This document shows, piece after piece, positions 1 to 64,000 of a stretch of 64,000 bases of DNA. The notes under the pieces were generated by a model. It did not search any database. It saw only the letters and a program-made list of their open reading frames with translations, and was not told where the DNA came from. The number at the start of each line of letters is the position of its first letter. Position 1 is the stretch's first letter. The translations under genes and the position numbers were made by a program. Origin of the DNA: Klebsiella pneumoniae (GTDB lineage: Bacteria > Pseudomonadota > Gammaproteobacteria > Pseudomonadales > UBA5518); the NCBI GenBank assembly GCA_945862145.1, contig CAMAXE010000001.1:124001-188000 (forward strand). The letters run 5' to 3'.

Positions 1-871
1 GGAATCCATCGAGATCGAAATCCTTCAGGCGGTGGAATGGCCGTTCACGGGCCATCGCCGAGGCGGCCTCAGCGCTCGAGAGCCTGGCGACAACGGTGTT
101 TGTGATCCCGTTAGCAGCCAGGTTGTAGCGGGCGGCAGAGATCGCGGCAGCCCCGATTTCAGTGGCCAGCACCTGACGGAAGCACCCGGCCACCGCAACC
201 GTGAAGTTGCCGATGCCGCAATAGAGCTCGAGCAGATCACCCCCGCCCGAGTCGGCGCAGGCGCGCCTCGCCCAGCCGAGCATGGCCTGATTCACCGCCG
301 CATTTGGCTGGGTAAAGCTGCCCTCGGGCTGCCGGTAACTCAGTCGGTGGCCCTCTACTTCGAGACTCTCCAGTACCCAATCCCGCTCCAGCACCACGCG
401 CTGTCCGCGCGAGCGGCCGACGATCATCGCGCCGAGTTCGCGAGCGGCCTGCCGGGCGGCCTGCTCCCATTCCTCATCGAGTCGGCGGTGGTAGACCAGT
501 GTGACCATGCTGTCCCCGGCCAGCGTATCGAGGAATTCGGCCTGCCAGAGTTTTCGCTTGAGCACGGGTAACGTGGCCAGCACCTGCAGCAGCTGCGTCA
601 TCAGCGCGTTGATCCGGAGCGATGCGGTGGGAAACTCCCGCAGACGCACTTGCTCGCGTGAGTCAGGGCCGCCGAACATCAGGTAAAAGGTATCTACTCC
701 CTCGTGCCAGACGCGGAACTCCGCCCGCTGCCGGAAGTTAATGGGTGCCGAGGCATGCACCTCGGGTTCGGGTGCGCCCAGTGGCGCGAGCAAACCCGTC
801 AGATGCTCCCGTTTACGCTGCAGTTGTGCCGCTGCTGCGACCTCGCTGTATTCCTCGGGCAGGGGATTCAT
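1..871 (-). CDS. trmA: tRNA (uracil-5-)-methyltransferase TrmA, 3' end outside window
   Basis: SAM-dependent enzyme that makes m5U54 (ribothymidine) in the tRNA T-loop. About 290 residues are visible. The N-terminal half carries FRQRAEFRVW, GSFTQPNAAVN and the SAM-binding motif LELYCGIGNFTVAVA, all diagnostic of TrmA. The catalytic Cys/Glu region lies beyond the left edge, so the gene is cut by the window and not visibly broken. The start is ATG at 871, preceded by an ATGA overlap with the stop of the TrpD2-like gene, so the two are translationally coupled. A distant paralogue, rlmD, lies at 48.9-50.2 kb. Lack of the Fe-S cysteines and the N-terminal sequence favour TrmA over RlmC or RlmD. 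Confidence 0.93.
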   Translation of the reverse strand, partial: MNPLPEEYSEVAAAAQLQRKREHLTGLLAPLGAPEPEVHASAPINFRQRAEFRVWHEGVDTFYLMFGGPDSREQVRLREFPTASLRINALMTQLLQVLATLPVLKRKLWQAEFLDTLAGDSMVTLVYHRRLDEEWEQAARQAARELGAMIVGRSRGQRVVLERDWVLESLEVEGHRLSYRQPEGSFTQPNAAVNQAMLGWARRACADSGGGDLLELYCGIGNFTVAVAGCFRQVLATEIGAAAISAARYNLAANGITNTVVARLSSAEAASAMARERPFHRLKDFDLDGF

Positions 872-1533
872 GGTGTGCCACCCGGCCATCGACCGCGTTG
901 TTTCCAGAGTACGTTTGCTGCCTCGCGTGCTGCGACGGGTTCGCCGGCCGCACCCACGTAAAGTAGCGCTACCGCTGCGGTTTGCAACACGGCTTCCAGC
1001 CCATAGCCGTTTGGTGCGACGTCATCCCACAGGCTGCGCAGCGGAGCGGTTCGGGCAACATCAGGTTTGAGGGCGCGCTGTGTCAGCCGCCGCGAGAGGT
1101 TCAGGGTTTGCTGGCCGGCACCGGAGGCCAGCGAAACCACGGTGTCGGCATCCGGATGAATGTCACACTCGCCACCCTCGCCACGAAATACCCCCACGGC
1201 GGACTGATCGAGTGCCACCACCGTCTCCGCATGCAGGCGCACGTAGGCGAGATGGTGCCGGCTGCGCAGCCCGAATTCATCCCGCTTGTCCATCAGTTGC
1301 TGCAGCGCGGGGGAGATGATGCGAAGCGGCAGATAGGCAAAATTGCCCTGCTCCAGATGCGCGATGGCTGCCGGCCATGACTGCGCGGGTGCGATACCGA
1401 GTTCGGTCAGTGCCTGCTCTGCTTCGCACTCGTCCAGCGCGCGCCCGGCGGTTTTGCCACGACCGAGTGCCCTCACGAACGGTGCAAATGGATGCACCAC
1501 CACGCGCGGTGTTGCGGCAGGGTTATCTGTCAC
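868..1533 (-). CDS. TrpD2/YbiB-like glycosyltransferase-family protein, internally shortened
   Basis: A 221-residue protein related to the anthranilate phosphoribosyltransferase-like TrpD2/YbiB family (nucleic-acid-binding relatives of TrpD). Residues 14-30 (HPFAPFVRALGRGKTAG) match the family N-terminus. From about residue 44 (ELGI, then FAYLPL, FGLRSRHHLAYV, GEGGECDIHPDAD) it matches the C-terminal half. The central part between them, which in TrpD-type enzymes holds the glycine-rich phosphoribosyl-binding loops, is missing. The family is usually about 320-340 residues, so roughly 110 are absent without a frame change. The GTG start overlaps the tusE stop (GTGA), and the end overlaps trmA (ATGA). 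The reading frame is intact, so it is probably expressed, but normal TrpD-like catalysis is unlikely. Family lengths are from memory. Confidence 0.72.
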   Translation of the reverse strand: MTDNPAATPRVVVHPFAPFVRALGRGKTAGRALDECEAEQALTELGIAPAQSWPAAIAHLEQGNFAYLPLRIISPALQQLMDKRDEFGLRSRHHLAYVRLHAETVVALDQSAVGVFRGEGGECDIHPDADTVVSLASGAGQQTLNLSRRLTQRALKPDVARTAPLRSLWDDVAPNGYGLEAVLQTAAVALLYVGAAGEPVAAREAANVLWKQRGRWPGGTP

Positions 1534-1853
1534 AGGCAGTGCTCGGGGCGGGGCAGTCCCGCGATCCGGGCAGCCACCCGCGCGGGACTCTCCGGGAAAA
1601 GCTGTAGCAAATAGACGCTGCGGCCCTTGTCTGCGCCAAGTTCACGCCGCACCACGCTCACCATGGCGCGCATGGCAGGCGAGTGCCCGTGCTTGCGGAA
1701 ATACTCGCGCAGAACCAGCAATACTTCCAGTCGACAGTTGTCGAGCTCCAGCCCCGCAGCCGTCGCCAAGTTGGCAGCCACCTCTTCATTCCAGGTGCTC
1801 CAATCCGCAAGGAATCCATCGGCGTCGAGCAATGGCAGGATGGCAGGCCCCAT
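1530..1853 (-). CDS. tusE: TusE, DsrC-family sulfur carrier of the tRNA 2-thiouridine relay
   Basis: Small cytoplasmic sulfur carrier that accepts persulfide from TusBCD and passes it to MnmA for s2U34 synthesis in tRNA. The C-terminus ends IAGLPRPEHCL with the penultimate active-site Cys. The upstream second Cys that marks dissimilatory DsrC is absent, which supports TusE. The start is placed at ATG 1853 (107 aa) because AGGAA sits 9 nt upstream and the N-terminus then matches the family length. An in-frame ATG at 1895 would add 14 residues and overlap tusB. It lies 16 nt after tusB and overlaps the next gene by GTGA, inside a tight tusDCBE operon. Confidence 0.92.
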   Translation of the reverse strand: MGPAILPLLDADGFLADWSTWNEEVAANLATAAGLELDNCRLEVLLVLREYFRKHGHSPAMRAMVSVVRRELGADKGRSVYLLQLFPESPARVAARIAGLPRPEHCL

Positions 1854-1869
1854 GTGCGCGGGTTCCTGC

Positions 1870-2169
1870 TCAAAACCAGCTGACGGAGCGGGCATGCTCA
1901 CAGGCAAGCGACACGAAGCCCGGGTAGTCGAGCGCATGCGCGAATGCGGCACGTGCGTACACGGCGCGGATCGCGCAATCTTCCTCGATGACATAGATCG
2001 TGATCGATTCGGGCAATGCCGCGAGGCGCTCTGCAGCCAGACTCTCGCGCAGCGCCGCATACACACCATCGCCCAGCAGCAGCAATGCATCGGCTGGCCG
2101 CAGCGCCGCGCAGCAGGCGTCGAACACGTGGGTGTTCGCGGGTGAGGTGGAGAGGATGTGCAGTGTCAT
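1870..2169 (-). CDS. tusB: TusB, sulfur relay subunit (DsrH family)
   Basis: 99-residue subunit of the TusBCD heterohexamer that moves sulfur from TusA to TusE during tRNA wobble-uridine thiolation. It starts MTLHILSTSP, typical of TusB/DsrH, and ends in VSWF, a C-terminal Trp pattern seen in the family. It lies 6 nt downstream of tusC and 16 nt before tusE in the leftward operon. Confidence 0.9.
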   Translation of the reverse strand: MTLHILSTSPANTHVFDACCAALRPADALLLLGDGVYAALRESLAAERLAALPESITIYVIEEDCAIRAVYARAAFAHALDYPGFVSLACEHARSVSWF

Positions 2170-2175
2170 CGCATA

Positions 2176-2535
2176 TCAGGTCATAAGCACGATGTCGTGC
2201 GTGTCGTGGAGCTCGGCGATCCCGCGCTCGTCAAGAATGTGGCAACCGGGAACCAGTGTCGTGCTAGCGATGCCACGTACTGCCAAAGCGTCAGCATCGG
2301 CCAGCAGCGGGTTTATGCCGTAGTCGGGAAGTGCGCCCAGCAGGCGCTCAAGGCTGCGTGCCCCGTCCTCCGATTGTCCAAGCATGAGGTTCAGCACACC
2401 ATCCCCGGCAAATAGCAGTGAGACTTGTTGATCGAAGGCGCCGAAAGCAAGGGCGAGATCCACCGCCTCGCGCGCACGCGGACCACCGGCGGCGGATGCA
2501 CGGCATATCACGAGTACGCGTGTGGTCTGATTCAC
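2176..2535 (-). CDS. tusC: TusC, sulfur relay subunit (DsrF family)
   Basis: 119-residue DsrE/F-like protein, second subunit of TusBCD. It shows the RAREAVDLALAFGAFDQ helix and the VSLLFAGDGVLNL strand-loop common to TusC. The position between tusD and tusB (7 nt and 6 nt gaps) confirms the identity. It is the structural subunit of the complex and has no catalytic cysteine of its own. Confidence 0.9.
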   Translation of the reverse strand: MNQTTRVLVICRASAAGGPRAREAVDLALAFGAFDQQVSLLFAGDGVLNLMLGQSEDGARSLERLLGALPDYGINPLLADADALAVRGIASTTLVPGCHILDERGIAELHDTHDIVLMT

Positions 2536-2542
2536 GGGAACA

Positions 2543-2935
2543 TCAGCCGCCGAAACTGATCAAGCGATCGCCGCGTAGCGTGGCGTCGACGAGTTGTCCG
2601 AGTCCCGCGAGTTCGAACCCCTCGCGGATGCTTGCGGCTGGCAGGTTGTGGCGTGTGGCTTCACGCCCATCGACCACGCCGCGTCTCAGGGCGGAGCCGA
2701 TACACGCCAGCAGTTCGATGCTGTGCTCCGTGGCGAGCGCTTGCCACAGTTGGGGCAGATCCGCGGCGCCCGCGGGCGGCACGAGAAAGGCGCTGGCATG
2801 CGCGGCTCCCGCGCCGTAGAAAAACACCCGCGCTATCGAGTGTCCTCCCGCGAGAACGGCCTCAGCAAATCGATACGCTGCGAGGCTCGATGCCGCGCCT
2901 GTCGGACTGCCCTGCACGAGAATAGCGAAGCTCAT
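2543..2935 (-). CDS. tusD: TusD, catalytic sulfurtransferase subunit (DsrE family)
   Basis: 130-residue subunit that carries the reactive cysteine of the TusBCD complex. The segment LLACIGSALRRGV (about residues 76-88) matches the active-site region around Cys78 of the E. coli protein. It is the first gene of tusDCBE-trpD2-trmA. No Shine-Dalgarno sequence is seen just before ATG 2935; the nearest GAGGGG is 20 nt away inside a GC-rich hairpin. Confidence 0.92.
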   Translation of the reverse strand: MSFAILVQGSPTGAASSLAAYRFAEAVLAGGHSIARVFFYGAGAAHASAFLVPPAGAADLPQLWQALATEHSIELLACIGSALRRGVVDGREATRHNLPAASIREGFELAGLGQLVDATLRGDRLISFGG

Positions 2936-2950
2936 GGCTGCGCAAATGAC

Positions 2951-2971
2951 ACGGCCCCTCGAGGGGGCCGT
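2951..2971 (-). terminator. GC-rich hairpin between yccA and tusD
   Basis: Perfect inverted repeat ACGGCCCC/GGGGCCGT with a short loop, directly before tusD. A second, weaker CCCC-N5-GGGG hairpin lies at about 2979-2993. Read leftward, the stem is followed only by GTGTCATTTG, so the U-tract is poor. It may be a weak terminator or attenuator after yccA, or it may sequester the tusD ribosome site. Confidence 0.4.
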
Positions 2972-2993
2972 GCGGTGACCCCGTGATGGGGCA

Positions 2994-3650
2994 TCAGTCG
3001 TCGCGGCCGATGCCGATCAGATGGAGCAGGGTGGTGAAGAGGTTGTAGATCATGACGTAGAGCGTCACGGTAGCCGAGATGTAGTTGCGCTCGCCGCCAT
3101 GGATGATCTGGCTGGTCTGCCACAGGATCATCCCCGAGGAGAGGAACAGGAACATGCCGGTCACGAGCATCGACAGCGCCTGAATATGCAGGAAGGCATT
3201 GGCGAGCGCGGCCACGAACGCGACGAGCATGCCGGTGACGAGGAAGCCGGTGGCAAAACTGAAGTCCCTGCGGGTGATCAGCACGTATGCGGAGAGTCCG
3301 CTGAAGATCACTGCCGTACCCCCAAGTGCCATGAGGATGGGCTCGAAACCGGACACCCCCACGTAGTGGTTCAAAACGGGTCCGAGGCTGAAGCCGAGCC
3401 AGCCGGTGAGAGCGAACACCCAGCCGATCCCGGCTGTGGAGTTTTTTGTCTTCTCGACCATGTACAGCAGGCCGAAATACGGCAGCAGCATGAAGAGACC
3501 GAGGTAAGGCACGCGCAGTGCCATCGAGATCCCGGCCGCCACGGCGCTGAAAAGGAGTGTGAGCGAGAGCAGCGCATAGGTATTGCGCAGAACCCGTGTC
3601 GCGCTGTCATCAAGCGTTGTACTGCGAGCGGTCTGAATGCTTCCGGCCAT
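2994..3650 (-). CDS. yccA: YccA/BI-1 family inner-membrane protein, FtsH modulator
   Basis: 218-residue Bax-inhibitor-1 family protein with seven hydrophobic segments from about residue 28 to 212 and a charged N-terminus. In E. coli YccA is a substrate and inhibitor of the FtsH membrane protease and sits beside tusE, as here. The ribosome site AAGGAACGG precedes ATG 3650. The C-terminus is IGIGRDD, without the His-rich end of some relatives. It lies 67 nt downstream of the Lrp-type gene on the same strand. Confidence 0.9.
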   Translation of the reverse strand: MAGSIQTARSTTLDDSATRVLRNTYALLSLTLLFSAVAAGISMALRVPYLGLFMLLPYFGLLYMVEKTKNSTAGIGWVFALTGWLGFSLGPVLNHYVGVSGFEPILMALGGTAVIFSGLSAYVLITRRDFSFATGFLVTGMLVAFVAALANAFLHIQALSMLVTGMFLFLSSGMILWQTSQIIHGGERNYISATVTLYVMIYNLFTTLLHLIGIGRDD

Positions 3651-3717
3651 GGTCCGTTCCTTGAGTGATATGAAGTCAGTTCCAGTTTAGCCTTTCGTCG
3701 GGCCGAAGTGAAATGGC

Positions 3718-4209
3718 TCAGTCGAGCGGCAAGCTGCGGCTGCACTTGAACTCCCGCAGGCTGAAGCTCGATTCGACGTTGCTCACGCCGGGGTAGCGGA
3801 GCACGTGCTCCATGCACAGCTCCGAGAAGTGCTCGATGTTGCGTGCGACGACCTTCAGAAGATAGTCATAGCCGCCACTCATCGCGTGACACTCCACGAT
3901 GTGGGGCTCCTCGGCGACCTTGGCAAGGAATCGTGACGGGTCCGCGTGTTTCTGTTTGTCGAGGGTCACCTGTACGAACGCGGTTACCTCCAGTCCCAGG
4001 CGGCGTCGGTCAAGTACCGCGGCGTAGCCTGCGATCACGCCGGACTCCTCGAGTTGCCGCACGCGGCGGAAACAGGGAGATTCGGACAACCCGACCTGTT
4101 TCGCCAGTTCCACATTGCTCAGCCGGCCATCGAGTTGTAACGCGCGCAGGATCTCGCGTTCATTACGACTCAGGGCGATCGGCAAGATCTGCCGCTTATC
4201 GGCTCGCAA
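3718..4209 (-). CDS. Lrp/AsnC-family transcriptional regulator
   Basis: 163-residue regulator with an N-terminal winged helix-turn-helix ([20 protein letters not shown], about residues 33-52) and a C-terminal RAM/ACT-like ligand domain ([14 protein letters not shown]). The start is set at TTG 4209 because AAGGAG (4218-4223) lies exactly 8 nt upstream. The longer frame from a TTG at 4257 lacks such a site. It is divergent from 4-hydroxyphenylpyruvate dioxygenase across about 130 nt, so it probably responds to an aromatic or branched amino acid and controls hpd and itself. The ligand is not deducible from sequence alone. Confidence 0.88.
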
Positions 4210-4274
4210 TGGGCGGACTCCTTCGATAATGACGTCTGGGATAGAACAAAAAGGCAATTATCACCGCAGAACAG

Positions 4275-4284
4275 ATCATATGAT
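4275..4284. promoter_or_regulatory. Palindrome, candidate operator between lrp-type gene and hpd
   Basis: Perfect 10-bp palindrome ATCATATGAT in the divergent intergenic region. AT-rich dyads are typical targets of Lrp/AsnC proteins. The right half also supplies a TATGAT -10-like hexamer reading toward hpd. Function is inferred only from symmetry and position. Confidence 0.35.
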
Positions 4285-4339
4285 GCGGGAAGAAGGTGGC
4301 TTTTTTATCGCTGCGCTCAACCCCCGCGACCGAGGAGCA

Positions 4340-5419
4340 ATGTCAGTGAACAATCTTGGCGACAACCCCATGGGGCTGGATGGCTTCGAGTTCATCGAGT
4401 TCGCAGCCTGCGAAAAGGGTGTCATCGAACCCGTCTTCGAAGTGCTGGGATTCTCTAAAGTAGCAGTGCATCGATCCAAGGATGTAGCCCTCTGGCGCCA
4501 GGGCAATATCAATTTCATCCTGAACCATGAAGCCCGCAGTCCTGCCGCCTATTACAGCGAGGAGCACGGTCCTTCCGCCTGTGGCATGGCTTTTCGGGTG
4601 CGTGATGCCCACAAGGCCTATCTCCGCGCCATCGAACTTGGCGCCCAGCCCATCGACGTGCCCTGTGGGCCCATGGAACTGAAGCTACCCGCCATCCGTG
4701 GTATTGGCGGCGCGATCCTGTACCTGATCGATCGTTACGAGGATGGTGTCTCCATTTACGACATCGACTTCCGCTTCCTGCCGGGCGTCCCGCGCCGGCC
4801 ATCCGGTCATGGCCTGCTCGAGATCGATCATCTGACCCACAACGTCTACCGCGGTCGCATGGGCTACTGGGCTGCCTACTACGAAAAGCTGTTCAACTTT
4901 CGCGAGATCCGGTACTTCGACATCAAGGGCGAACACACGGGATTGCAGTCGCGCGCGATGAGCGCTCCCGACGGCAAGATCCGCATTCCGCTGAACGAGG
5001 AGCGCAGCGGAAACGGACAGATCGAGGAGTACCTGATGGCCTACAACGGTGAAGGTATCCAGCACATCGCGTTTTCCTGCGAGAACCTCCTCGACACCTG
5101 GGACCGGCTTACAAGCGCGGGGCTGCAGTTCATGACAGCCCCGCCGGCAACGTATTACGAGATGTTGGATGAGAGGCTCTCTGGTCACGGTGAGCCGGTC
5201 GAGGAGCTGAGGCGGCGGGGAATCCTGCTCGACGGCTCCACAACCGGTGGTGATTCGCGCCTGTTGCTGCAGATCTTCTCGCAGAACATGGTTGGGCCGA
5301 TTTTCTTCGAGTTCATCCAGCGCAAGCGTGATGAGGGCTTTGGCGAGGGGAATTTCCGGGCGCTCTTCGAATCGATAGAGCGTGATCAGCTGCGGCGTGG
5401 CGTGCTGAGGCCCGTCTAA
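4340..5419 (+). CDS. hpd: 4-hydroxyphenylpyruvate dioxygenase
   Basis: Fe(II) enzyme converting 4-hydroxyphenylpyruvate to homogentisate in tyrosine and phenylalanine breakdown. About 359 residues with two vicinal-oxygen-chelate domains. The metal ligands are visible as His in IDHLTHNV (about 163), His in IQHIAF (about 240) and Glu in FFEFIQRK (about 323). [17 protein letters not shown] is the conserved C-terminal helix. ATG 4340 has GAGGAG only 2 nt upstream. GTG 4346 would place it 8 nt away and gives exactly the pseudomonad N-terminal length, so the true start may be two codons later. hmgA and fah are not in the window. Confidence 0.95.
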
Positions 5420-5438
5420 CGTCAAGGCACTCGATTGT

Positions 5439-5475
5439 TAAAAAAAAGGCCCCGCGCGGAGCCTTTTTTGTTTTG
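5439..5475. terminator. Bidirectional terminator between hpd and tRNA-Ser
   Basis: AAAAAAGGC/GCCTTTTTT inverted repeat with a CCCGCGCGGA loop. T-runs follow the stem on both strands: TTTTTTGTTTT rightward after hpd, and eight T leftward after the tRNA. It should therefore stop transcripts from both convergent units. Confidence 0.85.
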
Positions 5476-5563
5476 GTGGAGAGGGTGGGATTCGAACCCA
5501 CGGAAGCGATTAAACTTCGGCGGTTTTCAAGACCGCTGCCTTAAACCACTCGGCCACCTCTCC
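5474..5563 (-). tRNA. serT: tRNA-Ser(TGA)
   Basis: Class II tRNA with acceptor GGAGAGG/CCTCTCC, D-arm GGCCGAGTGGTTTAAGGC, anticodon stem-loop with CTTGAAA (anticodon TGA), a long variable arm, T-arm GGTTCGAATCC and encoded CCA (5474-5476). By direct reading the discriminator base is A; many bacterial serine tRNAs have G here. It is transcribed leftward into the shared terminator. Confidence 0.95.
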
Positions 5564-5589
5564 TCAAACCACTGGGATCAGAGCCCGCC

Positions 5590-8541
5590 TCAGGGGGTCT
5601 CTGCCGTCTCAGGCGCAGTCTCCTCCGTTACACGTGGCGCCCGCCCGATCCGCGGATCGTTTGCCGAGCGTGGGGGACGCGCTCGGGTCGACTCGGGGAT
5701 TTGTACCGGAGGGAAGCTCGAGGGGTCAACAACCAATGACTCGGTGATTATCTCAAGTTGCTGCACCGGGCGGGGGCTGATGCGCGGGTCGTTGGTCACG
5801 CGACCGACGACGCGTTCACGTGGAAGCGACGGGCTCGGCACGGCTGCTGCCGCTATAACCCGAGGCGCAGGAGCCTGCGGCGTCGGGGCAGGGCGCTCAA
5901 CTGCGGGCTGAGCAGCCATCGCCACGGGGGCCTGCGCCTCCTCAGCTTCAGCGACTTCCTCTGATTGCTCGCTGTGCGCCTGCTCCGGCTCCTGTCCTTT
6001 CTCCGGCGCCTCATCGGGCTCTGCGTCCGCCCCCGCAAGTGCGCGGGGGCTCGCTACGGACTCTTCCTGATCCTGCTCATCGCCCGCTTCGTCCAGCAGC
6101 TCTCTCTGGTCGGAATCAGACTCGGACGATTCGGTTTCCGTGCGCTCGCCACTGCGGCGGCGACCACGTCCACGGCGGCGACGGCGTCCGGTTCTCTCCG
6201 CCTCGGTGCCGTTGTCAGGGGTCTGATCGGTCCGACTTTCCTCGTTCAGTTGAGCCGGCAATACGCCCAGATCTTCGTCCCGATCTGCCTCCGCGGCAGC
6301 GATGATCTGGGGGCTCTGCTCCGATGCCTCTCCGCGACGCCGCGGGGCGCGACTCGGGGGGCGTACGTCGGACGGTCGACGCGACGGTGCATCTCCCTCG
6401 GCGGCACCGCTACGGTCTCTTCCGCGACCACGCTCTGCGCGTTCCGGGCGCTCCTCGCGCGCAGGACGTTCCTCACGAGCTGGGCTGTCCTCTCTCGGGG
6501 GACGCTCGGCTCCGCGTTCGCCGCGAGCTCCGCGCTCGTTGCGCGGTGCGCGTTCGCCACGCTCCTGGTTCGGAGTGCGCTCCGTACGATCGGCGCGGCC
6601 AGCCCCTGCTTCGGTGCGATCTCCCGGGGCTTCCTGCGAACCCGAACCCGAGCGCGACCGGCTGCCTCCTCGACGTCCGCGTCGACCGCGGCGCTCCCCG
6701 CCCTCGTCTCCGCGTGGTGTCGACTCTGTCTCGGTCGCCTCGATGGGCTGCGGTTGGGGCTCGGCAACTGGTTCCGCTGCAGTCCCCGTACCGAACAGTC
6801 GGCGTAGCAGTGAGCCGACGATGCCGGGTTTTTTCGCTTCGACCGCAGTCTCGACCGGTGCTGGTGCTGGTGCTGGTGCTGGTGCCGGTGCTTGTGCCGG
6901 TGCCGGTGCTGCAGCCGAAGCGCGCTGCGGAGCCGGTTTCATCGGCGATATGCCCTGTACTGCAGCTACCGGAAGCTTTGCCGGGGGGGCCGCCAGCGCC
7001 GCCGGGTCCATGGGCTCCGGGGGCAGAGGTATCAGTGCAAAGCTGTCTTCGTCCGTTTGTAGAAGCGTGTTGTCGTCACGCAGACGCTGCACCTCGAAGT
7101 GCGGGGTCTCCATGTTCGGGTTCGGGATGATCAGCACGCGGATCCGGTTACGCTGCTCCATCTCGATGATCGCGCGCCGCTTCTCGTTCAGCAGGTAAGA
7201 GGCGATGTCTACCGGCACGATGGCACGGATCTGTGCGCTGCGGTCTTTGCCAGCTTCTTCCTGCATCAAACGCAGGACCGAGAGCGCCAGCGACTTGGTG
7301 TCACGGATGCTGCCCTGGCCGCTGCAGCGTGGGCAGACAACAGAGCTGGTTTCCTCCAGCGACGGACGCAGCCGCTGGCGCGACATCTCCATGAGGCCGA
7401 AGCGGGAGATCCTGCCGGTCTGAATCCGGGCGCGGTCGGGTTCGAGCGCGGTGCGAAGTCGGTTTTCGACCTCTTTCTGGTTGCGGGCGCTGCTCATGTC
7501 GATGAAATCGATCACGATCAGGCCGCCCATATCGCGCAGGCGCAACTGGCGTGCGATCTCGTCTGCTGCTTCGAGGTTGGTCTGAAGCGCCGTCTCTTCG
7601 ATGTCGCTCCCTTTGGTTGCCCGCGCGGAGTTGATATCGATTGCGACCATCGCCTCGGTGGGGTCGATCACGATTGCCCCGCCTGAGGGGAGTTTTACTT
7701 CGCGCTGGAAGGCCGTTTCGATCTGCGACTCGATCTGGTAGCGATTGAACAGCGGCATCGAGTCCTGGTAGAGCTTGACCCGGCTGCGGTAGTTGGGCAT
7801 CACCAGATCAATGAATTCGAGTGCCTTGTCGAGTGAATCCTTGGCGTCGATCAGGACTTCATCGATGTCTTGACGCAGGTAATCCCGGATGGCCCGGATG
7901 ACGACGTTGCTTTCCTGGAAAATAAGGAAGGGCGCGCGCCGGTCTGCGGTCGCGGCGATGGAAGTCCAAAGGTGGAGCAGGTAGTCGAGATCCCACTGCA
8001 GTTCTTCGGCGCTGCGGCCTACGCCTGCCGTGCGGATGATGACGCCCATGCCTTCGGGCAGTTTGAGGGATTCCAGTGCATCCCGGAGTTCGATGCGCTC
8101 ATCGCCCTCGATGCGGCGGCTGATGCCACCGGCGCGCGGGTTGTTGGGCATCAGCACCATGTAACGCCCGGCAAGACTGATGAACGTGGTCAGGGCTGCG
8201 CCCTTGCTGCCGCGCTCTTCTTTCTCTACTTGAACGACGATCTCTTGGCCTTCCCGTACCAGATCGCGGATTTTGAGCCTGGATTGGCCGTCATCGGCAC
8301 CGCCTGCAAAGTACTCGCGCGCGATTTCTTTCAGCGGCAGGAATCCGTGCCTCTCGGCGCCGAAGTCCACGAAAGCGGCTTCAAGGCTGGGTTCTACGCG
8401 GGTAATGCGGCCCTTGTAGATGTTGGACTTGGTCGAGATCCTGTTGCGATTCTCGATATCAAGATCGTATAGACGCTGGCCGTCGACAAGGGCTACGCGC
8501 AACTCCTCGGCATGAGTTGCGTTGATGAGCATTCTTTTCAT
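5590..8541 (-). CDS. rne: Ribonuclease E
   Basis: Endonuclease that starts mRNA decay and processes rRNA and tRNA, and scaffold of the degradosome. 983 residues from ATG 8541 (MKRMLIN), with GGAGGA upstream. The open frame continues above this but only through leader sequence. Catalytic half: S1 domain (about 37-120), DNase I-like Asp residues in VAIDINS (about 300) and IVIDFIDM (about 344), and the Zn-link CPRC (about 403). The C-terminal 450 residues are disordered and charged: an Ala-Pro run, a short amphipathic stretch [12 protein letters not shown], Arg-rich RRGRRG blocks, [18 protein letters not shown] repeats, an acidic region, and two NDPRI motifs near the end. The last two resemble REER and NDPR motifs reported in pseudomonad RNase E. 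Confidence 0.96.
6857..6910. repeat. Hexanucleotide tandem repeat inside rne
   Basis: Nine consecutive 6-bp units of the form GGTGCT (two with GGTGCC, one TTGTGCC-type variant), encoding alternating Ala-Pro on the minus strand in the linker after the catalytic half of RNase E. The first four units are identical. Such perfect units can change copy number by slippage without changing the frame. Confidence 0.8.
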
Positions 8542-9022
8542 GGCTTCCAATTTCCTCCAGATGGTTGCGGGAGGACCTTGGCGCCTGCATTCACGGCTCG
8601 TGCCCGCCTTTTCAGGCGACACGCCGTAACGAGCTTTCTCGTTGCCTTTAAGTCTGGCCGACGACACTTCAGTCGCCGCTGGCGTCCCTCTCTGGCGCGG
8701 TTCCGGGCCTGTGGGGCTGCGGATGCGGCACATCTGCGAGAGACGCGTATCAGTCCTTTCCGGACGAGCGGGGACGCCACCCATGTGGCCCTCCCGCGGA
8801 AATCTCGACACGCTGTTTGTTGCCGTAAACGCGGTACGCTTCGGGTCCGGTTCACTGCATAAATAAGCCGCTAGCCGCGCGACGGATATTCCTGAATACG
8901 GCGGCTTGCTGCCCGCTTTCGACTCGCTTGGTCATCGATGCGCCTGCCTGCAACGGAGGGTCCTCTCGCTTGTGGCGGGGGCTCTGGTCGGGCTTCGCGG
9001 CGCTCGGCGCGGGTACGAAAGC
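8542..9022 (-). promoter_or_regulatory. Long 5' leader of rne
   Basis: About 480 nt separate the predicted rne transcription start from ATG 8541, and no other gene occupies this stretch. It contains a small hairpin CGCCT-TTTC-AGGCG (8605-8618) and an AU-rich CTTATTTATG patch (8858-8867 on the plus strand). It also has a possible 27-codon leader frame on the minus strand that starts with MTKRVESG and ends just after that patch. E. coli RNase E controls its own level through a long leader; the same is inferred here from length and position only. Confidence 0.5.
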
Positions 9023-9029
9023 AGGCCGG

Positions 9030-9058
9030 AGTATAGCAATGCTTGTTAAGTGCTTCAA
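9030..9058 (-). promoter_or_regulatory. Sigma-70 promoter for rne
   Basis: On the minus strand: -35 TTGAAG (9053-9058), 17-nt spacer, -10 TATACT (9030-9035). It is the best promoter match in the rne-rluC intergenic region and predicts a start near 9023. Confidence 0.65.
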
Positions 9059-9087
9059 TTGGCTAAAAAAACCGATAGACTGACGGT

Positions 9088-10038
9088 ATGCCTGACGAAT
9101 CTGCAGCCACCCCTCTCGGGGCTCGAGTCATTGAGGTCTCCGCCGAGGAGGCCGGTCAGCGACTCGACAACTTCCTGATCGCCCGATTGAAGGGCGCGCC
9201 ACGTTCTCTTGTTTACCGGGTGGTCCGCAGCGGCGAGGTCAGGGTTAACAGTGGCCGGGTCCGGCCCGACCGGCGGTTGGAATCCGGTGATCGCGTCAGG
9301 GTTCCCCCCATCAGGCTCGTCGAACGTGCCCCGGCCACTCCCTCGGCTTCACTCAGTCAGGAGCTCGGAAAACGCATCGTTTTCGAGAACGAAGGGCTGC
9401 TGGTTATCGACAAGCCTACCGGGCTTGCCGTTCACGGCGGCAGTGGTCTCAGTCTTGGTTTGATCGAGGCGCTGCGGGCCATGCGGCCTGATTGTCCGTC
9501 CCTTGAATTGGTCCATCGCCTCGATCGGGACACCTCGGGCTGTGTGATGGTTGCCAAGAAGCGCTCGTTCCTGCGACACCTGCATGCGGGCCTGCGGGAA
9601 AGTCGAATCACCAAAACGTATCTGGCTCTCGTCATGGGCAACTGGCCTTCCCAACGAACCCGCGTCACGGCGCCTTTGGAAAAGAACACCGTCAGTTCCG
9701 GGGAGCGCGTTGTGCGTGCCGACGATTCTGGCAAGGCAGCGGAGACCCGCTTCAGAATCCTGCGACAGTTCGCGGATGCCACTCTTGTAGAGGCCAAGCC
9801 ACTTACGGGTCGAACCCACCAGATCCGGGTTCATGCCCAGATATCGGGGCACCCGATTGCCGGCGATGACAAATACGGAGACCGTGATTTCGACAAGCGG
9901 ATGCGAGCGCTCGGGCTTCGTCGACTGTTCCTGCACGCGTTTGGGCTTGGTTTCGAGTTGCCTTCCGGTGAGCGACTCGAGATCGAGGCCCCGCTTGACC
10001 CCGCACTCAGCCGGTTTTTGGAACAACTGCCGCCATGA
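9088..10038 (+). CDS. rluC: 23S rRNA pseudouridine synthase RluC
   Basis: 316-residue RluA-family enzyme that makes pseudouridines in 23S rRNA (positions 955, 2504 and 2580 in E. coli). It has an N-terminal S4 RNA-binding domain (about residues 20-80), the catalytic Asp in HRLDRDTSG (about 147) and the RTHQIRVH motif (about 245). The position opposite rne is the usual one in Gammaproteobacteria and supports RluC over RluA or RluD. It overlaps the next gene by ATGA. Confidence 0.93.
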   Translation: MPDESAATPLGARVIEVSAEEAGQRLDNFLIARLKGAPRSLVYRVVRSGEVRVNSGRVRPDRRLESGDRVRVPPIRLVERAPATPSASLSQELGKRIVFENEGLLVIDKPTGLAVHGGSGLSLGLIEALRAMRPDCPSLELVHRLDRDTSGCVMVAKKRSFLRHLHAGLRESRITKTYLALVMGNWPSQRTRVTAPLEKNTVSSGERVVRADDSGKAAETRFRILRQFADATLVEAKPLTGRTHQIRVHAQISGHPIAGDDKYGDRDFDKRMRALGLRRLFLHAFGLGFELPSGERLEIEAPLDPALSRFLEQLPP

Positions 10039-10673
10039 CCCCACCGCGTCTTTTCATATTTGACTGGGATGGCACCCTGACCGACTCGGTGGGGAGGATT
10101 GTTGACTGCCTTGGGTCTGCTGCCCGGGACGTTGGACTTCAGGTGCACAGTGAGGCTGCCTATGGCGAGGTGATCGGGCTGGGCCTTCCAGAGGTGATTC
10201 GCAGGTTGTATCCGGAGTTGCCACAGGATCTTGCCGGGGTGTATCGGGATCGTTATGCCGCGCATTTCATCGCGGCCGACACGGAGCCTTCGGCGTTTTT
10301 CCCGGGCGCCCTCGACGCCTTGCATGTGCTCCGCGCCCGCGGGCACTTGCTCGCCGTTGCCACCGGCAAGAGCCGGCGTGGCCTGGATCGGGTTTTGGGG
10401 CGTCACGGGCTGGAGGCTTTTTTCGATGCCACGCGCTGCGCTGATGAGACGGCATCAAAACCTGATCCGCTCATGCTGACGGAGATTTTCGCCGAGTTGG
10501 GCACAGATCCCGCCGACTCTCTGGTGGTCGGTGACACCGAATTCGACATGGAGATGGCGGCCCGCGCGGGCGCCCGGCGGATCGGCGTGAGCTACGGGGT
10601 CCACGCCCCCGATCGGCTTGCCCGGCACGGTACGGAAAAGATAATTAGCGGTATTGGTGAGTTGTTGCTCTGA
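10035..10673 (+). CDS. HAD-IA family phosphatase (phosphoglycolate phosphatase-like)
   Basis: 212-residue cytoplasmic phosphatase. Motif I is DWDGTLTDS (about residues 9-17) with both Asp; motif II is ATGKS; motif III is the Lys in ASKPDP; motif IV is VGDTEFDMEMA. An alpha-helical cap lies between motifs I and II. It overlaps rluC by 4 nt, an arrangement common in pseudomonads, where it is annotated only as HAD hydrolase. The substrate is unknown; phosphoglycolate is a family guess. Confidence 0.88.
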   Translation: MTPPRLFIFDWDGTLTDSVGRIVDCLGSAARDVGLQVHSEAAYGEVIGLGLPEVIRRLYPELPQDLAGVYRDRYAAHFIAADTEPSAFFPGALDALHVLRARGHLLAVATGKSRRGLDRVLGRHGLEAFFDATRCADETASKPDPLMLTEIFAELGTDPADSLVVGDTEFDMEMAARAGARRIGVSYGVHAPDRLARHGTEKIISGIGELLL

Positions 10674-10681
10674 TCAAGAGT

Positions 10682-11266
10682 TCAGGCGGCCAGTACCGGC
10701 AGGCCGAAGAAGCCGAGGAACTCGGTCAGCCGTATCAGGGGTAAGCCCTCAAGCGCGGTGGGGTCTTCGATCGCAAGCCGCCTGAACAGCGCTATCCCGA
10801 GACCTTCGACCTTGAAACTGCCTGCGCAATCGAGTGGCCGCTCCCGTTCGACGTAGTCGAGGATGGCTTTGTCCGTCAATTCCCGGAACTCGACCGTACA
10901 GATTTCGACGCTGCTTCTGGACTGGCCGCTTGCCGTATCCAGAACACTGAGTCCCGTGAGGAACCGGACCTCCCGCCCAGAGGCAGCCCTGAGTTGGCGG
11001 CACGCCTGCTCGATGGAGCCCGGTTTGTTCAGCGTGGTTCCACCAAGTATGCCTACCTGATCCGACCCTATAACCAGGGCATCGGGGAAGACCGAGGCCG
11101 CCATTTCCGCCTTTTTCAGGCTGAGTCGCCGCACAAGTTCCTCGCCGCTCTCGTTTGGAAGCGGGGATTCATCAATGTCGGGCTGCCACGTTTCAAAGGC
11201 TAGTCCGAGCCGTCGGAGCAAGGCGCTCCTGTAGGAAGATGATGATGCAAGAATGAGAGTTCTCAC
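10682..11266 (-). CDS. yceF: Maf-family nucleoside triphosphate pyrophosphatase (YceF subfamily)
   Basis: 194-residue house-cleaning pyrophosphatase. It starts LILASSSSYRSALLRRLG and contains VIGSDQV and CAGSFKVEGLG, the signature pattern of the YceF branch that hydrolyses 7-methyl-GTP. It is convergent with the HAD gene (8 nt gap) and divergent from yceD, matching the E. coli rluC-yceF-yceD neighbourhood. Confidence 0.92.
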   Translation of the reverse strand: MRTLILASSSSYRSALLRRLGLAFETWQPDIDESPLPNESGEELVRRLSLKKAEMAASVFPDALVIGSDQVGILGGTTLNKPGSIEQACRQLRAASGREVRFLTGLSVLDTASGQSRSSVEICTVEFRELTDKAILDYVERERPLDCAGSFKVEGLGIALFRRLAIEDPTALEGLPLIRLTEFLGFFGLPVLAA

Positions 11267-11341
11267 GCGGGCTCCTCTCCAGTTCGTCGGCCTCCGGTGT
11301 CACAAACGACAAAAAATGCCGGATTTCCAAGTCTTTGATTT

Positions 11342-11370
11342 TTGACACTGCAGGGTGCCCCACCTATTAT
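11342..11370 (+). promoter_or_regulatory. Consensus sigma-70 promoter of yceD-rpmF
   Basis: Perfect -35 TTGACA (11342-11347), 17-nt spacer, -10 TATTAT (11365-11370). The predicted start (about 11376-11378) is only 2-4 nt before the yceD ATG at 11380. Confidence 0.8.
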
Positions 11371-11379
11371 CGGCGCCCT

Positions 11380-11892
11380 ATGTTGAACAGCGCGCTTCCC
11401 AAGCAGGCGGATCTTCGCAGACTCGCCGCGGGGTCTGCCAGTGTGACCGGACAAGTGGCATTGGCGGATTTGGGCCGTCTCGAGGGTGTTCTGAGCAACA
11501 GTAGCGGCGTTGTTGACGTGTCGCTGCAACTCGGGGTGGATGAAGAGGGGTACCGTTCGCTGACGGGCAAGATTTCCGCGGCGCTGCATGTGGAGTGCCA
11601 GCGGTGTCTTGAGAGTGTGCGGCTAGAGGTCGAGGCTCCGGTCTCCCTGGCGCTGGTCTGGGCGGAGAAGCAAATTCCGTCCCTGCCGTCCCGCTACGAG
11701 GGTTTGGTGGTGGGAACCGAACCCGTCGACCTTTATGAATTGGTAGAAGAAGAATTACTGCTCTCGCTGCCTTTGGTGCCTGCGCACCCTCCCGGTCAGT
11801 GCCCGTCGCGTTTGACCGGTTCGAAGGAGGATGTTGAGGCGCCGTCGCGGGGCAACCCTTTCGCGCTATTGCGCGGAGGAGAGGACGGTTGA
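11380..11892 (+). CDS. yceD: YceD (DUF177), 23S rRNA accumulation protein
   Basis: 170-residue DUF177 protein linked to 23S rRNA accumulation in E. coli and plants, and normally cotranscribed with rpmF. It contains CQRCLE (about residues 70-75) and ends in GNPFALLRGGEDG, the usual NPF-L end. The start at ATG 11380 fits the pseudomonad N-terminus; the frame upstream runs through the promoter and cannot be translated from it. No ribosome site is possible if the predicted transcription start is right. Confidence 0.88.
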   Translation: MLNSALPKQADLRRLAAGSASVTGQVALADLGRLEGVLSNSSGVVDVSLQLGVDEEGYRSLTGKISAALHVECQRCLESVRLEVEAPVSLALVWAEKQIPSLPSRYEGLVVGTEPVDLYELVEEELLLSLPLVPAHPPGQCPSRLTGSKEDVEAPSRGNPFALLRGGEDG

Positions 11893-11999
11893 GGGGAGAA
11901 CCCTGACACCTGTCGGTAAAGAAAGAGTTAGTCAGTATGGTCGGGGTGTCGGGTTTTCCGTGCCGACCGCAACGGTTTCAAGACAGCGAGGATATCTCC

Positions 12000-12179
12000 A
12001 TGGCAGTTGGTCAGGCCCGTATGACGCGTTCGCGTCGTGGCATGCGCCGTTCACACGACGCTCTCAGCGCAACTGCGCTCTCTACCGATGCGACCTCTGG
12101 TGAAGTCCATCGTCGTCACCACGTGAGCCCCGATGGCTTCTATCGTGGCAAGAAAGTCGTCGAAACCAAGAACGACTGA
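12000..12179 (+). CDS. rpmF: 50S ribosomal protein L32
   Basis: 59-residue L32. It has MAVGQAR, then [12 protein letters not shown] and the [16 protein letters not shown] end. A GAGGAT ribosome site lies 8 nt before ATG 12000. It has no zinc-ribbon cysteines, as in other proteobacterial L32. It lies 107 nt after yceD and 65 nt before fabD; plsX and fabH, which normally follow it, are absent. Confidence 0.95.
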
Positions 12180-12244
12180 TTGCGCGACCCGGCCGGCCGG
12201 CTTTACAGCGGGCTGGTTGGATTGCGAGCGCACGTAACCGCGGG

Positions 12245-13186
12245 ATGAGCAATCGCTTCGCGTGTATCTTCCCCGGTCAGGGCTCCCAGCATGTGGGGAT
12301 GCTCTCTGGAACTGCAATTGAGTTTCCCGATGTCCGCCAGACCTTTGATGAGGCCTCGGCGGTGCTCGGATATGACTTGTGGGAACTCGCCCAGACGGGT
12401 CCCCAAGAGAAGCAGAATCTCACGGAGCGCACGCAACCCCTCATTCTCACCGCGAGCGTAGCCCTGTGGCGCTTGTGGTGTGGACGTGGCGGTGAAGCGC
12501 CGGCATTTTTGGCCGGGCATAGTCTTGGTGAGTTCTCGGCTCTTGTTTGTGCTGGCGCCCTGGATTTTCAGGACGCAGTGGCGTTGGTCCGTAACCGCGG
12601 CTTTTATATGCAGGAAGCGGTACCCGTCGGGCAGGGCGCCATGGCTGCGGTGCTCGGTCTTGATGACCAACTTGTTGCCGAGGCGTGCGCCGAATCGGCG
12701 CAGGGGCAAGTCGTTGATGCCGTAAACCTCAACGCGCCCGGGCAAGTGGTCATCGCCGGTCATGTCGCGGCAGTCGATCGGGCCATCGCCGCGTGCAAGG
12801 CGCGTGGTGCGCGCCGAGCCTTGCCATTGCCGGTTAGCGCTCCTTTCCATACGAGCCTCATGAAGCCCGCAGCCGACTGGTTAGCGATCGATTTAGCCGC
12901 TATCACTATTCGCGCCCCGCTTATCCCCGTGGTGCACAATGTCCATGCCAAGCCCGAAACCGACCCCGGTTTGATCCGTGAACTGCTGGTGAGGCAGATA
13001 TACAGCCCCGTTCAGTGGGTTGCCTCTGTGCAGTTCATGCGCGATCACGCAGTTGCGCGGCTTGCGGAGATCGGGCCTGGCAAAGTTCTCTGCGGCCTGT
13101 GCAAACGCATTGATTCTTCCCTGATGTGTGGCGGGGTGGAAGATCCCGTTGAATTTGCCGGAGCCCTTGCGGCTTCGAACCCCTGA
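12245..13186 (+). CDS. fabD: Malonyl-CoA:ACP transacylase FabD
   Basis: Loads malonate from CoA onto ACP for fatty-acid elongation. 313 residues with FPGQGSQ at the N-terminus, the nucleophile in AGHSLGEFSA (about residue 92) and the partner His in the SAPFHTSLM region (about 201). It is the first biosynthetic gene of the fabD-fabG-acpP-fabF block. ATG 12245 follows rpmF by 65 nt with no clear terminator. Confidence 0.95.
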   Translation: MSNRFACIFPGQGSQHVGMLSGTAIEFPDVRQTFDEASAVLGYDLWELAQTGPQEKQNLTERTQPLILTASVALWRLWCGRGGEAPAFLAGHSLGEFSALVCAGALDFQDAVALVRNRGFYMQEAVPVGQGAMAAVLGLDDQLVAEACAESAQGQVVDAVNLNAPGQVVIAGHVAAVDRAIAACKARGARRALPLPVSAPFHTSLMKPAADWLAIDLAAITIRAPLIPVVHNVHAKPETDPGLIRELLVRQIYSPVQWVASVQFMRDHAVARLAEIGPGKVLCGLCKRIDSSLMCGGVEDPVEFAGALAASNP

Positions 13187-13205
13187 ATCACAGAGATCTG
13201 CTCTC

Positions 13206-13931
13206 ATGCAGCGAACCTGCCTTGTAACTGGTGCCAGTAGGGGGATCGGCGCGGCCATTGCTGCCAAACTGGTTTCTGATGGTCACGTTGTGATAGGCAC
13301 AGCGACCACGGAAGCAGGGGCCGCCCGGATCACGGAGGCTCTGGGTTCCTCGGGCGAGGGCCATGTGCTTGATGTGCGTTCGGCGGAAAGTGTCGAGTCG
13401 CTCCTCGATGTGGTGGCTACACGTCACGGCGCCCCCCTTGTCTTGGTAAATAATGCGGGGATTACGCAGGACAACATCCTGATGCGTATGAAGGACGCAG
13501 AGTGGAGTCAGGTGATCGACACCAACCTCGGCTCCATTTACCGGCTCAGCAAGGCCGTCCTGCGCGCTATGATCAAGGCCCGTTGGGGCCGCATCGTGAA
13601 CGTAAGTTCGGTAGTCGGCTCCATGGGTAACGCGGGGCAGACGAACTATGCCGCCAGCAAGGCAGGCATGGAGGGTTTTTCGCGCTCTTTGGCGCGCGAA
13701 GTAGGATCCAGATCTATCACGGTGAACTGCGTCGCGCCGGGTTTTATCGACACGGACATGACCCGCGAGCTACCTGATGCGCAGCGAGCGAGGCTCCTCG
13801 ATCAGATTCCGCTCGGGCGTCTTGGTGATGCCTCAGAGGTGGCTGCCGTGGTAGCCTTCCTCGCGTCGGAAAGTGCCGGTTACGTAACTGGCGAGACCGT
13901 CCACGTGAACGGTGGTCTCTACATGGCCTGA
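13206..13931 (+). CDS. fabG: 3-oxoacyl-ACP reductase FabG
   Basis: NADPH-dependent short-chain reductase for the first reduction of fatty-acid elongation. 241 residues from ATG 13206. It has the Rossmann motif TGASRGIG (about residues 8-15), NNAG, and the catalytic Ser, Tyr and Lys in VSSVVGS and YAASKAG (about 138, 151 and 155). The longer open frame reaching back into fabD is a frame overlap without a suitable start. Confidence 0.95.
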
Positions 13932-13954
13932 GTTTTCGCAGTGATGTCAAGATT

Positions 13955-13983
13955 TCAACAGGGCTTGCGGATCGGGTTACAAT
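13955..13983 (+). promoter_or_regulatory. Probable acpP promoter
   Basis: TCAACA (13955-13960), 17-nt spacer, TACAAT (13978-13983), in the 131-nt gap before acpP. A separate acpP promoter is expected because ACP is needed in large excess over the enzymes. Confidence 0.5.
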
Positions 13984-14062
13984 CCGTCCGCCGTCCCTTC
14001 GGCAAAGAGGCCAGCACCGGGAGCCTCAGCGTATTCACCCCCCAGAGGAGCACTGGACTACA

Positions 14063-14296
14063 ATGAGCAGCATCGAAGAACGCGTAAAGAAAATCGTCGC
14101 CGAACAGCTTGGTGTCAAGGAAGAGGATATCCAGAACACCGCTTCTTTCGTCGAGGACCTCGGCGCGGATTCGCTGGACACCGTCGAGCTCGTCATGGCT
14201 CTCGAAGAAGAATTCGAGACTGAGATCCCCGACGAAGATGCAGAAAGCATCACCACAGTGCAGCACGCGATCGACTACGTCGAATCGCATTCCTGA
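14063..14296 (+). CDS. acpP: Acyl carrier protein
   Basis: 77-residue acidic carrier of fatty-acid chains. The phosphopantetheine attachment Ser is in [10 protein letters not shown] (about residue 37). [12 protein letters not shown] and the IDYVESHS end are typical of gammaproteobacterial AcpP. The ribosome site AGAGGAG lies upstream. It is flanked by an own promoter and a downstream hairpin, in keeping with higher expression than its neighbours. Confidence 0.97.
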
Positions 14297-14324
14297 GACA
14301 CCTCCTGCCGCTGCAGACTACGTT

Positions 14325-14353
14325 CCTCGGGTGCGGCCTGCGCGGGCCCGAGG
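14325..14353 (+). terminator. Hairpin between acpP and fabF, possible attenuator
   Basis: Perfect CCTCGGG/CCCGAGG stem with a 15-nt loop that can itself form GCG/CGC pairs. No T-run follows, so it is more likely to protect the acpP 3' end or give partial termination than to stop transcription fully. The remaining part of the 201-nt gap shows nothing else recognisable. Confidence 0.4.
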
Positions 14354-14497
14354 GACCATTGAAATACCCTCGCAGCGCTTTGTCTGCTCCCGGACAACGC
14401 GCCGGAACATGAGTGGTAGAGCCGCCTCTCATTGGGCTTGCAAATCGGGGTCAGCGCGGATTACGGGCAGCGCGATCCGTGACGGGAGTGTGTCTTC

Positions 14498-15733
14498 ATG
14501 AAAAGGCGCGTCGTCGTTACCGGGGTCGGGATGGTCACTCCTCTCGGCAACAATGTGCATGACACGTGGTCTGGCATTGTCAATGGCAAGAGCGGTATCG
14601 GCCCCATCGAGCATTTCGATGTGTCGGCCTACACCACACGGTTCGGCGGTTCGGTTCGAGGCTTCGATCCGGCACTCTTTCTCCCCCCCAAAGAAGTCCG
14701 CAAGTTTGACGACTTCATTCTCTACGGATTGGGTGCCGCCGCGCAGGCTATTGAAGACTCGGGGCTGGTGATTGACGAGGAAATGGCCCCGCGAGTCGGT
14801 GCCGCCATCGGGTCTGGCATTGGGGGCATTGCTTCCATAGAAAAGAACGCGCTCATCGTTGCTGATTCCGGGCCTCGCCGGATATCACCGTTCTTCGTAC
14901 CCGGGTCCATCACCAACATGATTGCCGGCTACCTGTCCATCCGCTATGGATTCTGTGGTCCCAATCTTGCGGTGACCACGGCATGTACTACGGGAACACA
15001 CAACATTGGCCTCGGTTACCGGCTCATCGCGTGGGGAGAGGTGGACGCAATGATCGTTGGCGGTGCCGAAATGGCGACGACACCCGTCGGTCTTGGTGGT
15101 TTTGCGGCATCACGCGCGCTGTCCACCCGAAATGATGACCCTGCCGGGGCCAGTCGACCGTGGGACCGTGATCGTGATGGGTTCGTGCTGAGTGATGGTG
15201 CTGGAATCCTGGTGCTGGAGGACTTGGAATCCGCGCGCCGCAGGGGGGCCAATATCTACGCGGAGATCATCGGTTTTGGCATGAGCGGAGACGCCTACCA
15301 CATGACGCTCCCGCCCGATGATGGCCGCGGCGCTGCAGCCTCTATGGCAAACGCACTGCGTGATGCCTCGATTGCGCCAGCAGACTTGCATTACATCAAT
15401 GCCCATGGGACCTCGACGCCCGCGGGCGATGTCGCCGAGAGCCGCGCGGTACAGCGGGTTCTTGGTGCGGCGGCAGACGGCGTCGCCATGAGTTCCACCA
15501 AATCCATGACCGGGCATCTTCTGGGTGCAGCGGGCTCTGTTGAGGCTATTTTCAGCGTGCTTGCAATTCGCGATGGCGTCGCGCCTCCCACGATCAATCT
15601 CGACAACCCCGATCCCGAGTGCACCTTGAATTACGTTCCCCATGTTGCCCAGGAGCGCGTCATCGATGTCGCACTGTCCAATTCTTTCGGTTTCGGCGGC
15701 ACCAACGGGTCCGTCGTATTCCGCCGCATCTGA
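14498..15733 (+). CDS. fabF: 3-oxoacyl-ACP synthase II FabF
   Basis: KAS II condensing enzyme of chain elongation. 411 residues. The nucleophile Cys is in [10 protein letters not shown] (about 165), with His in [11 protein letters not shown] (about 304), Lys/His in [13 protein letters not shown] (about 336-341) and the GFGGTNG loop near the C-terminus. ATG 14498 follows a gGGAGtgtgtcttc site. With fabH absent from the cluster, chain initiation must be encoded elsewhere. Confidence 0.95.
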
Positions 15734-15749
15734 CCGAGCCTGAATCCAC

Positions 15750-16595
15750 TTGAGCCCTCGCGATCCGCTGGTCTGGGTAAACGGCGAGCGCGGAGCGACT
15801 CTGGATCCGCGTGATCGTGGACTCGCCTTCGGCGATGGACTCTTCGAGACCATGCGCTATGGCTCCAGCGGGGTTCCTCTTCTCGACTACCATCTGCGGC
15901 GACTCGAGACCGGCGCGTCCCGTCTGCGGATCCCTTACGACGCACAACCGCTACGCAACGAAGTCACGGCCGTGATGGAGGCTGCACGCGCGGAGATTCC
16001 TCAAGGCGTATTGAAGCTTGTGCTGACCCGCGGCGTCGGGCAGCGCGGTTACCGCGTCACCCCTGGTCTGTCGCCCACGCGGATTGTTACGGCATCGGCT
16101 TTGCCGTCCAACCCGCCGGCCTGGGCATCGGAGGGTGTTGCCGTCCGCTTTTGCGATTTGCGGATGGGTGCGAACCCACTGCTTGGGGGGCTCAAGCACC
16201 TGAACCGCCTCGAGCAGGTCATGGCCCGCCTCGAGTGGGATGACCCCTCCATAGCGGAGGGGCTGCTCGCCGATTCGCGGGGACGCATCGTTGAGGGTGT
16301 CTCCACCAATCTCTTCATCGTGAACGGGGGGCGGCTGCTCACGCCCGTGATCGACACCTGTGGGGTTGCCGGTGTCATGCGCCAGTACCTTATCGATCGC
16401 GCTCCGGAGATTCTGGGAATGGCCGTTGATGTCACCGGTTGCGAGCGGGGTATGCTGACCGGCGCCCGCGAACTCTTCCTGTGTAATGCGGTTATAGGTG
16501 TCTGGCCGGTGTCTCGCCTTGGCGACAGGGCCCTGCAGGTAGGTACTCTCACGCGAAAGGTTCGTGATCATGTCGAGCAGTTCTTCGGCGCCTGA
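15750..16595 (+). CDS. pabC: Aminodeoxychorismate lyase PabC
   Basis: PLP-dependent class IV lyase that releases pyruvate to make 4-aminobenzoate for folate. 281 residues. It has the VWVNGERGA start, GDGLFETMR (about 27-35), the PLP Lys in LGGLKHLNRLEQ (about 148) and SRGRIVEGVSTNLF (about 174-188). The start is a TTG at 15750 because no ATG or GTG precedes the conserved region. It sits between fabF and mltG as in other Gammaproteobacteria and overlaps mltG by 26 nt. A branched-chain aminotransferase is less likely from the context. Confidence 0.88.
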   Translation: MSPRDPLVWVNGERGATLDPRDRGLAFGDGLFETMRYGSSGVPLLDYHLRRLETGASRLRIPYDAQPLRNEVTAVMEAARAEIPQGVLKLVLTRGVGQRGYRVTPGLSPTRIVTASALPSNPPAWASEGVAVRFCDLRMGANPLLGGLKHLNRLEQVMARLEWDDPSIAEGLLADSRGRIVEGVSTNLFIVNGGRLLTPVIDTCGVAGVMRQYLIDRAPEILGMAVDVTGCERGMLTGARELFLCNAVIGVWPVSRLGDRALQVGTLTRKVRDHVEQFFGA

Positions 16596-17634
16596 GAGGC
16601 TCTGGCGCTTGCCGCTTGCGCTGGTGCTCGGCTGCTTGCTGCTGGCCTGTAGCGCGGTAATCGGTATCCGTGGCTGGCTTGATGCCCCGCTGAACCTGCG
16701 TGAGGCCCTGGTGATGGAGATCCCCGAGGGAGGCAACCTCACGAGGTTTGTCTCCAGCCTGCACCAGAGGGGTGTGCTGATGCATCCCGTTGTGTTGCGA
16801 TTTCAGGCCCGCCTCGATGGCGTTGCCAATCGCGTGCGACCGGGTGAATACCAACTCGACCCTGGTCTTACCGCGCGGCAGTTGCTCGCCAAGCTGATAG
16901 CGGGTGGGGTCGTGCAGTACGCCGTCACAGTGGTCGAGGGAACCACGACAGCTGGCATGCTGGATCTTCTGCATGCGCAGCCCAAGCTCCAGAAAACATT
17001 ACTGCCCGGGGCGTCGTCCTCGCTGCTGGCGGAACTCCATTTGGAGGCCCCGGGCGACGGTTCTCCGGAGGGGTTGTTTTTCCCTGATACCTATCATTTC
17101 CACCTCGGCATGACGGATCGCGACCTGTTTCGTCTGTCGCACCGCCGGATGCATGAGATCCTCGAGGCGGAGTGGGCCATGCGCGCACCCGATGTACCCT
17201 ATAAAAACTCCTATGAGGCATTGATCATGGCCTCCCTGATCGAGCGTGAGACGGGTCGTGGCGACGAGCGATCCGCCATTGCCGGCGTGTTTGTGAGGCG
17301 GTTGCATGCAGGTATGTTGCTGCAGACCGATCCGAGCGTGATCTACGGTCTGGGCCAGGCGTTCGATGGCAATCTTACCCGGGTGCACCTGCGTCAGCCG
17401 GGGCCTTACAACACGTACATCAACAGAGGCTTGCCGCCGACGCCGATCGCGCTGCCTGGGCGGGCAGCCATCCATGCGGCATTGCATCCGGCGTCCGGGG
17501 ATGCGCTGTACTTTGTGGCAAGAGGTGACGGGTCACATCAATTCTCCGCAACGCTCGATGCGCATAACCGCGCCGTCCGTCAGTTCCAGCGTTCGCGCCG
17601 TCAGCGGACCGCTGGCCCCACGCAGGAACCCTGA
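16570..17634 (+). CDS. mltG: Endolytic murein transglycosylase MltG
   Basis: Inner-membrane lytic transglycosylase (YceG) that cuts nascent glycan strands and sets their length. 354 residues from ATG 16570 (a GTG lies two codons upstream). It has an N-terminal anchor (about 12-32), a LysM-like domain and a catalytic domain with the Glu in MASLIERET (about 220). GLPPTPIALPG (about 295) is a family hallmark. It is followed directly by tmk. Confidence 0.93.
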   Translation: MSSSSSAPERLWRLPLALVLGCLLLACSAVIGIRGWLDAPLNLREALVMEIPEGGNLTRFVSSLHQRGVLMHPVVLRFQARLDGVANRVRPGEYQLDPGLTARQLLAKLIAGGVVQYAVTVVEGTTTAGMLDLLHAQPKLQKTLLPGASSSLLAELHLEAPGDGSPEGLFFPDTYHFHLGMTDRDLFRLSHRRMHEILEAEWAMRAPDVPYKNSYEALIMASLIERETGRGDERSAIAGVFVRRLHAGMLLQTDPSVIYGLGQAFDGNLTRVHLRQPGPYNTYINRGLPPTPIALPGRAAIHAALHPASGDALYFVARGDGSHQFSATLDAHNRAVRQFQRSRRQRTAGPTQEP

Positions 17635-17637
17635 GTG

Positions 17638-18294
17638 ATGAGCATGACTTCGGTCCGGCGTGGCAGGTTTATCACGGTTGAGGGCGGGGAGGGCGCGGGC
17701 AAGAGCACCCAAATCGACGTGGTCAAGAGGGTTTTAGCGGAGCAGGGGGTGGTGGTGCTCAGCACACGCGAGCCCGGCGGCACCCCGCTTGCCGAGGAGA
17801 TCAGGTCCCTGCTGCTTGCGCCCCGAGCAGAGCCAGTCACGGATCTTGCCGAATTGCTGCTGGTGTTTGCTGCCCGGGCGCAGCATGTAGAGGGTTTCAT
17901 CAAGCCCGCGCTGGCGCGGGGTGACTGGGTGCTGAGCGACAGGTTCATGGACGCAACCTTCGCCTATCAGGGCGCCGGCCGGGGAACGAATTCCGCACTG
18001 ATCGAACGCCTGCGCGAGTTTGTTATCCCGGAGTTCCGCCCCGATTTCACTCTGCTCCTCGACATCCCCGTGTCGCGTGGCATGGAAAGAGTGGGAGAGC
18101 GCGGAGCCCATGACCGCTTTGAGCGTGAGGAGCGGGGTTTTCATGAGCGCGTGCGTGATTGCTACCTCGAAATCGCCTCGTCCGAGCCCGACAGGGTAGA
18201 TCTGATCGATGCCAGCCTGCCATTGACTGATGTCTCGCTGGCTGTTCGTCAGGCGGTGCTCGGGTTTCTCGCGCGTCCGGGAGTCCTGCAGTAA
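17638..18294 (+). CDS. tmk: Thymidylate kinase
   Basis: Phosphorylates dTMP to dTDP. About 218 residues. P-loop EGGEGAGKST (about 15-24), DR motif LSDRFMDATFAYQGAGRG (about 99-116) and LLLDIPVSRGMERVGERG (about 133-150). GTG 17635, ATG 17638 and ATG 17644 are all in frame; ATG 17638 is chosen arbitrarily among them. The stop overlaps the holB start (TAATG). Confidence 0.94.
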   Translation: MSMTSVRRGRFITVEGGEGAGKSTQIDVVKRVLAEQGVVVLSTREPGGTPLAEEIRSLLLAPRAEPVTDLAELLLVFAARAQHVEGFIKPALARGDWVLSDRFMDATFAYQGAGRGTNSALIERLREFVIPEFRPDFTLLLDIPVSRGMERVGERGAHDRFEREERGFHERVRDCYLEIASSEPDRVDLIDASLPLTDVSLAVRQAVLGFLARPGVLQ

Positions 18295-19295
18295 TGGGAT
18301 CGACCGCCTCGCTGGTCGCGCCGTTCCCGTGGCAGAGCACAGACTGGTCCCGATTACTTGCGGATCTGTGCGAGGAGCGTCTCCATCACGCCTTGCTGCT
18401 CTCCGGTCCTTCCGGGATCGGCAAGCGTCTCCTCGCCGAGCGGTTGGCGCGTTCGCTGGTGTGTGCAACGCCTGCAGGGGGTGGCGACTGCGGACAGTGT
18501 CGCGGTTGCAGGCTCATGCAGGCAGGAACGCACCCGGATTGCCTGCGTATCGCCCCTGAGGAGCCAGGCAAGCAGATCCGTATCGCGCAGGTCCGTGAGG
18601 AGTTGATCGATTTCGTTATGCGCACGGCCAGTATTGCCACGCGTAAGGTCGTGCTGATCGAACCCGCAGACGCCATGAACACGGCTACAGCCAACTGCCT
18701 GCTGAAAAGTCTGGAGGAGCCGGCTCCCGGGACCTACTTGCTGTTGGTGACCGACACCCCCGCCCGACTCCTGCCGACCATACGGTCACGCTGTCGCACA
18801 GTGGCCTTGCGGCCGCCGGGCTGGGAGGAGGCGCTGCAGTGGCTCATTGCGCGTCGTGGTGAGGCCAACGCCGAAGACCTGCTGGGCGCCGCATCAGGCC
18901 GCCCCCTCGAGGCTCTGCGTCTCGATGGCACCGATGCACTCCGGCAGTTCGATCGAGCGGCAGATCTGCTGCTGCGCTCGGCTTATCCCGACCCTTGGTA
19001 TTCCGCGCTGGCCGGGGAAGTGGCAGATGTCGATGTGCACCAACTTCTCTCCTGGATGCAGATCTACCTCGGAGATCTCTCACGGTGGATGGCGTGGCCA
19101 GCATCTTCCCGTCTGCCGCGGGCGCTGGCAGTCCATGAGGCCATGCGAACTCGCGTATCGGAGCAGTCGGTGGCGCGCTTGCTTCGCGACACCCTGCGGG
19201 CTGCGCGGGACGCGCGCTCCACCACCAACCCTAACAAAACTCTGTTGCTAGAATCCCTTCTCGCTGGATGGCAGGGCCGGGCGGCGGATGCCTAG
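18294..19295 (+). CDS. holB: DNA polymerase III subunit delta'
   Basis: Clamp-loader subunit. 333 residues. P-loop-like SGPSGIGKR (about 39-47), the zinc module CGQCRGCRLMQAGTHPDC (about 64-81) and LLKSLEEPAPGTYLLLV in the sensor region. It sits in the conserved tmk-holB-pilZ-tatD order. Confidence 0.93.
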   Translation: MGSTASLVAPFPWQSTDWSRLLADLCEERLHHALLLSGPSGIGKRLLAERLARSLVCATPAGGGDCGQCRGCRLMQAGTHPDCLRIAPEEPGKQIRIAQVREELIDFVMRTASIATRKVVLIEPADAMNTATANCLLKSLEEPAPGTYLLLVTDTPARLLPTIRSRCRTVALRPPGWEEALQWLIARRGEANAEDLLGAASGRPLEALRLDGTDALRQFDRAADLLLRSAYPDPWYSALAGEVADVDVHQLLSWMQIYLGDLSRWMAWPASSRLPRALAVHEAMRTRVSEQSVARLLRDTLRAARDARSTTNPNKTLLLESLLAGWQGRAADA

Positions 19296-19370
19296 GAATG
19301 GTCTATAGCCAAACGGCTGACGACTGACTACTCTTGGGACACATGTATTGATTGATGTTCCGGCTAACGC

Positions 19371-19721
19371 ATGAATTCGCCGCAAGCGACCCGCAACGGT
19401 ATCTTGTCCCTGACTATCAAGGACAAGGCGGTTCTTTACGCTGCGTACATGCCGTTTCTGCAGCATGGGGGGCTTTTCATCCCCACCAACAAGCCCTACC
19501 GCATCGGGGATGAGGTGTTCATGCTCCTCAATCTCATGGACGAGCCGGAGAAGATCCCGGTCGCTGGCAAGGTCGTCTGGGTTACGCCGCGGCGGGCACA
19601 GGGTAACCGCGCCTCCGGTATCGGTGTGCAGTTCAACGCGCAGGACGACACCGCGTCACGAAAGATAGAGACCTATCTAGCCGGCGCGCTCGAGTCGGAG
19701 CGGCCTACGCATACCATATAG
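19371..19721 (+). CDS. pilZ: PilZ-domain type IV pilus protein
   Basis: 116-residue protein required for type IV pilus assembly in pseudomonads, where it bridges PilB and FimX. The domain is the non-canonical kind: the c-di-GMP-binding RxxxR and D/NxSxxG motifs are missing (the N-terminus reads GILSLTIKDKAVLYAAYMPF), so it should not bind the nucleotide itself. It is preceded by a 75-nt gap after holB. A perfect GGAAGC-CTT-GCTTCC hairpin begins at its stop codon (19721-19735). Confidence 0.9.
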   Translation: MNSPQATRNGILSLTIKDKAVLYAAYMPFLQHGGLFIPTNKPYRIGDEVFMLLNLMDEPEKIPVAGKVVWVTPRRAQGNRASGIGVQFNAQDDTASRKIETYLAGALESERPTHTI

Positions 19722-19758
19722 GAAGCCTTGCTTCCCCGTGGATTCGGTCGCACCAGCC

Positions 19759-20547
19759 ATGCTCATAGACAGCCATTGTCATCTCGATTACCTCGAGGAT
19801 CCGCGCCACGGCATGCGGGTCGAAGACGTGCTTTTGCGCGCCGCCGAGGCGGGCGTAGGCCACATGCTCTCCGTCGCGGTCGATCGCGGCAACATACCCA
19901 AAGTTCTGGCGCATGCCGCGATGTATTCCCAGGTTTCCGCCTCCGTGGGTATCCATCCCGGATCCTGTGCCGATTCCTTGCCTATCGAAGAGTCCGAGTT
20001 GCTAGAGCTAGCCGCCGCGCCCTCGGTTGTTGCGATAGGCGAAACCGGTCTCGATTATCACTACGGTGAGCAGAGCGCCGAGATCCAGCGTCACAGCTTT
20101 GCCGTGCATCTCCGTGCGGCCTCACGGGCAGGCCTGCCGGTGATCGTACATACCCGCGAGGCCGTTGATGACACCCTGCGCCTGATGGAAGAACACGCCG
20201 ATCGCCGGTTTGGCGGCGTGATGCATTGTTTTACCGAATCGGTTGCCATGGCGCTTGCTGCCATCGAGATGAATTTCTTCATTTCATTTTCCGGCATCGT
20301 GACGTTCCGTAATGCGGATGCGTTGCGGGATGTCGTGCGGGCGGTGCCTCTGGAGCGCCTCCTGGTGGAGACCGATTCCCCGTATCTGGCGCCAGTACCT
20401 TTCCGGGGTCGGAGCAACGAACCGGCCTTCGTCGCACGCGTAGCGGAGGTCGTGGCCGAGTTGAAAGGCGTACCGCTGGCGACGCTCATCGAGGAGACCG
20501 GTCAAAATTTCCAGCGCCTGTTCCCCCGAGCCAGGCTCCCGGTCTGA
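19759..20547 (+). CDS. tatD: TatD-family metal-dependent deoxyribonuclease
   Basis: TIM-barrel amidohydrolase-fold nuclease of DNA repair and quality control. About 262 residues. Metal ligands are in DSHCHLDYLE (first His pair), GETGLDYHYG, VIVHTREA, MHCFTES and ETDSPYLAP. The start is given at ATG 19759 (MLIDSHCHL). A GTG at 19738 with AGGAAG 12 nt upstream would add seven residues and is possible. It is the last gene of the yceD-tatD block. Confidence 0.92.
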   Translation: MLIDSHCHLDYLEDPRHGMRVEDVLLRAAEAGVGHMLSVAVDRGNIPKVLAHAAMYSQVSASVGIHPGSCADSLPIEESELLELAAAPSVVAIGETGLDYHYGEQSAEIQRHSFAVHLRAASRAGLPVIVHTREAVDDTLRLMEEHADRRFGGVMHCFTESVAMALAAIEMNFFISFSGIVTFRNADALRDVVRAVPLERLLVETDSPYLAPVPFRGRSNEPAFVARVAEVVAELKGVPLATLIEETGQNFQRLFPRARLPV

Positions 20548-20596
20548 GTCCTGCAACCCTCTGCGGTTCGGGTGGCCGTGACGGCGGGCAGACTCG

Positions 20597-20602
20597 TATA
20601 AT
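20597..20602 (+). promoter_or_regulatory. -10 element before fieF
   Basis: Perfect TATAAT in CTCGTATAATCTCC, about 43 nt before the fieF ATG. No convincing -35 lies 16-18 nt upstream, so an activator may be needed. A GCAGC-GTT-GCTGC hairpin (20623-20635) follows in the leader. Confidence 0.45.
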
Positions 20603-20645
20603 CTCCTAGGTTTCCCCTTAAAGCAGCGTTGCTGCGGTCAGCACT

Positions 20646-21578
20646 ATGTCCACGATTCCGGACCCCAGGGGCCTGCGCTGGTTGCTCGCGGCGACCTACG
20701 CATCGGTTGCGGTTGCCTTCGTGTTGATAGCGGCAAAGGCCGTTGCCTGGTACCTCACCGACTCTGCGAGTCTGCTGGGTTCGTTACTCGATTCGGTCAT
20801 GGATTCTATGGCGTCGCTGGTCAACATGGTGGCGGTGCGTTATTCCATCAAGCCTGCCGATGACGATCACCGTTTCGGCCACGGTAAGGCCGAATCGCTC
20901 GCGGCTCTCGCCCAGTCGGGATTCATCCTGGCCTCTTCGATACTGCTCCTGGTTCATTGCGCAGAGCGCCTGTCGACACCGCAGGAGCACATGATCGAGC
21001 ACGCTGGAGTTGGTCTTGCGGTGACCGGCTTTGCCCTGTTGAGTACCCTTGCGCTGGTGGCCTTGCAGACCCACGCAATCCGCCTGACCGGCTCCACGGC
21101 CATCCGCGCTGACAGCCTGCACTACAAATCCGACATCCTGCTCAACCTTACGGTGATCGTGGCTCTGGTGGGCGCCTCCTACGGCTACGCCCATATCGAT
21201 GCATTGCTGGGGACGGCGATAGCGTTCTATCTGGCCTATGGGGCTTGGCGAATCGGCTGGGAAGCCTTTGATATGTTGATGGACCGCCAACTGCCGCCGG
21301 AAGTGGACAGCGAAATCCTCGCCCTGGCGCTGGCGCACCGCGAGGTACTGGGGGTGCACGATTTACGCACTCGCCGGTCGGGGAATCGCTACGTGATCCA
21401 GCTGCATCTGGAGTTCGCCGATGAGACGCTGCTTCTGGCTGCCCACAAGGTTGCCGATGACGTGGAGGCCGCCATGGCAGCACGTTTTCCGGGCGCAGAT
21501 ATCTTGATCCATCAGGACCCTCAGGCAGCCGTGGAGGCCGAGCGTTACGCAGGCCGGTCGGCGCCTGCAGCCGACTGA
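20646..21578 (+). CDS. fieF: Cation diffusion facilitator, FieF-like
   Basis: Inner-membrane proton-coupled exporter of Zn2+/Fe2+. 310 residues with six predicted membrane helices and a cytoplasmic C-terminal domain. The transport-site Asp pair is in LLDSVMDSM (about 49 and 53) and the His/Asp pair in LHYKSDIL (about 158 and 162): the D-D-H-D set of FieF. The loop motif DDDHRFGHGKAE (about 73-84) is typical of the family. Metal specificity cannot be fixed from sequence. Confidence 0.9.
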   Translation: MSTIPDPRGLRWLLAATYASVAVAFVLIAAKAVAWYLTDSASLLGSLLDSVMDSMASLVNMVAVRYSIKPADDDHRFGHGKAESLAALAQSGFILASSILLLVHCAERLSTPQEHMIEHAGVGLAVTGFALLSTLALVALQTHAIRLTGSTAIRADSLHYKSDILLNLTVIVALVGASYGYAHIDALLGTAIAFYLAYGAWRIGWEAFDMLMDRQLPPEVDSEILALALAHREVLGVHDLRTRRSGNRYVIQLHLEFADETLLLAAHKVADDVEAAMAARFPGADILIHQDPQAAVEAERYAGRSAPAAD

Positions 21579-21689
21579 GTGCTCGGGCAATCCTCCACAC
21601 CGGGATCAACCCCGTCTGGATGCGCCGGCTTTCATCGGGTATAACGCTTCCCCGCGATTGGAGAATGCTCTCTCGCGGAGTACCCCCGG

Positions 21690-21774
21690 GCGAAAGTGGC
21701 GGAACTGGTAGACGCGCTGGATTTAGGTTCCAGTGCCGCAAGGCGTGAGAGTTCGAGTCTCTTCTTTCGCACCA
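21690..21774 (+). tRNA. leuW: tRNA-Leu(TAG)
   Basis: Class II tRNA: acceptor GCGAAAG/CTTTCGC, D-arm GGCGGAACTGGTAGACGC, anticodon loop TTTAGGT (anticodon TAG), variable arm TGCCGCAAGGCGT, T-arm GAGTTCGAGTC and encoded CCA (21772-21774). It lies upstream of tig, a common position for this tRNA. Confidence 0.96.
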
Positions 21775-21782
21775 TGGGGTAC

Positions 21783-21800
21783 TCGACGCCGGGGCGTCGA
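21783..21800 (+). terminator. Hairpin after tRNA-Leu
   Basis: Perfect TCGACGC-CGGG-GCGTCGA stem-loop 9 nt after the tRNA CCA. It lacks a T-run. It could be a weak terminator or a 3'-processing element. Confidence 0.45.
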
Positions 21801-21988
21801 TCGCGTGCTAGACTCGCGGGCCCCGGGCGGTTTCCGGCGGCGTGAGTGGGGTGTCTGCACATGGCAGATTTCCCTGGGGCATTCGGGAGTGTGACAGGTC
21901 GCTGGCAGTGCAGTGCACCAGCGAGCACTGTTCGTCGTATCCGTAACATTCAAGCATTTATCGGCAGAATCATGAGGGGGACTGCAGC

Positions 21989-23314
21989 ATGCAGGTTTCG
22001 GTTGAGATCACCTCAGGGTTGGGCCGGCGCCTGACCATCGGTGTCCCCGCAGAGCGGATCGAGGCGGAGGTCAACTCCCGACTCGAGAAGGCGTCGCGGA
22101 ACATTCGCCTGAAAGGTTTTCGGCAGGGTCGCATCCCGATGAAGGTCGTTCGCCAACGTTTTGGCGCAGGCGTTCGTCAGGAGGTTCTGGGTGAAGTCAT
22201 GACGCAGACCTTCTACGAAGCGGTCCGTCAGGAAGACCTTCGCCCTGCGGGGCAGCCGACCATCGAGCCACGATCCCTCACCACGGGGCGTGATCTGGAG
22301 TTCACCGCGACCTTCGAGGTGTATCCGGAGGTCGATCTCGTCGAGTTCTCCCTCCTGCGCATCGAGAAGCCGCAGTCGGGCGTGCAGGACGCCGATGTCG
22401 ATCGCATGATCGACGTACTGCGCAATCAGCAAGCGTCCTGGGAAACGGTAGAGCGTGCTGCTGCAGATGGTGATCGCGTCAATATCGACTTCACGGGCCG
22501 TCGCGACGGCGAGGTTTTCGAGGGCGGTTCGGCAACCGGCACTGATCTCCAACTCGGCTCTGGCAGGATGGTGCCCGGTTTCGAAGCCGGCATCGTGGGG
22601 ATCTCGCCCGGTGAAGCCCGTATCGTCGCGCTCACCATGCCCGAGGCCTATCACGCCGAGGCCCTGAAGGGTGCTGCGGTCGAATTCGAGATAACGGCCA
22701 ACTCGGTCTCCGAGAAGCGCCTGCCCGAACTCAACGATGCGTTTTTTGCCCGCTACGGCGTGGTTGAGGGCGACATGGATGCGTTCCGCGTGGAAGTGCG
22801 CAACAACATGGAGCGGGAGTTGCGGCAAGCATTGCGGAACAAGTTGAAGGGACGTGTTCTGGAGGCGCTGTTCGAGCGTACCGAGGTCGAGGTTCCCAAC
22901 TCCCTGGTTGCTCAGGAAATAGAAGGGCTGCGCCGGCAGGCGGTGCGGCAGTTCGGTGGGGATGCATCCCGGTTTGACGCCTCTATGCTCCCCGATGACA
23001 TGTTCCGCGCCCAGGCCATTCGCCGCGTTTCGCTCGGCTTGCTGCTCGGTGAGGTGATCCGGCGCGAGAGCCTCAAGGCAGATCCTGCGCGGGTCAGGAG
23101 AATGGTCGAGGAGACCGCCTCGACCTATGAGGAACCGCAAGAGGTGATCAACTGGTATTACGGTAACCGCGAGCAGTTGGCTTCCATCGAGGCGGTGGCG
23201 CTGGAAGATCAGGTGATAGACCTGATCCTCGAGCGGGCCACGGTCACGGAGATCGATTGCTCGTACGAAGATGCCCTTCGGGCCGATCCTCCCAAAGCGA
23301 CGACCGCGTCCTGA
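21989..23314 (+). CDS. tig: Trigger factor
   Basis: Ribosome-bound chaperone and prolyl isomerase. 441 residues. The N-terminal ribosome-binding domain has the GFRQGRIP loop (about 43-50). The FKBP domain (about 160-245) reads [12 protein letters not shown]. The C-terminal chaperone arms begin at about residue 250. It heads the tig-clpP-clpX-lon run. The 214-nt gap from the tRNA holds the hairpin above and no recognisable gene. Confidence 0.95.
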
Positions 23315-23343
23315 TAACCCCGCACCAACTCCGGAGCTGCGTC

Positions 23344-23976
23344 ATGTCCAGTCGATTCCAGTCCCCGTCGAGCCCCGTGACCGCGCTTGGCCTGGTGCCG
23401 ATCGTAGTCGAGCAGACCGCGCGCGGGGAGCGGTCATACGACATCTTTTCGCGCCTGCTGAAGGAGAGGGTGATTTTCATCGTCGGTGCCATTGAGGACC
23501 ATATGGCGAACCTCGTGGTGGCGCAATTGCTGTTTCTCGAGTCCGAGAACCCGGACAAGGATATCCATCTCTATATCAACTCACCCGGGGGTTCGGTGAC
23601 CGCTGGGCTATCTATCTACGACACCATGCAGTTCATCAAACCTGATGTGAGCACCATGTGCGTGGGGCAGGCGGCAAGCATGGGAGCGTTCCTCTTGGCT
23701 GGCGGAGCCTCTGGCAAGCGTTTCGCGCTGCCCAACTCGAGAATCATGATCCACCAGCCCAGTGGCGGCGCGCATGGCCAGGCCTCGGACATCGACATCC
23801 ACGCACGCGAGATCCTTGTGATCCGCGAGCGACTGAACAAGCTGCTTGCCGAGCACACCGGCCAGACAGTCGAGGCCGTGGCTCGGGATACGGAACGGGA
23901 CAACTTCATGAACCCCGAGCGTGCCAAGGAGTACGGCATCATCGACGAGGTTCTCGGGCGTCGCCCGGGCAAGTGA
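23344..23976 (+). CDS. clpP: ATP-dependent Clp protease proteolytic subunit
   Basis: Serine peptidase that forms the tetradecameric barrel used by ClpX. 210 residues from ATG 23344. The catalytic Ser is in GQAASMGAF (about 111), His in MIHQPSGG (about 136) and Asp in TERDNFM (about 185). It lies 29 nt after tig. Confidence 0.96.
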
Positions 23977-24089
23977 GCCCCGATACCAATTTGGCGGAGG
24001 CCTGCTATGCTTCTGGCGTGCGGGCCCGAAGGGTCGGCCGGGGCAGGTGACAAGGCGCCGGACAGCCCCCATAACCTCGCGGAGACGGA

Positions 24090-25364
24090 ATGACGAAGGA
24101 TAGCGGCGGCGACAAGAGCAAACTCCTGTATTGCTCTTTCTGTGGCAAGAGTCAGCATGAGGTCCGCAAGCTGATCGCGGGCCCATCCGTGTTCATTTGT
24201 GATGAGTGCGTTGACCTGTGCAACGACATCATTCGCGAAGAAGTCCAGGAATCGGCCGGCCAAGCCGGCAAGGGAAAGCTGCCGCGCCCACGCGAGATCT
24301 GCCAGACACTCGACGAGTACGTGATCGGTCAGAACCACGCCAAGAAAGTGCTTTCCGTCGCCGTCTACAACCATTACAAGCGCCTTCGCGTCGGCGAACG
24401 CTCGCGCGACGACGTCGAACTCGGCAAGAGCAACATCCTGCTCGTAGGGCCCACGGGAAGCGGCAAAACGCTACTCGCAGAGACCCTGGCCCGTATGCTC
24501 GATGTGCCCTTTACCATCGCTGATGCAACCACACTCACCGAAGCCGGTTATGTGGGCGAGGACGTTGAGAACATCATCCAGAAGCTGCTGCAAAAGGCTG
24601 ATTACGACGTCGAGAAGGCCCAGATGGGCATCGTCTATATCGATGAAATCGACAAGATTTCCCGCAAGTCAGAGAACCCCAGCATCACCCGCGATGTGTC
24701 CGGCGAAGGCGTGCAGCAGGCCTTGTTGAAGCTGATCGAGGGTACAGTGGCCTCGGTTCCTCCGCAGGGTGGTCGCAAACATCCTCAGCAGGAGTTCCTG
24801 CAGGTTGACACCTCGAACATCCTGTTCATCTGCGGTGGTGCGTTCGCCGGCCTCGAGAAGATCATCCGCGATCGGTCGGAGAAGAGCGGCATTGGTTTCT
24901 CTGCGTCCATCAAGGGCAAGGACGAGGCAAAAAATATCAGCCAACTGCTGCGTGAACTCGAGCCCGAAGACCTGATCCGGTATGGTCTTATCCCCGAGTT
25001 CGTCGGGCGTCTTCCGGTGGTGGCGACGCTCGAGGAGCTTGATCACGCAGCGCTCATCCAGATCCTCACCGAACCCAAGAACTCGCTGACGCGGCAGTTC
25101 CGCAAGCTCTTTGATATGGAAGGTGTGGAGCTCGATTTCCGCGAGGACGGCTTGCGGGCGATCGCCGAAAAAGCCCTGGCACGCAAGACCGGTGCCCGCG
25201 GGCTGAGATCCATTCTTGAGTCAGTTCTGCTCGAGACCATGTTCGAGATCCCGTCGGAGCGCGATGTGACCAAGGTCGTCATCGACGAGTCGGTCATCAA
25301 GGGCGACTCCGAGCCCCTCAAGGTCTATCAGTCGCAGCCCGCCAAGGCCGCACCGGCCGAATGA
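24090..25364 (+). CDS. clpX: ATP-dependent Clp protease ATP-binding subunit ClpX
   Basis: Hexameric AAA+ unfoldase for ClpP. 424 residues. N-terminal zinc-binding domain with CSFC and CDEC (about 15-18 and 37-40), Walker A GPTGSGKT (about 120), the pore loop GYVGED (about 153), Walker B IVYIDEID, and sensor/arginine residues in the conserved C-terminal part. A TGCTATGCT extended -10-like element lies in the gap upstream (24001-24012), so it may have its own promoter besides read-through from clpP. Confidence 0.96.
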
Positions 25365-25369
25365 TCCAC

Positions 25370-25392
25370 GGGCTACGGTCACACCGTAGCCC
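25370..25392 (+). terminator. Perfect hairpin after clpX
   Basis: 10-bp perfect stem GGGCTACGGT/ACCGTAGCCC with a 3-nt CAC loop, directly after the clpX stop. Only TT follows, so termination without a strong U-tract or with Rho help is likely. It separates clpX from the lon promoter. Confidence 0.6.
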
Positions 25393-25407
25393 TTCGCGTC
25401 GAAGCAT

Positions 25408-25436
25408 CTTGTAGAATCCCGCCAGAGCCCCCATAT
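25408..25436 (+). promoter_or_regulatory. Sigma-32-like (heat-shock) promoter for lon
   Basis: CTTGTAG (25408-25414), 15-nt spacer, CCCATAT (25430-25436), preceded by two further C. This matches the heat-shock consensus CTTGAAA-N11-16-CCCATNT at the key positions. It predicts a start near 25443, about 40 nt before the lon ATG. lon is sigma-32-dependent in E. coli. Confidence 0.65.
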
Positions 25437-25483
25437 AAGGTGGCTCTGAACCATCGTGCGCCCGACCAGGCGAGGAGTTCCGT

Positions 25484-27904
25484 ATGAAAGCGATCACCAC
25501 CGCGGGTTGCACTGTCCCTCTTTTGCCCCTGCGGGATGTGGTTGTGTTCCCGCACATGGTCATTCCGCTGTTCGTGGGTCGCGAGAAGTCCATCCTCGCC
25601 CTTGAGGCTGCGATGGGCGCTGACAAGAAAATCCTGCTCGTCGCGCAGCGCAACGCCGCCGATGACGATCCGGGCGTCAAGGAGATATACGGAATCGGCA
25701 CACTGGCCAATGTGCTGCAGATGCTCAAGCTTCCCGACGGCACGGTAAAGGTCTTGGTCGAGGGCGGCGAGAGGGCGGTGATCGATAACGTGGTTGCCTC
25801 GCAAGGCTATCTGATCGCCCATGCGTCTCCACTGCGTGGCGAGGCGATTGCCGATGCCGAGGGCGATGCACTGGTCCGCAGCTGCATGCGGCTGTTCGAG
25901 CAATATGTGAACCTCGGCAAGAAAATTCCGGCTGAGGTATTGAGCGCATTGAGCGGCATAGACGAAGCCGGACGTCTGGCAGACACCATTGCGGCACACA
26001 TGTCCCTCGAACTCTCCCGCAAGCAGGAGATCCTCGAGATCGGCTCGATCGCCGATCGGGTCGAGCGACTGATGGGCATCATGGAAGGAGAGATGGAGCT
26101 CTTCCAGGTTGAGAAACGGATTCGCGGCCGCGTCAAGAAACAGATGGAAAAGAGCCAGCGCGAGTACTACCTCAACGAGCAGATGAAAGCGATCCAGAAG
26201 GAGCTGGGCGAACTGGAGGACGCACCTTCCGAACTCGAGAACCTTGAGAAGCGCATCCGCAGCGCAGGCATGGCGCGTGATGCAGAGACGAAAGCTCTCA
26301 CCGAGTTCAACAAGCTGAAAATGATGTCGCCGATGTCCGCCGAGGCCTCGGTGGTACGCAGCTACCTCGACTGGATGGTGTCGGTGCCCTGGAAGAAGCG
26401 CACCAAGCTGCGCAATGACCTTGCGCGCGCCGAAAAGATCCTCGAGGAAGACCACCACGGTCTGGAGGAGGTCAAGCAGCGGGTTCTCGAGTACCTCGCG
26501 GTGCAGAAGCGTGTGGGCAAGTCCAAAGGGTCGGTGCTGTGCTTCGTGGGGCCTCCGGGCGTCGGCAAGACCTCCCTCGGCGAGAGCATCGCGCGCGCCA
26601 CCAACCGGCAATTCGTACGCATGGCGCTCGGTGGGGTGCGCGACGAGGCGGAGATCCGCGGACACCGTCGCACCTACATCGGTTCGCTGCCCGGCAAGAT
26701 CCTGCAGAAGCTCTCGAAGGCCGGGGTGCGCAATCCGCTCTTCCTCCTCGATGAGGTGGACAAGATGGGCATGGACCACCGGGGTGACCCCGCATCGGCG
26801 CTGCTCGAGGTCCTCGATCCCGAGCAAAACCATGCCTTCAACGATCACTATCTGGAAGTGGACTACGACTTGTCCGACGTGATGTTCATCTGTACCTCCA
26901 ACTCGATGAATATTCCACCTCCACTCCTCGACCGTATGGAAGTCATCCGTCTGTCCGGTTACACCGAGGACGAGAAGAACAGCATTGCCGAGCGTTACCT
27001 GCTGCCCAAGCAGTTAAAGAACGCGGGCCTGGAGGCGGGTGAGTTGTTCATCGCGGATGGCGTAATCCTCGACATCATCCGTTACTACACGCGCGAGTCG
27101 GGCGTGCGCGGTCTCGAGCGCCAGATAGCCAAGATCTGCCGCAAGAAAGTGAAACAGCTTTCCCTGGGGGATTCCACGACTGCCGCCACTGTCACGCCTG
27201 CTACCCTCGAGAAGTACCTGGGTGTTCGCAAATACCGGCACGGCGAGGCCCCCGAGCGCAATCAGATCGGTCAGGTCACCGGACTTGCGTGGACGCAGGT
27301 CGGTGGAGAGTTGTTACCGATCGAGGCTGTGGTAGTTCCCGGGAAGGGGCGGCAGGTTAAAACCGGCTCGTTAGGCGACGTGATGCAGGAGTCTATCCAG
27401 GCGGCGTTGACGGTGGTTCGCGCGCGCGCCAAGGCGCTCGGCATCAAGCCCGACTTCCACGAGAAGTCCGATATGCACATCCACGTGCCAGAGGGCGCGA
27501 CGCCCAAGGACGGTCCCAGCGCCGGGATCGGCATGTGCACAGCGATGGTCTCTGTGCTCACCGGTATACCAGTGCGCGCCGAGGTTGCAATGACCGGCGA
27601 GATCACGCTGCGAGGACAAGTGCTTGCAATCGGGGGATTGAAGGAAAAACTGCTCGCGGCGCACCGCGGTGGCATCAGGATCGTCGTGATTCCCGAGGAA
27701 AACGAGCGTGATTTAAAAGAGATTCCGGAGAACGTGAAGCGCGATCTCGAGATACGCCCCGTACGCTGGATAGAACAGGTGCTGGATATCGCACTCGAGA
27801 CGATGCCGAAACCACTCTCCGACGAGGAGTGGAAGGCGCTGAGCGAGAAAGCGGTCTCGGAGGGCGCTCGGTCACCAGAAGACGCGAGAGTGAATACGCA
27901 TTGA
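25484..27904 (+). CDS. lon: ATP-dependent protease Lon
   Basis: Homohexameric AAA+ protease for misfolded and regulatory proteins. 806 residues. N-terminal substrate domain (about 10-200) with [20 protein letters not shown], a coiled-coil region (about 200-300), Walker [10 protein letters not shown] (about 355), and the Ser-Lys dyad with Ser in [10 protein letters not shown] (about 676) and Lys about 43 residues later in [21 protein letters not shown] site precedes ATG 25484. Confidence 0.97.
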
Positions 27905-27917
27905 AGCGGTCACTTGC

Positions 27918-27948
27918 TTGACCGTCTTCAAGGGCGCTGGTGTACACT
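27918..27948 (+). promoter_or_regulatory. Probable hupB promoter
   Basis: -35 TTGACC (27918-27923), with the -10 read either as TGTACA (17-nt spacer) or TACACT (27943-27948, 19-nt spacer). It lies just after lon and gives a leader of about 65 nt. Confidence 0.45.
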
Positions 27949-28019
27949 TCGCTCCCTTTTTAGCGCGACGCAAAACACCTTCTTGCGCCGCAACCCAGCG
28001 CACACTACCGAGGCTAACT

Positions 28020-28292
28020 GTGAACAAAACCGAACTCGTCGATCTCATCGCGGACAAGGCTGATCTTTCCAAGGCTTCTGCCGCACGTGCGCTCGACGCT
28101 GCGCTTGCAGGTATCACGGCAGCGTTGCAGGCTGGAGATCAGGTGTCTCTGGTTGGCTTCGGCACCTTCGCTGTCAAGCAGCGGGCGGAGCGCCAAGGCC
28201 GCAACCCCAAAACCGGTGAAGCGCTCAGCATCGCGGCGAGCCGCGCCCCCGGATTCAAGCCCGGGAAGGTTCTCCGCGACGCCCTCAACTGA
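28020..28292 (+). CDS. hupB: DNA-binding protein HU-beta
   Basis: 90-residue histone-like protein. It starts at GTG 28020 ([14 protein letters not shown]), has [21 protein letters not shown] at the DNA-binding arm (about 46-66) and ends [10 protein letters not shown]. The lon-hupB-ppiD order is conserved in Gammaproteobacteria. A GGCGCA-CTGAA-TGCGCC hairpin (28304-28320) follows without a T-run. Confidence 0.95.
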
Positions 28293-28372
28293 GGGGCGTG
28301 CATGGCGCACTGAATGCGCCTGCATCACATCGTTTGATCTGACCTCGACTCAGCGACTGGAGCCGTCCCTCG

Positions 28373-30238
28373 ATGCTGCAGAAGATCCGCGACAACCTCC
28401 GAGGCACTATCGCCAAGGTCATCATCGCGGTCATCGCGGTTCCGTTTGCCGTGTTTGGCATCGAGGCGTTTTTCACCGGTGGCCCACCCAAGGTCGCCCG
28501 TGTTGGTCAGGAGAACATCAGCCAGCAGGAGCTCGAGCAGGCAATCGAATTGCAACGGCGTCGCGTGTTGGGTAATGCACAAGAGAGCATCGATCCCGCG
28601 GAACTTGAAGACGCCAAACTCCGCGGCCCGGTGCTCGACTCCCTGATAGAGCGAAAGCTCCTCGGGCAGGTCGCAGCCCATAGCGGCTTTCGAGCCGGAG
28701 AAGGGCTGATCGATCGCATCATTCTCGATGATCAAAGCTTCAGCGAAAACGGCAAGTTCTCGCAGGAGCGCTTCCAGGGCATCCTCGCCAGCAATGGCCT
28801 GAGTCCCGCGTCATATCGGAGTCTGCTTCGCGAAGAGGTCCTGATCAATCAGGTTCTTGGTGGTCTTGCCACCAGTGATTTCGCGACCGAGGACGAGATC
28901 CGCGAGGTCGCTCGCATCACGCAGCAAAGCGTCGATGTCAGGTATATCAAGGTTCCTTTGGACACCAAATCTCCCGCGCCAGAGGTTCCCGCTGACCGGG
29001 TCAGCAGTTACTTCTCAGCGAACGCTGCAGACTTCCGGACGCCGGAGTCTGCGGGCTTCGACTATCTTGAATTGCGGATCGAGGATCTTTACGCGGCAGT
29101 GGACGCGGGGCAAGTCAAGGCCGCCTACGAGGCAAGGCTCGCCGATTACAAGAACGCAACCGAGCGTCATGCGGCACACATCATGATTTCCTCGCTAGAT
29201 GACGACAAGGCCAAGTCGCGTCTCGTTGATTTGCGGGGCGAACTCCTCAAAGGCGCGGATTTCGTGGCGCTTGCCAGTCAGAATTCGGAGGACGTCGGCT
29301 CGGCCCAGAGCGGCGGCGACCTTGGCTATTCCAGCGGAGATGCTTTTCCGGCCGAATTCGAGAGTGCACTTGCCGGGCTGGAGCCCGGAGAGGTCTCGGA
29401 GCCGCTTCGTACCGAGTCTGGCTGGCACATCGTCAAGCTTCTCGATGTGCGGGCCAAGGAAGCACCAACGCTCGCCGAGCTTCGCTCTGGGATCGAGGCC
29501 GAGATCAAGGCTCGCGTTGCCAAGCCGGTTTTCGTCGAGCGCTCGGAGCAACTCGCCGACCTGACATTTAATTCCGAGGGTCTCGATGAGGCCGCCAAGG
29601 CGCTTGGCACCGTGGTGCGGCATGGTCCGGTGATCAGCAGGCGCGGTGGTGAAGGGCTTTTTGCGGATGCGCGCCTTATCAGTGCGGCCTTTGGTGATGA
29701 TGTGTTGAAGTCCGGCCAGAACAGCGAAGTAATCGAGATCGACGACACGCACGCTGTGGTGCTGAGACTGCGCGAGCATCAACCCGAGCGCCAGCAGGAA
29801 GCAGCCGAGGTGGAGCCTCAGATCCGTGCGGTGTTGGGTGAGGCTATTCGTCGTGAACAGGCCGTCGCGCGCGCCGAGAGCCTGCTGCGCGAGGTGTCAG
29901 CCGGAACCGCCATGGAGCAACTGGCCAGCCGTGACTCCCTCGAGTGGCAGGTCGCACTGGCGCACCGTCGCGGCGCCTCAGAGGTGCCACGTGAAATGAG
30001 CGATGCTGTGTTCTCCATCAGCCGGGCGCCAGGGGCTTCGAGTAGCGGCACGGTCGTGCTGCCGGCGGGCGATGTGGTGATCTTCCAGACCTCGAACTTC
30101 AAGGAAGGCGATCTCGCAGCCATTCCGTCGGAACAGCAGGGCTCGCTTCGCGGCATGCTGGCGCAGTCCCGCGGTGCCGCCACGGCTGCGCACTACCGGG
30201 AACGACTTCGCGCCAGCGCCGATGTGGAGTTGCTCTGA
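28373..30238 (+). CDS. ppiD: Periplasmic folding chaperone PpiD
   Basis: Inner-membrane-anchored chaperone near the Sec translocon. 621 residues. A single N-terminal membrane segment (about 14-34, IIAVIAVPFAVFG), a SurA_N-like chaperone region, one PpiC parvulin domain (about 265-365; HAAHIMI, GGDLGY, SGWHIVKL) and a C-terminal chaperone part. The length is typical. It ends 2 nt before the phosphopantetheinyl transferase. Confidence 0.94.
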   Translation: MLQKIRDNLRGTIAKVIIAVIAVPFAVFGIEAFFTGGPPKVARVGQENISQQELEQAIELQRRRVLGNAQESIDPAELEDAKLRGPVLDSLIERKLLGQVAAHSGFRAGEGLIDRIILDDQSFSENGKFSQERFQGILASNGLSPASYRSLLREEVLINQVLGGLATSDFATEDEIREVARITQQSVDVRYIKVPLDTKSPAPEVPADRVSSYFSANAADFRTPESAGFDYLELRIEDLYAAVDAGQVKAAYEARLADYKNATERHAAHIMISSLDDDKAKSRLVDLRGELLKGADFVALASQNSEDVGSAQSGGDLGYSSGDAFPAEFESALAGLEPGEVSEPLRTESGWHIVKLLDVRAKEAPTLAELRSGIEAEIKARVAKPVFVERSEQLADLTFNSEGLDEAAKALGTVVRHGPVISRRGGEGLFADARLISAAFGDDVLKSGQNSEVIEIDDTHAVVLRLREHQPERQQEAAEVEPQIRAVLGEAIRREQAVARAESLLREVSAGTAMEQLASRDSLEWQVALAHRRGASEVPREMSDAVFSISRAPGASSSGTVVLPAGDVVIFQTSNFKEGDLAAIPSEQQGSLRGMLAQSRGAATAAHYRERLRASADVELL

Positions 30239-30240
30239 GG

Positions 30241-31038
30241 TTGCGGATACCTCTGCTGGACGCCTCGCGTTCGCCGGTTGACGCGCCCGTTCTCTGGGTC
30301 TGCGACAGTGCGGAGATCTCTGATCAGTCATTGCTCGACCGTTATCGGCAATTGCTCGACCCGGTCGAACTTGCCAGGCTGGAGAGGTTCCGTTTCGCCA
30401 CAGATCGGCACCTGTTTCTCGTCAGTCACGCGCTGCTGCGTTGCGTCCTTGCTCGGAGCCTCGGTCGGGAGCCGGAGTCGCTTGGCTTTGAGTGTGGTGC
30501 CCACGGGAAGCCCCGGCTCTCAGGCCAAGACTCCGCATCCGCCGCGCTGGCATTCAACCTCTCGCATTCCGGTGGACAGGCTGTCGTGGCCGTGCAGGCA
30601 GGCGCGGCGGCGATCGGCGTCGATATCGAATCCCACCGCCCGGAGCGGCGCTTCGATGCGATTGCCCAGCGCTTTTTCTCGCCAGAGGAGGTAGCCGCCC
30701 TGCGCGCACTACAGGCTGATGCGCGCAGCGAGCGTTTCTTCGACCTGTGGACGCTGAAGGAGGCCTACATCAAGGCCCGTGGTATGGGATTGCAGTTGCC
30801 GCTGGGTGACTTCGGTTTTTCTTTTCAGGGAGACACCGTGCTGTTCAGCGCGAAAGCATCGCTCGATCCCGCGCCATGGCGGTGGCGGTTCTGGTGTGCG
30901 CGACTCGCGGGTAACTTCAGTGTGTCTGTTGCGGTCGAATCCGGCCCCGTGGTCTGCGAGCCGCAGCTTATGCGGATGATTCCGTTACGGGAAAGTGTCG
31001 CGATTTCGGCAGGCAACCGGATCGGCTATAGCCGGTAA
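30241..31038 (+). CDS. 4'-phosphopantetheinyl transferase (Sfp type)
   Basis: Transfers phosphopantetheine from CoA to carrier proteins. 265 residues. It has the CoA/metal motif IGVDIESHRP (about 120-129) and FDLWTLKEAYIKARGMGL (about 165-182) with Trp, Lys-Glu and the second Lys; NLSHSGG lies upstream. The start is a TTG at 30241 because no ATG or GTG precedes the conserved part. No NRPS or PKS is nearby, so it may serve AcpP or a lysine-biosynthesis-type carrier, as in pseudomonads with a single PPTase. It appears cotranscribed with ppiD. Confidence 0.87.
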   Translation: MRIPLLDASRSPVDAPVLWVCDSAEISDQSLLDRYRQLLDPVELARLERFRFATDRHLFLVSHALLRCVLARSLGREPESLGFECGAHGKPRLSGQDSASAALAFNLSHSGGQAVVAVQAGAAAIGVDIESHRPERRFDAIAQRFFSPEEVAALRALQADARSERFFDLWTLKEAYIKARGMGLQLPLGDFGFSFQGDTVLFSAKASLDPAPWRWRFWCARLAGNFSVSVAVESGPVVCEPQLMRMIPLRESVAISAGNRIGYSR

Positions 31039-31133
31039 TTACTCCGCAAGGCGCCGGGTGATGCCCGGTGGCCGGATCGTTACCATACGACCCCTGAAGC
31101 CGCAGTAGTCAGTTATTGAAAGGAGAGCCTGGC

Positions 31134-32315
31134 ATGTTCAGGATTCGCACGTACAACCAGATCTCGGTGCGTGGTCTGGAGCGGTTTCCCCGTGACAGCT
31201 ACGAGATCGCGAGCGAGATCGGCTCGGCAGACGCCTTGTTGTTGCGCAGTCACACGCTTCAAGTCGAGCAGATACAGGCATCTGTTCGAGCCGTCGCCCG
31301 GGCCGGAGCCGGTGTGAATAACATTCCCGTTGAGGCCTGCACGGCGCGTGGTATTCCCGTGTTCAACACGCCCGGTGCCAATGCCAATGCCGTGAAGGAG
31401 TTGGTCGCCGCGGGCCTGCTGCTGGCTTCGCGGGGCATCGTGGAGGGTGTCGGCTACGTCAATTCCCTGGCAGCGGACATGCCTGCTGCAGAGATGAGCA
31501 AACAGCTCGAGGTCGAGAAAAAGCGTTTCGCCGGCAATGAATTGTATGGCCGTACCCTGGGTGTGGTGGGCCTTGGCGCGATCGGCAGCCTGGTCGCCAA
31601 ACTGGGGCTCGATCTCGGGATGGATGTCATCGGTTACGACCCTGCGCTTTCTGTCGAAGCCGCGTGGCGGCTTCCTGGCGAGGTGAGGCGCATGGAGAAC
31701 ATCGGCGCACTTTTCGCAAGGGCGGATTTCGTCAGCTTGCACCTGCCAGTGCTGGAGAGCACGCGCAACCTGATTGGTGCCGACACCCTCGCACAGGCGC
31801 GGCAAGGAGCTTGCCTCCTCAATTTCGCGCGAGAGGAAATTGTCGATCTCGACGCCCTGATCGGGGCGCTCTCGCAGGGGCGTTTGCGCCGTTACGTCGC
31901 GGATTTCCCGCATCCCCGCCTGGTTGGGCGCAGTGACTGCATCCTCATGCCTCACATCGGCGCGAGCACTGAAGAAGCCGAGGAAAACTGCGCGATGATG
32001 GCTGCCGATCAGTTGCGCGCTTTCCTGGAGCACGGCAACGTTCGCAACGCCGTCAACTTTCCCACGCTGGAGCTCGAGCGCACCGGGGGTTGCCGCATCG
32101 CGGTGGCCAACCTCAACGTGCCGGGCGTGCTGGGACATATTCTCTCGATTCTCGCCGATGCGCGTATCAACGTGATCGACATGCTGAACAAGAGTCGCGA
32201 GAACGTCGCCTACAACCTGATTGACGTCGAAGGCGAGCCCGCCGACGCCGTGATGCATGCCATATCCGGGGTTGATGGCGTGATCAACGTCCGGCTCATT
32301 CCGCCGTCTCGCTGA
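31134..32315 (+). CDS. serA: D-3-phosphoglycerate dehydrogenase
   Basis: First enzyme of serine synthesis. 393 residues with an NAD domain (VVGLGAIGSLVAK, about 148-160), the catalytic Arg in NFAREEIVD (about 233), Glu/His in the FPHPRL and LMPHIGAST regions (about 260-280), and a C-terminal ACT domain (VPGVLGHILSILADARINV) for possible serine feedback. An AAAGGAGAG site (31119-31127) precedes ATG 31134. A short CCGGG-TGATG-CCCGG hairpin lies about 65 nt upstream. Confidence 0.93.
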   Translation: MFRIRTYNQISVRGLERFPRDSYEIASEIGSADALLLRSHTLQVEQIQASVRAVARAGAGVNNIPVEACTARGIPVFNTPGANANAVKELVAAGLLLASRGIVEGVGYVNSLAADMPAAEMSKQLEVEKKRFAGNELYGRTLGVVGLGAIGSLVAKLGLDLGMDVIGYDPALSVEAAWRLPGEVRRMENIGALFARADFVSLHLPVLESTRNLIGADTLAQARQGACLLNFAREEIVDLDALIGALSQGRLRRYVADFPHPRLVGRSDCILMPHIGASTEEAEENCAMMAADQLRAFLEHGNVRNAVNFPTLELERTGGCRIAVANLNVPGVLGHILSILADARINVIDMLNKSRENVAYNLIDVEGEPADAVMHAISGVDGVINVRLIPPSR

Positions 32316-32322
32316 CGCCCCG

Positions 32323-32805
32323 ATGGCTGCCCCTGGTCCGCGCTCCCCGGCACGCCGCCCTGCGGATTTCGCCATAGACGGGGAGGGCGCCTGGCTCTAT
32401 CGCGGAAGCCCGATTCGACGCGAGCCTCTGGTGCGGATGCTGGCGGGTATGCTGGCACGGGCGGGTGATGGATTCGTGCTGCTGACGCCTGATCAGACGC
32501 TGCGCGTTGATGTTGCGGACGCGCCCTTTCTTGTCACGGACTGTGATCTGGACGAGGCCGCTGGCGAGCGTCGTATCTGGTTCAGCAGCAGCCTTGGCGA
32601 GCGCGTCCCCCTTGATGCCGAGCATCCGCTCGTGATGCGCAGTAGCCCTGACGGGCAGCTTAAAGCCTATGTCAGGCTGCGCGATGGCCTGGATGCGATG
32701 CTGCACCGCAATGTTTTCTACCGCCTGGCCGAACTGGCAACCGGCCCGGAGTTGGATGGGCCCGCGGGACTCCTCAGCTGCGGACTCTTCTTTCCCCTCG
32801 AGTGA
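32323..32805 (+). CDS. DUF1285 protein
   Basis: 160-residue cytoplasmic protein of unknown function. It has the family pattern FAIDGEGAWLYRGSPIRREPLVRM (split here as residues 17-40), LLTPDQTLRVDVADAPF and ARVLRDGLDAML-like RLRDGLDAMLHRNVFYRL near the C-terminus, as in pseudomonad DUF1285 proteins. It lies 7 nt after serA, so it is likely cotranscribed. It has no catalytic motif that I can name. Confidence 0.8.
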   Translation: MAAPGPRSPARRPADFAIDGEGAWLYRGSPIRREPLVRMLAGMLARAGDGFVLLTPDQTLRVDVADAPFLVTDCDLDEAAGERRIWFSSSLGERVPLDAEHPLVMRSSPDGQLKAYVRLRDGLDAMLHRNVFYRLAELATGPELDGPAGLLSCGLFFPLE

Positions 32806-32853
32806 CCAGCCTCCGGCAGGGTTCCCGTTCCTCCCGAGCGGTCAGGCACCCCA

Positions 32854-34500
32854 TCACATATTGGGATAATTCGGCCCGCCGGTACCCTCCGGCGTGACCC
32901 ACACGATGTTCTGCGTCGGGTCCTTGATGTCGCAGGTCTTGCAGTGAACGCAGTTCTGGGCGTTTATCTGGAAGCGTCTCGAACCGTCGGCTTCCGCAAC
33001 CACCTCGTAGACGCCCGCCGGGCAGTAGCGCTGCGCGGGCTCGTCGTAGAGCGGCAGGTTGTGGCGGATCGGGACCGCAGGATCCTTCAGCGTCAGATGG
33101 CAGGGCTGGTCTTCCTCGTGATTGGTGTTCGCGAGATAGACCGAGGATAGCCTGTCAAAGCTGAGCACTCCGTCCGGCTTCGGGTAGCTGATAGGACGGC
33201 ATTGCGCGGAGGGCTTGAGTTGCGCATGGTCCGGTGTGGTATCGCTGAAGGTCCAGGGCACCTTGCCTTTGAACAGGTTGATGTCCAGGAAGGCATAAGC
33301 GGAACCCAGGATGTTTCCGAATTTGTGCTGCGCCGGACCGAAATTGCGCTGGGTGTGCAGTTCGCGTCCGGCCCACGAGCCGAGGAAGGCCTCGGTGTAG
33401 CTGCTGATCTCCTCTCCGGCATGACCCGACTCGGCGATCGCCCGGTGCACGGCTTCCGCTGCAACCATGCCGCTCTTCATCGCCGTGTGGGAACCCTTGA
33501 TCTTGGCAAAGTTAAGCGTGCCGGCATCACAGCCGATCAGGAGTCCTCCGGGGAAGCTCATTTTCGGCAGTGATTGCAAGCCGCCTTTGGCGATGGCGCG
33601 TGCGCCATACGAAATGCGCTTGCCACCCTCGAGATATTGCCGGACCAGGGGATGCTGCTTGTAGCGCTGGAACTCGTCGAAGGGACTGATGGCGGGATTG
33701 CTGTAACCGAGATCGGTGATCAGACCGATCGACACGAGGTTTCCCTCGAGATGGTAGAGGAAGCTGCCGCCGTGGGCACCGCTCTGCTGCAGTGGCCAGC
33801 CGGCCGTGTGCATCACCAAGCCCGGGCGATGCTTCTGCGCGTCGATTTCCCAGAGTTCCTTGATGCCGAGGCCGTAGTGCTGTGGGTCGCGACCCGCATC
33901 GAGTGCGAAGCGGCTGATCAACTGCTTGCCCAGATGGCCGCGACAGCCTTCAGCAAACAGCGTGTACTTGGCGTGGAGTTCCATGCCCGGGGTGAAGCTG
34001 CCCTTGGGGTTGCCGTCAGCACCGACGCCGGCATCCCCGGTGGCGACCCCTTTTACGCGACCGTCCTCATGGAACAGGACCTCTGCCGCGGCAAAGCCGG
34101 GGTAGATCTCGGCGCCGAGCGCCTCGGCCTGCTGCCCGAGCCAGCGGCACAGGTTGCCGAGGCTGATGATGTAGTTGCCCTCGTTATGCATGGTGCTCGG
34201 CACCATGAAACCCGGGACGCGCATGCCCGAGGTCTCGTTGCGCAGCACGAAGATCGCGTCCGTCGCCACCGGTGTGTTGAGCGGCGCGCCCTGCGCCGCC
34301 CAGTCGGGGAACAACTCGTTCAGTGCGGTGGGCTCGAATATGGCGCCCGACAGGATGTGGGCTCCCACCTCGGAGCCTTTCTCCACTACGCAGACACTGA
34401 TGTCCTGAGAAAGTTGGCGAAGCCGACAGGCAGCGGCAAGGCCGGCAGGGCCCGCGCCGACGATGACGACATCGAATTCCATGGATTCCCGATTGCTCAC
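32854..34500 (-). CDS. etfD: Electron-transfer flavoprotein-ubiquinone oxidoreductase
   Basis: Membrane-associated enzyme passing electrons from ETF to ubiquinone. 548 residues. FAD motif VVIVGAGPAGLAAACRL (about 10-26), a ubiquinone-binding region, and a 4Fe-4S C-terminal domain with CHLTLKDP, CPAGVYEV and NCVHCKTCDIKDPTQN. It ends GTGGPNYPNM, as usual for the family. GTG 34500 is chosen because AGAGGT lies 8-9 nt upstream; ATG 34482 is the alternative. It is divergent from etfBA, its electron donor. Confidence 0.95.
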   Translation of the reverse strand: MSNRESMEFDVVIVGAGPAGLAAACRLRQLSQDISVCVVEKGSEVGAHILSGAIFEPTALNELFPDWAAQGAPLNTPVATDAIFVLRNETSGMRVPGFMVPSTMHNEGNYIISLGNLCRWLGQQAEALGAEIYPGFAAAEVLFHEDGRVKGVATGDAGVGADGNPKGSFTPGMELHAKYTLFAEGCRGHLGKQLISRFALDAGRDPQHYGLGIKELWEIDAQKHRPGLVMHTAGWPLQQSGAHGGSFLYHLEGNLVSIGLITDLGYSNPAISPFDEFQRYKQHPLVRQYLEGGKRISYGARAIAKGGLQSLPKMSFPGGLLIGCDAGTLNFAKIKGSHTAMKSGMVAAEAVHRAIAESGHAGEEISSYTEAFLGSWAGRELHTQRNFGPAQHKFGNILGSAYAFLDINLFKGKVPWTFSDTTPDHAQLKPSAQCRPISYPKPDGVLSFDRLSSVYLANTNHEEDQPCHLTLKDPAVPIRHNLPLYDEPAQRYCPAGVYEVVAEADGSRRFQINAQNCVHCKTCDIKDPTQNIVWVTPEGTGGPNYPNM

Positions 34501-34691
34501 GTACTCGACCTCTCTGTTTTCCGTTTGCGCTGGGCGTGCCTGTGGCCCCTCGGCGCTGGGCGGCGGCGACCGTTGGCAGTCTCAGTTTCACTGTTGGTGC
34601 CGCGCGCGAGCCGGCATTCCAAGGATACTGCAAGTCTCCGCGCGGCGGACCCGCATATCGGTAGCATTGCCGATCTTGGGTGGTGTCGCCA

Positions 34692-34720
34692 TTGACCTGC
34701 CCGCGGTCAGTTCGGAGAAT
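34692..34720 (+). promoter_or_regulatory. Sigma-70 promoter for etfBA
   Basis: -35 TTGACC (34692-34697), 17-nt spacer, -10 GAGAAT (34715-34720), giving a leader of about 70 nt before etfB. Confidence 0.5.
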
Positions 34721-34745
34721 ACCGGTGTCTCGCGGAGGGTGCCTC

Positions 34746-34767
34746 GCACCCGTTTTTTCGCGGGTGC
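34746..34767 (+). promoter_or_regulatory. Hairpin with T-rich loop in the etfB leader
   Basis: GCACCCG/CGGGTGC stem with loop TTTTTTCG, between the predicted start and the etfB ribosome site (GGAGAG). It could act on mRNA stability or as an attenuator. The rest of the 297-nt divergent gap shows no gene. Confidence 0.35.
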
Positions 34768-34797
34768 ACAGACCCCTCAGTTTCGATCGGAGAGTCC

Positions 34798-35547
34798 ATG
34801 AAAGTTCTCGTAGCGGTAAAGCGCGTCGTCGACTACAACGTCAAGGTGCGACCGAAGAGTGACGGTTCGGGTATTGACCTGAACAACGTAAAAATGTCCA
34901 TCAACCCGTTCTGCGAAATCGCCGTCGAGGAAGCCGTGCGACTGCGCGAGAAAGGTGTCGCGACCGAGGTCATTGCCGTGTCTCTGGGAGACAAGGCCTG
35001 CCAGGAGCAGATACGCACCGCGCTTGCGCTGGGCGCGGACCGCGGCATCCTGATCGAGACCGACGTCGAGCTGCAGCCTCTTGCGGTCGCCAAGCTGCTG
35101 GCAGCCGTGATCGAGCGCGAGGGCATTGCATTCGCCATCCTCGGCAAACAGTCGATTGACGGCGACAACAACCAGACCGGACAGATGCTCGCCGCGCTCG
35201 CCGGGATGTCGCAGGCGACCTTCGCCTCCAAGCTCGATATCGCCGATGGCAAAGCCATCGTGACCCGTGAAGTCGATGGCGGGATGCAGACGTTGGAGCT
35301 CACGCTCCCTGCACTTATCACCACCGACCTCAGACTGAATGAGCCGCGCTACGCGTCGCTGCCGAACATCATGAAGGCGAAGAAGAAGCAGCTCGATACG
35401 CTGACACCCGCCGAACTCGGCGTGGATGTCACGCCCCGCGTGAAAACGCTCAAGGTCTCGCCGCCGCCTGAGCGCAAGGCCGGCATCAAGGTGGGTTCCG
35501 TCGCGGAACTCGTCGACAAACTCCGCAACGAAGCTAAGGTGATCTGA
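34798..35547 (+). CDS. etfB: Electron-transfer flavoprotein subunit beta
   Basis: 249-residue ETF small subunit holding AMP. It has [18 protein letters not shown], the family signature region around [10 protein letters not shown], and [16 protein letters not shown] (about 117-132). It accepts electrons with EtfA from acyl-CoA and related dehydrogenases. The stop overlaps the etfA ATG (TGATG). Confidence 0.96.
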
Positions 35548-36476
35548 TGGCTACCCTGGTAATCGCCGAACACAACAACACCGAGTTGAAACCCGCCACC
35601 CTGAACGCGGTCACCGCCGCGCTGCAGATCGGCGGCGAGCTGCATATTCTGGTCGCCGGTGGCGCATGCGCCGCAGTGGCCGAAGCCGCAGCGCGCATTC
35701 CCGGTGTGAGCAAGGTGCTGGTTGCAGACAATGCTGCATACGCCGCGCAACTCGCCGAGAACATGTCCGCGCTGATCGTGGCGGTGGCCTCCGGCTACGG
35801 TGTCGTGATCGCAGCGGCCACCCCCAACGCCAAGAACGTGATGCCCCGCGTCGCCGCACTCCTTGATGTCGCCCAGATATCCGAGATCACCGCGGTCCTC
35901 GGCCCCGACACCTTCGAACGTCCGATCTACGCGGGCAACGTCATCGCCACCGTGCAGGCCCTGGATGCGTGCAAGGTGATCACCGTGCGGGCGACCGGCT
36001 TTGATGCGGCTCCCGCGGAAGGTGGCTCTGCGGCCATCGAGGCGATCAGCGCCGCTCATGATTGCGGCATCTCGCGCTTTATCGACGAGCGGGTCGCCAA
36101 GTCCGATCGTCCGGAACTCACCGCCGCGAGAGTGGTGGTGTCTGGCGGCCGTGGCATGCAAAACGGGGATAATTTCAAGCTGTTGGAAGTGGTGGCCGAC
36201 AAACTGAACGCTGCCGTGGGTGCCTCGCGCGCGGCGGTCGACGCCGGCTTCGTGCCCAACGACTATCAGGTCGGTCAGACCGGCAAGATCGTAGCGCCGG
36301 ATCTGTACATCGCGGTGGGAATCTCGGGTGCCATCCAGCACCTCGCTGGCATGAAGGACTCCAAGGTGATCGTCGCGATCAACAAGGATCCCGATGCGCC
36401 CATCTTCCAGGTGGCCGATTACGGGCTGGTGGCTGATCTGTTCGCTGCGGTGCCGGAACTGAGCGCTACGCTCTGA
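35547..36476 (+). CDS. etfA: Electron-transfer flavoprotein subunit alpha
   Basis: 309-residue ETF large subunit. The C-terminal FAD domain shows VVSGGRGMQ (about 193-201), [20 protein letters not shown] (about 242-261) and [16 protein letters not shown]. It forms a heterodimer with EtfB and feeds ETF-QO encoded just upstream on the other strand. Confidence 0.96.
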
Positions 36477-36503
36477 TCCACAGCGCTCGCCGCGCTCTGG
36501 CAA

Positions 36504-36539
36504 AGGGCGCGCTTCCTGCGGGGAGCGCGCCCTCTTTTT
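36504..36539 (+). terminator. Strong intrinsic terminator after etfA
   Basis: AGGGCGCGCTTCC/GGGAGCGCGCCCT stem with a TGCG loop, followed by CTTTTTC. It ends the etfBA transcript. On the other strand it is followed by TTTGCC and could also help stop the convergent nspC operon. Confidence 0.88.
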
Positions 36540-36564
36540 CGTTCAGGAGAGTCGTTCAGGAGAG
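36540..36564. repeat. 12-bp tandem duplication at the nspC 3' end
   Basis: CGTTCAGGAGAG occurs twice, separated by one T. The right copy contains the nspC stop (TCA at 36556-36558 on the plus strand) and its last two codons; the left copy repeats this just outside the gene. It is a recent-looking slippage duplication without effect on the protein. Confidence 0.75.
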
Positions 36565-37746
36565 GCGGTCGCGGAAGTCGCTGTAGCCGAATCTGCGCAC
36601 CACACGCAAATCCTGCGTGTCGGAATTCCAGATGGCGATAGACGGCAGGTTTATGCCATTGAAGGTGGTGGTCTTCACCATCGTGTAATAGGCCATATCC
36701 TCGAAGACCAGTCGCGAGCCGAGCCGCAGCGGTTCGGCAAAGCTGTAATCCCCGATCACGTCGCCTGCGAGGCAGGTCTGGCCGCCCAAACGATAGAGGT
36801 GTGGCTTATCACCCGCCTCGCCTGCGCCGGTGATCACCGGGCGATAGGGCATCTCGATCACATCGGGCATATGGCAGGTAGCGGAGGTGTCCAGGATAGC
36901 CTGCTCGATACCGTTGTGCGTGATGTCCAGCACCTCGCAGACCATTACGCCCGTGTGATAGGCAATCGCCTCGCCCGGCTCCAGATATACCTGTACCCCC
37001 CACCGTGACTGGAAATCCCGGAGCAGCGCGATAAGCGCATCGACCTGATAGCCGGGACGCGTGATGTGGTGGCCACCGCCGAAGTTGATCCACTTCATTC
37101 GTGGAATCAGGTCGGCGAAACGCTCCTCGAACGCCCGCACCGTACGCTCGAGAGGCGGGAAGTCCTGCTCGCAAAGCGTGTGAAAGTGAAGCCCGGTTAC
37201 ATGCTGGAGCGCTTCCTCTCGCAGTTCTCCGCGAACCACGCCGAGGCGCGAACACGGCGCGCAGGGATCGTAAAGGGGCACCGTGCCCTCGGAGTGCTCG
37301 GGATTCAGCCGAAGCCCTATCGCAAGCCCTGGACGCTCACGCCGGGCTTGCGCGATAAGCGGCTCGAAGCGTTCGAGCTGGCCACAGGAGTTGAATACCA
37401 CATGGTCCGAGACGCCGAGGATCCGGGTGAGGTCGGACGCAGTGAAAGCTGCCGAGAAGGTGTGCACCTCACCGCTGAATTCCTTGCGCCCGAGCAGTGC
37501 CTCGTGCAGGCCGCTCGCGCAGGTCCCCGCAAGGTAACGCGACACCAGTGGTGCCAGGCTGAACATCGAGAAGGCCTTGAGCGCGAGCAGGATTTTTGCG
37601 CCGCTTTCCTGCTGCACGCGAGCCAGCAGCCGCAGGTTGCACTCGAGTGCTGCCTCGTCGACCACGAAGCACGGCGAGGGAACGCGCGCCAAGTCCAGTC
37701 TCGCGAAGCGCTCCAGCAGGCCGTTGTTCACGCCATGCATGCCCAT
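36556..37746 (-). CDS. nspC: Carboxynorspermidine/carboxyspermidine decarboxylase NspC
   Basis: PLP enzyme of the alternative polyamine route; decarboxylates carboxyspermidine to spermidine (or the nor-forms). 396 residues of the alanine-racemase-fold class. The PLP Lys is in LLALKAFSMF (about 52), HFHTLCEQ (about 195) holds the conserved His/Cys region, and the substrate Cys/Asp is in ATCHMPDVIEMPYRP. It lies 10 nt after the dehydrogenase gene in the operon speA-CASDH-nspC. Confidence 0.93.
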   Translation of the reverse strand: MGMHGVNNGLLERFARLDLARVPSPCFVVDEAALECNLRLLARVQQESGAKILLALKAFSMFSLAPLVSRYLAGTCASGLHEALLGRKEFSGEVHTFSAAFTASDLTRILGVSDHVVFNSCGQLERFEPLIAQARRERPGLAIGLRLNPEHSEGTVPLYDPCAPCSRLGVVRGELREEALQHVTGLHFHTLCEQDFPPLERTVRAFEERFADLIPRMKWINFGGGHHITRPGYQVDALIALLRDFQSRWGVQVYLEPGEAIAYHTGVMVCEVLDITHNGIEQAILDTSATCHMPDVIEMPYRPVITGAGEAGDKPHLYRLGGQTCLAGDVIGDYSFAEPLRLGSRLVFEDMAYYTMVKTTTFNGINLPSIAIWNSDTQDLRVVRRFGYSDFRDRLS

Positions 37747-37756
37747 CGCGCGCCCG

Positions 37757-38950
37757 TTACTCCATGCCCTGCTCGGGCGTCACCAGATGCCACGGCAAGC
37801 CGTGCTCGTTCAGTGCCGCCATGAAGGGATCCGGGTCCAGCTGTTCCATGTTGAACACGCCTTCGCCTGTCCACTTGCCGGTCAGCATCATCTTCGCGCC
37901 GATCATGGCGGGAACGCCGGTGGTGTAGGAGATAGCCTGCGACTGTACCTCGCGGAAGCAGGCCTCGTGGTCGCAGATGTTGTAGACATAGGCGACTTTC
38001 GGCTTGCCGTCTTTGGTGCCGCGCGCGAGGCAGCCGATACAGGTGCGGCCCTTGGTGAGTGGCCCGAGGCTGGACGGATCCGGCAGGAGCGCCTTCAGGA
38101 ACTGCAGCGGGATCACTTCCTGGCCGTTGTACATGACCGGGTCGATGCGGGTCATGCCAACGTTTTGCAGGACCGTCAGGTGGTTGAGATAGTTCTCGGA
38201 GAAGGTCATCCAGAAGCGCGCACGCCTGATGCCGGGGAAGTGCTTCACGATGGACTCGAGTTCCTCGTGATACATGAGATAAATGTTCATCGGGCCGATG
38301 CCTTCGGGGAAGTCGAAGGACTGTTTCACGGTGAGCGGATCGGTTTCGCGCCAGTCGCCGTTTTCCCAGTAGCGGCCGCGGGCTGTCACCTCGCGGATGT
38401 TGATCTCGGGGTTGAAGTTGGTGGCGAAGGGCTGCCCGTGGTTGCCGGCGTTGGCGTCGATGATGTCGAGCTCTTCAATGGTGTCGAACTCGTGCTTGTG
38501 AAGCCAGGCGGTGAACACGTTGGTGACGCCGGGATCGAAGCCGCTCCCGAGCAGTGCCATCAGGCCCTTCTCGCGGAAGCGCTCTTGATAGGCCCACTGC
38601 CAGCTGTACTGGAACTTGGCCTCGTCCGGCGGCTCGTAGTTTGCGGTGTCGAGGTAGTGCACACCCGTCTCCAGGCAAGCGTCCATGATCGCAAGGTCCT
38701 GGTAGGGCAGGGCGACATTGATCACCAGCTGGGGCTGCACGCGGCGGATCAGCGCAACCGTCTGCGATACGTCGTCGGCATCCACCTGCGCGGTGTGTAT
38801 CGGGCGGTTGATCTGCGCGGCAATGCGGCGGCATTTTTCTTCGGTGCGGCTGGCTAGCCAGATCTCCGAGAACACCTCCGGCACCTGCGCACACTTGTGC
38901 ACCACTACCTGCCCCACGCCCCCCGCGCCGATGATCAGTACCCGTGCCAT
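37757..38950 (-). CDS. Carboxyspermidine/carboxynorspermidine dehydrogenase (saccharopine dehydrogenase family)
   Basis: Condenses putrescine (or diaminopropane) with L-aspartate semialdehyde using NADPH. 397 residues. Rossmann motif LIIGAGGVGQVVVHKC (about 5-20), ASRTEEKC, and the family patterns ALLGSGFDPGVTNVF and CDHEACFREVQSQAISYTTG (about 310-340). GGGGAG lies 9 nt before ATG 38950. It is followed by nspC and preceded by speA, which fixes its role in polyamine synthesis and not in lysine metabolism. The semialdehyde is supplied by asd, also in this window at 61.2 kb. Confidence 0.92.
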   Translation of the reverse strand: MARVLIIGAGGVGQVVVHKCAQVPEVFSEIWLASRTEEKCRRIAAQINRPIHTAQVDADDVSQTVALIRRVQPQLVINVALPYQDLAIMDACLETGVHYLDTANYEPPDEAKFQYSWQWAYQERFREKGLMALLGSGFDPGVTNVFTAWLHKHEFDTIEELDIIDANAGNHGQPFATNFNPEINIREVTARGRYWENGDWRETDPLTVKQSFDFPEGIGPMNIYLMYHEELESIVKHFPGIRRARFWMTFSENYLNHLTVLQNVGMTRIDPVMYNGQEVIPLQFLKALLPDPSSLGPLTKGRTCIGCLARGTKDGKPKVAYVYNICDHEACFREVQSQAISYTTGVPAMIGAKMMLTGKWTGEGVFNMEQLDPDPFMAALNEHGLPWHLVTPEQGME

Positions 38951-38964
38951 GTCTGCTGTCTCCC

Positions 38965-40878
38965 CTATTCCTCGAAGTAGGTATATCCGCGCAGGCTCGC
39001 ATCGAAGGAGGCGAGCATCGCCTGGCGCTCCTGCGGCGATATCCGCCCCGCACGTACCGCGCCCTCGGCGGTGCGGCGGAACTGTTCCAGCAACTGCTGC
39101 GGCTGGTACTCCACATAGCTCAGCACGTCGGCGATGCTGTCGCCGTCCATCTCGCGGATGAAGTCGAAGCTACCGTCGGCATTGATCCGGATGCTGACGA
39201 CGTTGGTGTCGCCCATCAGATTGTGCAGGTCGCCGAGTGTCTCCTGGTAGGCCCCAACCAGGAAAACCCCGAGGTAGTAGGGCTCGTTCTCGCGTAGCGC
39301 GTGCACCGGCAGAGTTTTGCGCAGCCCGCGCGGGTCGATGAAGCGGTCTATCTTGCCGTCGGAGTCGCAGGTGATGTCCGCAATGATCGCCTGTCGCAGG
39401 GGCTTCTCGTTGTGGCGGTGCACGGGCATCACCGGGAACACCTGCTCGATCGCCCAGACATCGGGGAGCGACTGGAACACCGAGAAGTTGCCGTAATAAA
39501 TGTCGGCAAGCGAGTCCTCGAGCCCGTCCAGGCCGGGCGGAGCGCGGCGCGAGCTAGACGTTTCGCGGGTGATCACACGCACTATCTCGATGAACAGACG
39601 CTCGGACAGCGAGAGCGAACGCAAGCGGATCTGGCCGCGCTTGAAGAGATCGCGGATCTCGTCGCGGTAGAACACCGCGTCGTTGAAACATTCCTGCAGG
39701 TTCTTGCTGCCGATACCGCTGAGTACATCGGCCAGATTCCGCAGCAGTTCGTGCTCGGCACTGTCGACGATAGGCGGATCGCCGACCTCGAAGCTGGTGA
39801 CGTCCAGGATGTTGAAGAGCAGCACCGAGGAGTAGGCCACGGTGGCCCGGCCGGATTCGGTGACGATCACCGGGTGCTCAATGCCCTCGGGATCCAGCGT
39901 CGTCATGATCGTCTCAACGATATCCGTGCAGTACTCGTCGAGGCTGTAGTTCTTGCTGTACTCGTAGTTCGTCTGGGAGCCGTCATAGTCGACGGCCAGA
40001 CCGCCGCCGAGGTCGAGGTAACCAAGCGCTGCACCCTCTCGCACCAGATCGACGTAGTAACGGCAGGCCTCCAAAACGCCGCTACGGATGTCGCGGATGT
40101 TGGGGATCTGCGAACCCAGGTGGTAGTGCAGCAACTGCAGGCAGTCGAGCATGTCGTGGCTGCGCAGCAGATCGAGCGTTTGGACGATCTGCGAGGTGGT
40201 GAGCCCGAAGATGCTGCGATCGCCGCTGCTCTCGCTCCAGGCACCGCTCACCTTGGAGGCAAGCTTCACCCGCAGGCCGAGGATAGGCGCGATGCCGAGG
40301 CGCTTGCTCGCCTCGAGGATGATCGGGAGTTCGGTTGGCGTCTCGATCACGAAGGTGACCCGGTAGCCCAGTCGCAGAGCCTGCAGGCCCAGCGAGACGA
40401 ACTCTTCGTCCTTGTAGCCGTTGCAGACGATGTGACCGCTGCCCGGCTGAAGTGTTGCCAGAGCGATCAGCAGTTCGGCCTTGCTGCCGGCCTCCAGGCC
40501 GTGGCCGTAGCTCGAGCCGAAGCGGGCGATCTCCTCGATCACCTGGCACTGCTGGTTCACCTTGATGGGGAATACGCCACGGAAGCTGCCGCGGTAGCCC
40601 AGCGTGCTGATGGCGCGCGTGAAGCTCTCGTTCAGTACGGTTATCTGGGCGTCGAGGATGTTCTCGATGCGCAGCAGCACGGGCATCTGCATGCCGCGAC
40701 TGCGCATTCCCTCGATAATCTGCGGGATGCTGACGCCGACGCGTCCTTCCGGGAACTGGACGTTGACGGTGACTGCACCGTCCTCGGCGAGGTCGAAATA
40801 ACCCGCCCCCCAATTCCTGATGCCGTATAACTCGGCGGAGTCCGCCGGGGTCCAGTGGGGTGCGCCGTTGGTCTTCAA
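38965..40878 (-). CDS. speA: Biosynthetic arginine decarboxylase SpeA
   Basis: PLP enzyme making agmatine from arginine, the entry to putrescine. About 637 residues. The PLP Lys is in FPIKVNQQCQVIEE (about 105), with the EAGSKAEL, VCNGYKD and HYHLGSQIPNIRD motifs. The start is placed at TTG 40878 because GGAGG (40891-40895) lies upstream; a TTG seven codons earlier overlaps that site. First gene of the spermidine operon. Agmatine-to-putrescine enzymes are not in the window. Confidence 0.94.
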   Translation of the reverse strand: MKTNGAPHWTPADSAELYGIRNWGAGYFDLAEDGAVTVNVQFPEGRVGVSIPQIIEGMRSRGMQMPVLLRIENILDAQITVLNESFTRAISTLGYRGSFRGVFPIKVNQQCQVIEEIARFGSSYGHGLEAGSKAELLIALATLQPGSGHIVCNGYKDEEFVSLGLQALRLGYRVTFVIETPTELPIILEASKRLGIAPILGLRVKLASKVSGAWSESSGDRSIFGLTTSQIVQTLDLLRSHDMLDCLQLLHYHLGSQIPNIRDIRSGVLEACRYYVDLVREGAALGYLDLGGGLAVDYDGSQTNYEYSKNYSLDEYCTDIVETIMTTLDPEGIEHPVIVTESGRATVAYSSVLLFNILDVTSFEVGDPPIVDSAEHELLRNLADVLSGIGSKNLQECFNDAVFYRDEIRDLFKRGQIRLRSLSLSERLFIEIVRVITRETSSSRRAPPGLDGLEDSLADIYYGNFSVFQSLPDVWAIEQVFPVMPVHRHNEKPLRQAIIADITCDSDGKIDRFIDPRGLRKTLPVHALRENEPYYLGVFLVGAYQETLGDLHNLMGDTNVVSIRINADGSFDFIREMDGDSIADVLSYVEYQPQQLLEQFRRTAEGAVRAGRISPQERQAMLASFDASLRGYTYFEE

Positions 40879-40918
40879 TTCTTGCCTTTTCCTCCGCAAT
40901 GGAACCGGATCATCGAGT

Positions 40919-40944
40919 GGGCGCGCATGGTGCGATCCGCGCCC
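40919..40944 (-). promoter_or_regulatory. Hairpin and -10-like element upstream of speA
   Basis: GGGCGCG/CGCGCCC stem with a 12-nt loop, 40 nt before speA. A minus-strand TATAGG (40946-40951) next to it is a weak -10 candidate without a clear -35. The remaining part of this 124-nt gap shows nothing else. Confidence 0.3.
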
Positions 40945-41002
40945 CCCTATAGCAAGCCTTCGCGGGATGAATATTTCGTGAATTTCCGGCGCTCGCGGCG
41001 GC

Positions 41003-42184
41003 TCAGTTTTCGAAGCGCTGCAGGATCCCGGTTCGGCGGTCGAGGAGTTGCGCGGACCGCGCCTCGCGGCTGATCCGCTTGACCGCGGGCGGCAGCGCGG
41101 CGGGGAGTTCGGATGCCGCTATCAGATGGCAGTCCGGCCGGGGATAGTGGTCGGTGCCGATCCAGCGAAAGGTGATGTAACCCTCCTCGTAGCCCGAGGG
41201 ATCGAGCCAATTGGGTAAGCCGGGGTCCTCGTGACTCACGACCACGATGAGTTCGCCGTCATCCTCGATCACCGCGTGGTCGCAGTTGGTGCTGCAGAGG
41301 CGGTAGCGGTAGTCCATCGTCTCCCAGTAGTAGTTGCCGAACTCCACGCCCCACCAGTAGCCCGCTGGCGGCCGCACGCGCACGAGCAGCACCTCGCCAC
41401 GCTTTACTTTCCAGTAACAGATCAGCGGCTCCCCGCCCGGAGTGGCGTCGATGGCGTTGCTGTCGAGTTCCCGATACGACAAGAACACGTGTGGCTGCAG
41501 TTGCCAGCGGTCGAGCATGTCGGCCCAGTAATTGAGGGACACATCCACCCAGCGTGCGGCGGCAGCAAGTCCGCGGGACAAGTGCTGCGCATCGGGTACG
41601 GGCGGTGGCTGTAGGGGATCAGCACCGAGGCGGTCGATGCGCGCATGCATCGGTCGCTCGACCGACCAGTTGCCGAAAAACTGCCGGATCGTGACTCGGT
41701 AGGTGCCGGGTGATGTCCTGATCCAGTTGCCGGGCTGAGGTTCGGGGGACAGCGTCACGCGGAAGCTGCCATCGTCCTCCACCCTGAGATCCTTCCCGAG
41801 GAGCGAGCCAACTACCTTGCCGCCCCAGGGCGTCGCCCCGTCCTCCAGCACGGTGATTGCGAAGTAGCGTGCCGTGCCGCGGTCGCCGTGGATCACGTAG
41901 GTGTCGTGCCCGTTGACCGGCGCGCCCACATAGATCGCATCGGTATTGTCGCCGCCCTGTTTGCGGATCGGATCGAAGTAGTGGAGCAGCTCTGGGTAGA
42001 GCGGGTCGTTGTTCTCCAGTTCGAACTGCAGTGCTAGCGCAATGTTGCGCGACAGCGCACGTGCGCCAGTCACCTGGTCGATCTCCCCCTGCGGTGTGGT
42101 CGGTCGCAGCAACAGGCGGCCGGCGCTCTTCAGGTCATCACAGAAAGATTCCCAGGCGCTGAGCGCCTCGTGTTTCCCGGTCAT
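41003..42184 (-). CDS. DUF1214 protein of unknown function
   Basis: 393-residue protein without signal peptide. It shows DUF1214-type patterns: GNWIRTSPGTYRVTIRQFFG (about 152-171) and, near the C-terminus, WWGVEFGNYYWETMDYR, VVVSHEDPGLPNWLDPSGY and ITFRWIG. The protein is rich in Trp and Tyr in these strands, suggesting a beta-sandwich. Its substrate or role is unknown. It lies between motB and speA on the same strand with gaps of 142 and 124 nt, so it is probably its own unit. Confidence 0.75.
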   Translation of the reverse strand: MTGKHEALSAWESFCDDLKSAGRLLLRPTTPQGEIDQVTGARALSRNIALALQFELENNDPLYPELLHYFDPIRKQGGDNTDAIYVGAPVNGHDTYVIHGDRGTARYFAITVLEDGATPWGGKVVGSLLGKDLRVEDDGSFRVTLSPEPQPGNWIRTSPGTYRVTIRQFFGNWSVERPMHARIDRLGADPLQPPPVPDAQHLSRGLAAAARWVDVSLNYWADMLDRWQLQPHVFLSYRELDSNAIDATPGGEPLICYWKVKRGEVLLVRVRPPAGYWWGVEFGNYYWETMDYRYRLCSTNCDHAVIEDDGELIVVVSHEDPGLPNWLDPSGYEEGYITFRWIGTDHYPRPDCHLIAASELPAALPPAVKRISREARSAQLLDRRTGILQRFEN

Positions 42185-42326
42185 TGGCTCTCTCCGCGCG
42201 CAAATAGATAGGTGGGAGCGCGGAGTGTAGTGGGCGCCAAGCCGGGCGGCGATACTCTCCGGCGGCAGGCGGATGAGCGCTTTACCTTGCCTGTCTGCAG
42301 GTCGGGCGCTCCGACATCGGGTTGAC

Positions 42327-43364
42327 TCACGGTTTGGGTGGAACTGCCTCGGCGGGTTCCGGATTTGCCAACTCGGCGTCGCGCATGATTTCCTCCTGGC
42401 TCCGCGTCACCAGCGTGTTGCCCTTAAGGGCATCCTCGATTTCCTTCTTCAAGACAAGGATCACGATCCGGCGGTTCGACGGGTCCTGCGGGTTCTCCGG
42501 CAGCCGCGGGACTGACGGGCCCATGCCCTGCACGGTGAGGACCTTTGTTTCCGGGTATTCGCCCTCGAGCAACGCGCGTCGGGCACTGTTGGCGCGATCT
42601 GCCGAGAGTTCCCAGTTCGTGTAGTCAGAGCCCGGCCCGTAGGGAATGGCGTCCGTGTGGCCGTTGACGCTCAGTTTGTTCACAACCTTGTTCAGGATGG
42701 TGGCGAGGCGGTAGAGCACTTCTTCGGCGTAGATCTCCAGTTCCTTGGAGCCGCTCTGGAACATCGGGCGATTTGCCTTGTCGACGATCTGGATCCTGAG
42801 GCCCAGCGCAGTCTGGTCGATCAGGATCTGGTCGCGCAGCTTCACGAAGGCCGAGTCATCGCGGGCGAGTTCTTTCTCGAGATCCTTTTTCAGTGCGTCG
42901 AGGGTCTTCTGCTCGCGCACGGCCTGCTCTCGGGCAACTTCGGCGTCCGTGGCCTTCTGGAGATCAGGTTTTTCCGCCGAGGCGGGCGTGGGACTGGGCT
43001 CAGGGTTAGCCGCCTCCCTGCCGCTCTCTGCCGGGGGTTCGACTGTAGGCTCGGGCTGAGTAAGCGGGTTGTTCCAGTTGATCATTCCCTGGTTGGCGCC
43101 TCCCGGGCCGGTCTGCCCGACCCCAGGGGCGTCCAGTCCACCACCGGCTCCCGCGATGGAGCCTGTCGGGTCCTGGAAGTAGGCCTGGATCTCCTGGCGG
43201 TCTTCCTTGGTGGTGCTACCGAGCAGCCACAACAACAAAAAGAACGCCATCATGGCCGTTACGAAATCGGCGTAGGCTACCTTCCAGGCCCCACCATGGT
43301 GTCCGTGCCCGGATACCTTTTTCTTCTTGATGATGATCGGCTGTTCGCCGCCGGCCTTGGCCAT
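42327..43364 (-). CDS. motB: Flagellar motor stator protein MotB
   Basis: 345-residue stator subunit. Cytoplasmic Lys/His-rich start (IIIKKKKVSGHGHHGG), one membrane helix with the proton-binding Asp in YADFVTAMMAFFLLLWLL (about 33), a Pro-rich linker and a C-terminal OmpA-like peptidoglycan domain with NGHTDAIPYG (about 235) and RRIVILVL. The Asp and general pattern suit a proton-driven motor. It lies 3 nt after motA. No other flagellar gene is in the window. Confidence 0.95.
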   Translation of the reverse strand: MAKAGGEQPIIIKKKKVSGHGHHGGAWKVAYADFVTAMMAFFLLLWLLGSTTKEDRQEIQAYFQDPTGSIAGAGGGLDAPGVGQTGPGGANQGMINWNNPLTQPEPTVEPPAESGREAANPEPSPTPASAEKPDLQKATDAEVAREQAVREQKTLDALKKDLEKELARDDSAFVKLRDQILIDQTALGLRIQIVDKANRPMFQSGSKELEIYAEEVLYRLATILNKVVNKLSVNGHTDAIPYGPGSDYTNWELSADRANSARRALLEGEYPETKVLTVQGMGPSVPRLPENPQDPSNRRIVILVLKKEIEDALKGNTLVTRSQEEIMRDAELANPEPAEAVPPKP

Positions 43365-43367
43365 GGA

Positions 43368-44225
43368 TCAGGCCGGCTTCTGCTTGACGCGTTCCTCGAC
43401 CTCGGTCCACGTCGGGCGGACGGAGTGATACAGCACCTTGCGGCCGAATTCCGTGGCCAGTTGCGGCGGTGCGCCGTTGAAGCTGGCCATCATCGAGATC
43501 TTGATGCATTCGTAGAACTTCCCTTCCTCGCGTGCCTTGTGCTCGAGGAACTTGCTCATCGGGCCAAAGATCCCGTAAGACATGAGGATGCCGAGGAAGG
43601 TACCCACCAGCGCTGCGCCCACGTGGTGGCCAAGCTCCGCGGGCGGGCCACCGATGTGGCTCATCGTGATCACCACGCCCATGACCGCCGCCACGATACC
43701 GAAACCGGGCAGCCCATCGGACAGATTGCCGAGGGAGGCGGGCACCAGGTGTGATTCGACGTGATGGGTCTCGAGTTCCGCATCGAAGAGGGCGTCGAGG
43801 TCGTGGCTTGCCACGCCGCCGAGGGTCATTACGCGAAGATAATCGATGATGAAATCCATGGAGCCATGGATTTTGTCGATGGTCGGGTACTTGCTGAATA
43901 TCGGGCTCTCGGCCGGGGCATCGATGTCTTTTTCGATGCCGAGGAGGCCTTCGCGGCGGATCTTGTTGAAGATCTCGTACATCAGGGCGAGCAGATCGAG
44001 ATAGAGCGCTTTCTTGAACGGGGAGGCCACAAACAGCTGCCCGAAACCCTTCAGGACGCCGATGCTGATCGGGATGGGATTGGACATGATCAGCGCACCG
44101 AATGCCGCGCCGCCGATGATGATGAGCTCGTTGGGTTGCCAGAGCGCCATCAGCTCTCCGCCGGCCATGGTGAAGCCAAGCGCGCAGGCACCGAGGACCA
44201 TCACCAGTCCAATGATGGTATTCAT
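43368..44225 (-). CDS. motA: Flagellar motor stator protein MotA
   Basis: 285-residue four-helix stator subunit. Membrane segments near residues 5-22, 30-50, 165-190 and 200-222, with a large cytoplasmic loop between the second and third carrying Arg/Glu residues that meet FliG. LPGFGIVAAVMGVVITM and GHHVGAALVGTFLGI are characteristic. ATG 44225 is chosen; the open frame above it is non-coding. It is divergent from the glucan synthase gene across 166 nt. Confidence 0.95.
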   Translation of the reverse strand: MNTIIGLVMVLGACALGFTMAGGELMALWQPNELIIIGGAAFGALIMSNPIPISIGVLKGFGQLFVASPFKKALYLDLLALMYEIFNKIRREGLLGIEKDIDAPAESPIFSKYPTIDKIHGSMDFIIDYLRVMTLGGVASHDLDALFDAELETHHVESHLVPASLGNLSDGLPGFGIVAAVMGVVITMSHIGGPPAELGHHVGAALVGTFLGILMSYGIFGPMSKFLEHKAREEGKFYECIKISMMASFNGAPPQLATEFGRKVLYHSVRPTWTEVEERVKQKPA

Positions 44226-44391
44226 GCGCTCCTTGCCCCCCCGCTTACACCCACTCCGGCGGCATCCTAGCGTGGCGGCCAATGCTCCACAACTCTCGTG
44301 ATCGCGGTGGCTGCCCGGGAACAAGCTGGCTAGAATCGCAGCGTGGACTCTCCGGCAGCCCGGCGGCCGTTGCAGTTCCGGGATCTCTTGC

Positions 44392-46983
44392 ATGCAGCAG
44401 CGCACCTTGCTCCTCAACCTCGCGATTTTCGTGAGCATCGCCGCAGCCTGTGTGGGCGCATGGGCCTGGTTCAACCGGCCCGTCGATGCCCCTGACTGGC
44501 CTGAACATGTTTCGGGCTATTCCTTCTCGCCCTTCCGTGACGGCCAGGATCCCACCCGGTCCATTTTCCCCACCGAGGCGCAAATACGCGCGGACATCGA
44601 GATGCTCTCCGAGCACACCAATCGCCTGCGTACTTACTCCGTCAAGGGATCGCTCGGCGATATCCCGGGCATCGCGCAGGACTACGGGGTCACGGTCACG
44701 CTGGGGATCTGGATCGACAAGGACATGGCTGCAAACGATGCCGAGATCGTGCGCGCGATCGACATCGTGAACAGAGTGCGTAACATCGATCTCGTCGTTG
44801 TGGGTAACGAGGCGCTGTTCCGTGCCGATGTCACGCCCGAGCAGATGATCGAGTACATCGAGCGGGTCCGTGCGGCAGTGAAAGTGCGCGTTACCACGGC
44901 GGAGCCCTGGCACGTCTGGCTGAAGTATCCTGAGATCGCCTCACACGTGAAAGTGATTGCCGCGCATGTGCTCCTTTTTTGGGAGAAGGTCCCGGCGAAC
45001 AAGGCCGTCAAGGTCACGCTTGATCGGGCGCGGGAACTGCGCAAGGTCTACCCTAAAAAGCGCCTGCTGCTGGCAGAGGTGGGCTGGCCCTCGCACGGCC
45101 GTCCCCAGGGCGCGGCCGACGCGACGCCGGCGTTGCAGGCCATCTATCTGCGCGCCATGCTCGACAAGCTGAACAGCGGCGGTTACGAGTACTTTGTGAT
45201 CGAGGCTTTCGACCAGACCTGGAAGACCGGGGACGAAGGAGATGTAGGCGCCTACTGGGGCGTCTATGACGTGCAGCGCCGCCCCAAGTTTCCGTTCACC
45301 GGCCCGGTTGTGGCGATTCCGCAGTGGCGGACGCTGGCCGGTGTCTCGGTCGTGCTCTCGGTGCTCGCCTTCGCGCTGTTGCTGATCGACAGTTCGGGGT
45401 TGCATCGCCGGGGTCGCAGCTTCCTTGCGGTCATCGCCTTTGCTATGGCGTCATTTCTGGTGTTCGTGGGTTATGACTACTCGCGGCAATACCTCGGTGT
45501 GCTCGAGTGGGTGCTCGGCGCGGTGCTGGTGCTCTCGGCGCTTGGTGTGTTCACGGTGCTTTTCGTGGAAGCGCACGAGATGGCCGAGACGATCTGGTCA
45601 GATCGACGGCGATCATTTGCGGCGGCACGGGCCAACGGTACGTTCCTGCCGAAGGTCTCGATACATGTGCCCTGTTATAACGAGCCTCCGGAGATGCTCA
45701 AGCAGACGCTGGACGCTCTGGCGGGCCTTGATTACCCGCACTTCGAGGTGCTGGTGATCGACAACAACACGCTGGAGGAATCCACCTGGCGTCCCGTTGA
45801 AGCGCACTGCGCGAAGCTTGGTGAAAGGTTCCGTTTTTTCCACGTCGCACCGCTGGCGGGTTTCAAGGCCGGGGCGCTCAACTACGCGCTTGATCGGACG
45901 GTGAGCGATGCGGAGGTCGTGGCCGTCATCGATGCCGACTACATCGTGGAGCCCGGCTGGTTGCTGGCGCTGGCGCCCCATTTCGTCGAGCCGCGCATCG
46001 GCGTTGTGCAGGGGCCGCAGGACTACCGCGACGGCGGCGAGTCGCTGTTCAAGAGGCTTTGCCATGCGGAGTACAAGGGTTTTTTCCATATCGGCATGAT
46101 TACCCGCAACGATCGCGACGCGATCATCCAGCACGGCACCATGACCATGATCCGCCGCTCGCTGCTCGACCGGCTGCGCTGGGGAGACTGGACCATTACC
46201 GAGGACGCCGAACTCGGACTGCGTGTGTTTGCAGCGGGATTCTCTGCCGCCTACGTGCCCGATTCGGTAGGCCGTGGTGTGATGCCGGATCGCTTCATCG
46301 ACTACAAGAAGCAGCGCTTCCGCTGGGCCTTCGGGGCGATGCAGATCATGCGTCGCCACGGGCGCATGCTCTTCCTCGGGGAGGGCAGCCAGTTAACGCG
46401 CGGGCAGCGCTACCACTTCCTCGCCGGCTGGCTGCCGTGGTGCGCGGATGGGCTCAACCTGTTTTTTACTGCAGGTGCCTTGGTGTGGACCGCCGCGATC
46501 CTTCTGGCACCGACGCAAGCCATGCCGCCCGATTTGATCTTCGCCTTTCCTCCCTTGATGTTGTTCACCGGAAAGGTCGCCAAAATCCTCTACCTCTACA
46601 TCCGGCACATGCGGGTGCCGTTCAGCACCTCCTTCGGTGCCGCGATCGCCGGCTTGGCTCTGTCGCACACCATTGGCAAGGCCGTGGCGTTCGGCATGGT
46701 CACGCGCTCCATCCCCTTCTTCAGGACACCGAAAATGAGCAGCCACGGTGGCGCCTGGCAGGCGATTGCCGAAGCCCGTGAGGAGCTGTACGTGATGCTG
46801 CTGCTGTGGGGTTCGGCTGCCGGAATGGTCATGATGAATCGACTGGACAGTGCCGACGCGAATGCCTGGCTTGCCATGCTTCTGGTGCAGTCCCTGCCTT
46901 ACCTTGCAGCGGTGATCATGTCCGGGCTCGCCGTGATGGCTGCGCCGCGCGCTGATGAAGTTGCGGCCGAGGCGGTAGCCTGA
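44392..46983 (+). CDS. ndvB: NdvB-like beta-glucan synthase: GH17 domain fused to GT2
   Basis: 863 residues. An N-terminal membrane anchor (about 5-27) is followed by a periplasmic GH17 domain with acid/base Glu in VGNEALFR (about 140) and nucleophile in AEVGWPSHG (about 228). After membrane helices at about 315-400 comes a cytoplasmic GT2 domain with DADYIVEPG (about 513), TEDAELGLR (about 602) and KKQRFRWAFG (about 640), then further helices. This is the layout of P. aeruginosa NdvB and bradyrhizobial NdvB, which make cyclic beta-1,3(/1,6)-glucans in the periplasm. It has a 1-nt gap to a second GH17 gene. The exact linkage is not deducible. Confidence 0.88.
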   Translation: MQQRTLLLNLAIFVSIAAACVGAWAWFNRPVDAPDWPEHVSGYSFSPFRDGQDPTRSIFPTEAQIRADIEMLSEHTNRLRTYSVKGSLGDIPGIAQDYGVTVTLGIWIDKDMAANDAEIVRAIDIVNRVRNIDLVVVGNEALFRADVTPEQMIEYIERVRAAVKVRVTTAEPWHVWLKYPEIASHVKVIAAHVLLFWEKVPANKAVKVTLDRARELRKVYPKKRLLLAEVGWPSHGRPQGAADATPALQAIYLRAMLDKLNSGGYEYFVIEAFDQTWKTGDEGDVGAYWGVYDVQRRPKFPFTGPVVAIPQWRTLAGVSVVLSVLAFALLLIDSSGLHRRGRSFLAVIAFAMASFLVFVGYDYSRQYLGVLEWVLGAVLVLSALGVFTVLFVEAHEMAETIWSDRRRSFAAARANGTFLPKVSIHVPCYNEPPEMLKQTLDALAGLDYPHFEVLVIDNNTLEESTWRPVEAHCAKLGERFRFFHVAPLAGFKAGALNYALDRTVSDAEVVAVIDADYIVEPGWLLALAPHFVEPRIGVVQGPQDYRDGGESLFKRLCHAEYKGFFHIGMITRNDRDAIIQHGTMTMIRRSLLDRLRWGDWTITEDAELGLRVFAAGFSAAYVPDSVGRGVMPDRFIDYKKQRFRWAFGAMQIMRRHGRMLFLGEGSQLTRGQRYHFLAGWLPWCADGLNLFFTAGALVWTAAILLAPTQAMPPDLIFAFPPLMLFTGKVAKILYLYIRHMRVPFSTSFGAAIAGLALSHTIGKAVAFGMVTRSIPFFRTPKMSSHGGAWQAIAEAREELYVMLLLWGSAAGMVMMNRLDSADANAWLAMLLVQSLPYLAAVIMSGLAVMAAPRADEVAAEAVA

Positions 46984-46984
46984 C

Positions 46985-48520
46985 GTGATACGCCGGTTGT
47001 TCGCGCTGGCTGTGGGCTTGTCCGTCGGAGCCCTGTACTGGGGCTTCCTCGGGCGTGCGCAGGAAGTCCCCGGGGGGCTAGCTCCAGGGCAACGCCTGCA
47101 GTGCGCCTCGTACACGCCTTTCCGCGAAGGCGAGACGCCAGCTCGCTTCAGCGTGACACGCGAGCGCCTTCGCGAGGATTTCGCCCTGCTCGCGACCCGC
47201 ATTGGGTGTATCCGTATCTACTCCATGAAGGGCATGCAGCTCATCCCCGCTGTAGCACGGGAGTTCGGTCTCGGCGTGATCGCCGGCGCATGGGTGAGCC
47301 GAGACGATGTTGATACCGAGAACGAGTTGCGGCTCGTGATCGAGATGGCTGCGAACTATCCGGATGTCGTGCGCACCGTGCTGGTGGGAAACGAGGTCCT
47401 GTTGCGGCGGGAACGCACGGCGGCGCAGCTGCTGACATACATGAAGCGTGTCCGTGAGCAGGTACGCCAGCCCGTCAGCTATGGCGATGTCTGGGATTTC
47501 TGGATCCAGAATCCGCAGATCATCGACGGGGCAGACTTTGTCACGATCCACCTTTTGCCCTACTGGGAAAACAAGCCCACTCCCGTCGATGCGGCGATAC
47601 ATGCCGTGGAGCATGCCCACGATGAGATCGCTCGCGCATTCCCTGGCAAAGACATATTGATCGGGGAGACCGGCTGGCCCTCCGAGGGGCGGCGCCGTGA
47701 AGCTGCCCAGCCCGGACGCGTCAGCGAGGCGAGGTTCATTCGCGGATTCGTGGCGCACGCCCGCGAGAAGGGCTGGCAATACAACCTGATCGAAGCCTTT
47801 GACCAACCCTGGAAGAGGGGGCAGGAAGGTGCGGTCGGGGGTTATTGGGGGCTCTTCGATACCTCGAGGATGGACAAGGGGCTCCTTGCCGGCCCGGTGT
47901 CGAATGTTCCTGAATGGCGCGGCCTGCTGGCCGCATCCTCAGCGCTCTTTTTCGTCTTGTTCGCGCTGCTTCGTCCGTCCGGGTTGGGTGGGGCGCTGGT
48001 GCTCGCATTAGCGGCCAATACGGTAACCATGCACCTGCATCTGATGAGTCTGTACAGCCGCAATCTGCCCGAATCGGCTTGGTTCATCGGGCAGGCGCTC
48101 GCGGCCATGGCTTGCGCCGCCGCGCTGTCGAGGGCGCGGGATTCGCGGCCAGCAGCGCGCTGGCAAGAGGCAGCCCTTGGATTAACGCTGGCCTTTGCCG
48201 CCGTCGAGTTGGTGGGGCTGGTGTTTGACGCCCGTTACAGGCACTTTCCGGTCGCCGTTTTCGTGGTGCCTGCGCTGGCCGTACTGCAGATCGGCCTCAA
48301 CTCCGCGTCGTGGCGCGCCCGGGGCAGGGTGCTCGGGCTTCTCATGCTGCTCGGCATACCGGTGCTGCTCTGGCAGGAAACTCTGCTGAATCTGCAGGCG
48401 CTCGCCTGGTCGGTGGTGGTCGGTATGTTGGCAGTCGGCGCGCTCCGGCAGGGCGCTCAGTCCCGCGCGGGATCTGCAGCCAGCGCCAGCAGCGCGATCA
48501 CCGCGCCAGGCGTCCCGTAG
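46985..48520 (+). CDS. GH17 beta-glucan glycosidase/transglycosylase with C-terminal membrane helices
   Basis: 511 residues starting at GTG 46985, directly after ndvB. Signal/anchor (about 2-22), then a GH17 domain with Glu in VGNEVLLR (about 137) and GETGWPSEG (about 226), followed by about eight hydrophobic helices (residues 310-490). Its GH17 half is a paralogue of the one in NdvB: both share EAFDQ-W and the GYWGL/GAYWGV region. It probably trims, branches or cyclises the glucan that NdvB makes, comparable to the accessory gene ndvC. The last 64 nt overlap a convergent gene. Confidence 0.82.
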   Translation: MIRRLFALAVGLSVGALYWGFLGRAQEVPGGLAPGQRLQCASYTPFREGETPARFSVTRERLREDFALLATRIGCIRIYSMKGMQLIPAVAREFGLGVIAGAWVSRDDVDTENELRLVIEMAANYPDVVRTVLVGNEVLLRRERTAAQLLTYMKRVREQVRQPVSYGDVWDFWIQNPQIIDGADFVTIHLLPYWENKPTPVDAAIHAVEHAHDEIARAFPGKDILIGETGWPSEGRRREAAQPGRVSEARFIRGFVAHAREKGWQYNLIEAFDQPWKRGQEGAVGGYWGLFDTSRMDKGLLAGPVSNVPEWRGLLAASSALFFVLFALLRPSGLGGALVLALAANTVTMHLHLMSLYSRNLPESAWFIGQALAAMACAAALSRARDSRPAARWQEAALGLTLAFAAVELVGLVFDARYRHFPVAVFVVPALAVLQIGLNSASWRARGRVLGLLMLLGIPVLLWQETLLNLQALAWSVVVGMLAVGALRQGAQSRAGSAASASSAITAPGVP

Positions 48521-48816
48521 CGAGCGTTGTAGAGCACCAGCGCGGCGGCTGATACCAGCAGCGCAGCTGTCGCAACCAACTGGCGAGGCCTGCCGTGGAG
48601 TGCCAACCCGAGCACTCCGGCTCCCAGCGAGGCAAGGCCGAAGACCTGCCAGTGAATGCTCATTCCCAAGGCCGCCCGGATGCCGCACGCGAGACCGCCC
48701 GGGTCCAGGAAGCAGGGGTCGGCCCCCGGTTCAATCTCGAAATATCCGAAGCGAAGACCGTACAGCAGTGCTATCCAGCACGCCGTTCCTGCCACGAGCA
48801 GGGCATGCTTGCTCAT
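48457..48816 (-). CDS. Small inner-membrane protein of unknown function
   Basis: 119 residues from ATG 48816 (an upstream ATG at 48843 adds nine). Three to four hydrophobic segments and a periplasmic loop with two Cys (DPCFLDPGGLACGIRAALG, about 33-51) that could form a disulfide. The YGLRFGYFE and VLYNARYG patterns recur in short uncharacterised proteobacterial membrane proteins. It overlaps the GH17 gene tail-to-tail by 64 nt. No Shine-Dalgarno sequence is obvious. Confidence 0.55.
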   Translation of the reverse strand: MSKHALLVAGTACWIALLYGLRFGYFEIEPGADPCFLDPGGLACGIRAALGMSIHWQVFGLASLGAGVLGLALHGRPRQLVATAALLVSAAALVLYNARYGTPGAVIALLALAADPARD

Positions 48817-48910
48817 ATCTGTGAGTATTGAGCGGAAAAACATGCATCAAGGCCCCGGGCAAGTAACGCGCCGAGACTAGCACAGGGGCTGGTGCCCCCG
48901 GCACTTCCCG

Positions 48911-50224
48911 TCAGCGGGTGAACAGTGCCACGGACTCTGCGTGTGCCGTCTGTGGAAACATGTCCAGCACACCCGCCGCCTGAAGCTTGAAACCGCCTTC
49001 GCGCAGCAGCGCGGCATCGCGCGCGAGCGTGGCGGTATCGCAGGAGACATAGGCGATACCGCGCAGGCCCAGCGCCCGGGCCTGCTTGCACACCGCTGCC
49101 GCACCCGCACGTGGCGGGTCGAGCACTGCGAGGCGGTACCGGTTGCGGGGGAGGGCTGCAACGCCCTCGACGCTGAAGAGATCGGCGCGCTCGAAGCTGC
49201 AGTTGACGATGCCATTGCGCCGGGCATTTTCGCGCGCGGCATCCAGGTGTTGCGCGCTGCTCTCGACGCCGAGCACCGCTGCTGCGCGCCGCGCGAGGGG
49301 CACGGTGAAATTGCCGATGCCGCAGAAAAGGTCGAGGACCTGATCCTCGGGGCCGGGGGCCAGCAGTTCGAGCACCGAGGCCAGCAGACGCCGATTGACG
49401 AGGCGATTCGCCTGGGTGAAATCCCAGGGCGCGAACGCGAGTGTCGTGCCTTCTTCGGGTGAGTAGTGCAGCTGCGGTGGCGGCTGCTCCCAGCGCGGCG
49501 GCTCGCGCGCGGCCTGTGTGCCAAAACCGATCTGTGCGCCGAGTGCCGCTCCCAGCGCCTGCAGTTGTGTGCGTTCGGCCTCGCCCACTGGCTGGCGAAA
49601 GCAGAAACCGATACCGATGCCGTCATCGCCTGCTGCGAGCCAGATCTCGTGCGGTATCGCTGGTCCGGAGAGTCTCTCCAGCCCGCAGCGCAGTTCCGCT
49701 GGGAGCGGAGCGAGCGCAGGTACAAGGACAGGGCAATGCTCGAGTGGCTCGAGGTGCGCTGACTCCTCCCGCCTGAAACCCACCAGGATTGCGCCGCTTG
49801 TTGCTTCGCGTCGGACAGCCAGTCTTGCCCTCGAGCGGTAGCCCCACGGGGCAGACTCTACGGGTGGCAACCAGCGACGGGCGGTGCTTTTGCCGATGCG
49901 TCGCAGCGTTTCCTCAAGGCGCCTCGCGTGAGCGGTTAGTTGTGCGGCCGGCGTCAGATGTTGCAGGGCGCAGCCGCCGCAGGCGCCGAAGTGGGGACAG
50001 GGGGGAGACACGCGCTCCGGCGAGGCGTGCACAATTGTTGTTACGGCGGCCTCGTCATGACGTGGATGACTGCGCAGCAGCCGGATGCCCACGTCTTCTC
50101 CCGGCAGTGCGCCCGAGACGAACACCGTCTTGCCCGCGTGTCGTGCCACCCCGCGCCCGTCGTGGGTCAGACCCTCGATATGGAGGATCTCCTGCGTTTT
50201 TGCCGGATTCACCTGATCGCCCAT
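48911..50224 (-). CDS. rlmD: 23S rRNA (uracil-1939-C5)-methyltransferase RlmD
   Basis: 437-residue Fe-S SAM-dependent methyltransferase (RumA). N-terminal TRAM domain (about 5-60), 4Fe-4S cysteines in CPHFGACGGC (about 79-88) and EHCPVLVP (about 167), SAM motif LDLFCGIGNFTVPLA (about 290), and the catalytic Cys in YVSCDTATLARD (about 395) after DPPRAGA. ATG 50224 (MGDQVNPAK) is chosen at the TRAM start; the longer open frame reaches into the opposite gene. Confidence 0.93.
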   Translation of the reverse strand: MGDQVNPAKTQEILHIEGLTHDGRGVARHAGKTVFVSGALPGEDVGIRLLRSHPRHDEAAVTTIVHASPERVSPPCPHFGACGGCALQHLTPAAQLTAHARRLEETLRRIGKSTARRWLPPVESAPWGYRSRARLAVRREATSGAILVGFRREESAHLEPLEHCPVLVPALAPLPAELRCGLERLSGPAIPHEIWLAAGDDGIGIGFCFRQPVGEAERTQLQALGAALGAQIGFGTQAAREPPRWEQPPPQLHYSPEEGTTLAFAPWDFTQANRLVNRRLLASVLELLAPGPEDQVLDLFCGIGNFTVPLARRAAAVLGVESSAQHLDAARENARRNGIVNCSFERADLFSVEGVAALPRNRYRLAVLDPPRAGAAAVCKQARALGLRGIAYVSCDTATLARDAALLREGGFKLQAAGVLDMFPQTAHAESVALFTR

Positions 50225-50356
50225 GATTCCCCACGTGCCACCCAACGGCGCGATGATGCGCGAGCGCGGGTAGCAGCGCCAGCGACCGCGGGCTTTCAAT
50301 CGGATGACCGTTTGCGCAACATGGATGCCCTGCCAACCCTTGCCGAGGAACCCTGC

Positions 50357-50629
50357 ATGAAAGACCTTGCTGTCCGCATTGCTGTGATCGCGTTTTACGC
50401 CGCTGCTGCGGCTTCGTTCTTCACTGCATTTTCGCCGCTCGTGGCCGCCGTGTTGCGCTACGGCACGCTCGCGCTGCTGGTGGCGCATACGGCCGAGGTG
50501 CTGCTCTGCTTCCGCTGGGTGCGCGCCTATCCGGGCCCGCTGGTGCTCAGCATCCTGCTCACATTGTTGTTCGGGTTTGTGCACTGGATGCCGTATAAGC
50601 GCGCCGCCGAGGCGGCCGGACAGGCCTGA
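50357..50629 (+). CDS. DUF1145 small membrane protein
   Basis: 90 residues with three hydrophobic segments, starting MKDLAVRIAVIAFYA and ending near FGFVHWMPYKRAAE. GAGGAA lies 6-7 nt before ATG 50357. The HWxP end is typical of pseudomonad DUF1145 proteins, whose function is unknown. It begins an eight-gene rightward group and ends 4 nt before the DUF3604 gene. Confidence 0.75.
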   Translation: MKDLAVRIAVIAFYAAAAASFFTAFSPLVAAVLRYGTLALLVAHTAEVLLCFRWVRAYPGPLVLSILLTLLFGFVHWMPYKRAAEAAGQA

Positions 50630-50633
50630 GCGG

Positions 50634-52526
50634 ATGCGCCGCGCACGCGCGTTTTGCGTGGCTTTGCTGCTGGCTCTGCCGGGGCTCGGGTGGGGTGGCG
50701 ATCTCGCACAGACTGGCTGCGAGGACCGCAACGAGCTTCGTAACCTCTATGTTGGTGACCTTCACGTGCACACGGCCCTGTCGCTCGACGCGGCCACGCA
50801 GGACACGCGGGCGCGCCCGGCCGATGCGTACAGATTCGCCCGTGGGGAGCAGATTGGCGTACAGCCTTATGCGGCGTCGGGGCAGCCGCTGCGCAGCCAG
50901 CAACTGCGTCGGGCGCTCGACTTCGCCGCCGTGACGGACCACTCGGAGCTCCTTGGCGAGGTCGAACTCTGCCAGACACCCGGATCCGCTACCTACGATA
51001 CCTGGCAGTGCGCGCTGTATCGCCGCTGGCCGCGCGGGGCCTACTATCTCTTTAACTACACCGCCAGCAAGTCCCAGCGACTGGGCAACTGCGGTTCCGA
51101 CGGCAACGTGTGCCGCGAGGCTGCCGCCGGACCGTGGCAGGAAATCCGCATGGCGGCCGCCGCAGCGAACGACCCCTGCCGCTTCAGCAGTTTTGTTGCT
51201 TACGAATGGACCGGCTCGCACGGCAGCGGCGACAACCTTCATCGCAACGTGATTTTCCGCACTGCGGAGGTTCCGCGCCTGCCGGTGTCCTTTGTGGATA
51301 CGGGCAGCCCCGAGCGACTTTGGGAGACGCTGGGCAAGGCGTGCAGCAGCCCCGGCTGTGACTGGCTTGCCATTCCGCATAACGCCAACCTGAGCGCTGG
51401 CAGCATGTTCACCGCGGTGCGTCCCGATGGCGCGCCCTACCGTCGGGAGGACGCCGAGCGCCGCGCACGTGCCGAGCCTCTTTTCGAGATCATGCAGCAC
51501 AAAGGGGCCTCCGAATGCGTGGCGGCAGCGGGCGCGGGTGGCGTTGGCGCCGACGAGTCCTGCAGTTTCGAGCAACTCCCCTACGACTCCTTTGCCGGGC
51601 AAGTGCGACCGTGGGAGGCGCGCGTTGGGAGTCACACGACCGGCTATTTCCGGGATGTGCTCCGTGATGGCCTCCGGCTTGAGAGTCTGCTGGGCGTAGA
51701 CCCCTACCGGATGGGGGTCATCGGCAGCACCGATACCCATCTCGGGATAGCCGGGGGCACGCTGGAGGATCGATTCATCGGGCACGGTGGCGCCGGGCAG
51801 CCTGCGCGCGATGGCGTTCCCCCGGGATTGCCCGATGCAGCGGAATTCGGGCCTGGCGGGCTGGCGATGGTGTGGGCCGAGCAGAACACGCGGGACTCCC
51901 TGTTCGCGGCGCTGCGACGTCGCGAGACCTACGCGACCAGCGGAACCCGACCGCTGCTGCGGTTCTTCGGCGGCTTTGACTATCCGGCGGATCTTTGCGG
52001 CGATCCGGAGCTCGTCCGCAAGGGCTACGCCGGAGGCGTTCCCATGGGTAGCGAGTTGTCTGTTGCAGCCGGCGAGGGCCGGAGCCCCGTGTTTGTGGTC
52101 GCCGCGATGCGCGATGCGGTGGAAGGCCTGCCGCTCGCCGAACTGCAAGTCGTCAAGGGTTGGATCGGCCCGGATGGTCAACCCGGCGAAAAAGTCCTCG
52201 GGCTCGCCAAGGCAAGCTCTGCAGGCAGAGTCGATCCTGCTACCTGTGCCACCTCTGGTGGCGGGGCCGAGTCCCTGTGTGCGCGCTGGAGTGATCCCGA
52301 TTGGCATGTCGGTGATCGCGCCTGGTACTACGCCCGCGTGCTGGAGAACCCCAGCTGCCGCTGGAGCCAGAAACTCTGCGTGGCTGCAGGTGTTCGCTGC
52401 GAGGATCCTGCGACGATCGAGGAGGGCTACGACGCCTGCTGCGCCGCCACGCATAAGCCAGTCATCCAGGAGCGCGCGTGGAGCTCGCCCATCTGGGTGG
52501 GTTCGGCCAAGGGGGCGGGCGGCTGA
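50634..52526 (+). CDS. Secreted DUF3604 protein, PHP-like metallohydrolase
   Basis: 630 residues. Signal peptide (about 1-22). Metal-binding motifs of the PHP/amidohydrolase kind: GDLHVHTALS (His 44 and 46), AVTDHSELLG, IPHNANLS and GSTDTHLG. It has about 20 cysteines across the chain, unusual for a bacterial protein and suggesting many disulfides in the periplasm or outside. DUF3604 members are mostly uncharacterised; a phosphoesterase or other hydrolase role is inferred from the metal motifs. It is followed 3 nt later by a parvulin, which would suit a difficult-to-fold client, and then by a HupE-type permease. Confidence 0.8.
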   Translation: MRRARAFCVALLLALPGLGWGGDLAQTGCEDRNELRNLYVGDLHVHTALSLDAATQDTRARPADAYRFARGEQIGVQPYAASGQPLRSQQLRRALDFAAVTDHSELLGEVELCQTPGSATYDTWQCALYRRWPRGAYYLFNYTASKSQRLGNCGSDGNVCREAAAGPWQEIRMAAAAANDPCRFSSFVAYEWTGSHGSGDNLHRNVIFRTAEVPRLPVSFVDTGSPERLWETLGKACSSPGCDWLAIPHNANLSAGSMFTAVRPDGAPYRREDAERRARAEPLFEIMQHKGASECVAAAGAGGVGADESCSFEQLPYDSFAGQVRPWEARVGSHTTGYFRDVLRDGLRLESLLGVDPYRMGVIGSTDTHLGIAGGTLEDRFIGHGGAGQPARDGVPPGLPDAAEFGPGGLAMVWAEQNTRDSLFAALRRRETYATSGTRPLLRFFGGFDYPADLCGDPELVRKGYAGGVPMGSELSVAAGEGRSPVFVVAAMRDAVEGLPLAELQVVKGWIGPDGQPGEKVLGLAKASSAGRVDPATCATSGGGAESLCARWSDPDWHVGDRAWYYARVLENPSCRWSQKLCVAAGVRCEDPATIEEGYDACCAATHKPVIQERAWSSPIWVGSAKGAGG

Positions 52527-52529
52527 GTC

Positions 52530-53483
52530 ATGCCGGCGCTTCTGACCCGTTTTCTCCAAGCAAGGCCACTGCACTTTCTGCTGGGTGGCTGCCTGCTCTT
52601 CGTCTTGCTTGAACCCTCTGCGTCGCGGCGCGCCGTGGAGCCAGTGCGTATAGAACCGCACGCCGAGGCACGGTTGCGCGCGGGTTTCACAGCTTCGCTT
52701 GGACGGGAGCCCACACCGGCGGAATTTGCTGGCGTGCTGCGACAGGAGCAGGACGACGAAGTGCTGTTTCGTGAGGCTCTGGCCAGTGGTTTGATCGAGC
52801 ATGATGCGGTGGTGCGTCAGCGTCTTGCACTAAACATGCGTTTCCTCGAGCCCGCGGCAAGCGGCAGCGACGAGGACCTCGCGGCCAAGGCGATCGCGCT
52901 CGATATGCACCACAACGATCTCGTCGTGAGAAGACGTCTCGTGCAGTTGATGGAATTTGCTCTCGCCGATGTGCCCGCGGATCTGCCCGTGAGCGCTGAG
53001 GAGGCGCAGCGTATGTACGGTGAGCGCCGTGCCGAGTTGCTGCTGCCGGAGCGATGGAGGATCAGGCAGGTGTATTTCAGCGCCGAGCGGCGCGGCGAGC
53101 TGGCCGCGACCGAGGCGCGTGCCGCCGCTACCGCCCTTGATGCAGGTAAGGCTGACGCTGCCGCGGCGGCAACGTTGGGCGATCCGTTCCTCGGGGGGCA
53201 TGTGCTGCCGCTGCTCACGGGCAACCAGCTCGAGGGGCAGTTCGGCAGTGGGTTCGCGGAGGCAGTGGCCATGTGTCCGGTGCGCCGGTGGTGCGCACCT
53301 GTGATGTCCGGTTTCGGCGCCCATGCGGTGCTGGTGGAGGAACACGTTGCAGCACGGCTTCCCGGACTGGAAGAGCCAACGGTGCGCGCGCGTATCGAGG
53401 CCGACGTGCGTCGCCGCCGCGCCGAGCAGCGTCTGCTGGAGGGTATGCAGGCCTTACGGCTGAAGTACGGGGTAGCCTCATGA
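52530..53483 (+). CDS. Membrane-anchored parvulin-like prolyl isomerase/chaperone
   Basis: 317 residues. N-terminal membrane anchor (about 13-27), a SurA_N/PpiD-like helical chaperone part (about 40-150) and a degenerate PpiC domain (about 165-270). The usual first active-site His of parvulins (RHI-type) is replaced by Gln in IRQVYFSAER, and two Cys in MCPVRRWCAP could pair. This suggests chaperone more than isomerase activity. The stop overlaps the HupE-type start (ATGA), so the two are coupled. Inferred to fold the DUF3604 protein or the permease domain. Confidence 0.75.
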   Translation: MPALLTRFLQARPLHFLLGGCLLFVLLEPSASRRAVEPVRIEPHAEARLRAGFTASLGREPTPAEFAGVLRQEQDDEVLFREALASGLIEHDAVVRQRLALNMRFLEPAASGSDEDLAAKAIALDMHHNDLVVRRRLVQLMEFALADVPADLPVSAEEAQRMYGERRAELLLPERWRIRQVYFSAERRGELAATEARAAATALDAGKADAAAAATLGDPFLGGHVLPLLTGNQLEGQFGSGFAEAVAMCPVRRWCAPVMSGFGAHAVLVEEHVAARLPGLEEPTVRARIEADVRRRRAEQRLLEGMQALRLKYGVAS

Positions 53484-54484
53484 GGCCGCGCGCCTTTAGC
53501 CTGTTGTTCCTGCTCCTTGCATGGTGCTGTTTGTCGATCCCCGTGCAGGCTCACAAGCTGGCGCCTTCGCTGCTGGAATTGCACGAGGCGGGTGGCGGGG
53601 ATTACGAACTTGCCTGGAAGACGCCGCGTTTCTCACCAACGCCGGTGGCAATCGTGCCGCGCCTGCCGGATTTCTGCACCGACATCGGCGAGCGACGTGC
53701 GCAGTACGAGGGCACAGGGGTGCGTGTTGCGTGGCGCGTCCATTGCGCCGAGCCACTGGCCGGCTCGCTGCTGCGGGTGGACGGGCTGGCGGAGAACCAA
53801 TCCGCTGCTCTGATACGCATCGACTGGGCGGGCGGTGAAATCTCACAGGGTCTGATCAACGGAGGGCAGGCGGGTTTTCGCGTGCCAGTGCCTGCCGGTG
53901 CGCTGCAGGTCTCCTGGGATTACACCCAGTTGGGCGTGCGCCATATCCTGGGCGGCGCCGACCATCTGCTTTTTGTACTCGGCTTGCTGCTCCTGGCAGG
54001 CAGTACGCGCCGGCTGGTGTGGACGGTCACGGCGTTCACGGCGGGGCACAGCGTGACCCTGGCCCTCGCTGCGCTCGGCGTGCTGCGTTACCCGGTGGAT
54101 CTGGTCGAGTGCGCGATCGCTCTCAGCATTTTTGCGGTGGCGGTGGCGCTCGCCAGGGCTGACGCCGAACCGGACTGGATGCGCCGTTATCCATGGAGCG
54201 TTGCCGCGTTGTTCGGGCTGCTGCATGGCATGGGTTTCGCGGGAGCCCTGCGCGAGGTGGGCTTGCCTGCTAGCGATATCCCACTCGCACTGCTTGCTTT
54301 CAATATCGGCATCGAGATTGGCCAGCTGGCCTTTGTGGCGGTGGCCTTGCTGCTCGCCGTGGGCTTCCGGCGATCGCCACTGGCGCGCCAGTCCTGGCTT
54401 GCATGGGTGCCCGTGTACTTGATCGGTGTGCTCTCGGCATACTGGAGCATCGAGCGCGGTCTGGCCGCGGTCGCGTCGTTCTGA
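53480..54484 (+). CDS. HupE/UreJ-type metal permease with N-terminal periplasmic domain
   Basis: 334 residues. Signal peptide with predicted cleavage VQA/H after residue 24, so the mature protein starts with His (HKLAPSLLEL). A periplasmic domain (about 25-145) is followed by six or so membrane helices with the family motif RHILGGADHLLF (about 154-165), TAGHSVTLALA, LLHGMGFAGAL and FNIGIEIGQ. HupE/UreJ proteins carry Ni2+; this branch (HupE/UreJ_2-like) has no urease or hydrogenase nearby. N-terminal His is a hallmark of copper-brace proteins, so Cu or another metal is possible. Confidence 0.8.
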   Translation: MRPRAFSLLFLLLAWCCLSIPVQAHKLAPSLLELHEAGGGDYELAWKTPRFSPTPVAIVPRLPDFCTDIGERRAQYEGTGVRVAWRVHCAEPLAGSLLRVDGLAENQSAALIRIDWAGGEISQGLINGGQAGFRVPVPAGALQVSWDYTQLGVRHILGGADHLLFVLGLLLLAGSTRRLVWTVTAFTAGHSVTLALAALGVLRYPVDLVECAIALSIFAVAVALARADAEPDWMRRYPWSVAALFGLLHGMGFAGALREVGLPASDIPLALLAFNIGIEIGQLAFVAVALLLAVGFRRSPLARQSWLAWVPVYLIGVLSAYWSIERGLAAVASF

Positions 54485-54505
54485 TCGTTCACCGCGAGGC
54501 CTGCC

Positions 54506-54880
54506 TTGAAGTACGAGTGGGGAGTGTGCGGGCCGCTGCTCGCGAGGGTCGCGTTCGTGACGGCGCTGATTGCGGTGTCTATCGGCGCGGTGCTCGACCT
54601 CGGCCATAGCCCGGTAGTCCGCTGGAACGACAAGTTCGAGCATATCGGAGCCTTTGCGTTGCTCGCGTTTCTGGCCTGTGCGGCTTACCCGCGCGCGCAG
54701 CGCTGGCAACGGGTCTTTGCCCGCTTGCTGTGTTTTGGCCTGCTGATCGAATGCGTGCAGTGGTGGCTGCCTTGGCGCGAGTTCTCGCTGCTTGACCTTG
54801 CTGCCGATGCGCTCGGATTGTGCATGGTGCTCGCGCTGCCCGATGTATGGATTGGCCGCCGGCCTCCGGAGTCACTGTGA
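54506..54880 (+). CDS. VanZ-like membrane protein
   Basis: 124 residues, TTG start at 54506 with GAGG 6-7 nt upstream. Four hydrophobic segments with the family residues in NDKFEHIGAFALLAF (about 37-51), ECVQWWLPWREFSLLDLAADALG (about 84-106, Glu/Gln, Arg and Asp residues). VanZ-like proteins are of unknown biochemical role outside teicoplanin resistance. It overlaps the next gene by GTGA. Confidence 0.75.
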   Translation: MKYEWGVCGPLLARVAFVTALIAVSIGAVLDLGHSPVVRWNDKFEHIGAFALLAFLACAAYPRAQRWQRVFARLLCFGLLIECVQWWLPWREFSLLDLAADALGLCMVLALPDVWIGRRPPESL

Positions 54881-55332
54881 AGGAATTGCTGATCGTCTAC
54901 CACACGCAGAGTGGCAGCACGGCGAGACTCGCCAGGGCGGCCCTTGCGGGTGCGGCGCTGGAGCCCGATTGCCACACGCGTCTGCTGCAGGCCATGGAAG
55001 CCGGCGTCGCCGATCTCCGCGCCGCCTCCGGGGTGATCTTCTGCACGCCCGAGAATTTCGGCTATGCCGCCGGTGCCATGAAAGATTTTCTCGACCGTAC
55101 CTTCTATGCCCTGCAGCCCGAGCAGCTCAACCAGGCGTATGCACTGATCGTCAGTGCGGGAAACGACGGCAGCGGTGCGGTGCGCCAGATGCAGCGGATA
55201 CTGCGGGGCTATCCGATGCGCGAAGTCGCGCCACCGCTGGTGGTGCAAGGCGAGCCGGACGAGGGCGCCCTTGCACGCGCCGCCGATACCGGCACGGCGC
55301 TCGCGGCGGGCCTTGCGCTGGGCATATTCTGA
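54877..55332 (+). CDS. Flavodoxin-like / NAD(P)H-dependent FMN reductase family protein
   Basis: 151 residues from GTG 54877. It has the FMN phosphate-binding loop YHTQSGSTARLA (about 8-19), FCTPENFGYAAGAMKDFLDR (about 54-73, FMN isoalloxazine loop) and a third loop SAGNDGSGAVRQMQ. It could be an electron carrier for the neighbouring unknown enzymes. Its partner is unknown. Confidence 0.78.
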   Translation: MKELLIVYHTQSGSTARLARAALAGAALEPDCHTRLLQAMEAGVADLRAASGVIFCTPENFGYAAGAMKDFLDRTFYALQPEQLNQAYALIVSAGNDGSGAVRQMQRILRGYPMREVAPPLVVQGEPDEGALARAADTGTALAAGLALGIF

Positions 55333-55404
55333 AATCAGCGGTAGCAGTGCCGCACGCAGCGGCGCGAGTGGCATCGCCGCAGGAAACCGGGAGAGATACA
55401 GAAC

Positions 55405-56373
55405 ATGCACATCGAATCTGCCGAGGAGCAGGTGCTCGCCACGCTCCGCGACTGGTTGCGCGCGGGGCAGCGCACGTGGCTCTGCACCATCGTCGAGATT
55501 GCCGGTTCATCGCCGCGCCCGCTCGGCACACTGATGGCCTGCAATGCCACGGGCAGCCAGGCGGGTTCGCTCTCGGGTGGCTGCGTCGAGGAAGACCTGA
55601 TCGAGCGTCTGCGGGCGGGCAAGGTTGCAGCCGAGGCGCCCGAGTTCTGCAGCTACGGGCTGAGTGCCGAGGAGAACGAGCGTCTCGGTCTGCCATGCGG
55701 CGGGCGGCTGTCGGTGCTGGTCGAACCAGCGACAGACGCGAGCCACGGCGCGCATCTCGACCATCTCCTGCAGGCCCTTGCCGGGCGGCGCTGTATCACC
55801 CGCGTCGTGCCCTTGGATGGGGGTCCCTGCGCGGTGGAGCTGGCGGCGGCGGTCCTGCCGCTAGAGCGTGAGGGCGCGCTGCTGCGTCATACGCTGGGGC
55901 CCCGATTGCGGCTGTTGCTGATCGGTGCCGGCCAGTTGGCACAGAGCCTTTCACTGCTTGCCAGCATGCTCGATTACCGCGTCCTCGTCTGCGATCCGCG
56001 GCGCCAGGCGATCGACGCGTGGCGTGGGCCCGAGCTGGAACTGGTCTGTGGCATGCCCGATGATTTCATCCGGGCCGCTGGCGTCGATCGCCACACCGCG
56101 GTGATCACCCTGACCCACGACCCGCGCATCGATGACATGGCGCTCATGGAGGCGCTCACCACAGATGCCTTCTATGTCGGTGCGCTGGGCTCGCCTCGCA
56201 CCTCCGCCAAGCGGCGTGAGCGCCTGCGTGAACTCGATCTGAGCGATGCGCAGATCGCGCGGCTCCATGCACCCGTGGGCATGCCCATTGGCAGCAAGCA
56301 GCCGCTGGAGATCGCCATCGCCATCCTTGCCGAGTTGATCCAGTTGCGGCGTGCGGGCGCGGGCGCGCCCTGA
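55405..56373 (+). CDS. XdhC/CoxI-family molybdenum-cofactor insertion protein
   Basis: 322 residues. XdhC N-terminal domain with GSLSGGCVEEDLIERL (about 55-70) and C-terminal Rossmann domain with LLIGAGQLAQSLSLLA (about 172-187), HDPRIDDMALMEAL and YVGALGSPRTSAKRRERL. Known relatives bind molybdenum cofactor, help sulfurate it and deliver it to xanthine dehydrogenase-type enzymes. No such enzyme is in the window. A GGAGAG site precedes ATG 55405. It is followed with a 1-nt overlap by the MobA-like gene. Confidence 0.85.
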   Translation: MHIESAEEQVLATLRDWLRAGQRTWLCTIVEIAGSSPRPLGTLMACNATGSQAGSLSGGCVEEDLIERLRAGKVAAEAPEFCSYGLSAEENERLGLPCGGRLSVLVEPATDASHGAHLDHLLQALAGRRCITRVVPLDGGPCAVELAAAVLPLEREGALLRHTLGPRLRLLLIGAGQLAQSLSLLASMLDYRVLVCDPRRQAIDAWRGPELELVCGMPDDFIRAAGVDRHTAVITLTHDPRIDDMALMEALTTDAFYVGALGSPRTSAKRRERLRELDLSDAQIARLHAPVGMPIGSKQPLEIAIAILAELIQLRRAGAGAP

Positions 56374-56960
56374 TGGCAGTTGGCATTGGCGGGGTCCTGC
56401 TCGCCGCCGGTCGGTCGCGGCGATTTGGTTCTGACAAGCGCATCGCGCGTCTAGCCAGTGGCGAAACCGTTCTGGAGCGTGCGGTGGCGGCGTTTGCTCC
56501 GGCTGTAGACGAACTCTTCCTGGTGATCGGCGCCGAAGACGAGCCCGCTGCCTTCGCCGCCCGGTTCCCGGGCGTCCGGATCTTCAGTGCCCGCGACTCG
56601 GCGGCAGGCATGGGCTCATCGCTGGCCGAAGCCATCCGCGCGGCGCCGGCGTGGCGTGGCTGCCTCGTGGGGCTCGCCGATATGCCCTTTATTGCCCCGG
56701 GGACGGTACGCGCCGTGCGTGCCGCTATGGGCGAGGAGATCGTAGTACCCCGATACCGTGGGCAGTCGGGACATCCGGTAGGCTTCCCACATCGCGTCTT
56801 TGCCGCGCTCGCCGCCTTGCAAGGAGAGGCGGGCGCCCGGGCGCTGATCCTCGCCGAGTCAGCGCGCTGCCGCTTTCTCGATGTCGAGGATCAGGGGGTG
56901 CTGGCCGATGTTGACACACCCGAGGCATTGCGCGCCGCCGAGGCTGCCTGCGCGCGCTGA
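56373..56960 (+). CDS. MobA/MocA-like nucleotidyltransferase
   Basis: 195 residues. N-terminal nucleotide motif LLAAGRSRRFGSDKR (about 7-21), GLADMPFI (about 96-103) and SGHPVGFPH. Best match is the MocA/MobA-like branch that makes the cytosine dinucleotide form of molybdenum cofactor, used by xanthine dehydrogenase and CO dehydrogenase-type enzymes, in keeping with XdhC next to it. The last 70 nt overlap the convergent LysR gene. Confidence 0.82.
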   Translation: MAVGIGGVLLAAGRSRRFGSDKRIARLASGETVLERAVAAFAPAVDELFLVIGAEDEPAAFAARFPGVRIFSARDSAAGMGSSLAEAIRAAPAWRGCLVGLADMPFIAPGTVRAVRAAMGEEIVVPRYRGQSGHPVGFPHRVFAALAALQGEAGARALILAESARCRFLDVEDQGVLADVDTPEALRAAEAACAR

Positions 56961-57835
56961 TCGTCGGCCGTGGCGTCCAACAGATCGAGCATGGCCTGCG
57001 CCGCGTTGCCGAGGCTGCGCCCCTGATGCAGCACATAGCCAAGACCGCGCCGCATGCTGGCTCCCTCCAGATCAAGCCGGCTCAGCTCCGCCGTCAGCAT
57101 GGTGTCGGGGAGCACCGACCAGCCAAGCCCGATGCCCGCCAGCATGCGCAGGGTCTCGAGGTAGTTGGTGGACATGCCCACGTGTAGCCGCGCACCACGC
57201 GCGCTGAAAAGTCCCTGCAGGATCTGCCCGGTATAGGTGCCGGGCCCCGGCAACACGGCAGGCCAGGCGGCCAGGGTGCCGACGTCCACGCTGCCGCGGT
57301 CTGCCAGTGGATGATCTCGCGCGACCATCACCGATAACGGATCGTCCCAGATCAGCCGTGAGCGCAGCCGCGAATCCCCTCCCTGCGGATCGAGTGTCAC
57401 CACCGCCAGTTCAAGGCCGCCCGCGGCTACCGTCTCGTGCGCCTTTTCGGAGTCCATGAAGCGGATCTCCAGTTCAACGCCCGGATAGGCGCGCGCGTAC
57501 TGCCTGAGGACTGGCGGCAGACGGTGGAGTCCCACGTGATGGCTGGTGCCGATGGCAAGCCTCCCGCCCACGCTGCCGTCCAGATCGCGCAGTGATCGCT
57601 CGGTTTCCGCAATCTCCCGCAGGATTCTGCCAGCACGCGGCAACAGCGCCTGCCCGGCCTCCGTGGTATCCACCCGGCGGCCGATACGGTCGAAGAGCCG
57701 CGCTCCGAGGTGCCGTTCGAGTGCTGCCACGCGCTTGCTGACAGCCGGCTGGGTCAGGTTCAGGCGCTCCGCGGCCAGCGAGAACGAGCCCGTCTCGGCA
57801 ACGGCGATGAAGGCGAGGAGGGCGTGGGTGTCCAT
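56891..57835 (-). CDS. LysR-family transcriptional regulator, divergent from leuCDB
   Basis: 314 residues from ATG 57835 (MDTHALLAF); ATG 57844 is an alternative three codons up. N-terminal helix-turn-helix with [20 protein letters not shown] (about 16-35) and a C-terminal substrate-binding domain (about 90-295). The divergent position 124 nt from leuC suggests control of leucine synthesis in response to 2-isopropylmalate or a related ligand, by analogy with LeuO-type and other LysR regulators. The C-terminal tail is Ala/Ser-rich and overlaps the MobA-like gene. Confidence 0.88.
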
Positions 57836-57902
57836 GGCGCGCATCCGTGTTTTGGCAGGCAACGAATTCCAGCACGGAATGGGAAATATGAAAAACATGA
57901 AT

Positions 57903-57932
57903 TTGTTTTATTGGTGCCGGACTACCTACACT
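57903..57932 (+). promoter_or_regulatory. Probable leuC promoter
   Basis: -35 TTGTTT (57903-57908), 18-nt spacer, -10 TACACT (57927-57932), followed by GGGGAGG (57948-57954) 5 nt before ATG 57960. It lies in the LysR-leuC divergent region, where a LysR operator is expected. No leucine-rich leader peptide is seen, so attenuation is unlikely. Confidence 0.45.
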
Positions 57933-57959
57933 GGCCTACCGATATTCGGGGAGGTTGAT

Positions 57960-59381
57960 ATGGCTCGCACGCTCTACGACAAGCTCTGGGATGCCCACCT
58001 GGTCCACCAGCGCGATGACGGCACAGCGCTGATCTACGTCGACCGCCACCTGATCCACGAAGTGACCTCTCCCCAGGCCTTCGAAGGGCTGGCGCTCGCG
58101 GGGCGTGCTCCATGGCGACTGGCGGCCAATCTTGCGGTCCCGGATCACAACGTCTCCACCGATCCGCTCGAGCGGCGGGGCGGTTACGCGGCGATGCGCG
58201 ACGAGGTCTCGCGTATCCAGCTCCAGACCCTCGATGACAACTGCAAGCGCTTCGGGATACACGAGATCCCGCTTGCAGACCGCCGTCAGGGCATCGTTCA
58301 CGTGGTAGGCCCCGAAACCGGCGCCGTATTGCCGGGCATGACGGTGGTTTGCGGGGATTCTCATACCTCCACCCATGGTGCGCTGGGCTGCCTGGCGCAC
58401 GGCATCGGCACCAGTGAGGTCGAGCATGTGCTGGCGACTCAGTGCCTGATCACTCGAAAGATGAACAATATGCTGGTGCGGGTGGATGGCCGCCTGGGCG
58501 CCGGCGTGACCGCCAAGGACCTCGTGCTTGCCGTGATCGGGCAGATCGGAACAGCAGGCGGCACGGGCTTTGCCATCGAATTCGGTGGCGAAGCCGTGCG
58601 CGCATTGTCGATGGAAGGGCGCATGACCGTCTGCAACATGGCCATCGAGGCGGGCGCCCGTGCCGGGCTCGTGGCCGTCGATCAGTCCACCATCGACTAT
58701 GCGCAGGGGCGTGAGTTCGCGCCGACGGCTGAGCTCTGGGAGCAGGCGGTGGCGGTGTGGCGCGAGCTGCACAGTGACGAAGGTGCGGTCTTTGACCGTG
58801 TGTTTGTCCTCGACGGATCGGCGATCGAGCCGCAGGTCAGCTGGGGTAACTCGCCCGAGATGGTGCTCGGCGTCTCGGGCCGGGTCCCCGATCCTGCGGC
58901 GATCGCGGATCCTGATCGGCGGGGCGGGGTGGAGCGGGCGCTCAGCTACATGGGACTCGTCGCGGGTATGGCGATCACGGAGATCCGCCTCGATCGTGTG
59001 TTCATCGGGTCCTGCACCAACTCGCGAATTGAGGATCTCCGCGCTGCTGCAGCAGTTGCACGGGGGCGTCAGAAGGCCGCAACGGTCAAGCAGGTACTGG
59101 TGGTTCCCGGCTCAGGGCAGGTCAAAGCGCAGGCCGAGGCCGAGGGTCTCGACCAGATCTTCACCGCGGCGGGTTTCGAGTGGCGGGAGCCCGGATGCTC
59201 CATGTGCCTCGCCATGAATGCCGACAAGCTGCTCCCCGGCGAGCATTGTGCCTCGACCTCGAACCGTAATTTCGAGGGCCGGCAGGGCTTCGGTGGGCGC
59301 ACGCACCTGGTAAGCCCGGCCATGGCGGCCGCGGCGGCGGTCCGGGGTCATTTTGTTGATGTCCGTGAACTGATGAGCTGA
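57960..59381 (+). CDS. leuC: 3-isopropylmalate dehydratase large subunit
   Basis: 473-residue 4Fe-4S hydro-lyase subunit that isomerises 2- to 3-isopropylmalate with LeuD. Cluster cysteines are in [11 protein letters not shown] (about 352) and [10 protein letters not shown] (about 412 and 415). [15 protein letters not shown] (about 130-144) is the substrate region. The start is ATG 57960 with a strong ribosome site; the long open frame upstream is antisense to the LysR gene. Confidence 0.96.
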
Positions 59382-59394
59382 GGGAGGGCCACAG

Positions 59395-61142
<1,748 letters not shown>

Positions 61143-61185
61143 GATCTGGCTTCGATTCATCAGGCATTCAAAAGAGAGAGCAGTC

Positions 61186-62208
61186 ATGGTAAGGACCTGG
61201 GACGTGGCGGTGGTCGGCGCAACGGGAGCCGTGGGCGAGTGCATGCTGGAGATTCTCGCGGCACGCAAATTCCCGGTGGGCAAGGTCTACGCTCTGGCGA
61301 GCGAGCGCTCGGTGGGGAACACGGTGAGCTTCGGTCGCCAGGAACTCGAGGTGGAAAACCTTGCCGACTTCGATTTCCGTAAGGTCCAGATCGCCTTGTT
61401 TTCACCCGGCGCCAGCGTCTCGGCGATATACGCGCCCAAGGCCGGCGAGGCCGGCTGCGTGGTCATCGACAACACATCGCAGTTCCGCTACGAGGCGGAC
61501 ATCCCGCTGGTGGTGCCCGAGGTCAATCCCGAGGCCATTGCGCTCTACCGGAACCGCAACATCATTGCCAACCCCAATTGCAGCACCATCCAGATGGTGG
61601 TCGCCCTGAAACCAATCCATGACGCCGTGGGCATAGAGCGGATCAACGTGGCCACCTACCAGGCGGTCTCCGGAACCGGCCGGGAGGCCATTGACGAGCT
61701 CGCGGGCCAGACTGCCAGCATGCTGAACGGGCGGCCTGTAGAGGCGAAGGTCTACCCCAGGCAGATCGCCTTCAATGTGCTCCCGCAGATCGATACCTTC
61801 CTGAACAACGGCTACACCAGGGAAGAGATGAAGATGGTCTGGGAGACCCGCAAGATCCTCGGTGACGAGCGCATTCAGGTGAATCCCACCTGCGTGCGCG
61901 TGCCCGTCTTTTATGGGCACTCCGAGGCGGTGCATATCGAGACCCGCGACAAGATCAGCGCTGAGCGCGCACGGGAATTGCTGATGGCAGCGCCCGGCGT
62001 GGTGGTGATAGACGAGCGGGTGCCGGGCGGTTACCCCACGCCGGTGGGTGATGCCAGCGGCAAGGATCCCGTGTTCGTCGGGCGCATCCGCGAGGATATT
62101 TCCCACCCCAGGGGCCTCGACCTCTGGGTGGTGTCGGACAACCTTCGCAAGGGAGCTGCCCTGAACAGCATCCAGATCGCCGAAACCTTGATCCGGGACT
62201 TTATGTAG
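61186..62208 (+). CDS. asd: Aspartate-semialdehyde dehydrogenase
   Basis: Makes L-aspartate semialdehyde for threonine, methionine, lysine and diaminopimelate, and here also for spermidine by way of carboxyspermidine dehydrogenase. 340 residues. NADP motif [13 protein letters not shown] (about 7-19), catalytic Cys in [10 protein letters not shown] (about 133), and the active-site His in [13 protein letters not shown] (about 242-254). AAGAGAGAG precedes ATG 61186. Only one copy of the asd/usg type is visible before fimV. Confidence 0.95.
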
Positions 62209-62295
62209 CCAATACTCAGCAGCGACCACGGGCTCTGTACGGGCATTCGGTCCGTGTGCAAGGATAGCGTTCAAACTCCATATTCAGGGCGGCTG

Positions 62296-64000
62296 ATGTT
62301 CAGCAAACGTTTTCCCCCCCTTGTTGTCGCGCTGGCGGCACTGAACGCGGGATTCGCACAGGCCCTTGGCTTGGGTGAGATCACCCTCCACTCCCAGCTT
62401 GACCAGCCGCTCAATGCCGAGATCCGGCTTCGCGGTATGGGCGATCTGGACCCGGATCAGATCATCGTGCGGCTCGCGCCCGCCGCGGATTTCGAGCGTT
62501 CGGGCGTCGATCGTCTCTATTCGCTCACCGAGATGCGTTTTGACGTCAGGCCCGGGAAATCCGGCGAAGGCGTGGTTCAGATCCGCACCGAGCAACCCGT
62601 TCGCGAGCCTTATCTGGACTTTCTGATCGAGGTGCGCTGGCCGAGCGGGCGGGTGCTCCGCGAGTACACGGTGCTGCTCGATCTGCCCACTTACTCTGCA
62701 GAACCTCCGCCGGTCGTGCGCGCTCCTGATGTCACCGCCCCTGCTCGGTCTGCGCGTGCGCCCCGTGCCGCGGTCCGCAGCACCTGGAGCGGCGGCAGCA
62801 GCTATGACGTGCATTCCGGAGACACCCTCTGGAGCATCGCGAGCAGGACGCGTCCGTCCGGCGTATCCGTTCAGCAGATGTTGAAGGTGCTGCATCGGGA
62901 CAACCCCGAGGCCTTTGTAAACGGAGACATCGATCGCCTCCGTGCGGGCGTGGTACTGAGAGTTCCTGCTGATCTGTCCGACGTTACGGCCGATGCCGAT
63001 GCCGGCGGTGTGGATGGCGGAGCGCCGCAGTCGGCGCTGGAGTCACCGCCCCTGACGACCGATGTAGGGGGTTCCTCGGGCGCAGCCCCAGCCACACCCG
63101 ATGAGCAGGCTTATCTGCGCTTGGCTGGCGACAAGACGCCCTCCGGTGCCAGCGCAACCGGCGGCGAGCCCGGTGGTTCAGGAGATGGCAGCAGCCCGGG
63201 GCAGGGGGACATAGCAGCCGTCCAGGAGAACCTGTCTGCGAAGGAGCGCGAGAACGCCGAGCTTGCCTCCCGCGTCAAGGCGCTGGAAGAACAGGTCCAG
63301 AATTACCAGCGCGTCGTTGATTTGAAAAGTGATGTCATGGCTGCCGCGCAGACGGGCGCTGCAGCCCCTGCGGCTGGCGCCGCGAGCCCGGCACCGGCGC
63401 CGAAGCCCCCGGTTGCAGCCGCGCCTGAGCCCGGTTTGCTGGATATGCTGCTCGCCAGCAGCGTGGCTTTGGGAGCCACCTTGGGGGCGTTGGTGCTCGG
63501 TGTGCTTGGATTCCTTGTGCTGCGGCGTCGCGGTGGGGCGGCAAGCTACGCCGCGCTGCCCGATACGCAACAGCGTTACCGGGGCGCCGGTCGGAAGTCC
63601 GAACCTGAGCTACCGGGTGGGCGTGAACCTACCGTCCCGCCTGCGACACCCGTTGCCGCCGTGCCCGTATCGCCCCGGCCGGTGGCGGTGTTCCCCGCAC
63701 CGGTGGTCGCTCCCGTGGCACCGGCGTTCGCGATGGAGCCGGCAACGTCTCCGGAGCGAGATCAGCGCGAGCGCGAGCTAAGTGATCCCATCGGTGAAGC
63801 CGATATCTTTATTGCCTACGGGCGACGTGACAGGGCCATCGAAGTCCTGCACCTGGCGCTGGCCGCTGATCCCGAGCGCACTGCTGTGCGTCTGAAGTTA
63901 CTGGAAATGCTGGCTGAGCGCGGCGATCAGGCGGCTTTCCTTGCGGAATACGACCAGCTCCTCGCGCTTGGTCAGGACGATGACGTCGCGGCGGGCCGAG
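62296..64000 (+). CDS. fimV: FimV-like pilus assembly / polar hub protein, 3' end outside window
   Basis: 568 residues visible. Signal peptide (about 1-24), then the FimV N-terminal domain starting LGLGEITLHSQLDQPLNAEI, a LysM peptidoglycan-binding domain (about 170-222; YDVHSGDTLWSIA), a coiled coil (about 312-345), a membrane segment (about 383-405) and a cytoplasmic part rich in Pro/Ala with a TPR-like start (GEADIFIAYGRRDRAIEVL). In P. aeruginosa FimV supports type IV pilus secretin assembly and twitching. The asd-fimV order is the pseudomonad one. It continues past the right edge. Confidence 0.93.
   Translation, partial: MFSKRFPPLVVALAALNAGFAQALGLGEITLHSQLDQPLNAEIRLRGMGDLDPDQIIVRLAPAADFERSGVDRLYSLTEMRFDVRPGKSGEGVVQIRTEQPVREPYLDFLIEVRWPSGRVLREYTVLLDLPTYSAEPPPVVRAPDVTAPARSARAPRAAVRSTWSGGSSYDVHSGDTLWSIASRTRPSGVSVQQMLKVLHRDNPEAFVNGDIDRLRAGVVLRVPADLSDVTADADAGGVDGGAPQSALESPPLTTDVGGSSGAAPATPDEQAYLRLAGDKTPSGASATGGEPGGSGDGSSPGQGDIAAVQENLSAKERENAELASRVKALEEQVQNYQRVVDLKSDVMAAAQTGAAAPAAGAASPAPAPKPPVAAAPEPGLLDMLLASSVALGATLGALVLGVLGFLVLRRRGGAASYAALPDTQQRYRGAGRKSEPELPGGREPTVPPATPVAAVPVSPRPVAVFPAPVVAPVAPAFAMEPATSPERDQRERELSDPIGEADIFIAYGRRDRAIEVLHLALAADPERTAVRLKLLEMLAERGDQAAFLAEYDQLLALGQDDDVAAGR

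Follow-up and report, generated by a model that had tools for sequence, protein, structure and literature searches.

Why should a gene for a secreted protein of the DUF3604 family lie packed against genes for a parvulin and a HupE-type permease? In the window, by which we mean the whole 64,000-nucleotide stretch of DNA that was analyzed, these three genes follow one another with a gap of 3 bases between the first and the second (52527-52529) and an ATGA overlap between the second and the third (53480-53483). An earlier note on this DNA had proposed that the permease supplies metal and the parvulin folding help to one secreted metallohydrolase. Its gene coordinates and spacing were confirmed, its three family assignments agreed with Pfam (PF12228, PF13145, and PF13795), and its interpretation is partly supported by our study, metal supply and folding help by the parvulin-HupE pair being what we infer from the results below. 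The features on which the argument rests are as follows.

50357..50629, + strand: predicted membrane protein, 90 aa, ending 4 bases 5' of the DUF3604 start
50634..52526, + strand: DUF3604 protein, 630 aa (PF12228, E 1.2e-155), with a Sec-type signal peptide (residues ~1-21), a predicted PHP-fold catalytic domain (~36-440), and a C-terminal beta-sandwich (~440-625)
50763..51740, + strand: codons of the predicted PHP metal ligands H44, H46, D52, D102, H103, E191, H203, H249, D367, and H369
52530..53483, + strand: membrane-anchored parvulin (Rotamase_2), 317 aa (PF13145, 31.7 bits, cut-off 27)
53480..54484, + strand: HupE_UreJ_2 membrane protein, 334 aa (PF13795, E 3.2e-47)
53552..53893, + strand: residues 25-138 of the HupE protein, a periplasmic ectodomain predicted as a beta-sandwich from structural matches of its AF2 model
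53942..53965, + strand: HX5DH motif of the HupE membrane domain (H155, D161, and H162), kept in 93/93 homologues

DUF3604 as a secreted PHP-fold protein

The window DUF3604 protein passed the curated cut-off of PF12228 over essentially the full length of the family (519.8 bits, profile positions 2-589 of 591), and a sequence search of the PDB returned no relatives for it. All of the 18 best solved-structure matches to its AF2 model (pLDDT 89.5) were PHP proteins, with Z scores from 15.5 for the best match (3e38) to 7.7, and the model predicts a PHP fold (alpha/beta barrel) with conserved metal-ligand motifs. Among 73 homologues, the PHP-type ligand set (HxH, DH, E, H, and DxH) is present and conserved, the ligand residues showing no variation wherever aligned except for one D102E, and the HVH, TDH, PHN, and DTH motifs singled out in the earlier note are nearly or fully invariant. 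Fold and ligand motifs are common to DUF3604 and to the PHP phosphoesterases TM0559 (2anu), BVU_3505 (3e38), and Sb-PDE, a secreted Zn phosphodiesterase that illustrates the known secreted PHP enzymes with phosphodiesterase activity (PMC5460133). DUF3604 differs from these by its larger size, a long insert, and the C-terminal beta-sandwich, and Sb-PDE was active when produced in E. coli without parvulin- or HupE-like partners (PMC5460133). DUF3604 would thus be a secreted PHP-fold metallohydrolase, a hydrolase presumably by virtue of its fold and ligands. The window protein has 19 cysteines, one of them inside the signal peptide, close to the ~20 reported before; as a family trait this count did not hold, with cysteine numbers distributed bimodally among homologues (0-6 or 14-20) and the cysteine-rich character limited to one subclade.

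Tat motifs are absent from all 73 DUF3604 N-termini, several of which have starts picked by length and may be cut; Sec signals predominate, and lipoboxes occur in some. The enzyme is, therefore, expected to reach its folded state after export, and a metal taken up into the cytoplasm could not load the Sec-exported DUF3604 directly, which argues against the permease supplying metal as a HupE nickel importer. Hence, the permease would have to act periplasmically, as a metal-capturing chaperone or a local exporter, or serve another purpose. The 90-aa membrane protein encoded just upstream had no Pfam match and adjoins DUF3604 only in congeners (L047, L048, and L050); it is likely cotranscribed with DUF3604 and is outside the conserved module. 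A scan for promoters and terminators gave no signal above chance.

Parvulin and HupE-type protein

PF13145 was matched by all 83 parvulin homologues. The subfamily is set apart in 398 Pseudomonadota genomes sampled throughout the phylum: its members score at least 213 bits and the next parvulins reach 82, leaving aside second copies in the same genomes. Its profile matched chains of "Cell-binding factor 2," HP_0175, SurA, and PrsA. The window parvulin has in common with PrsA, Cj0596/HP0175, and SurA the parvulin domain and the envelope location and, unlike them, is associated with a single permease and a single client family. The search of the source genome yielded no close paralogue, and no viral relatives were found. 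At positions 180 and 265, which we take to be the active-site His sites, H265 is kept in 83/83 homologues, while position 180 is His in 46/83 and Gln in 37/83, including the window protein. The latter, thus, does not have both active-site His residues of a catalytically complete PpiC-type parvulin, a point against the maturation model proposed below, and could function as a chaperone whose isomerase activity is weak.

The HupE-type protein passed the curated cut-off of PF13795 (160.5 bits), and its Pfam matches comprised PF13795 and PF04955 only, without the TerC family (PF03741). In addition to the HX5DH motif, H190, H249, and E279 of its membrane domain are invariant in 93/93 homologues. Kinship of the membrane part with ZIP, SLC19, or MFS proteins was considered and set aside, the matches being weak and unreliable. 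In the AF2 model (pLDDT 92.9), the ectodomain resembles ZrgA (8f1b, Z 9.8) and PA4063 (7bgo, Z 9.5), both zinc proteins, as well as Ang-1 (9gce, Z 8.4), a domain of another HupE/UreJ-2 protein that binds copper/nickel with His1 as a metal-binding residue (PMC12537917). The alignment with 9gce places residues 25..138 of the model on 1..157 and begins with His25, the predicted mature N-terminus after signal cleavage. According to the model, the ectodomain has the fold of metal-binding domains, and metal binding itself is predicted. The HupE/UreJ-2 permeases of the anglerases Ang-1 and Ang-2 (PMC12537917) show the same arrangement, an N-terminal beta-sandwich that starts with His followed by a PF13795 membrane domain. 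Ang-1 and Ang-2 show no variation at this His1 (100% conserved), whereas position 1 in the window subfamily is His in 71/93 and Asp in 21/93 homologues, and we have, therefore, not filed the window protein as Ang-1. The same Asp variants, as well as the nickel uptake function of characterized HupE proteins, sit uneasily with a role in enzyme maturation. Metal uptake has been proposed for the anglerases in a study that mentions neither DUF3604 nor an isomerase (PMC12537917). Nickel as the metal of the present system is unsupported.

Conservation of the gene set across phyla

A single-sequence search recovered parvulin relatives in 40/146 related genomes. In the ~40 regions around these matches (~5-kb flanks), nearly all parvulin genes lie directly 5' of a HupE gene and DUF3604 is close in most, either upstream, downstream (L057, L064, L069, L081, and L084), or divergent (L077). 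The neighbors of pairs with no DUF3604 close by are unrelated from locus to locus, with no recurrent alternative client among them. At a larger scale, comparison of the HupE alignment with 84,980 species genomes gave 80 named loci, where parvulin is directly 5' of HupE in ~77/80 by eye (75 by a strict overlap criterion). DUF3604 lies within 8 kb in 49/80, in several copies in 10 of these 49, the closest copy being same-strand in 45 of the 49. Linked trios occur in at least seven phyla (Pseudomonadota, "Deltaproteobacteria"/Desulfobacterales, Acidobacteriota, Verrucomicrobiota, Planctomycetota, Campylobacterota, and Bacteroidota), including six DUF3604 genes around one pair in Vicinamibacteria (Acidobacteriota) and a trio in Neptunitalea (Bacteroidota). 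Metagenome bins, possibly misnamed, account for several of these records; Neptunitalea and many Pseudomonadota are isolates. The search that the earlier note had proposed, for the three families within three genes of each other across phyla, is thus positive; the co-occurrence is not restricted to close relatives and extends beyond the marine gammaproteobacteria for which similar neighbors had been mentioned.

An all-against-all comparison of the open reading frames of the 80 loci showed that only parvulin, HupE, and DUF3604 recur as real families. No fourth family accompanies the trio, any other true family being present in no more than ~6 of the 80 loci, and the remaining large clusters are antisense shadow frames, as judged by their positions. 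A chance operon is ruled out by the cross-phylum gene order together with the co-occurrence described below.

Co-occurrence of linked and unlinked genes

In the 146 related genomes, 39 have both a pair-type HupE (270 bits or more, 41 genomes) and DUF3604 (E up to 1e-30, 42 genomes), 2 have HupE only, 3 DUF3604 only, and 102 neither (Fisher, 1.9e-29, kinship ignored). Likewise, across the 398 Pseudomonadota genomes, the parvulin subfamily (at least 213 bits) and DUF3604 are found in 26 genomes each, with 25 having both, 1 and 1 having either alone, and 371 neither (Fisher, 2.3e-37, kinship ignored); one of the 25 (G292) has a DUF3604 remnant only. The exceptions, which do not favor a maturation pair, are DUF3604 alone in G019, G031, and G086, two of these three assemblies being incomplete, and the pair alone in G473. 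Pair and DUF3604 vary jointly within families and even genera (g184, g188, g191, g194, and g216), which counts against a pure kinship effect. Since transfer of an operon could also yield such covariation within genera, the unlinked cases weigh most.

Where a HupE gene of the main subfamily has no substantial DUF3604 in its vicinity, 20/23 genomes have DUF3604 elsewhere, one of the 23 loci (L174) showing a DUF3604 fragment at the contig edge, compared to 2/9 genomes for a divergent sister subfamily of the pair (Fisher, 0.001). Binomial probabilities for 20/23 are 3e-21 when the phylum rate is assumed and 1e-8 with the relatives' rate, all these statistics being a guide only because the two subfamilies were split by score after the neighborhoods had been viewed. 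The association is, therefore, not just linkage. Unlinked, co-occurring genes were also found in G052, G110, G081, G137, G067, G074, G138, G428, and G389; "Candidatus Litorirhabdus singularis" has 25 genomic DUF3604 matches, none near its pair locus. Moreover, copy numbers of pair and DUF3604 track each other in G278, G505, and G260.

The source genome has four more copies of DUF3604, one of them divergent, and none of the four has a pair alongside. Full-length paralogues are among them, an observation at odds with a dedicated pair. No shared substrate theme emerged near these paralogues, which neighbor genes for a thiolase, a molybdopterin oxidoreductase, a fatty acid hydroxylase, and SelO. 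Contig 4 has another parvulin-HupE pair, divergent and lacking DUF3604, and contig 15 a lone HupE_UreJ_2 protein. As the earlier note had said of the stretch, no hydrogenase or urease stands ready to explain the permease: the source genome has no NiFe hydrogenase, and the urease alpha model gave only two low-scoring, partial hits (28.7 and 22 bits, ~50 of 121 positions), which we read as other amidohydrolases, leaving no convincing urease. With up to 25 DUF3604 genes in genomes that have the pair, and with the four unpaired copies here, a single pair is often matched by many DUF3604 genes, and the idea of one secreted metallohydrolase is, therefore, too narrow.

Proposed model and alternatives

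We propose, with about even confidence, that the parvulin and the HupE_UreJ_2 protein are a dedicated envelope pair maturing secreted PHP-fold DUF3604 metallohydrolases. DUF3604 would leave the cytoplasm unfolded via Sec; the membrane-anchored parvulin would then hold and fold it, and perhaps also the ectodomain of the permease. The HupE-type protein could bind a transition metal through its Ang-1/ZrgA-like ectodomain and the HX5DH membrane site and deliver it at the periplasmic face, either exporting it locally or transferring it directly. A single pair would serve every DUF3604 paralogue of the cell in trans, and a pair facing many paralogues fits such a shared maturation service. In Bacillus subtilis, Sec-exported enzymes are metalated with the help of TerC membrane proteins (PMC10550928), a precedent that makes a metal-capturing chaperone or a local exporter possible for the permease. 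Like TerC, it would be a polytopic metal-handling membrane protein aiding several Sec-exported metalloenzymes in trans; TerC is nevertheless another family without a comparable ectodomain, for which Mn has been shown (PMC10550928), and the present system differs by its dedicated parvulin and its single client family. The likeness is hence that the pair may work like TerC metalation, not that it is one. The broader form of this proposal, to which we give somewhat less credence and which remains tentative, is an export-coupled metalation and folding system, mostly of Gram-negative bacteria, in which a single anchored parvulin and a single HupE-type metalloprotein, whose ectodomain captures metal, would serve from 1 to >20 secreted PHP hydrolase paralogues, in analogy to TerC plus PrsA with a different permease family.

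The trio could instead be an uptake module, with DUF3604 hydrolyzing an extracytoplasmic compound (e.g., a phosphoester or a metal complex), HupE importing the product or the metal, and the parvulin folding the ectodomain or the enzyme. Known HupE/UreJ proteins do import Ni, the anglerase ectodomains have been proposed as metal catchers for uptake, and the DUF3604 expansions resemble substrate-specific hydrolases; nevertheless, one permease with many paralogues of presumably differing substrates is better suited to a shared service, and the trio has no recurrent neighbor from a receptor or transporter family, so that we regard uptake as unlikely, though the strongest of the competing readings. 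Slightly less probable still is that parvulin and HupE partner only each other, the parvulin folding the two-domain permease, and that the pair is a general periplasmic metal supply with DUF3604 as its main but indirect client. The tighter parvulin-HupE link (~77/80, against 49/80 for DUF3604) and the sister subfamily of the pair without DUF3604 speak for it, but such a general role predicts many genomes lacking DUF3604, whereas co-occurrence specifically with DUF3604 is near-perfect.

Joint horizontal transfer and a shared niche, with no mechanistic link, would account for single genomes in several genera having all three genes when their congeners have none, as expected of an operon moved whole. 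We consider this very improbable, given that unlinked genes co-occur in the 20/23 genomes and the nine others named above and that the set is retained despite changes in gene order.

Significance

In our literature search, which had most subscription journals outside its reach, nothing linked DUF3604, parvulin, and HupE_UreJ_2; DUF3604 was named in passing only, and nothing was found on PF12228. The component families are known, and the whole system appears so far undescribed. The evolutionary co-travel of DUF3604 with the pair, even when the genes are far apart, suggests an undescribed helper system for exported metalloenzymes. How Sec-exported, unfolded enzymes acquire the correct metal is a largely open question, for which TerC provides one solution in Gram-positive bacteria, and many culturable bacteria have the three-gene set, which makes a compact test case. 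The uncharacterized DUF3604 enzyme family is now linked to likely helpers, with the warning that DUF3604 proteins produced without the pair may be inactive, and this PF13795 subfamily gains a probable physiological role beyond nickel for urease or hydrogenase.

Copy number and loss of DUF3604

The genome of Candidatus Litorirhabdus singularis (locus L117) holds 25 DUF3604 matches, and the family is also large in several relatives, with 25 to 33 first-look candidates in genomes G036, G008 and G052. In a Vicinamibacteria bin, a single pair of parvulin and HupE_UreJ_2 genes is surrounded by DUF3604 genes, and in genome G292 the pair adjoins an interrupted copy:

L128, 2840-16894: one parvulin-HupE pair, six DUF3604 genes around it
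L202, 5133-7384: intact pair, DUF3604 remnant interrupted by a stop

No DUF3604 besides this remnant was found in the G292 genome, where the client DUF3604 has apparently been lost recently. Beside the window trio lie genes that did not recur next to it elsewhere:

54506-56960, 3' of the trio: VanZ-like, flavodoxin- or FMN-reductase-like, XdhC and MobA-like nucleotidyltransferase genes

Variable residues of the pair

Parvulin position 180 (window codon 53067-53069) is His in 46 and Gln in 37 of the 83 homologues, with no third residue. In the HupE ectodomain, the residue predicted to stand first after signal cleavage (codon 53552-53554) is His in 71/93 homologues and Asp in 21/93, a variation that could represent a switch of metal site.

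Other HupE_UreJ_2 genes of the window's own genome

L015 (contig 15), 5773-7479: HupE_UreJ_2 gene, no parvulin neighbor
L016 (contig 4), 3184-5765: divergent parvulin-HupE_UreJ_2 pair, no DUF3604 beside it

The L015 protein is unusually extended at its N-terminus: in the reading used, which gives 569 residues, the Pfam domain begins near residue 383. DUF3604 was not found near the sister loci of the L016 pair (L138, L149, L154, L160, L166, L168, L169, L170 and L178) and is mostly absent genome-wide from their genomes; thus, this divergent subfamily may serve a client other than DUF3604.
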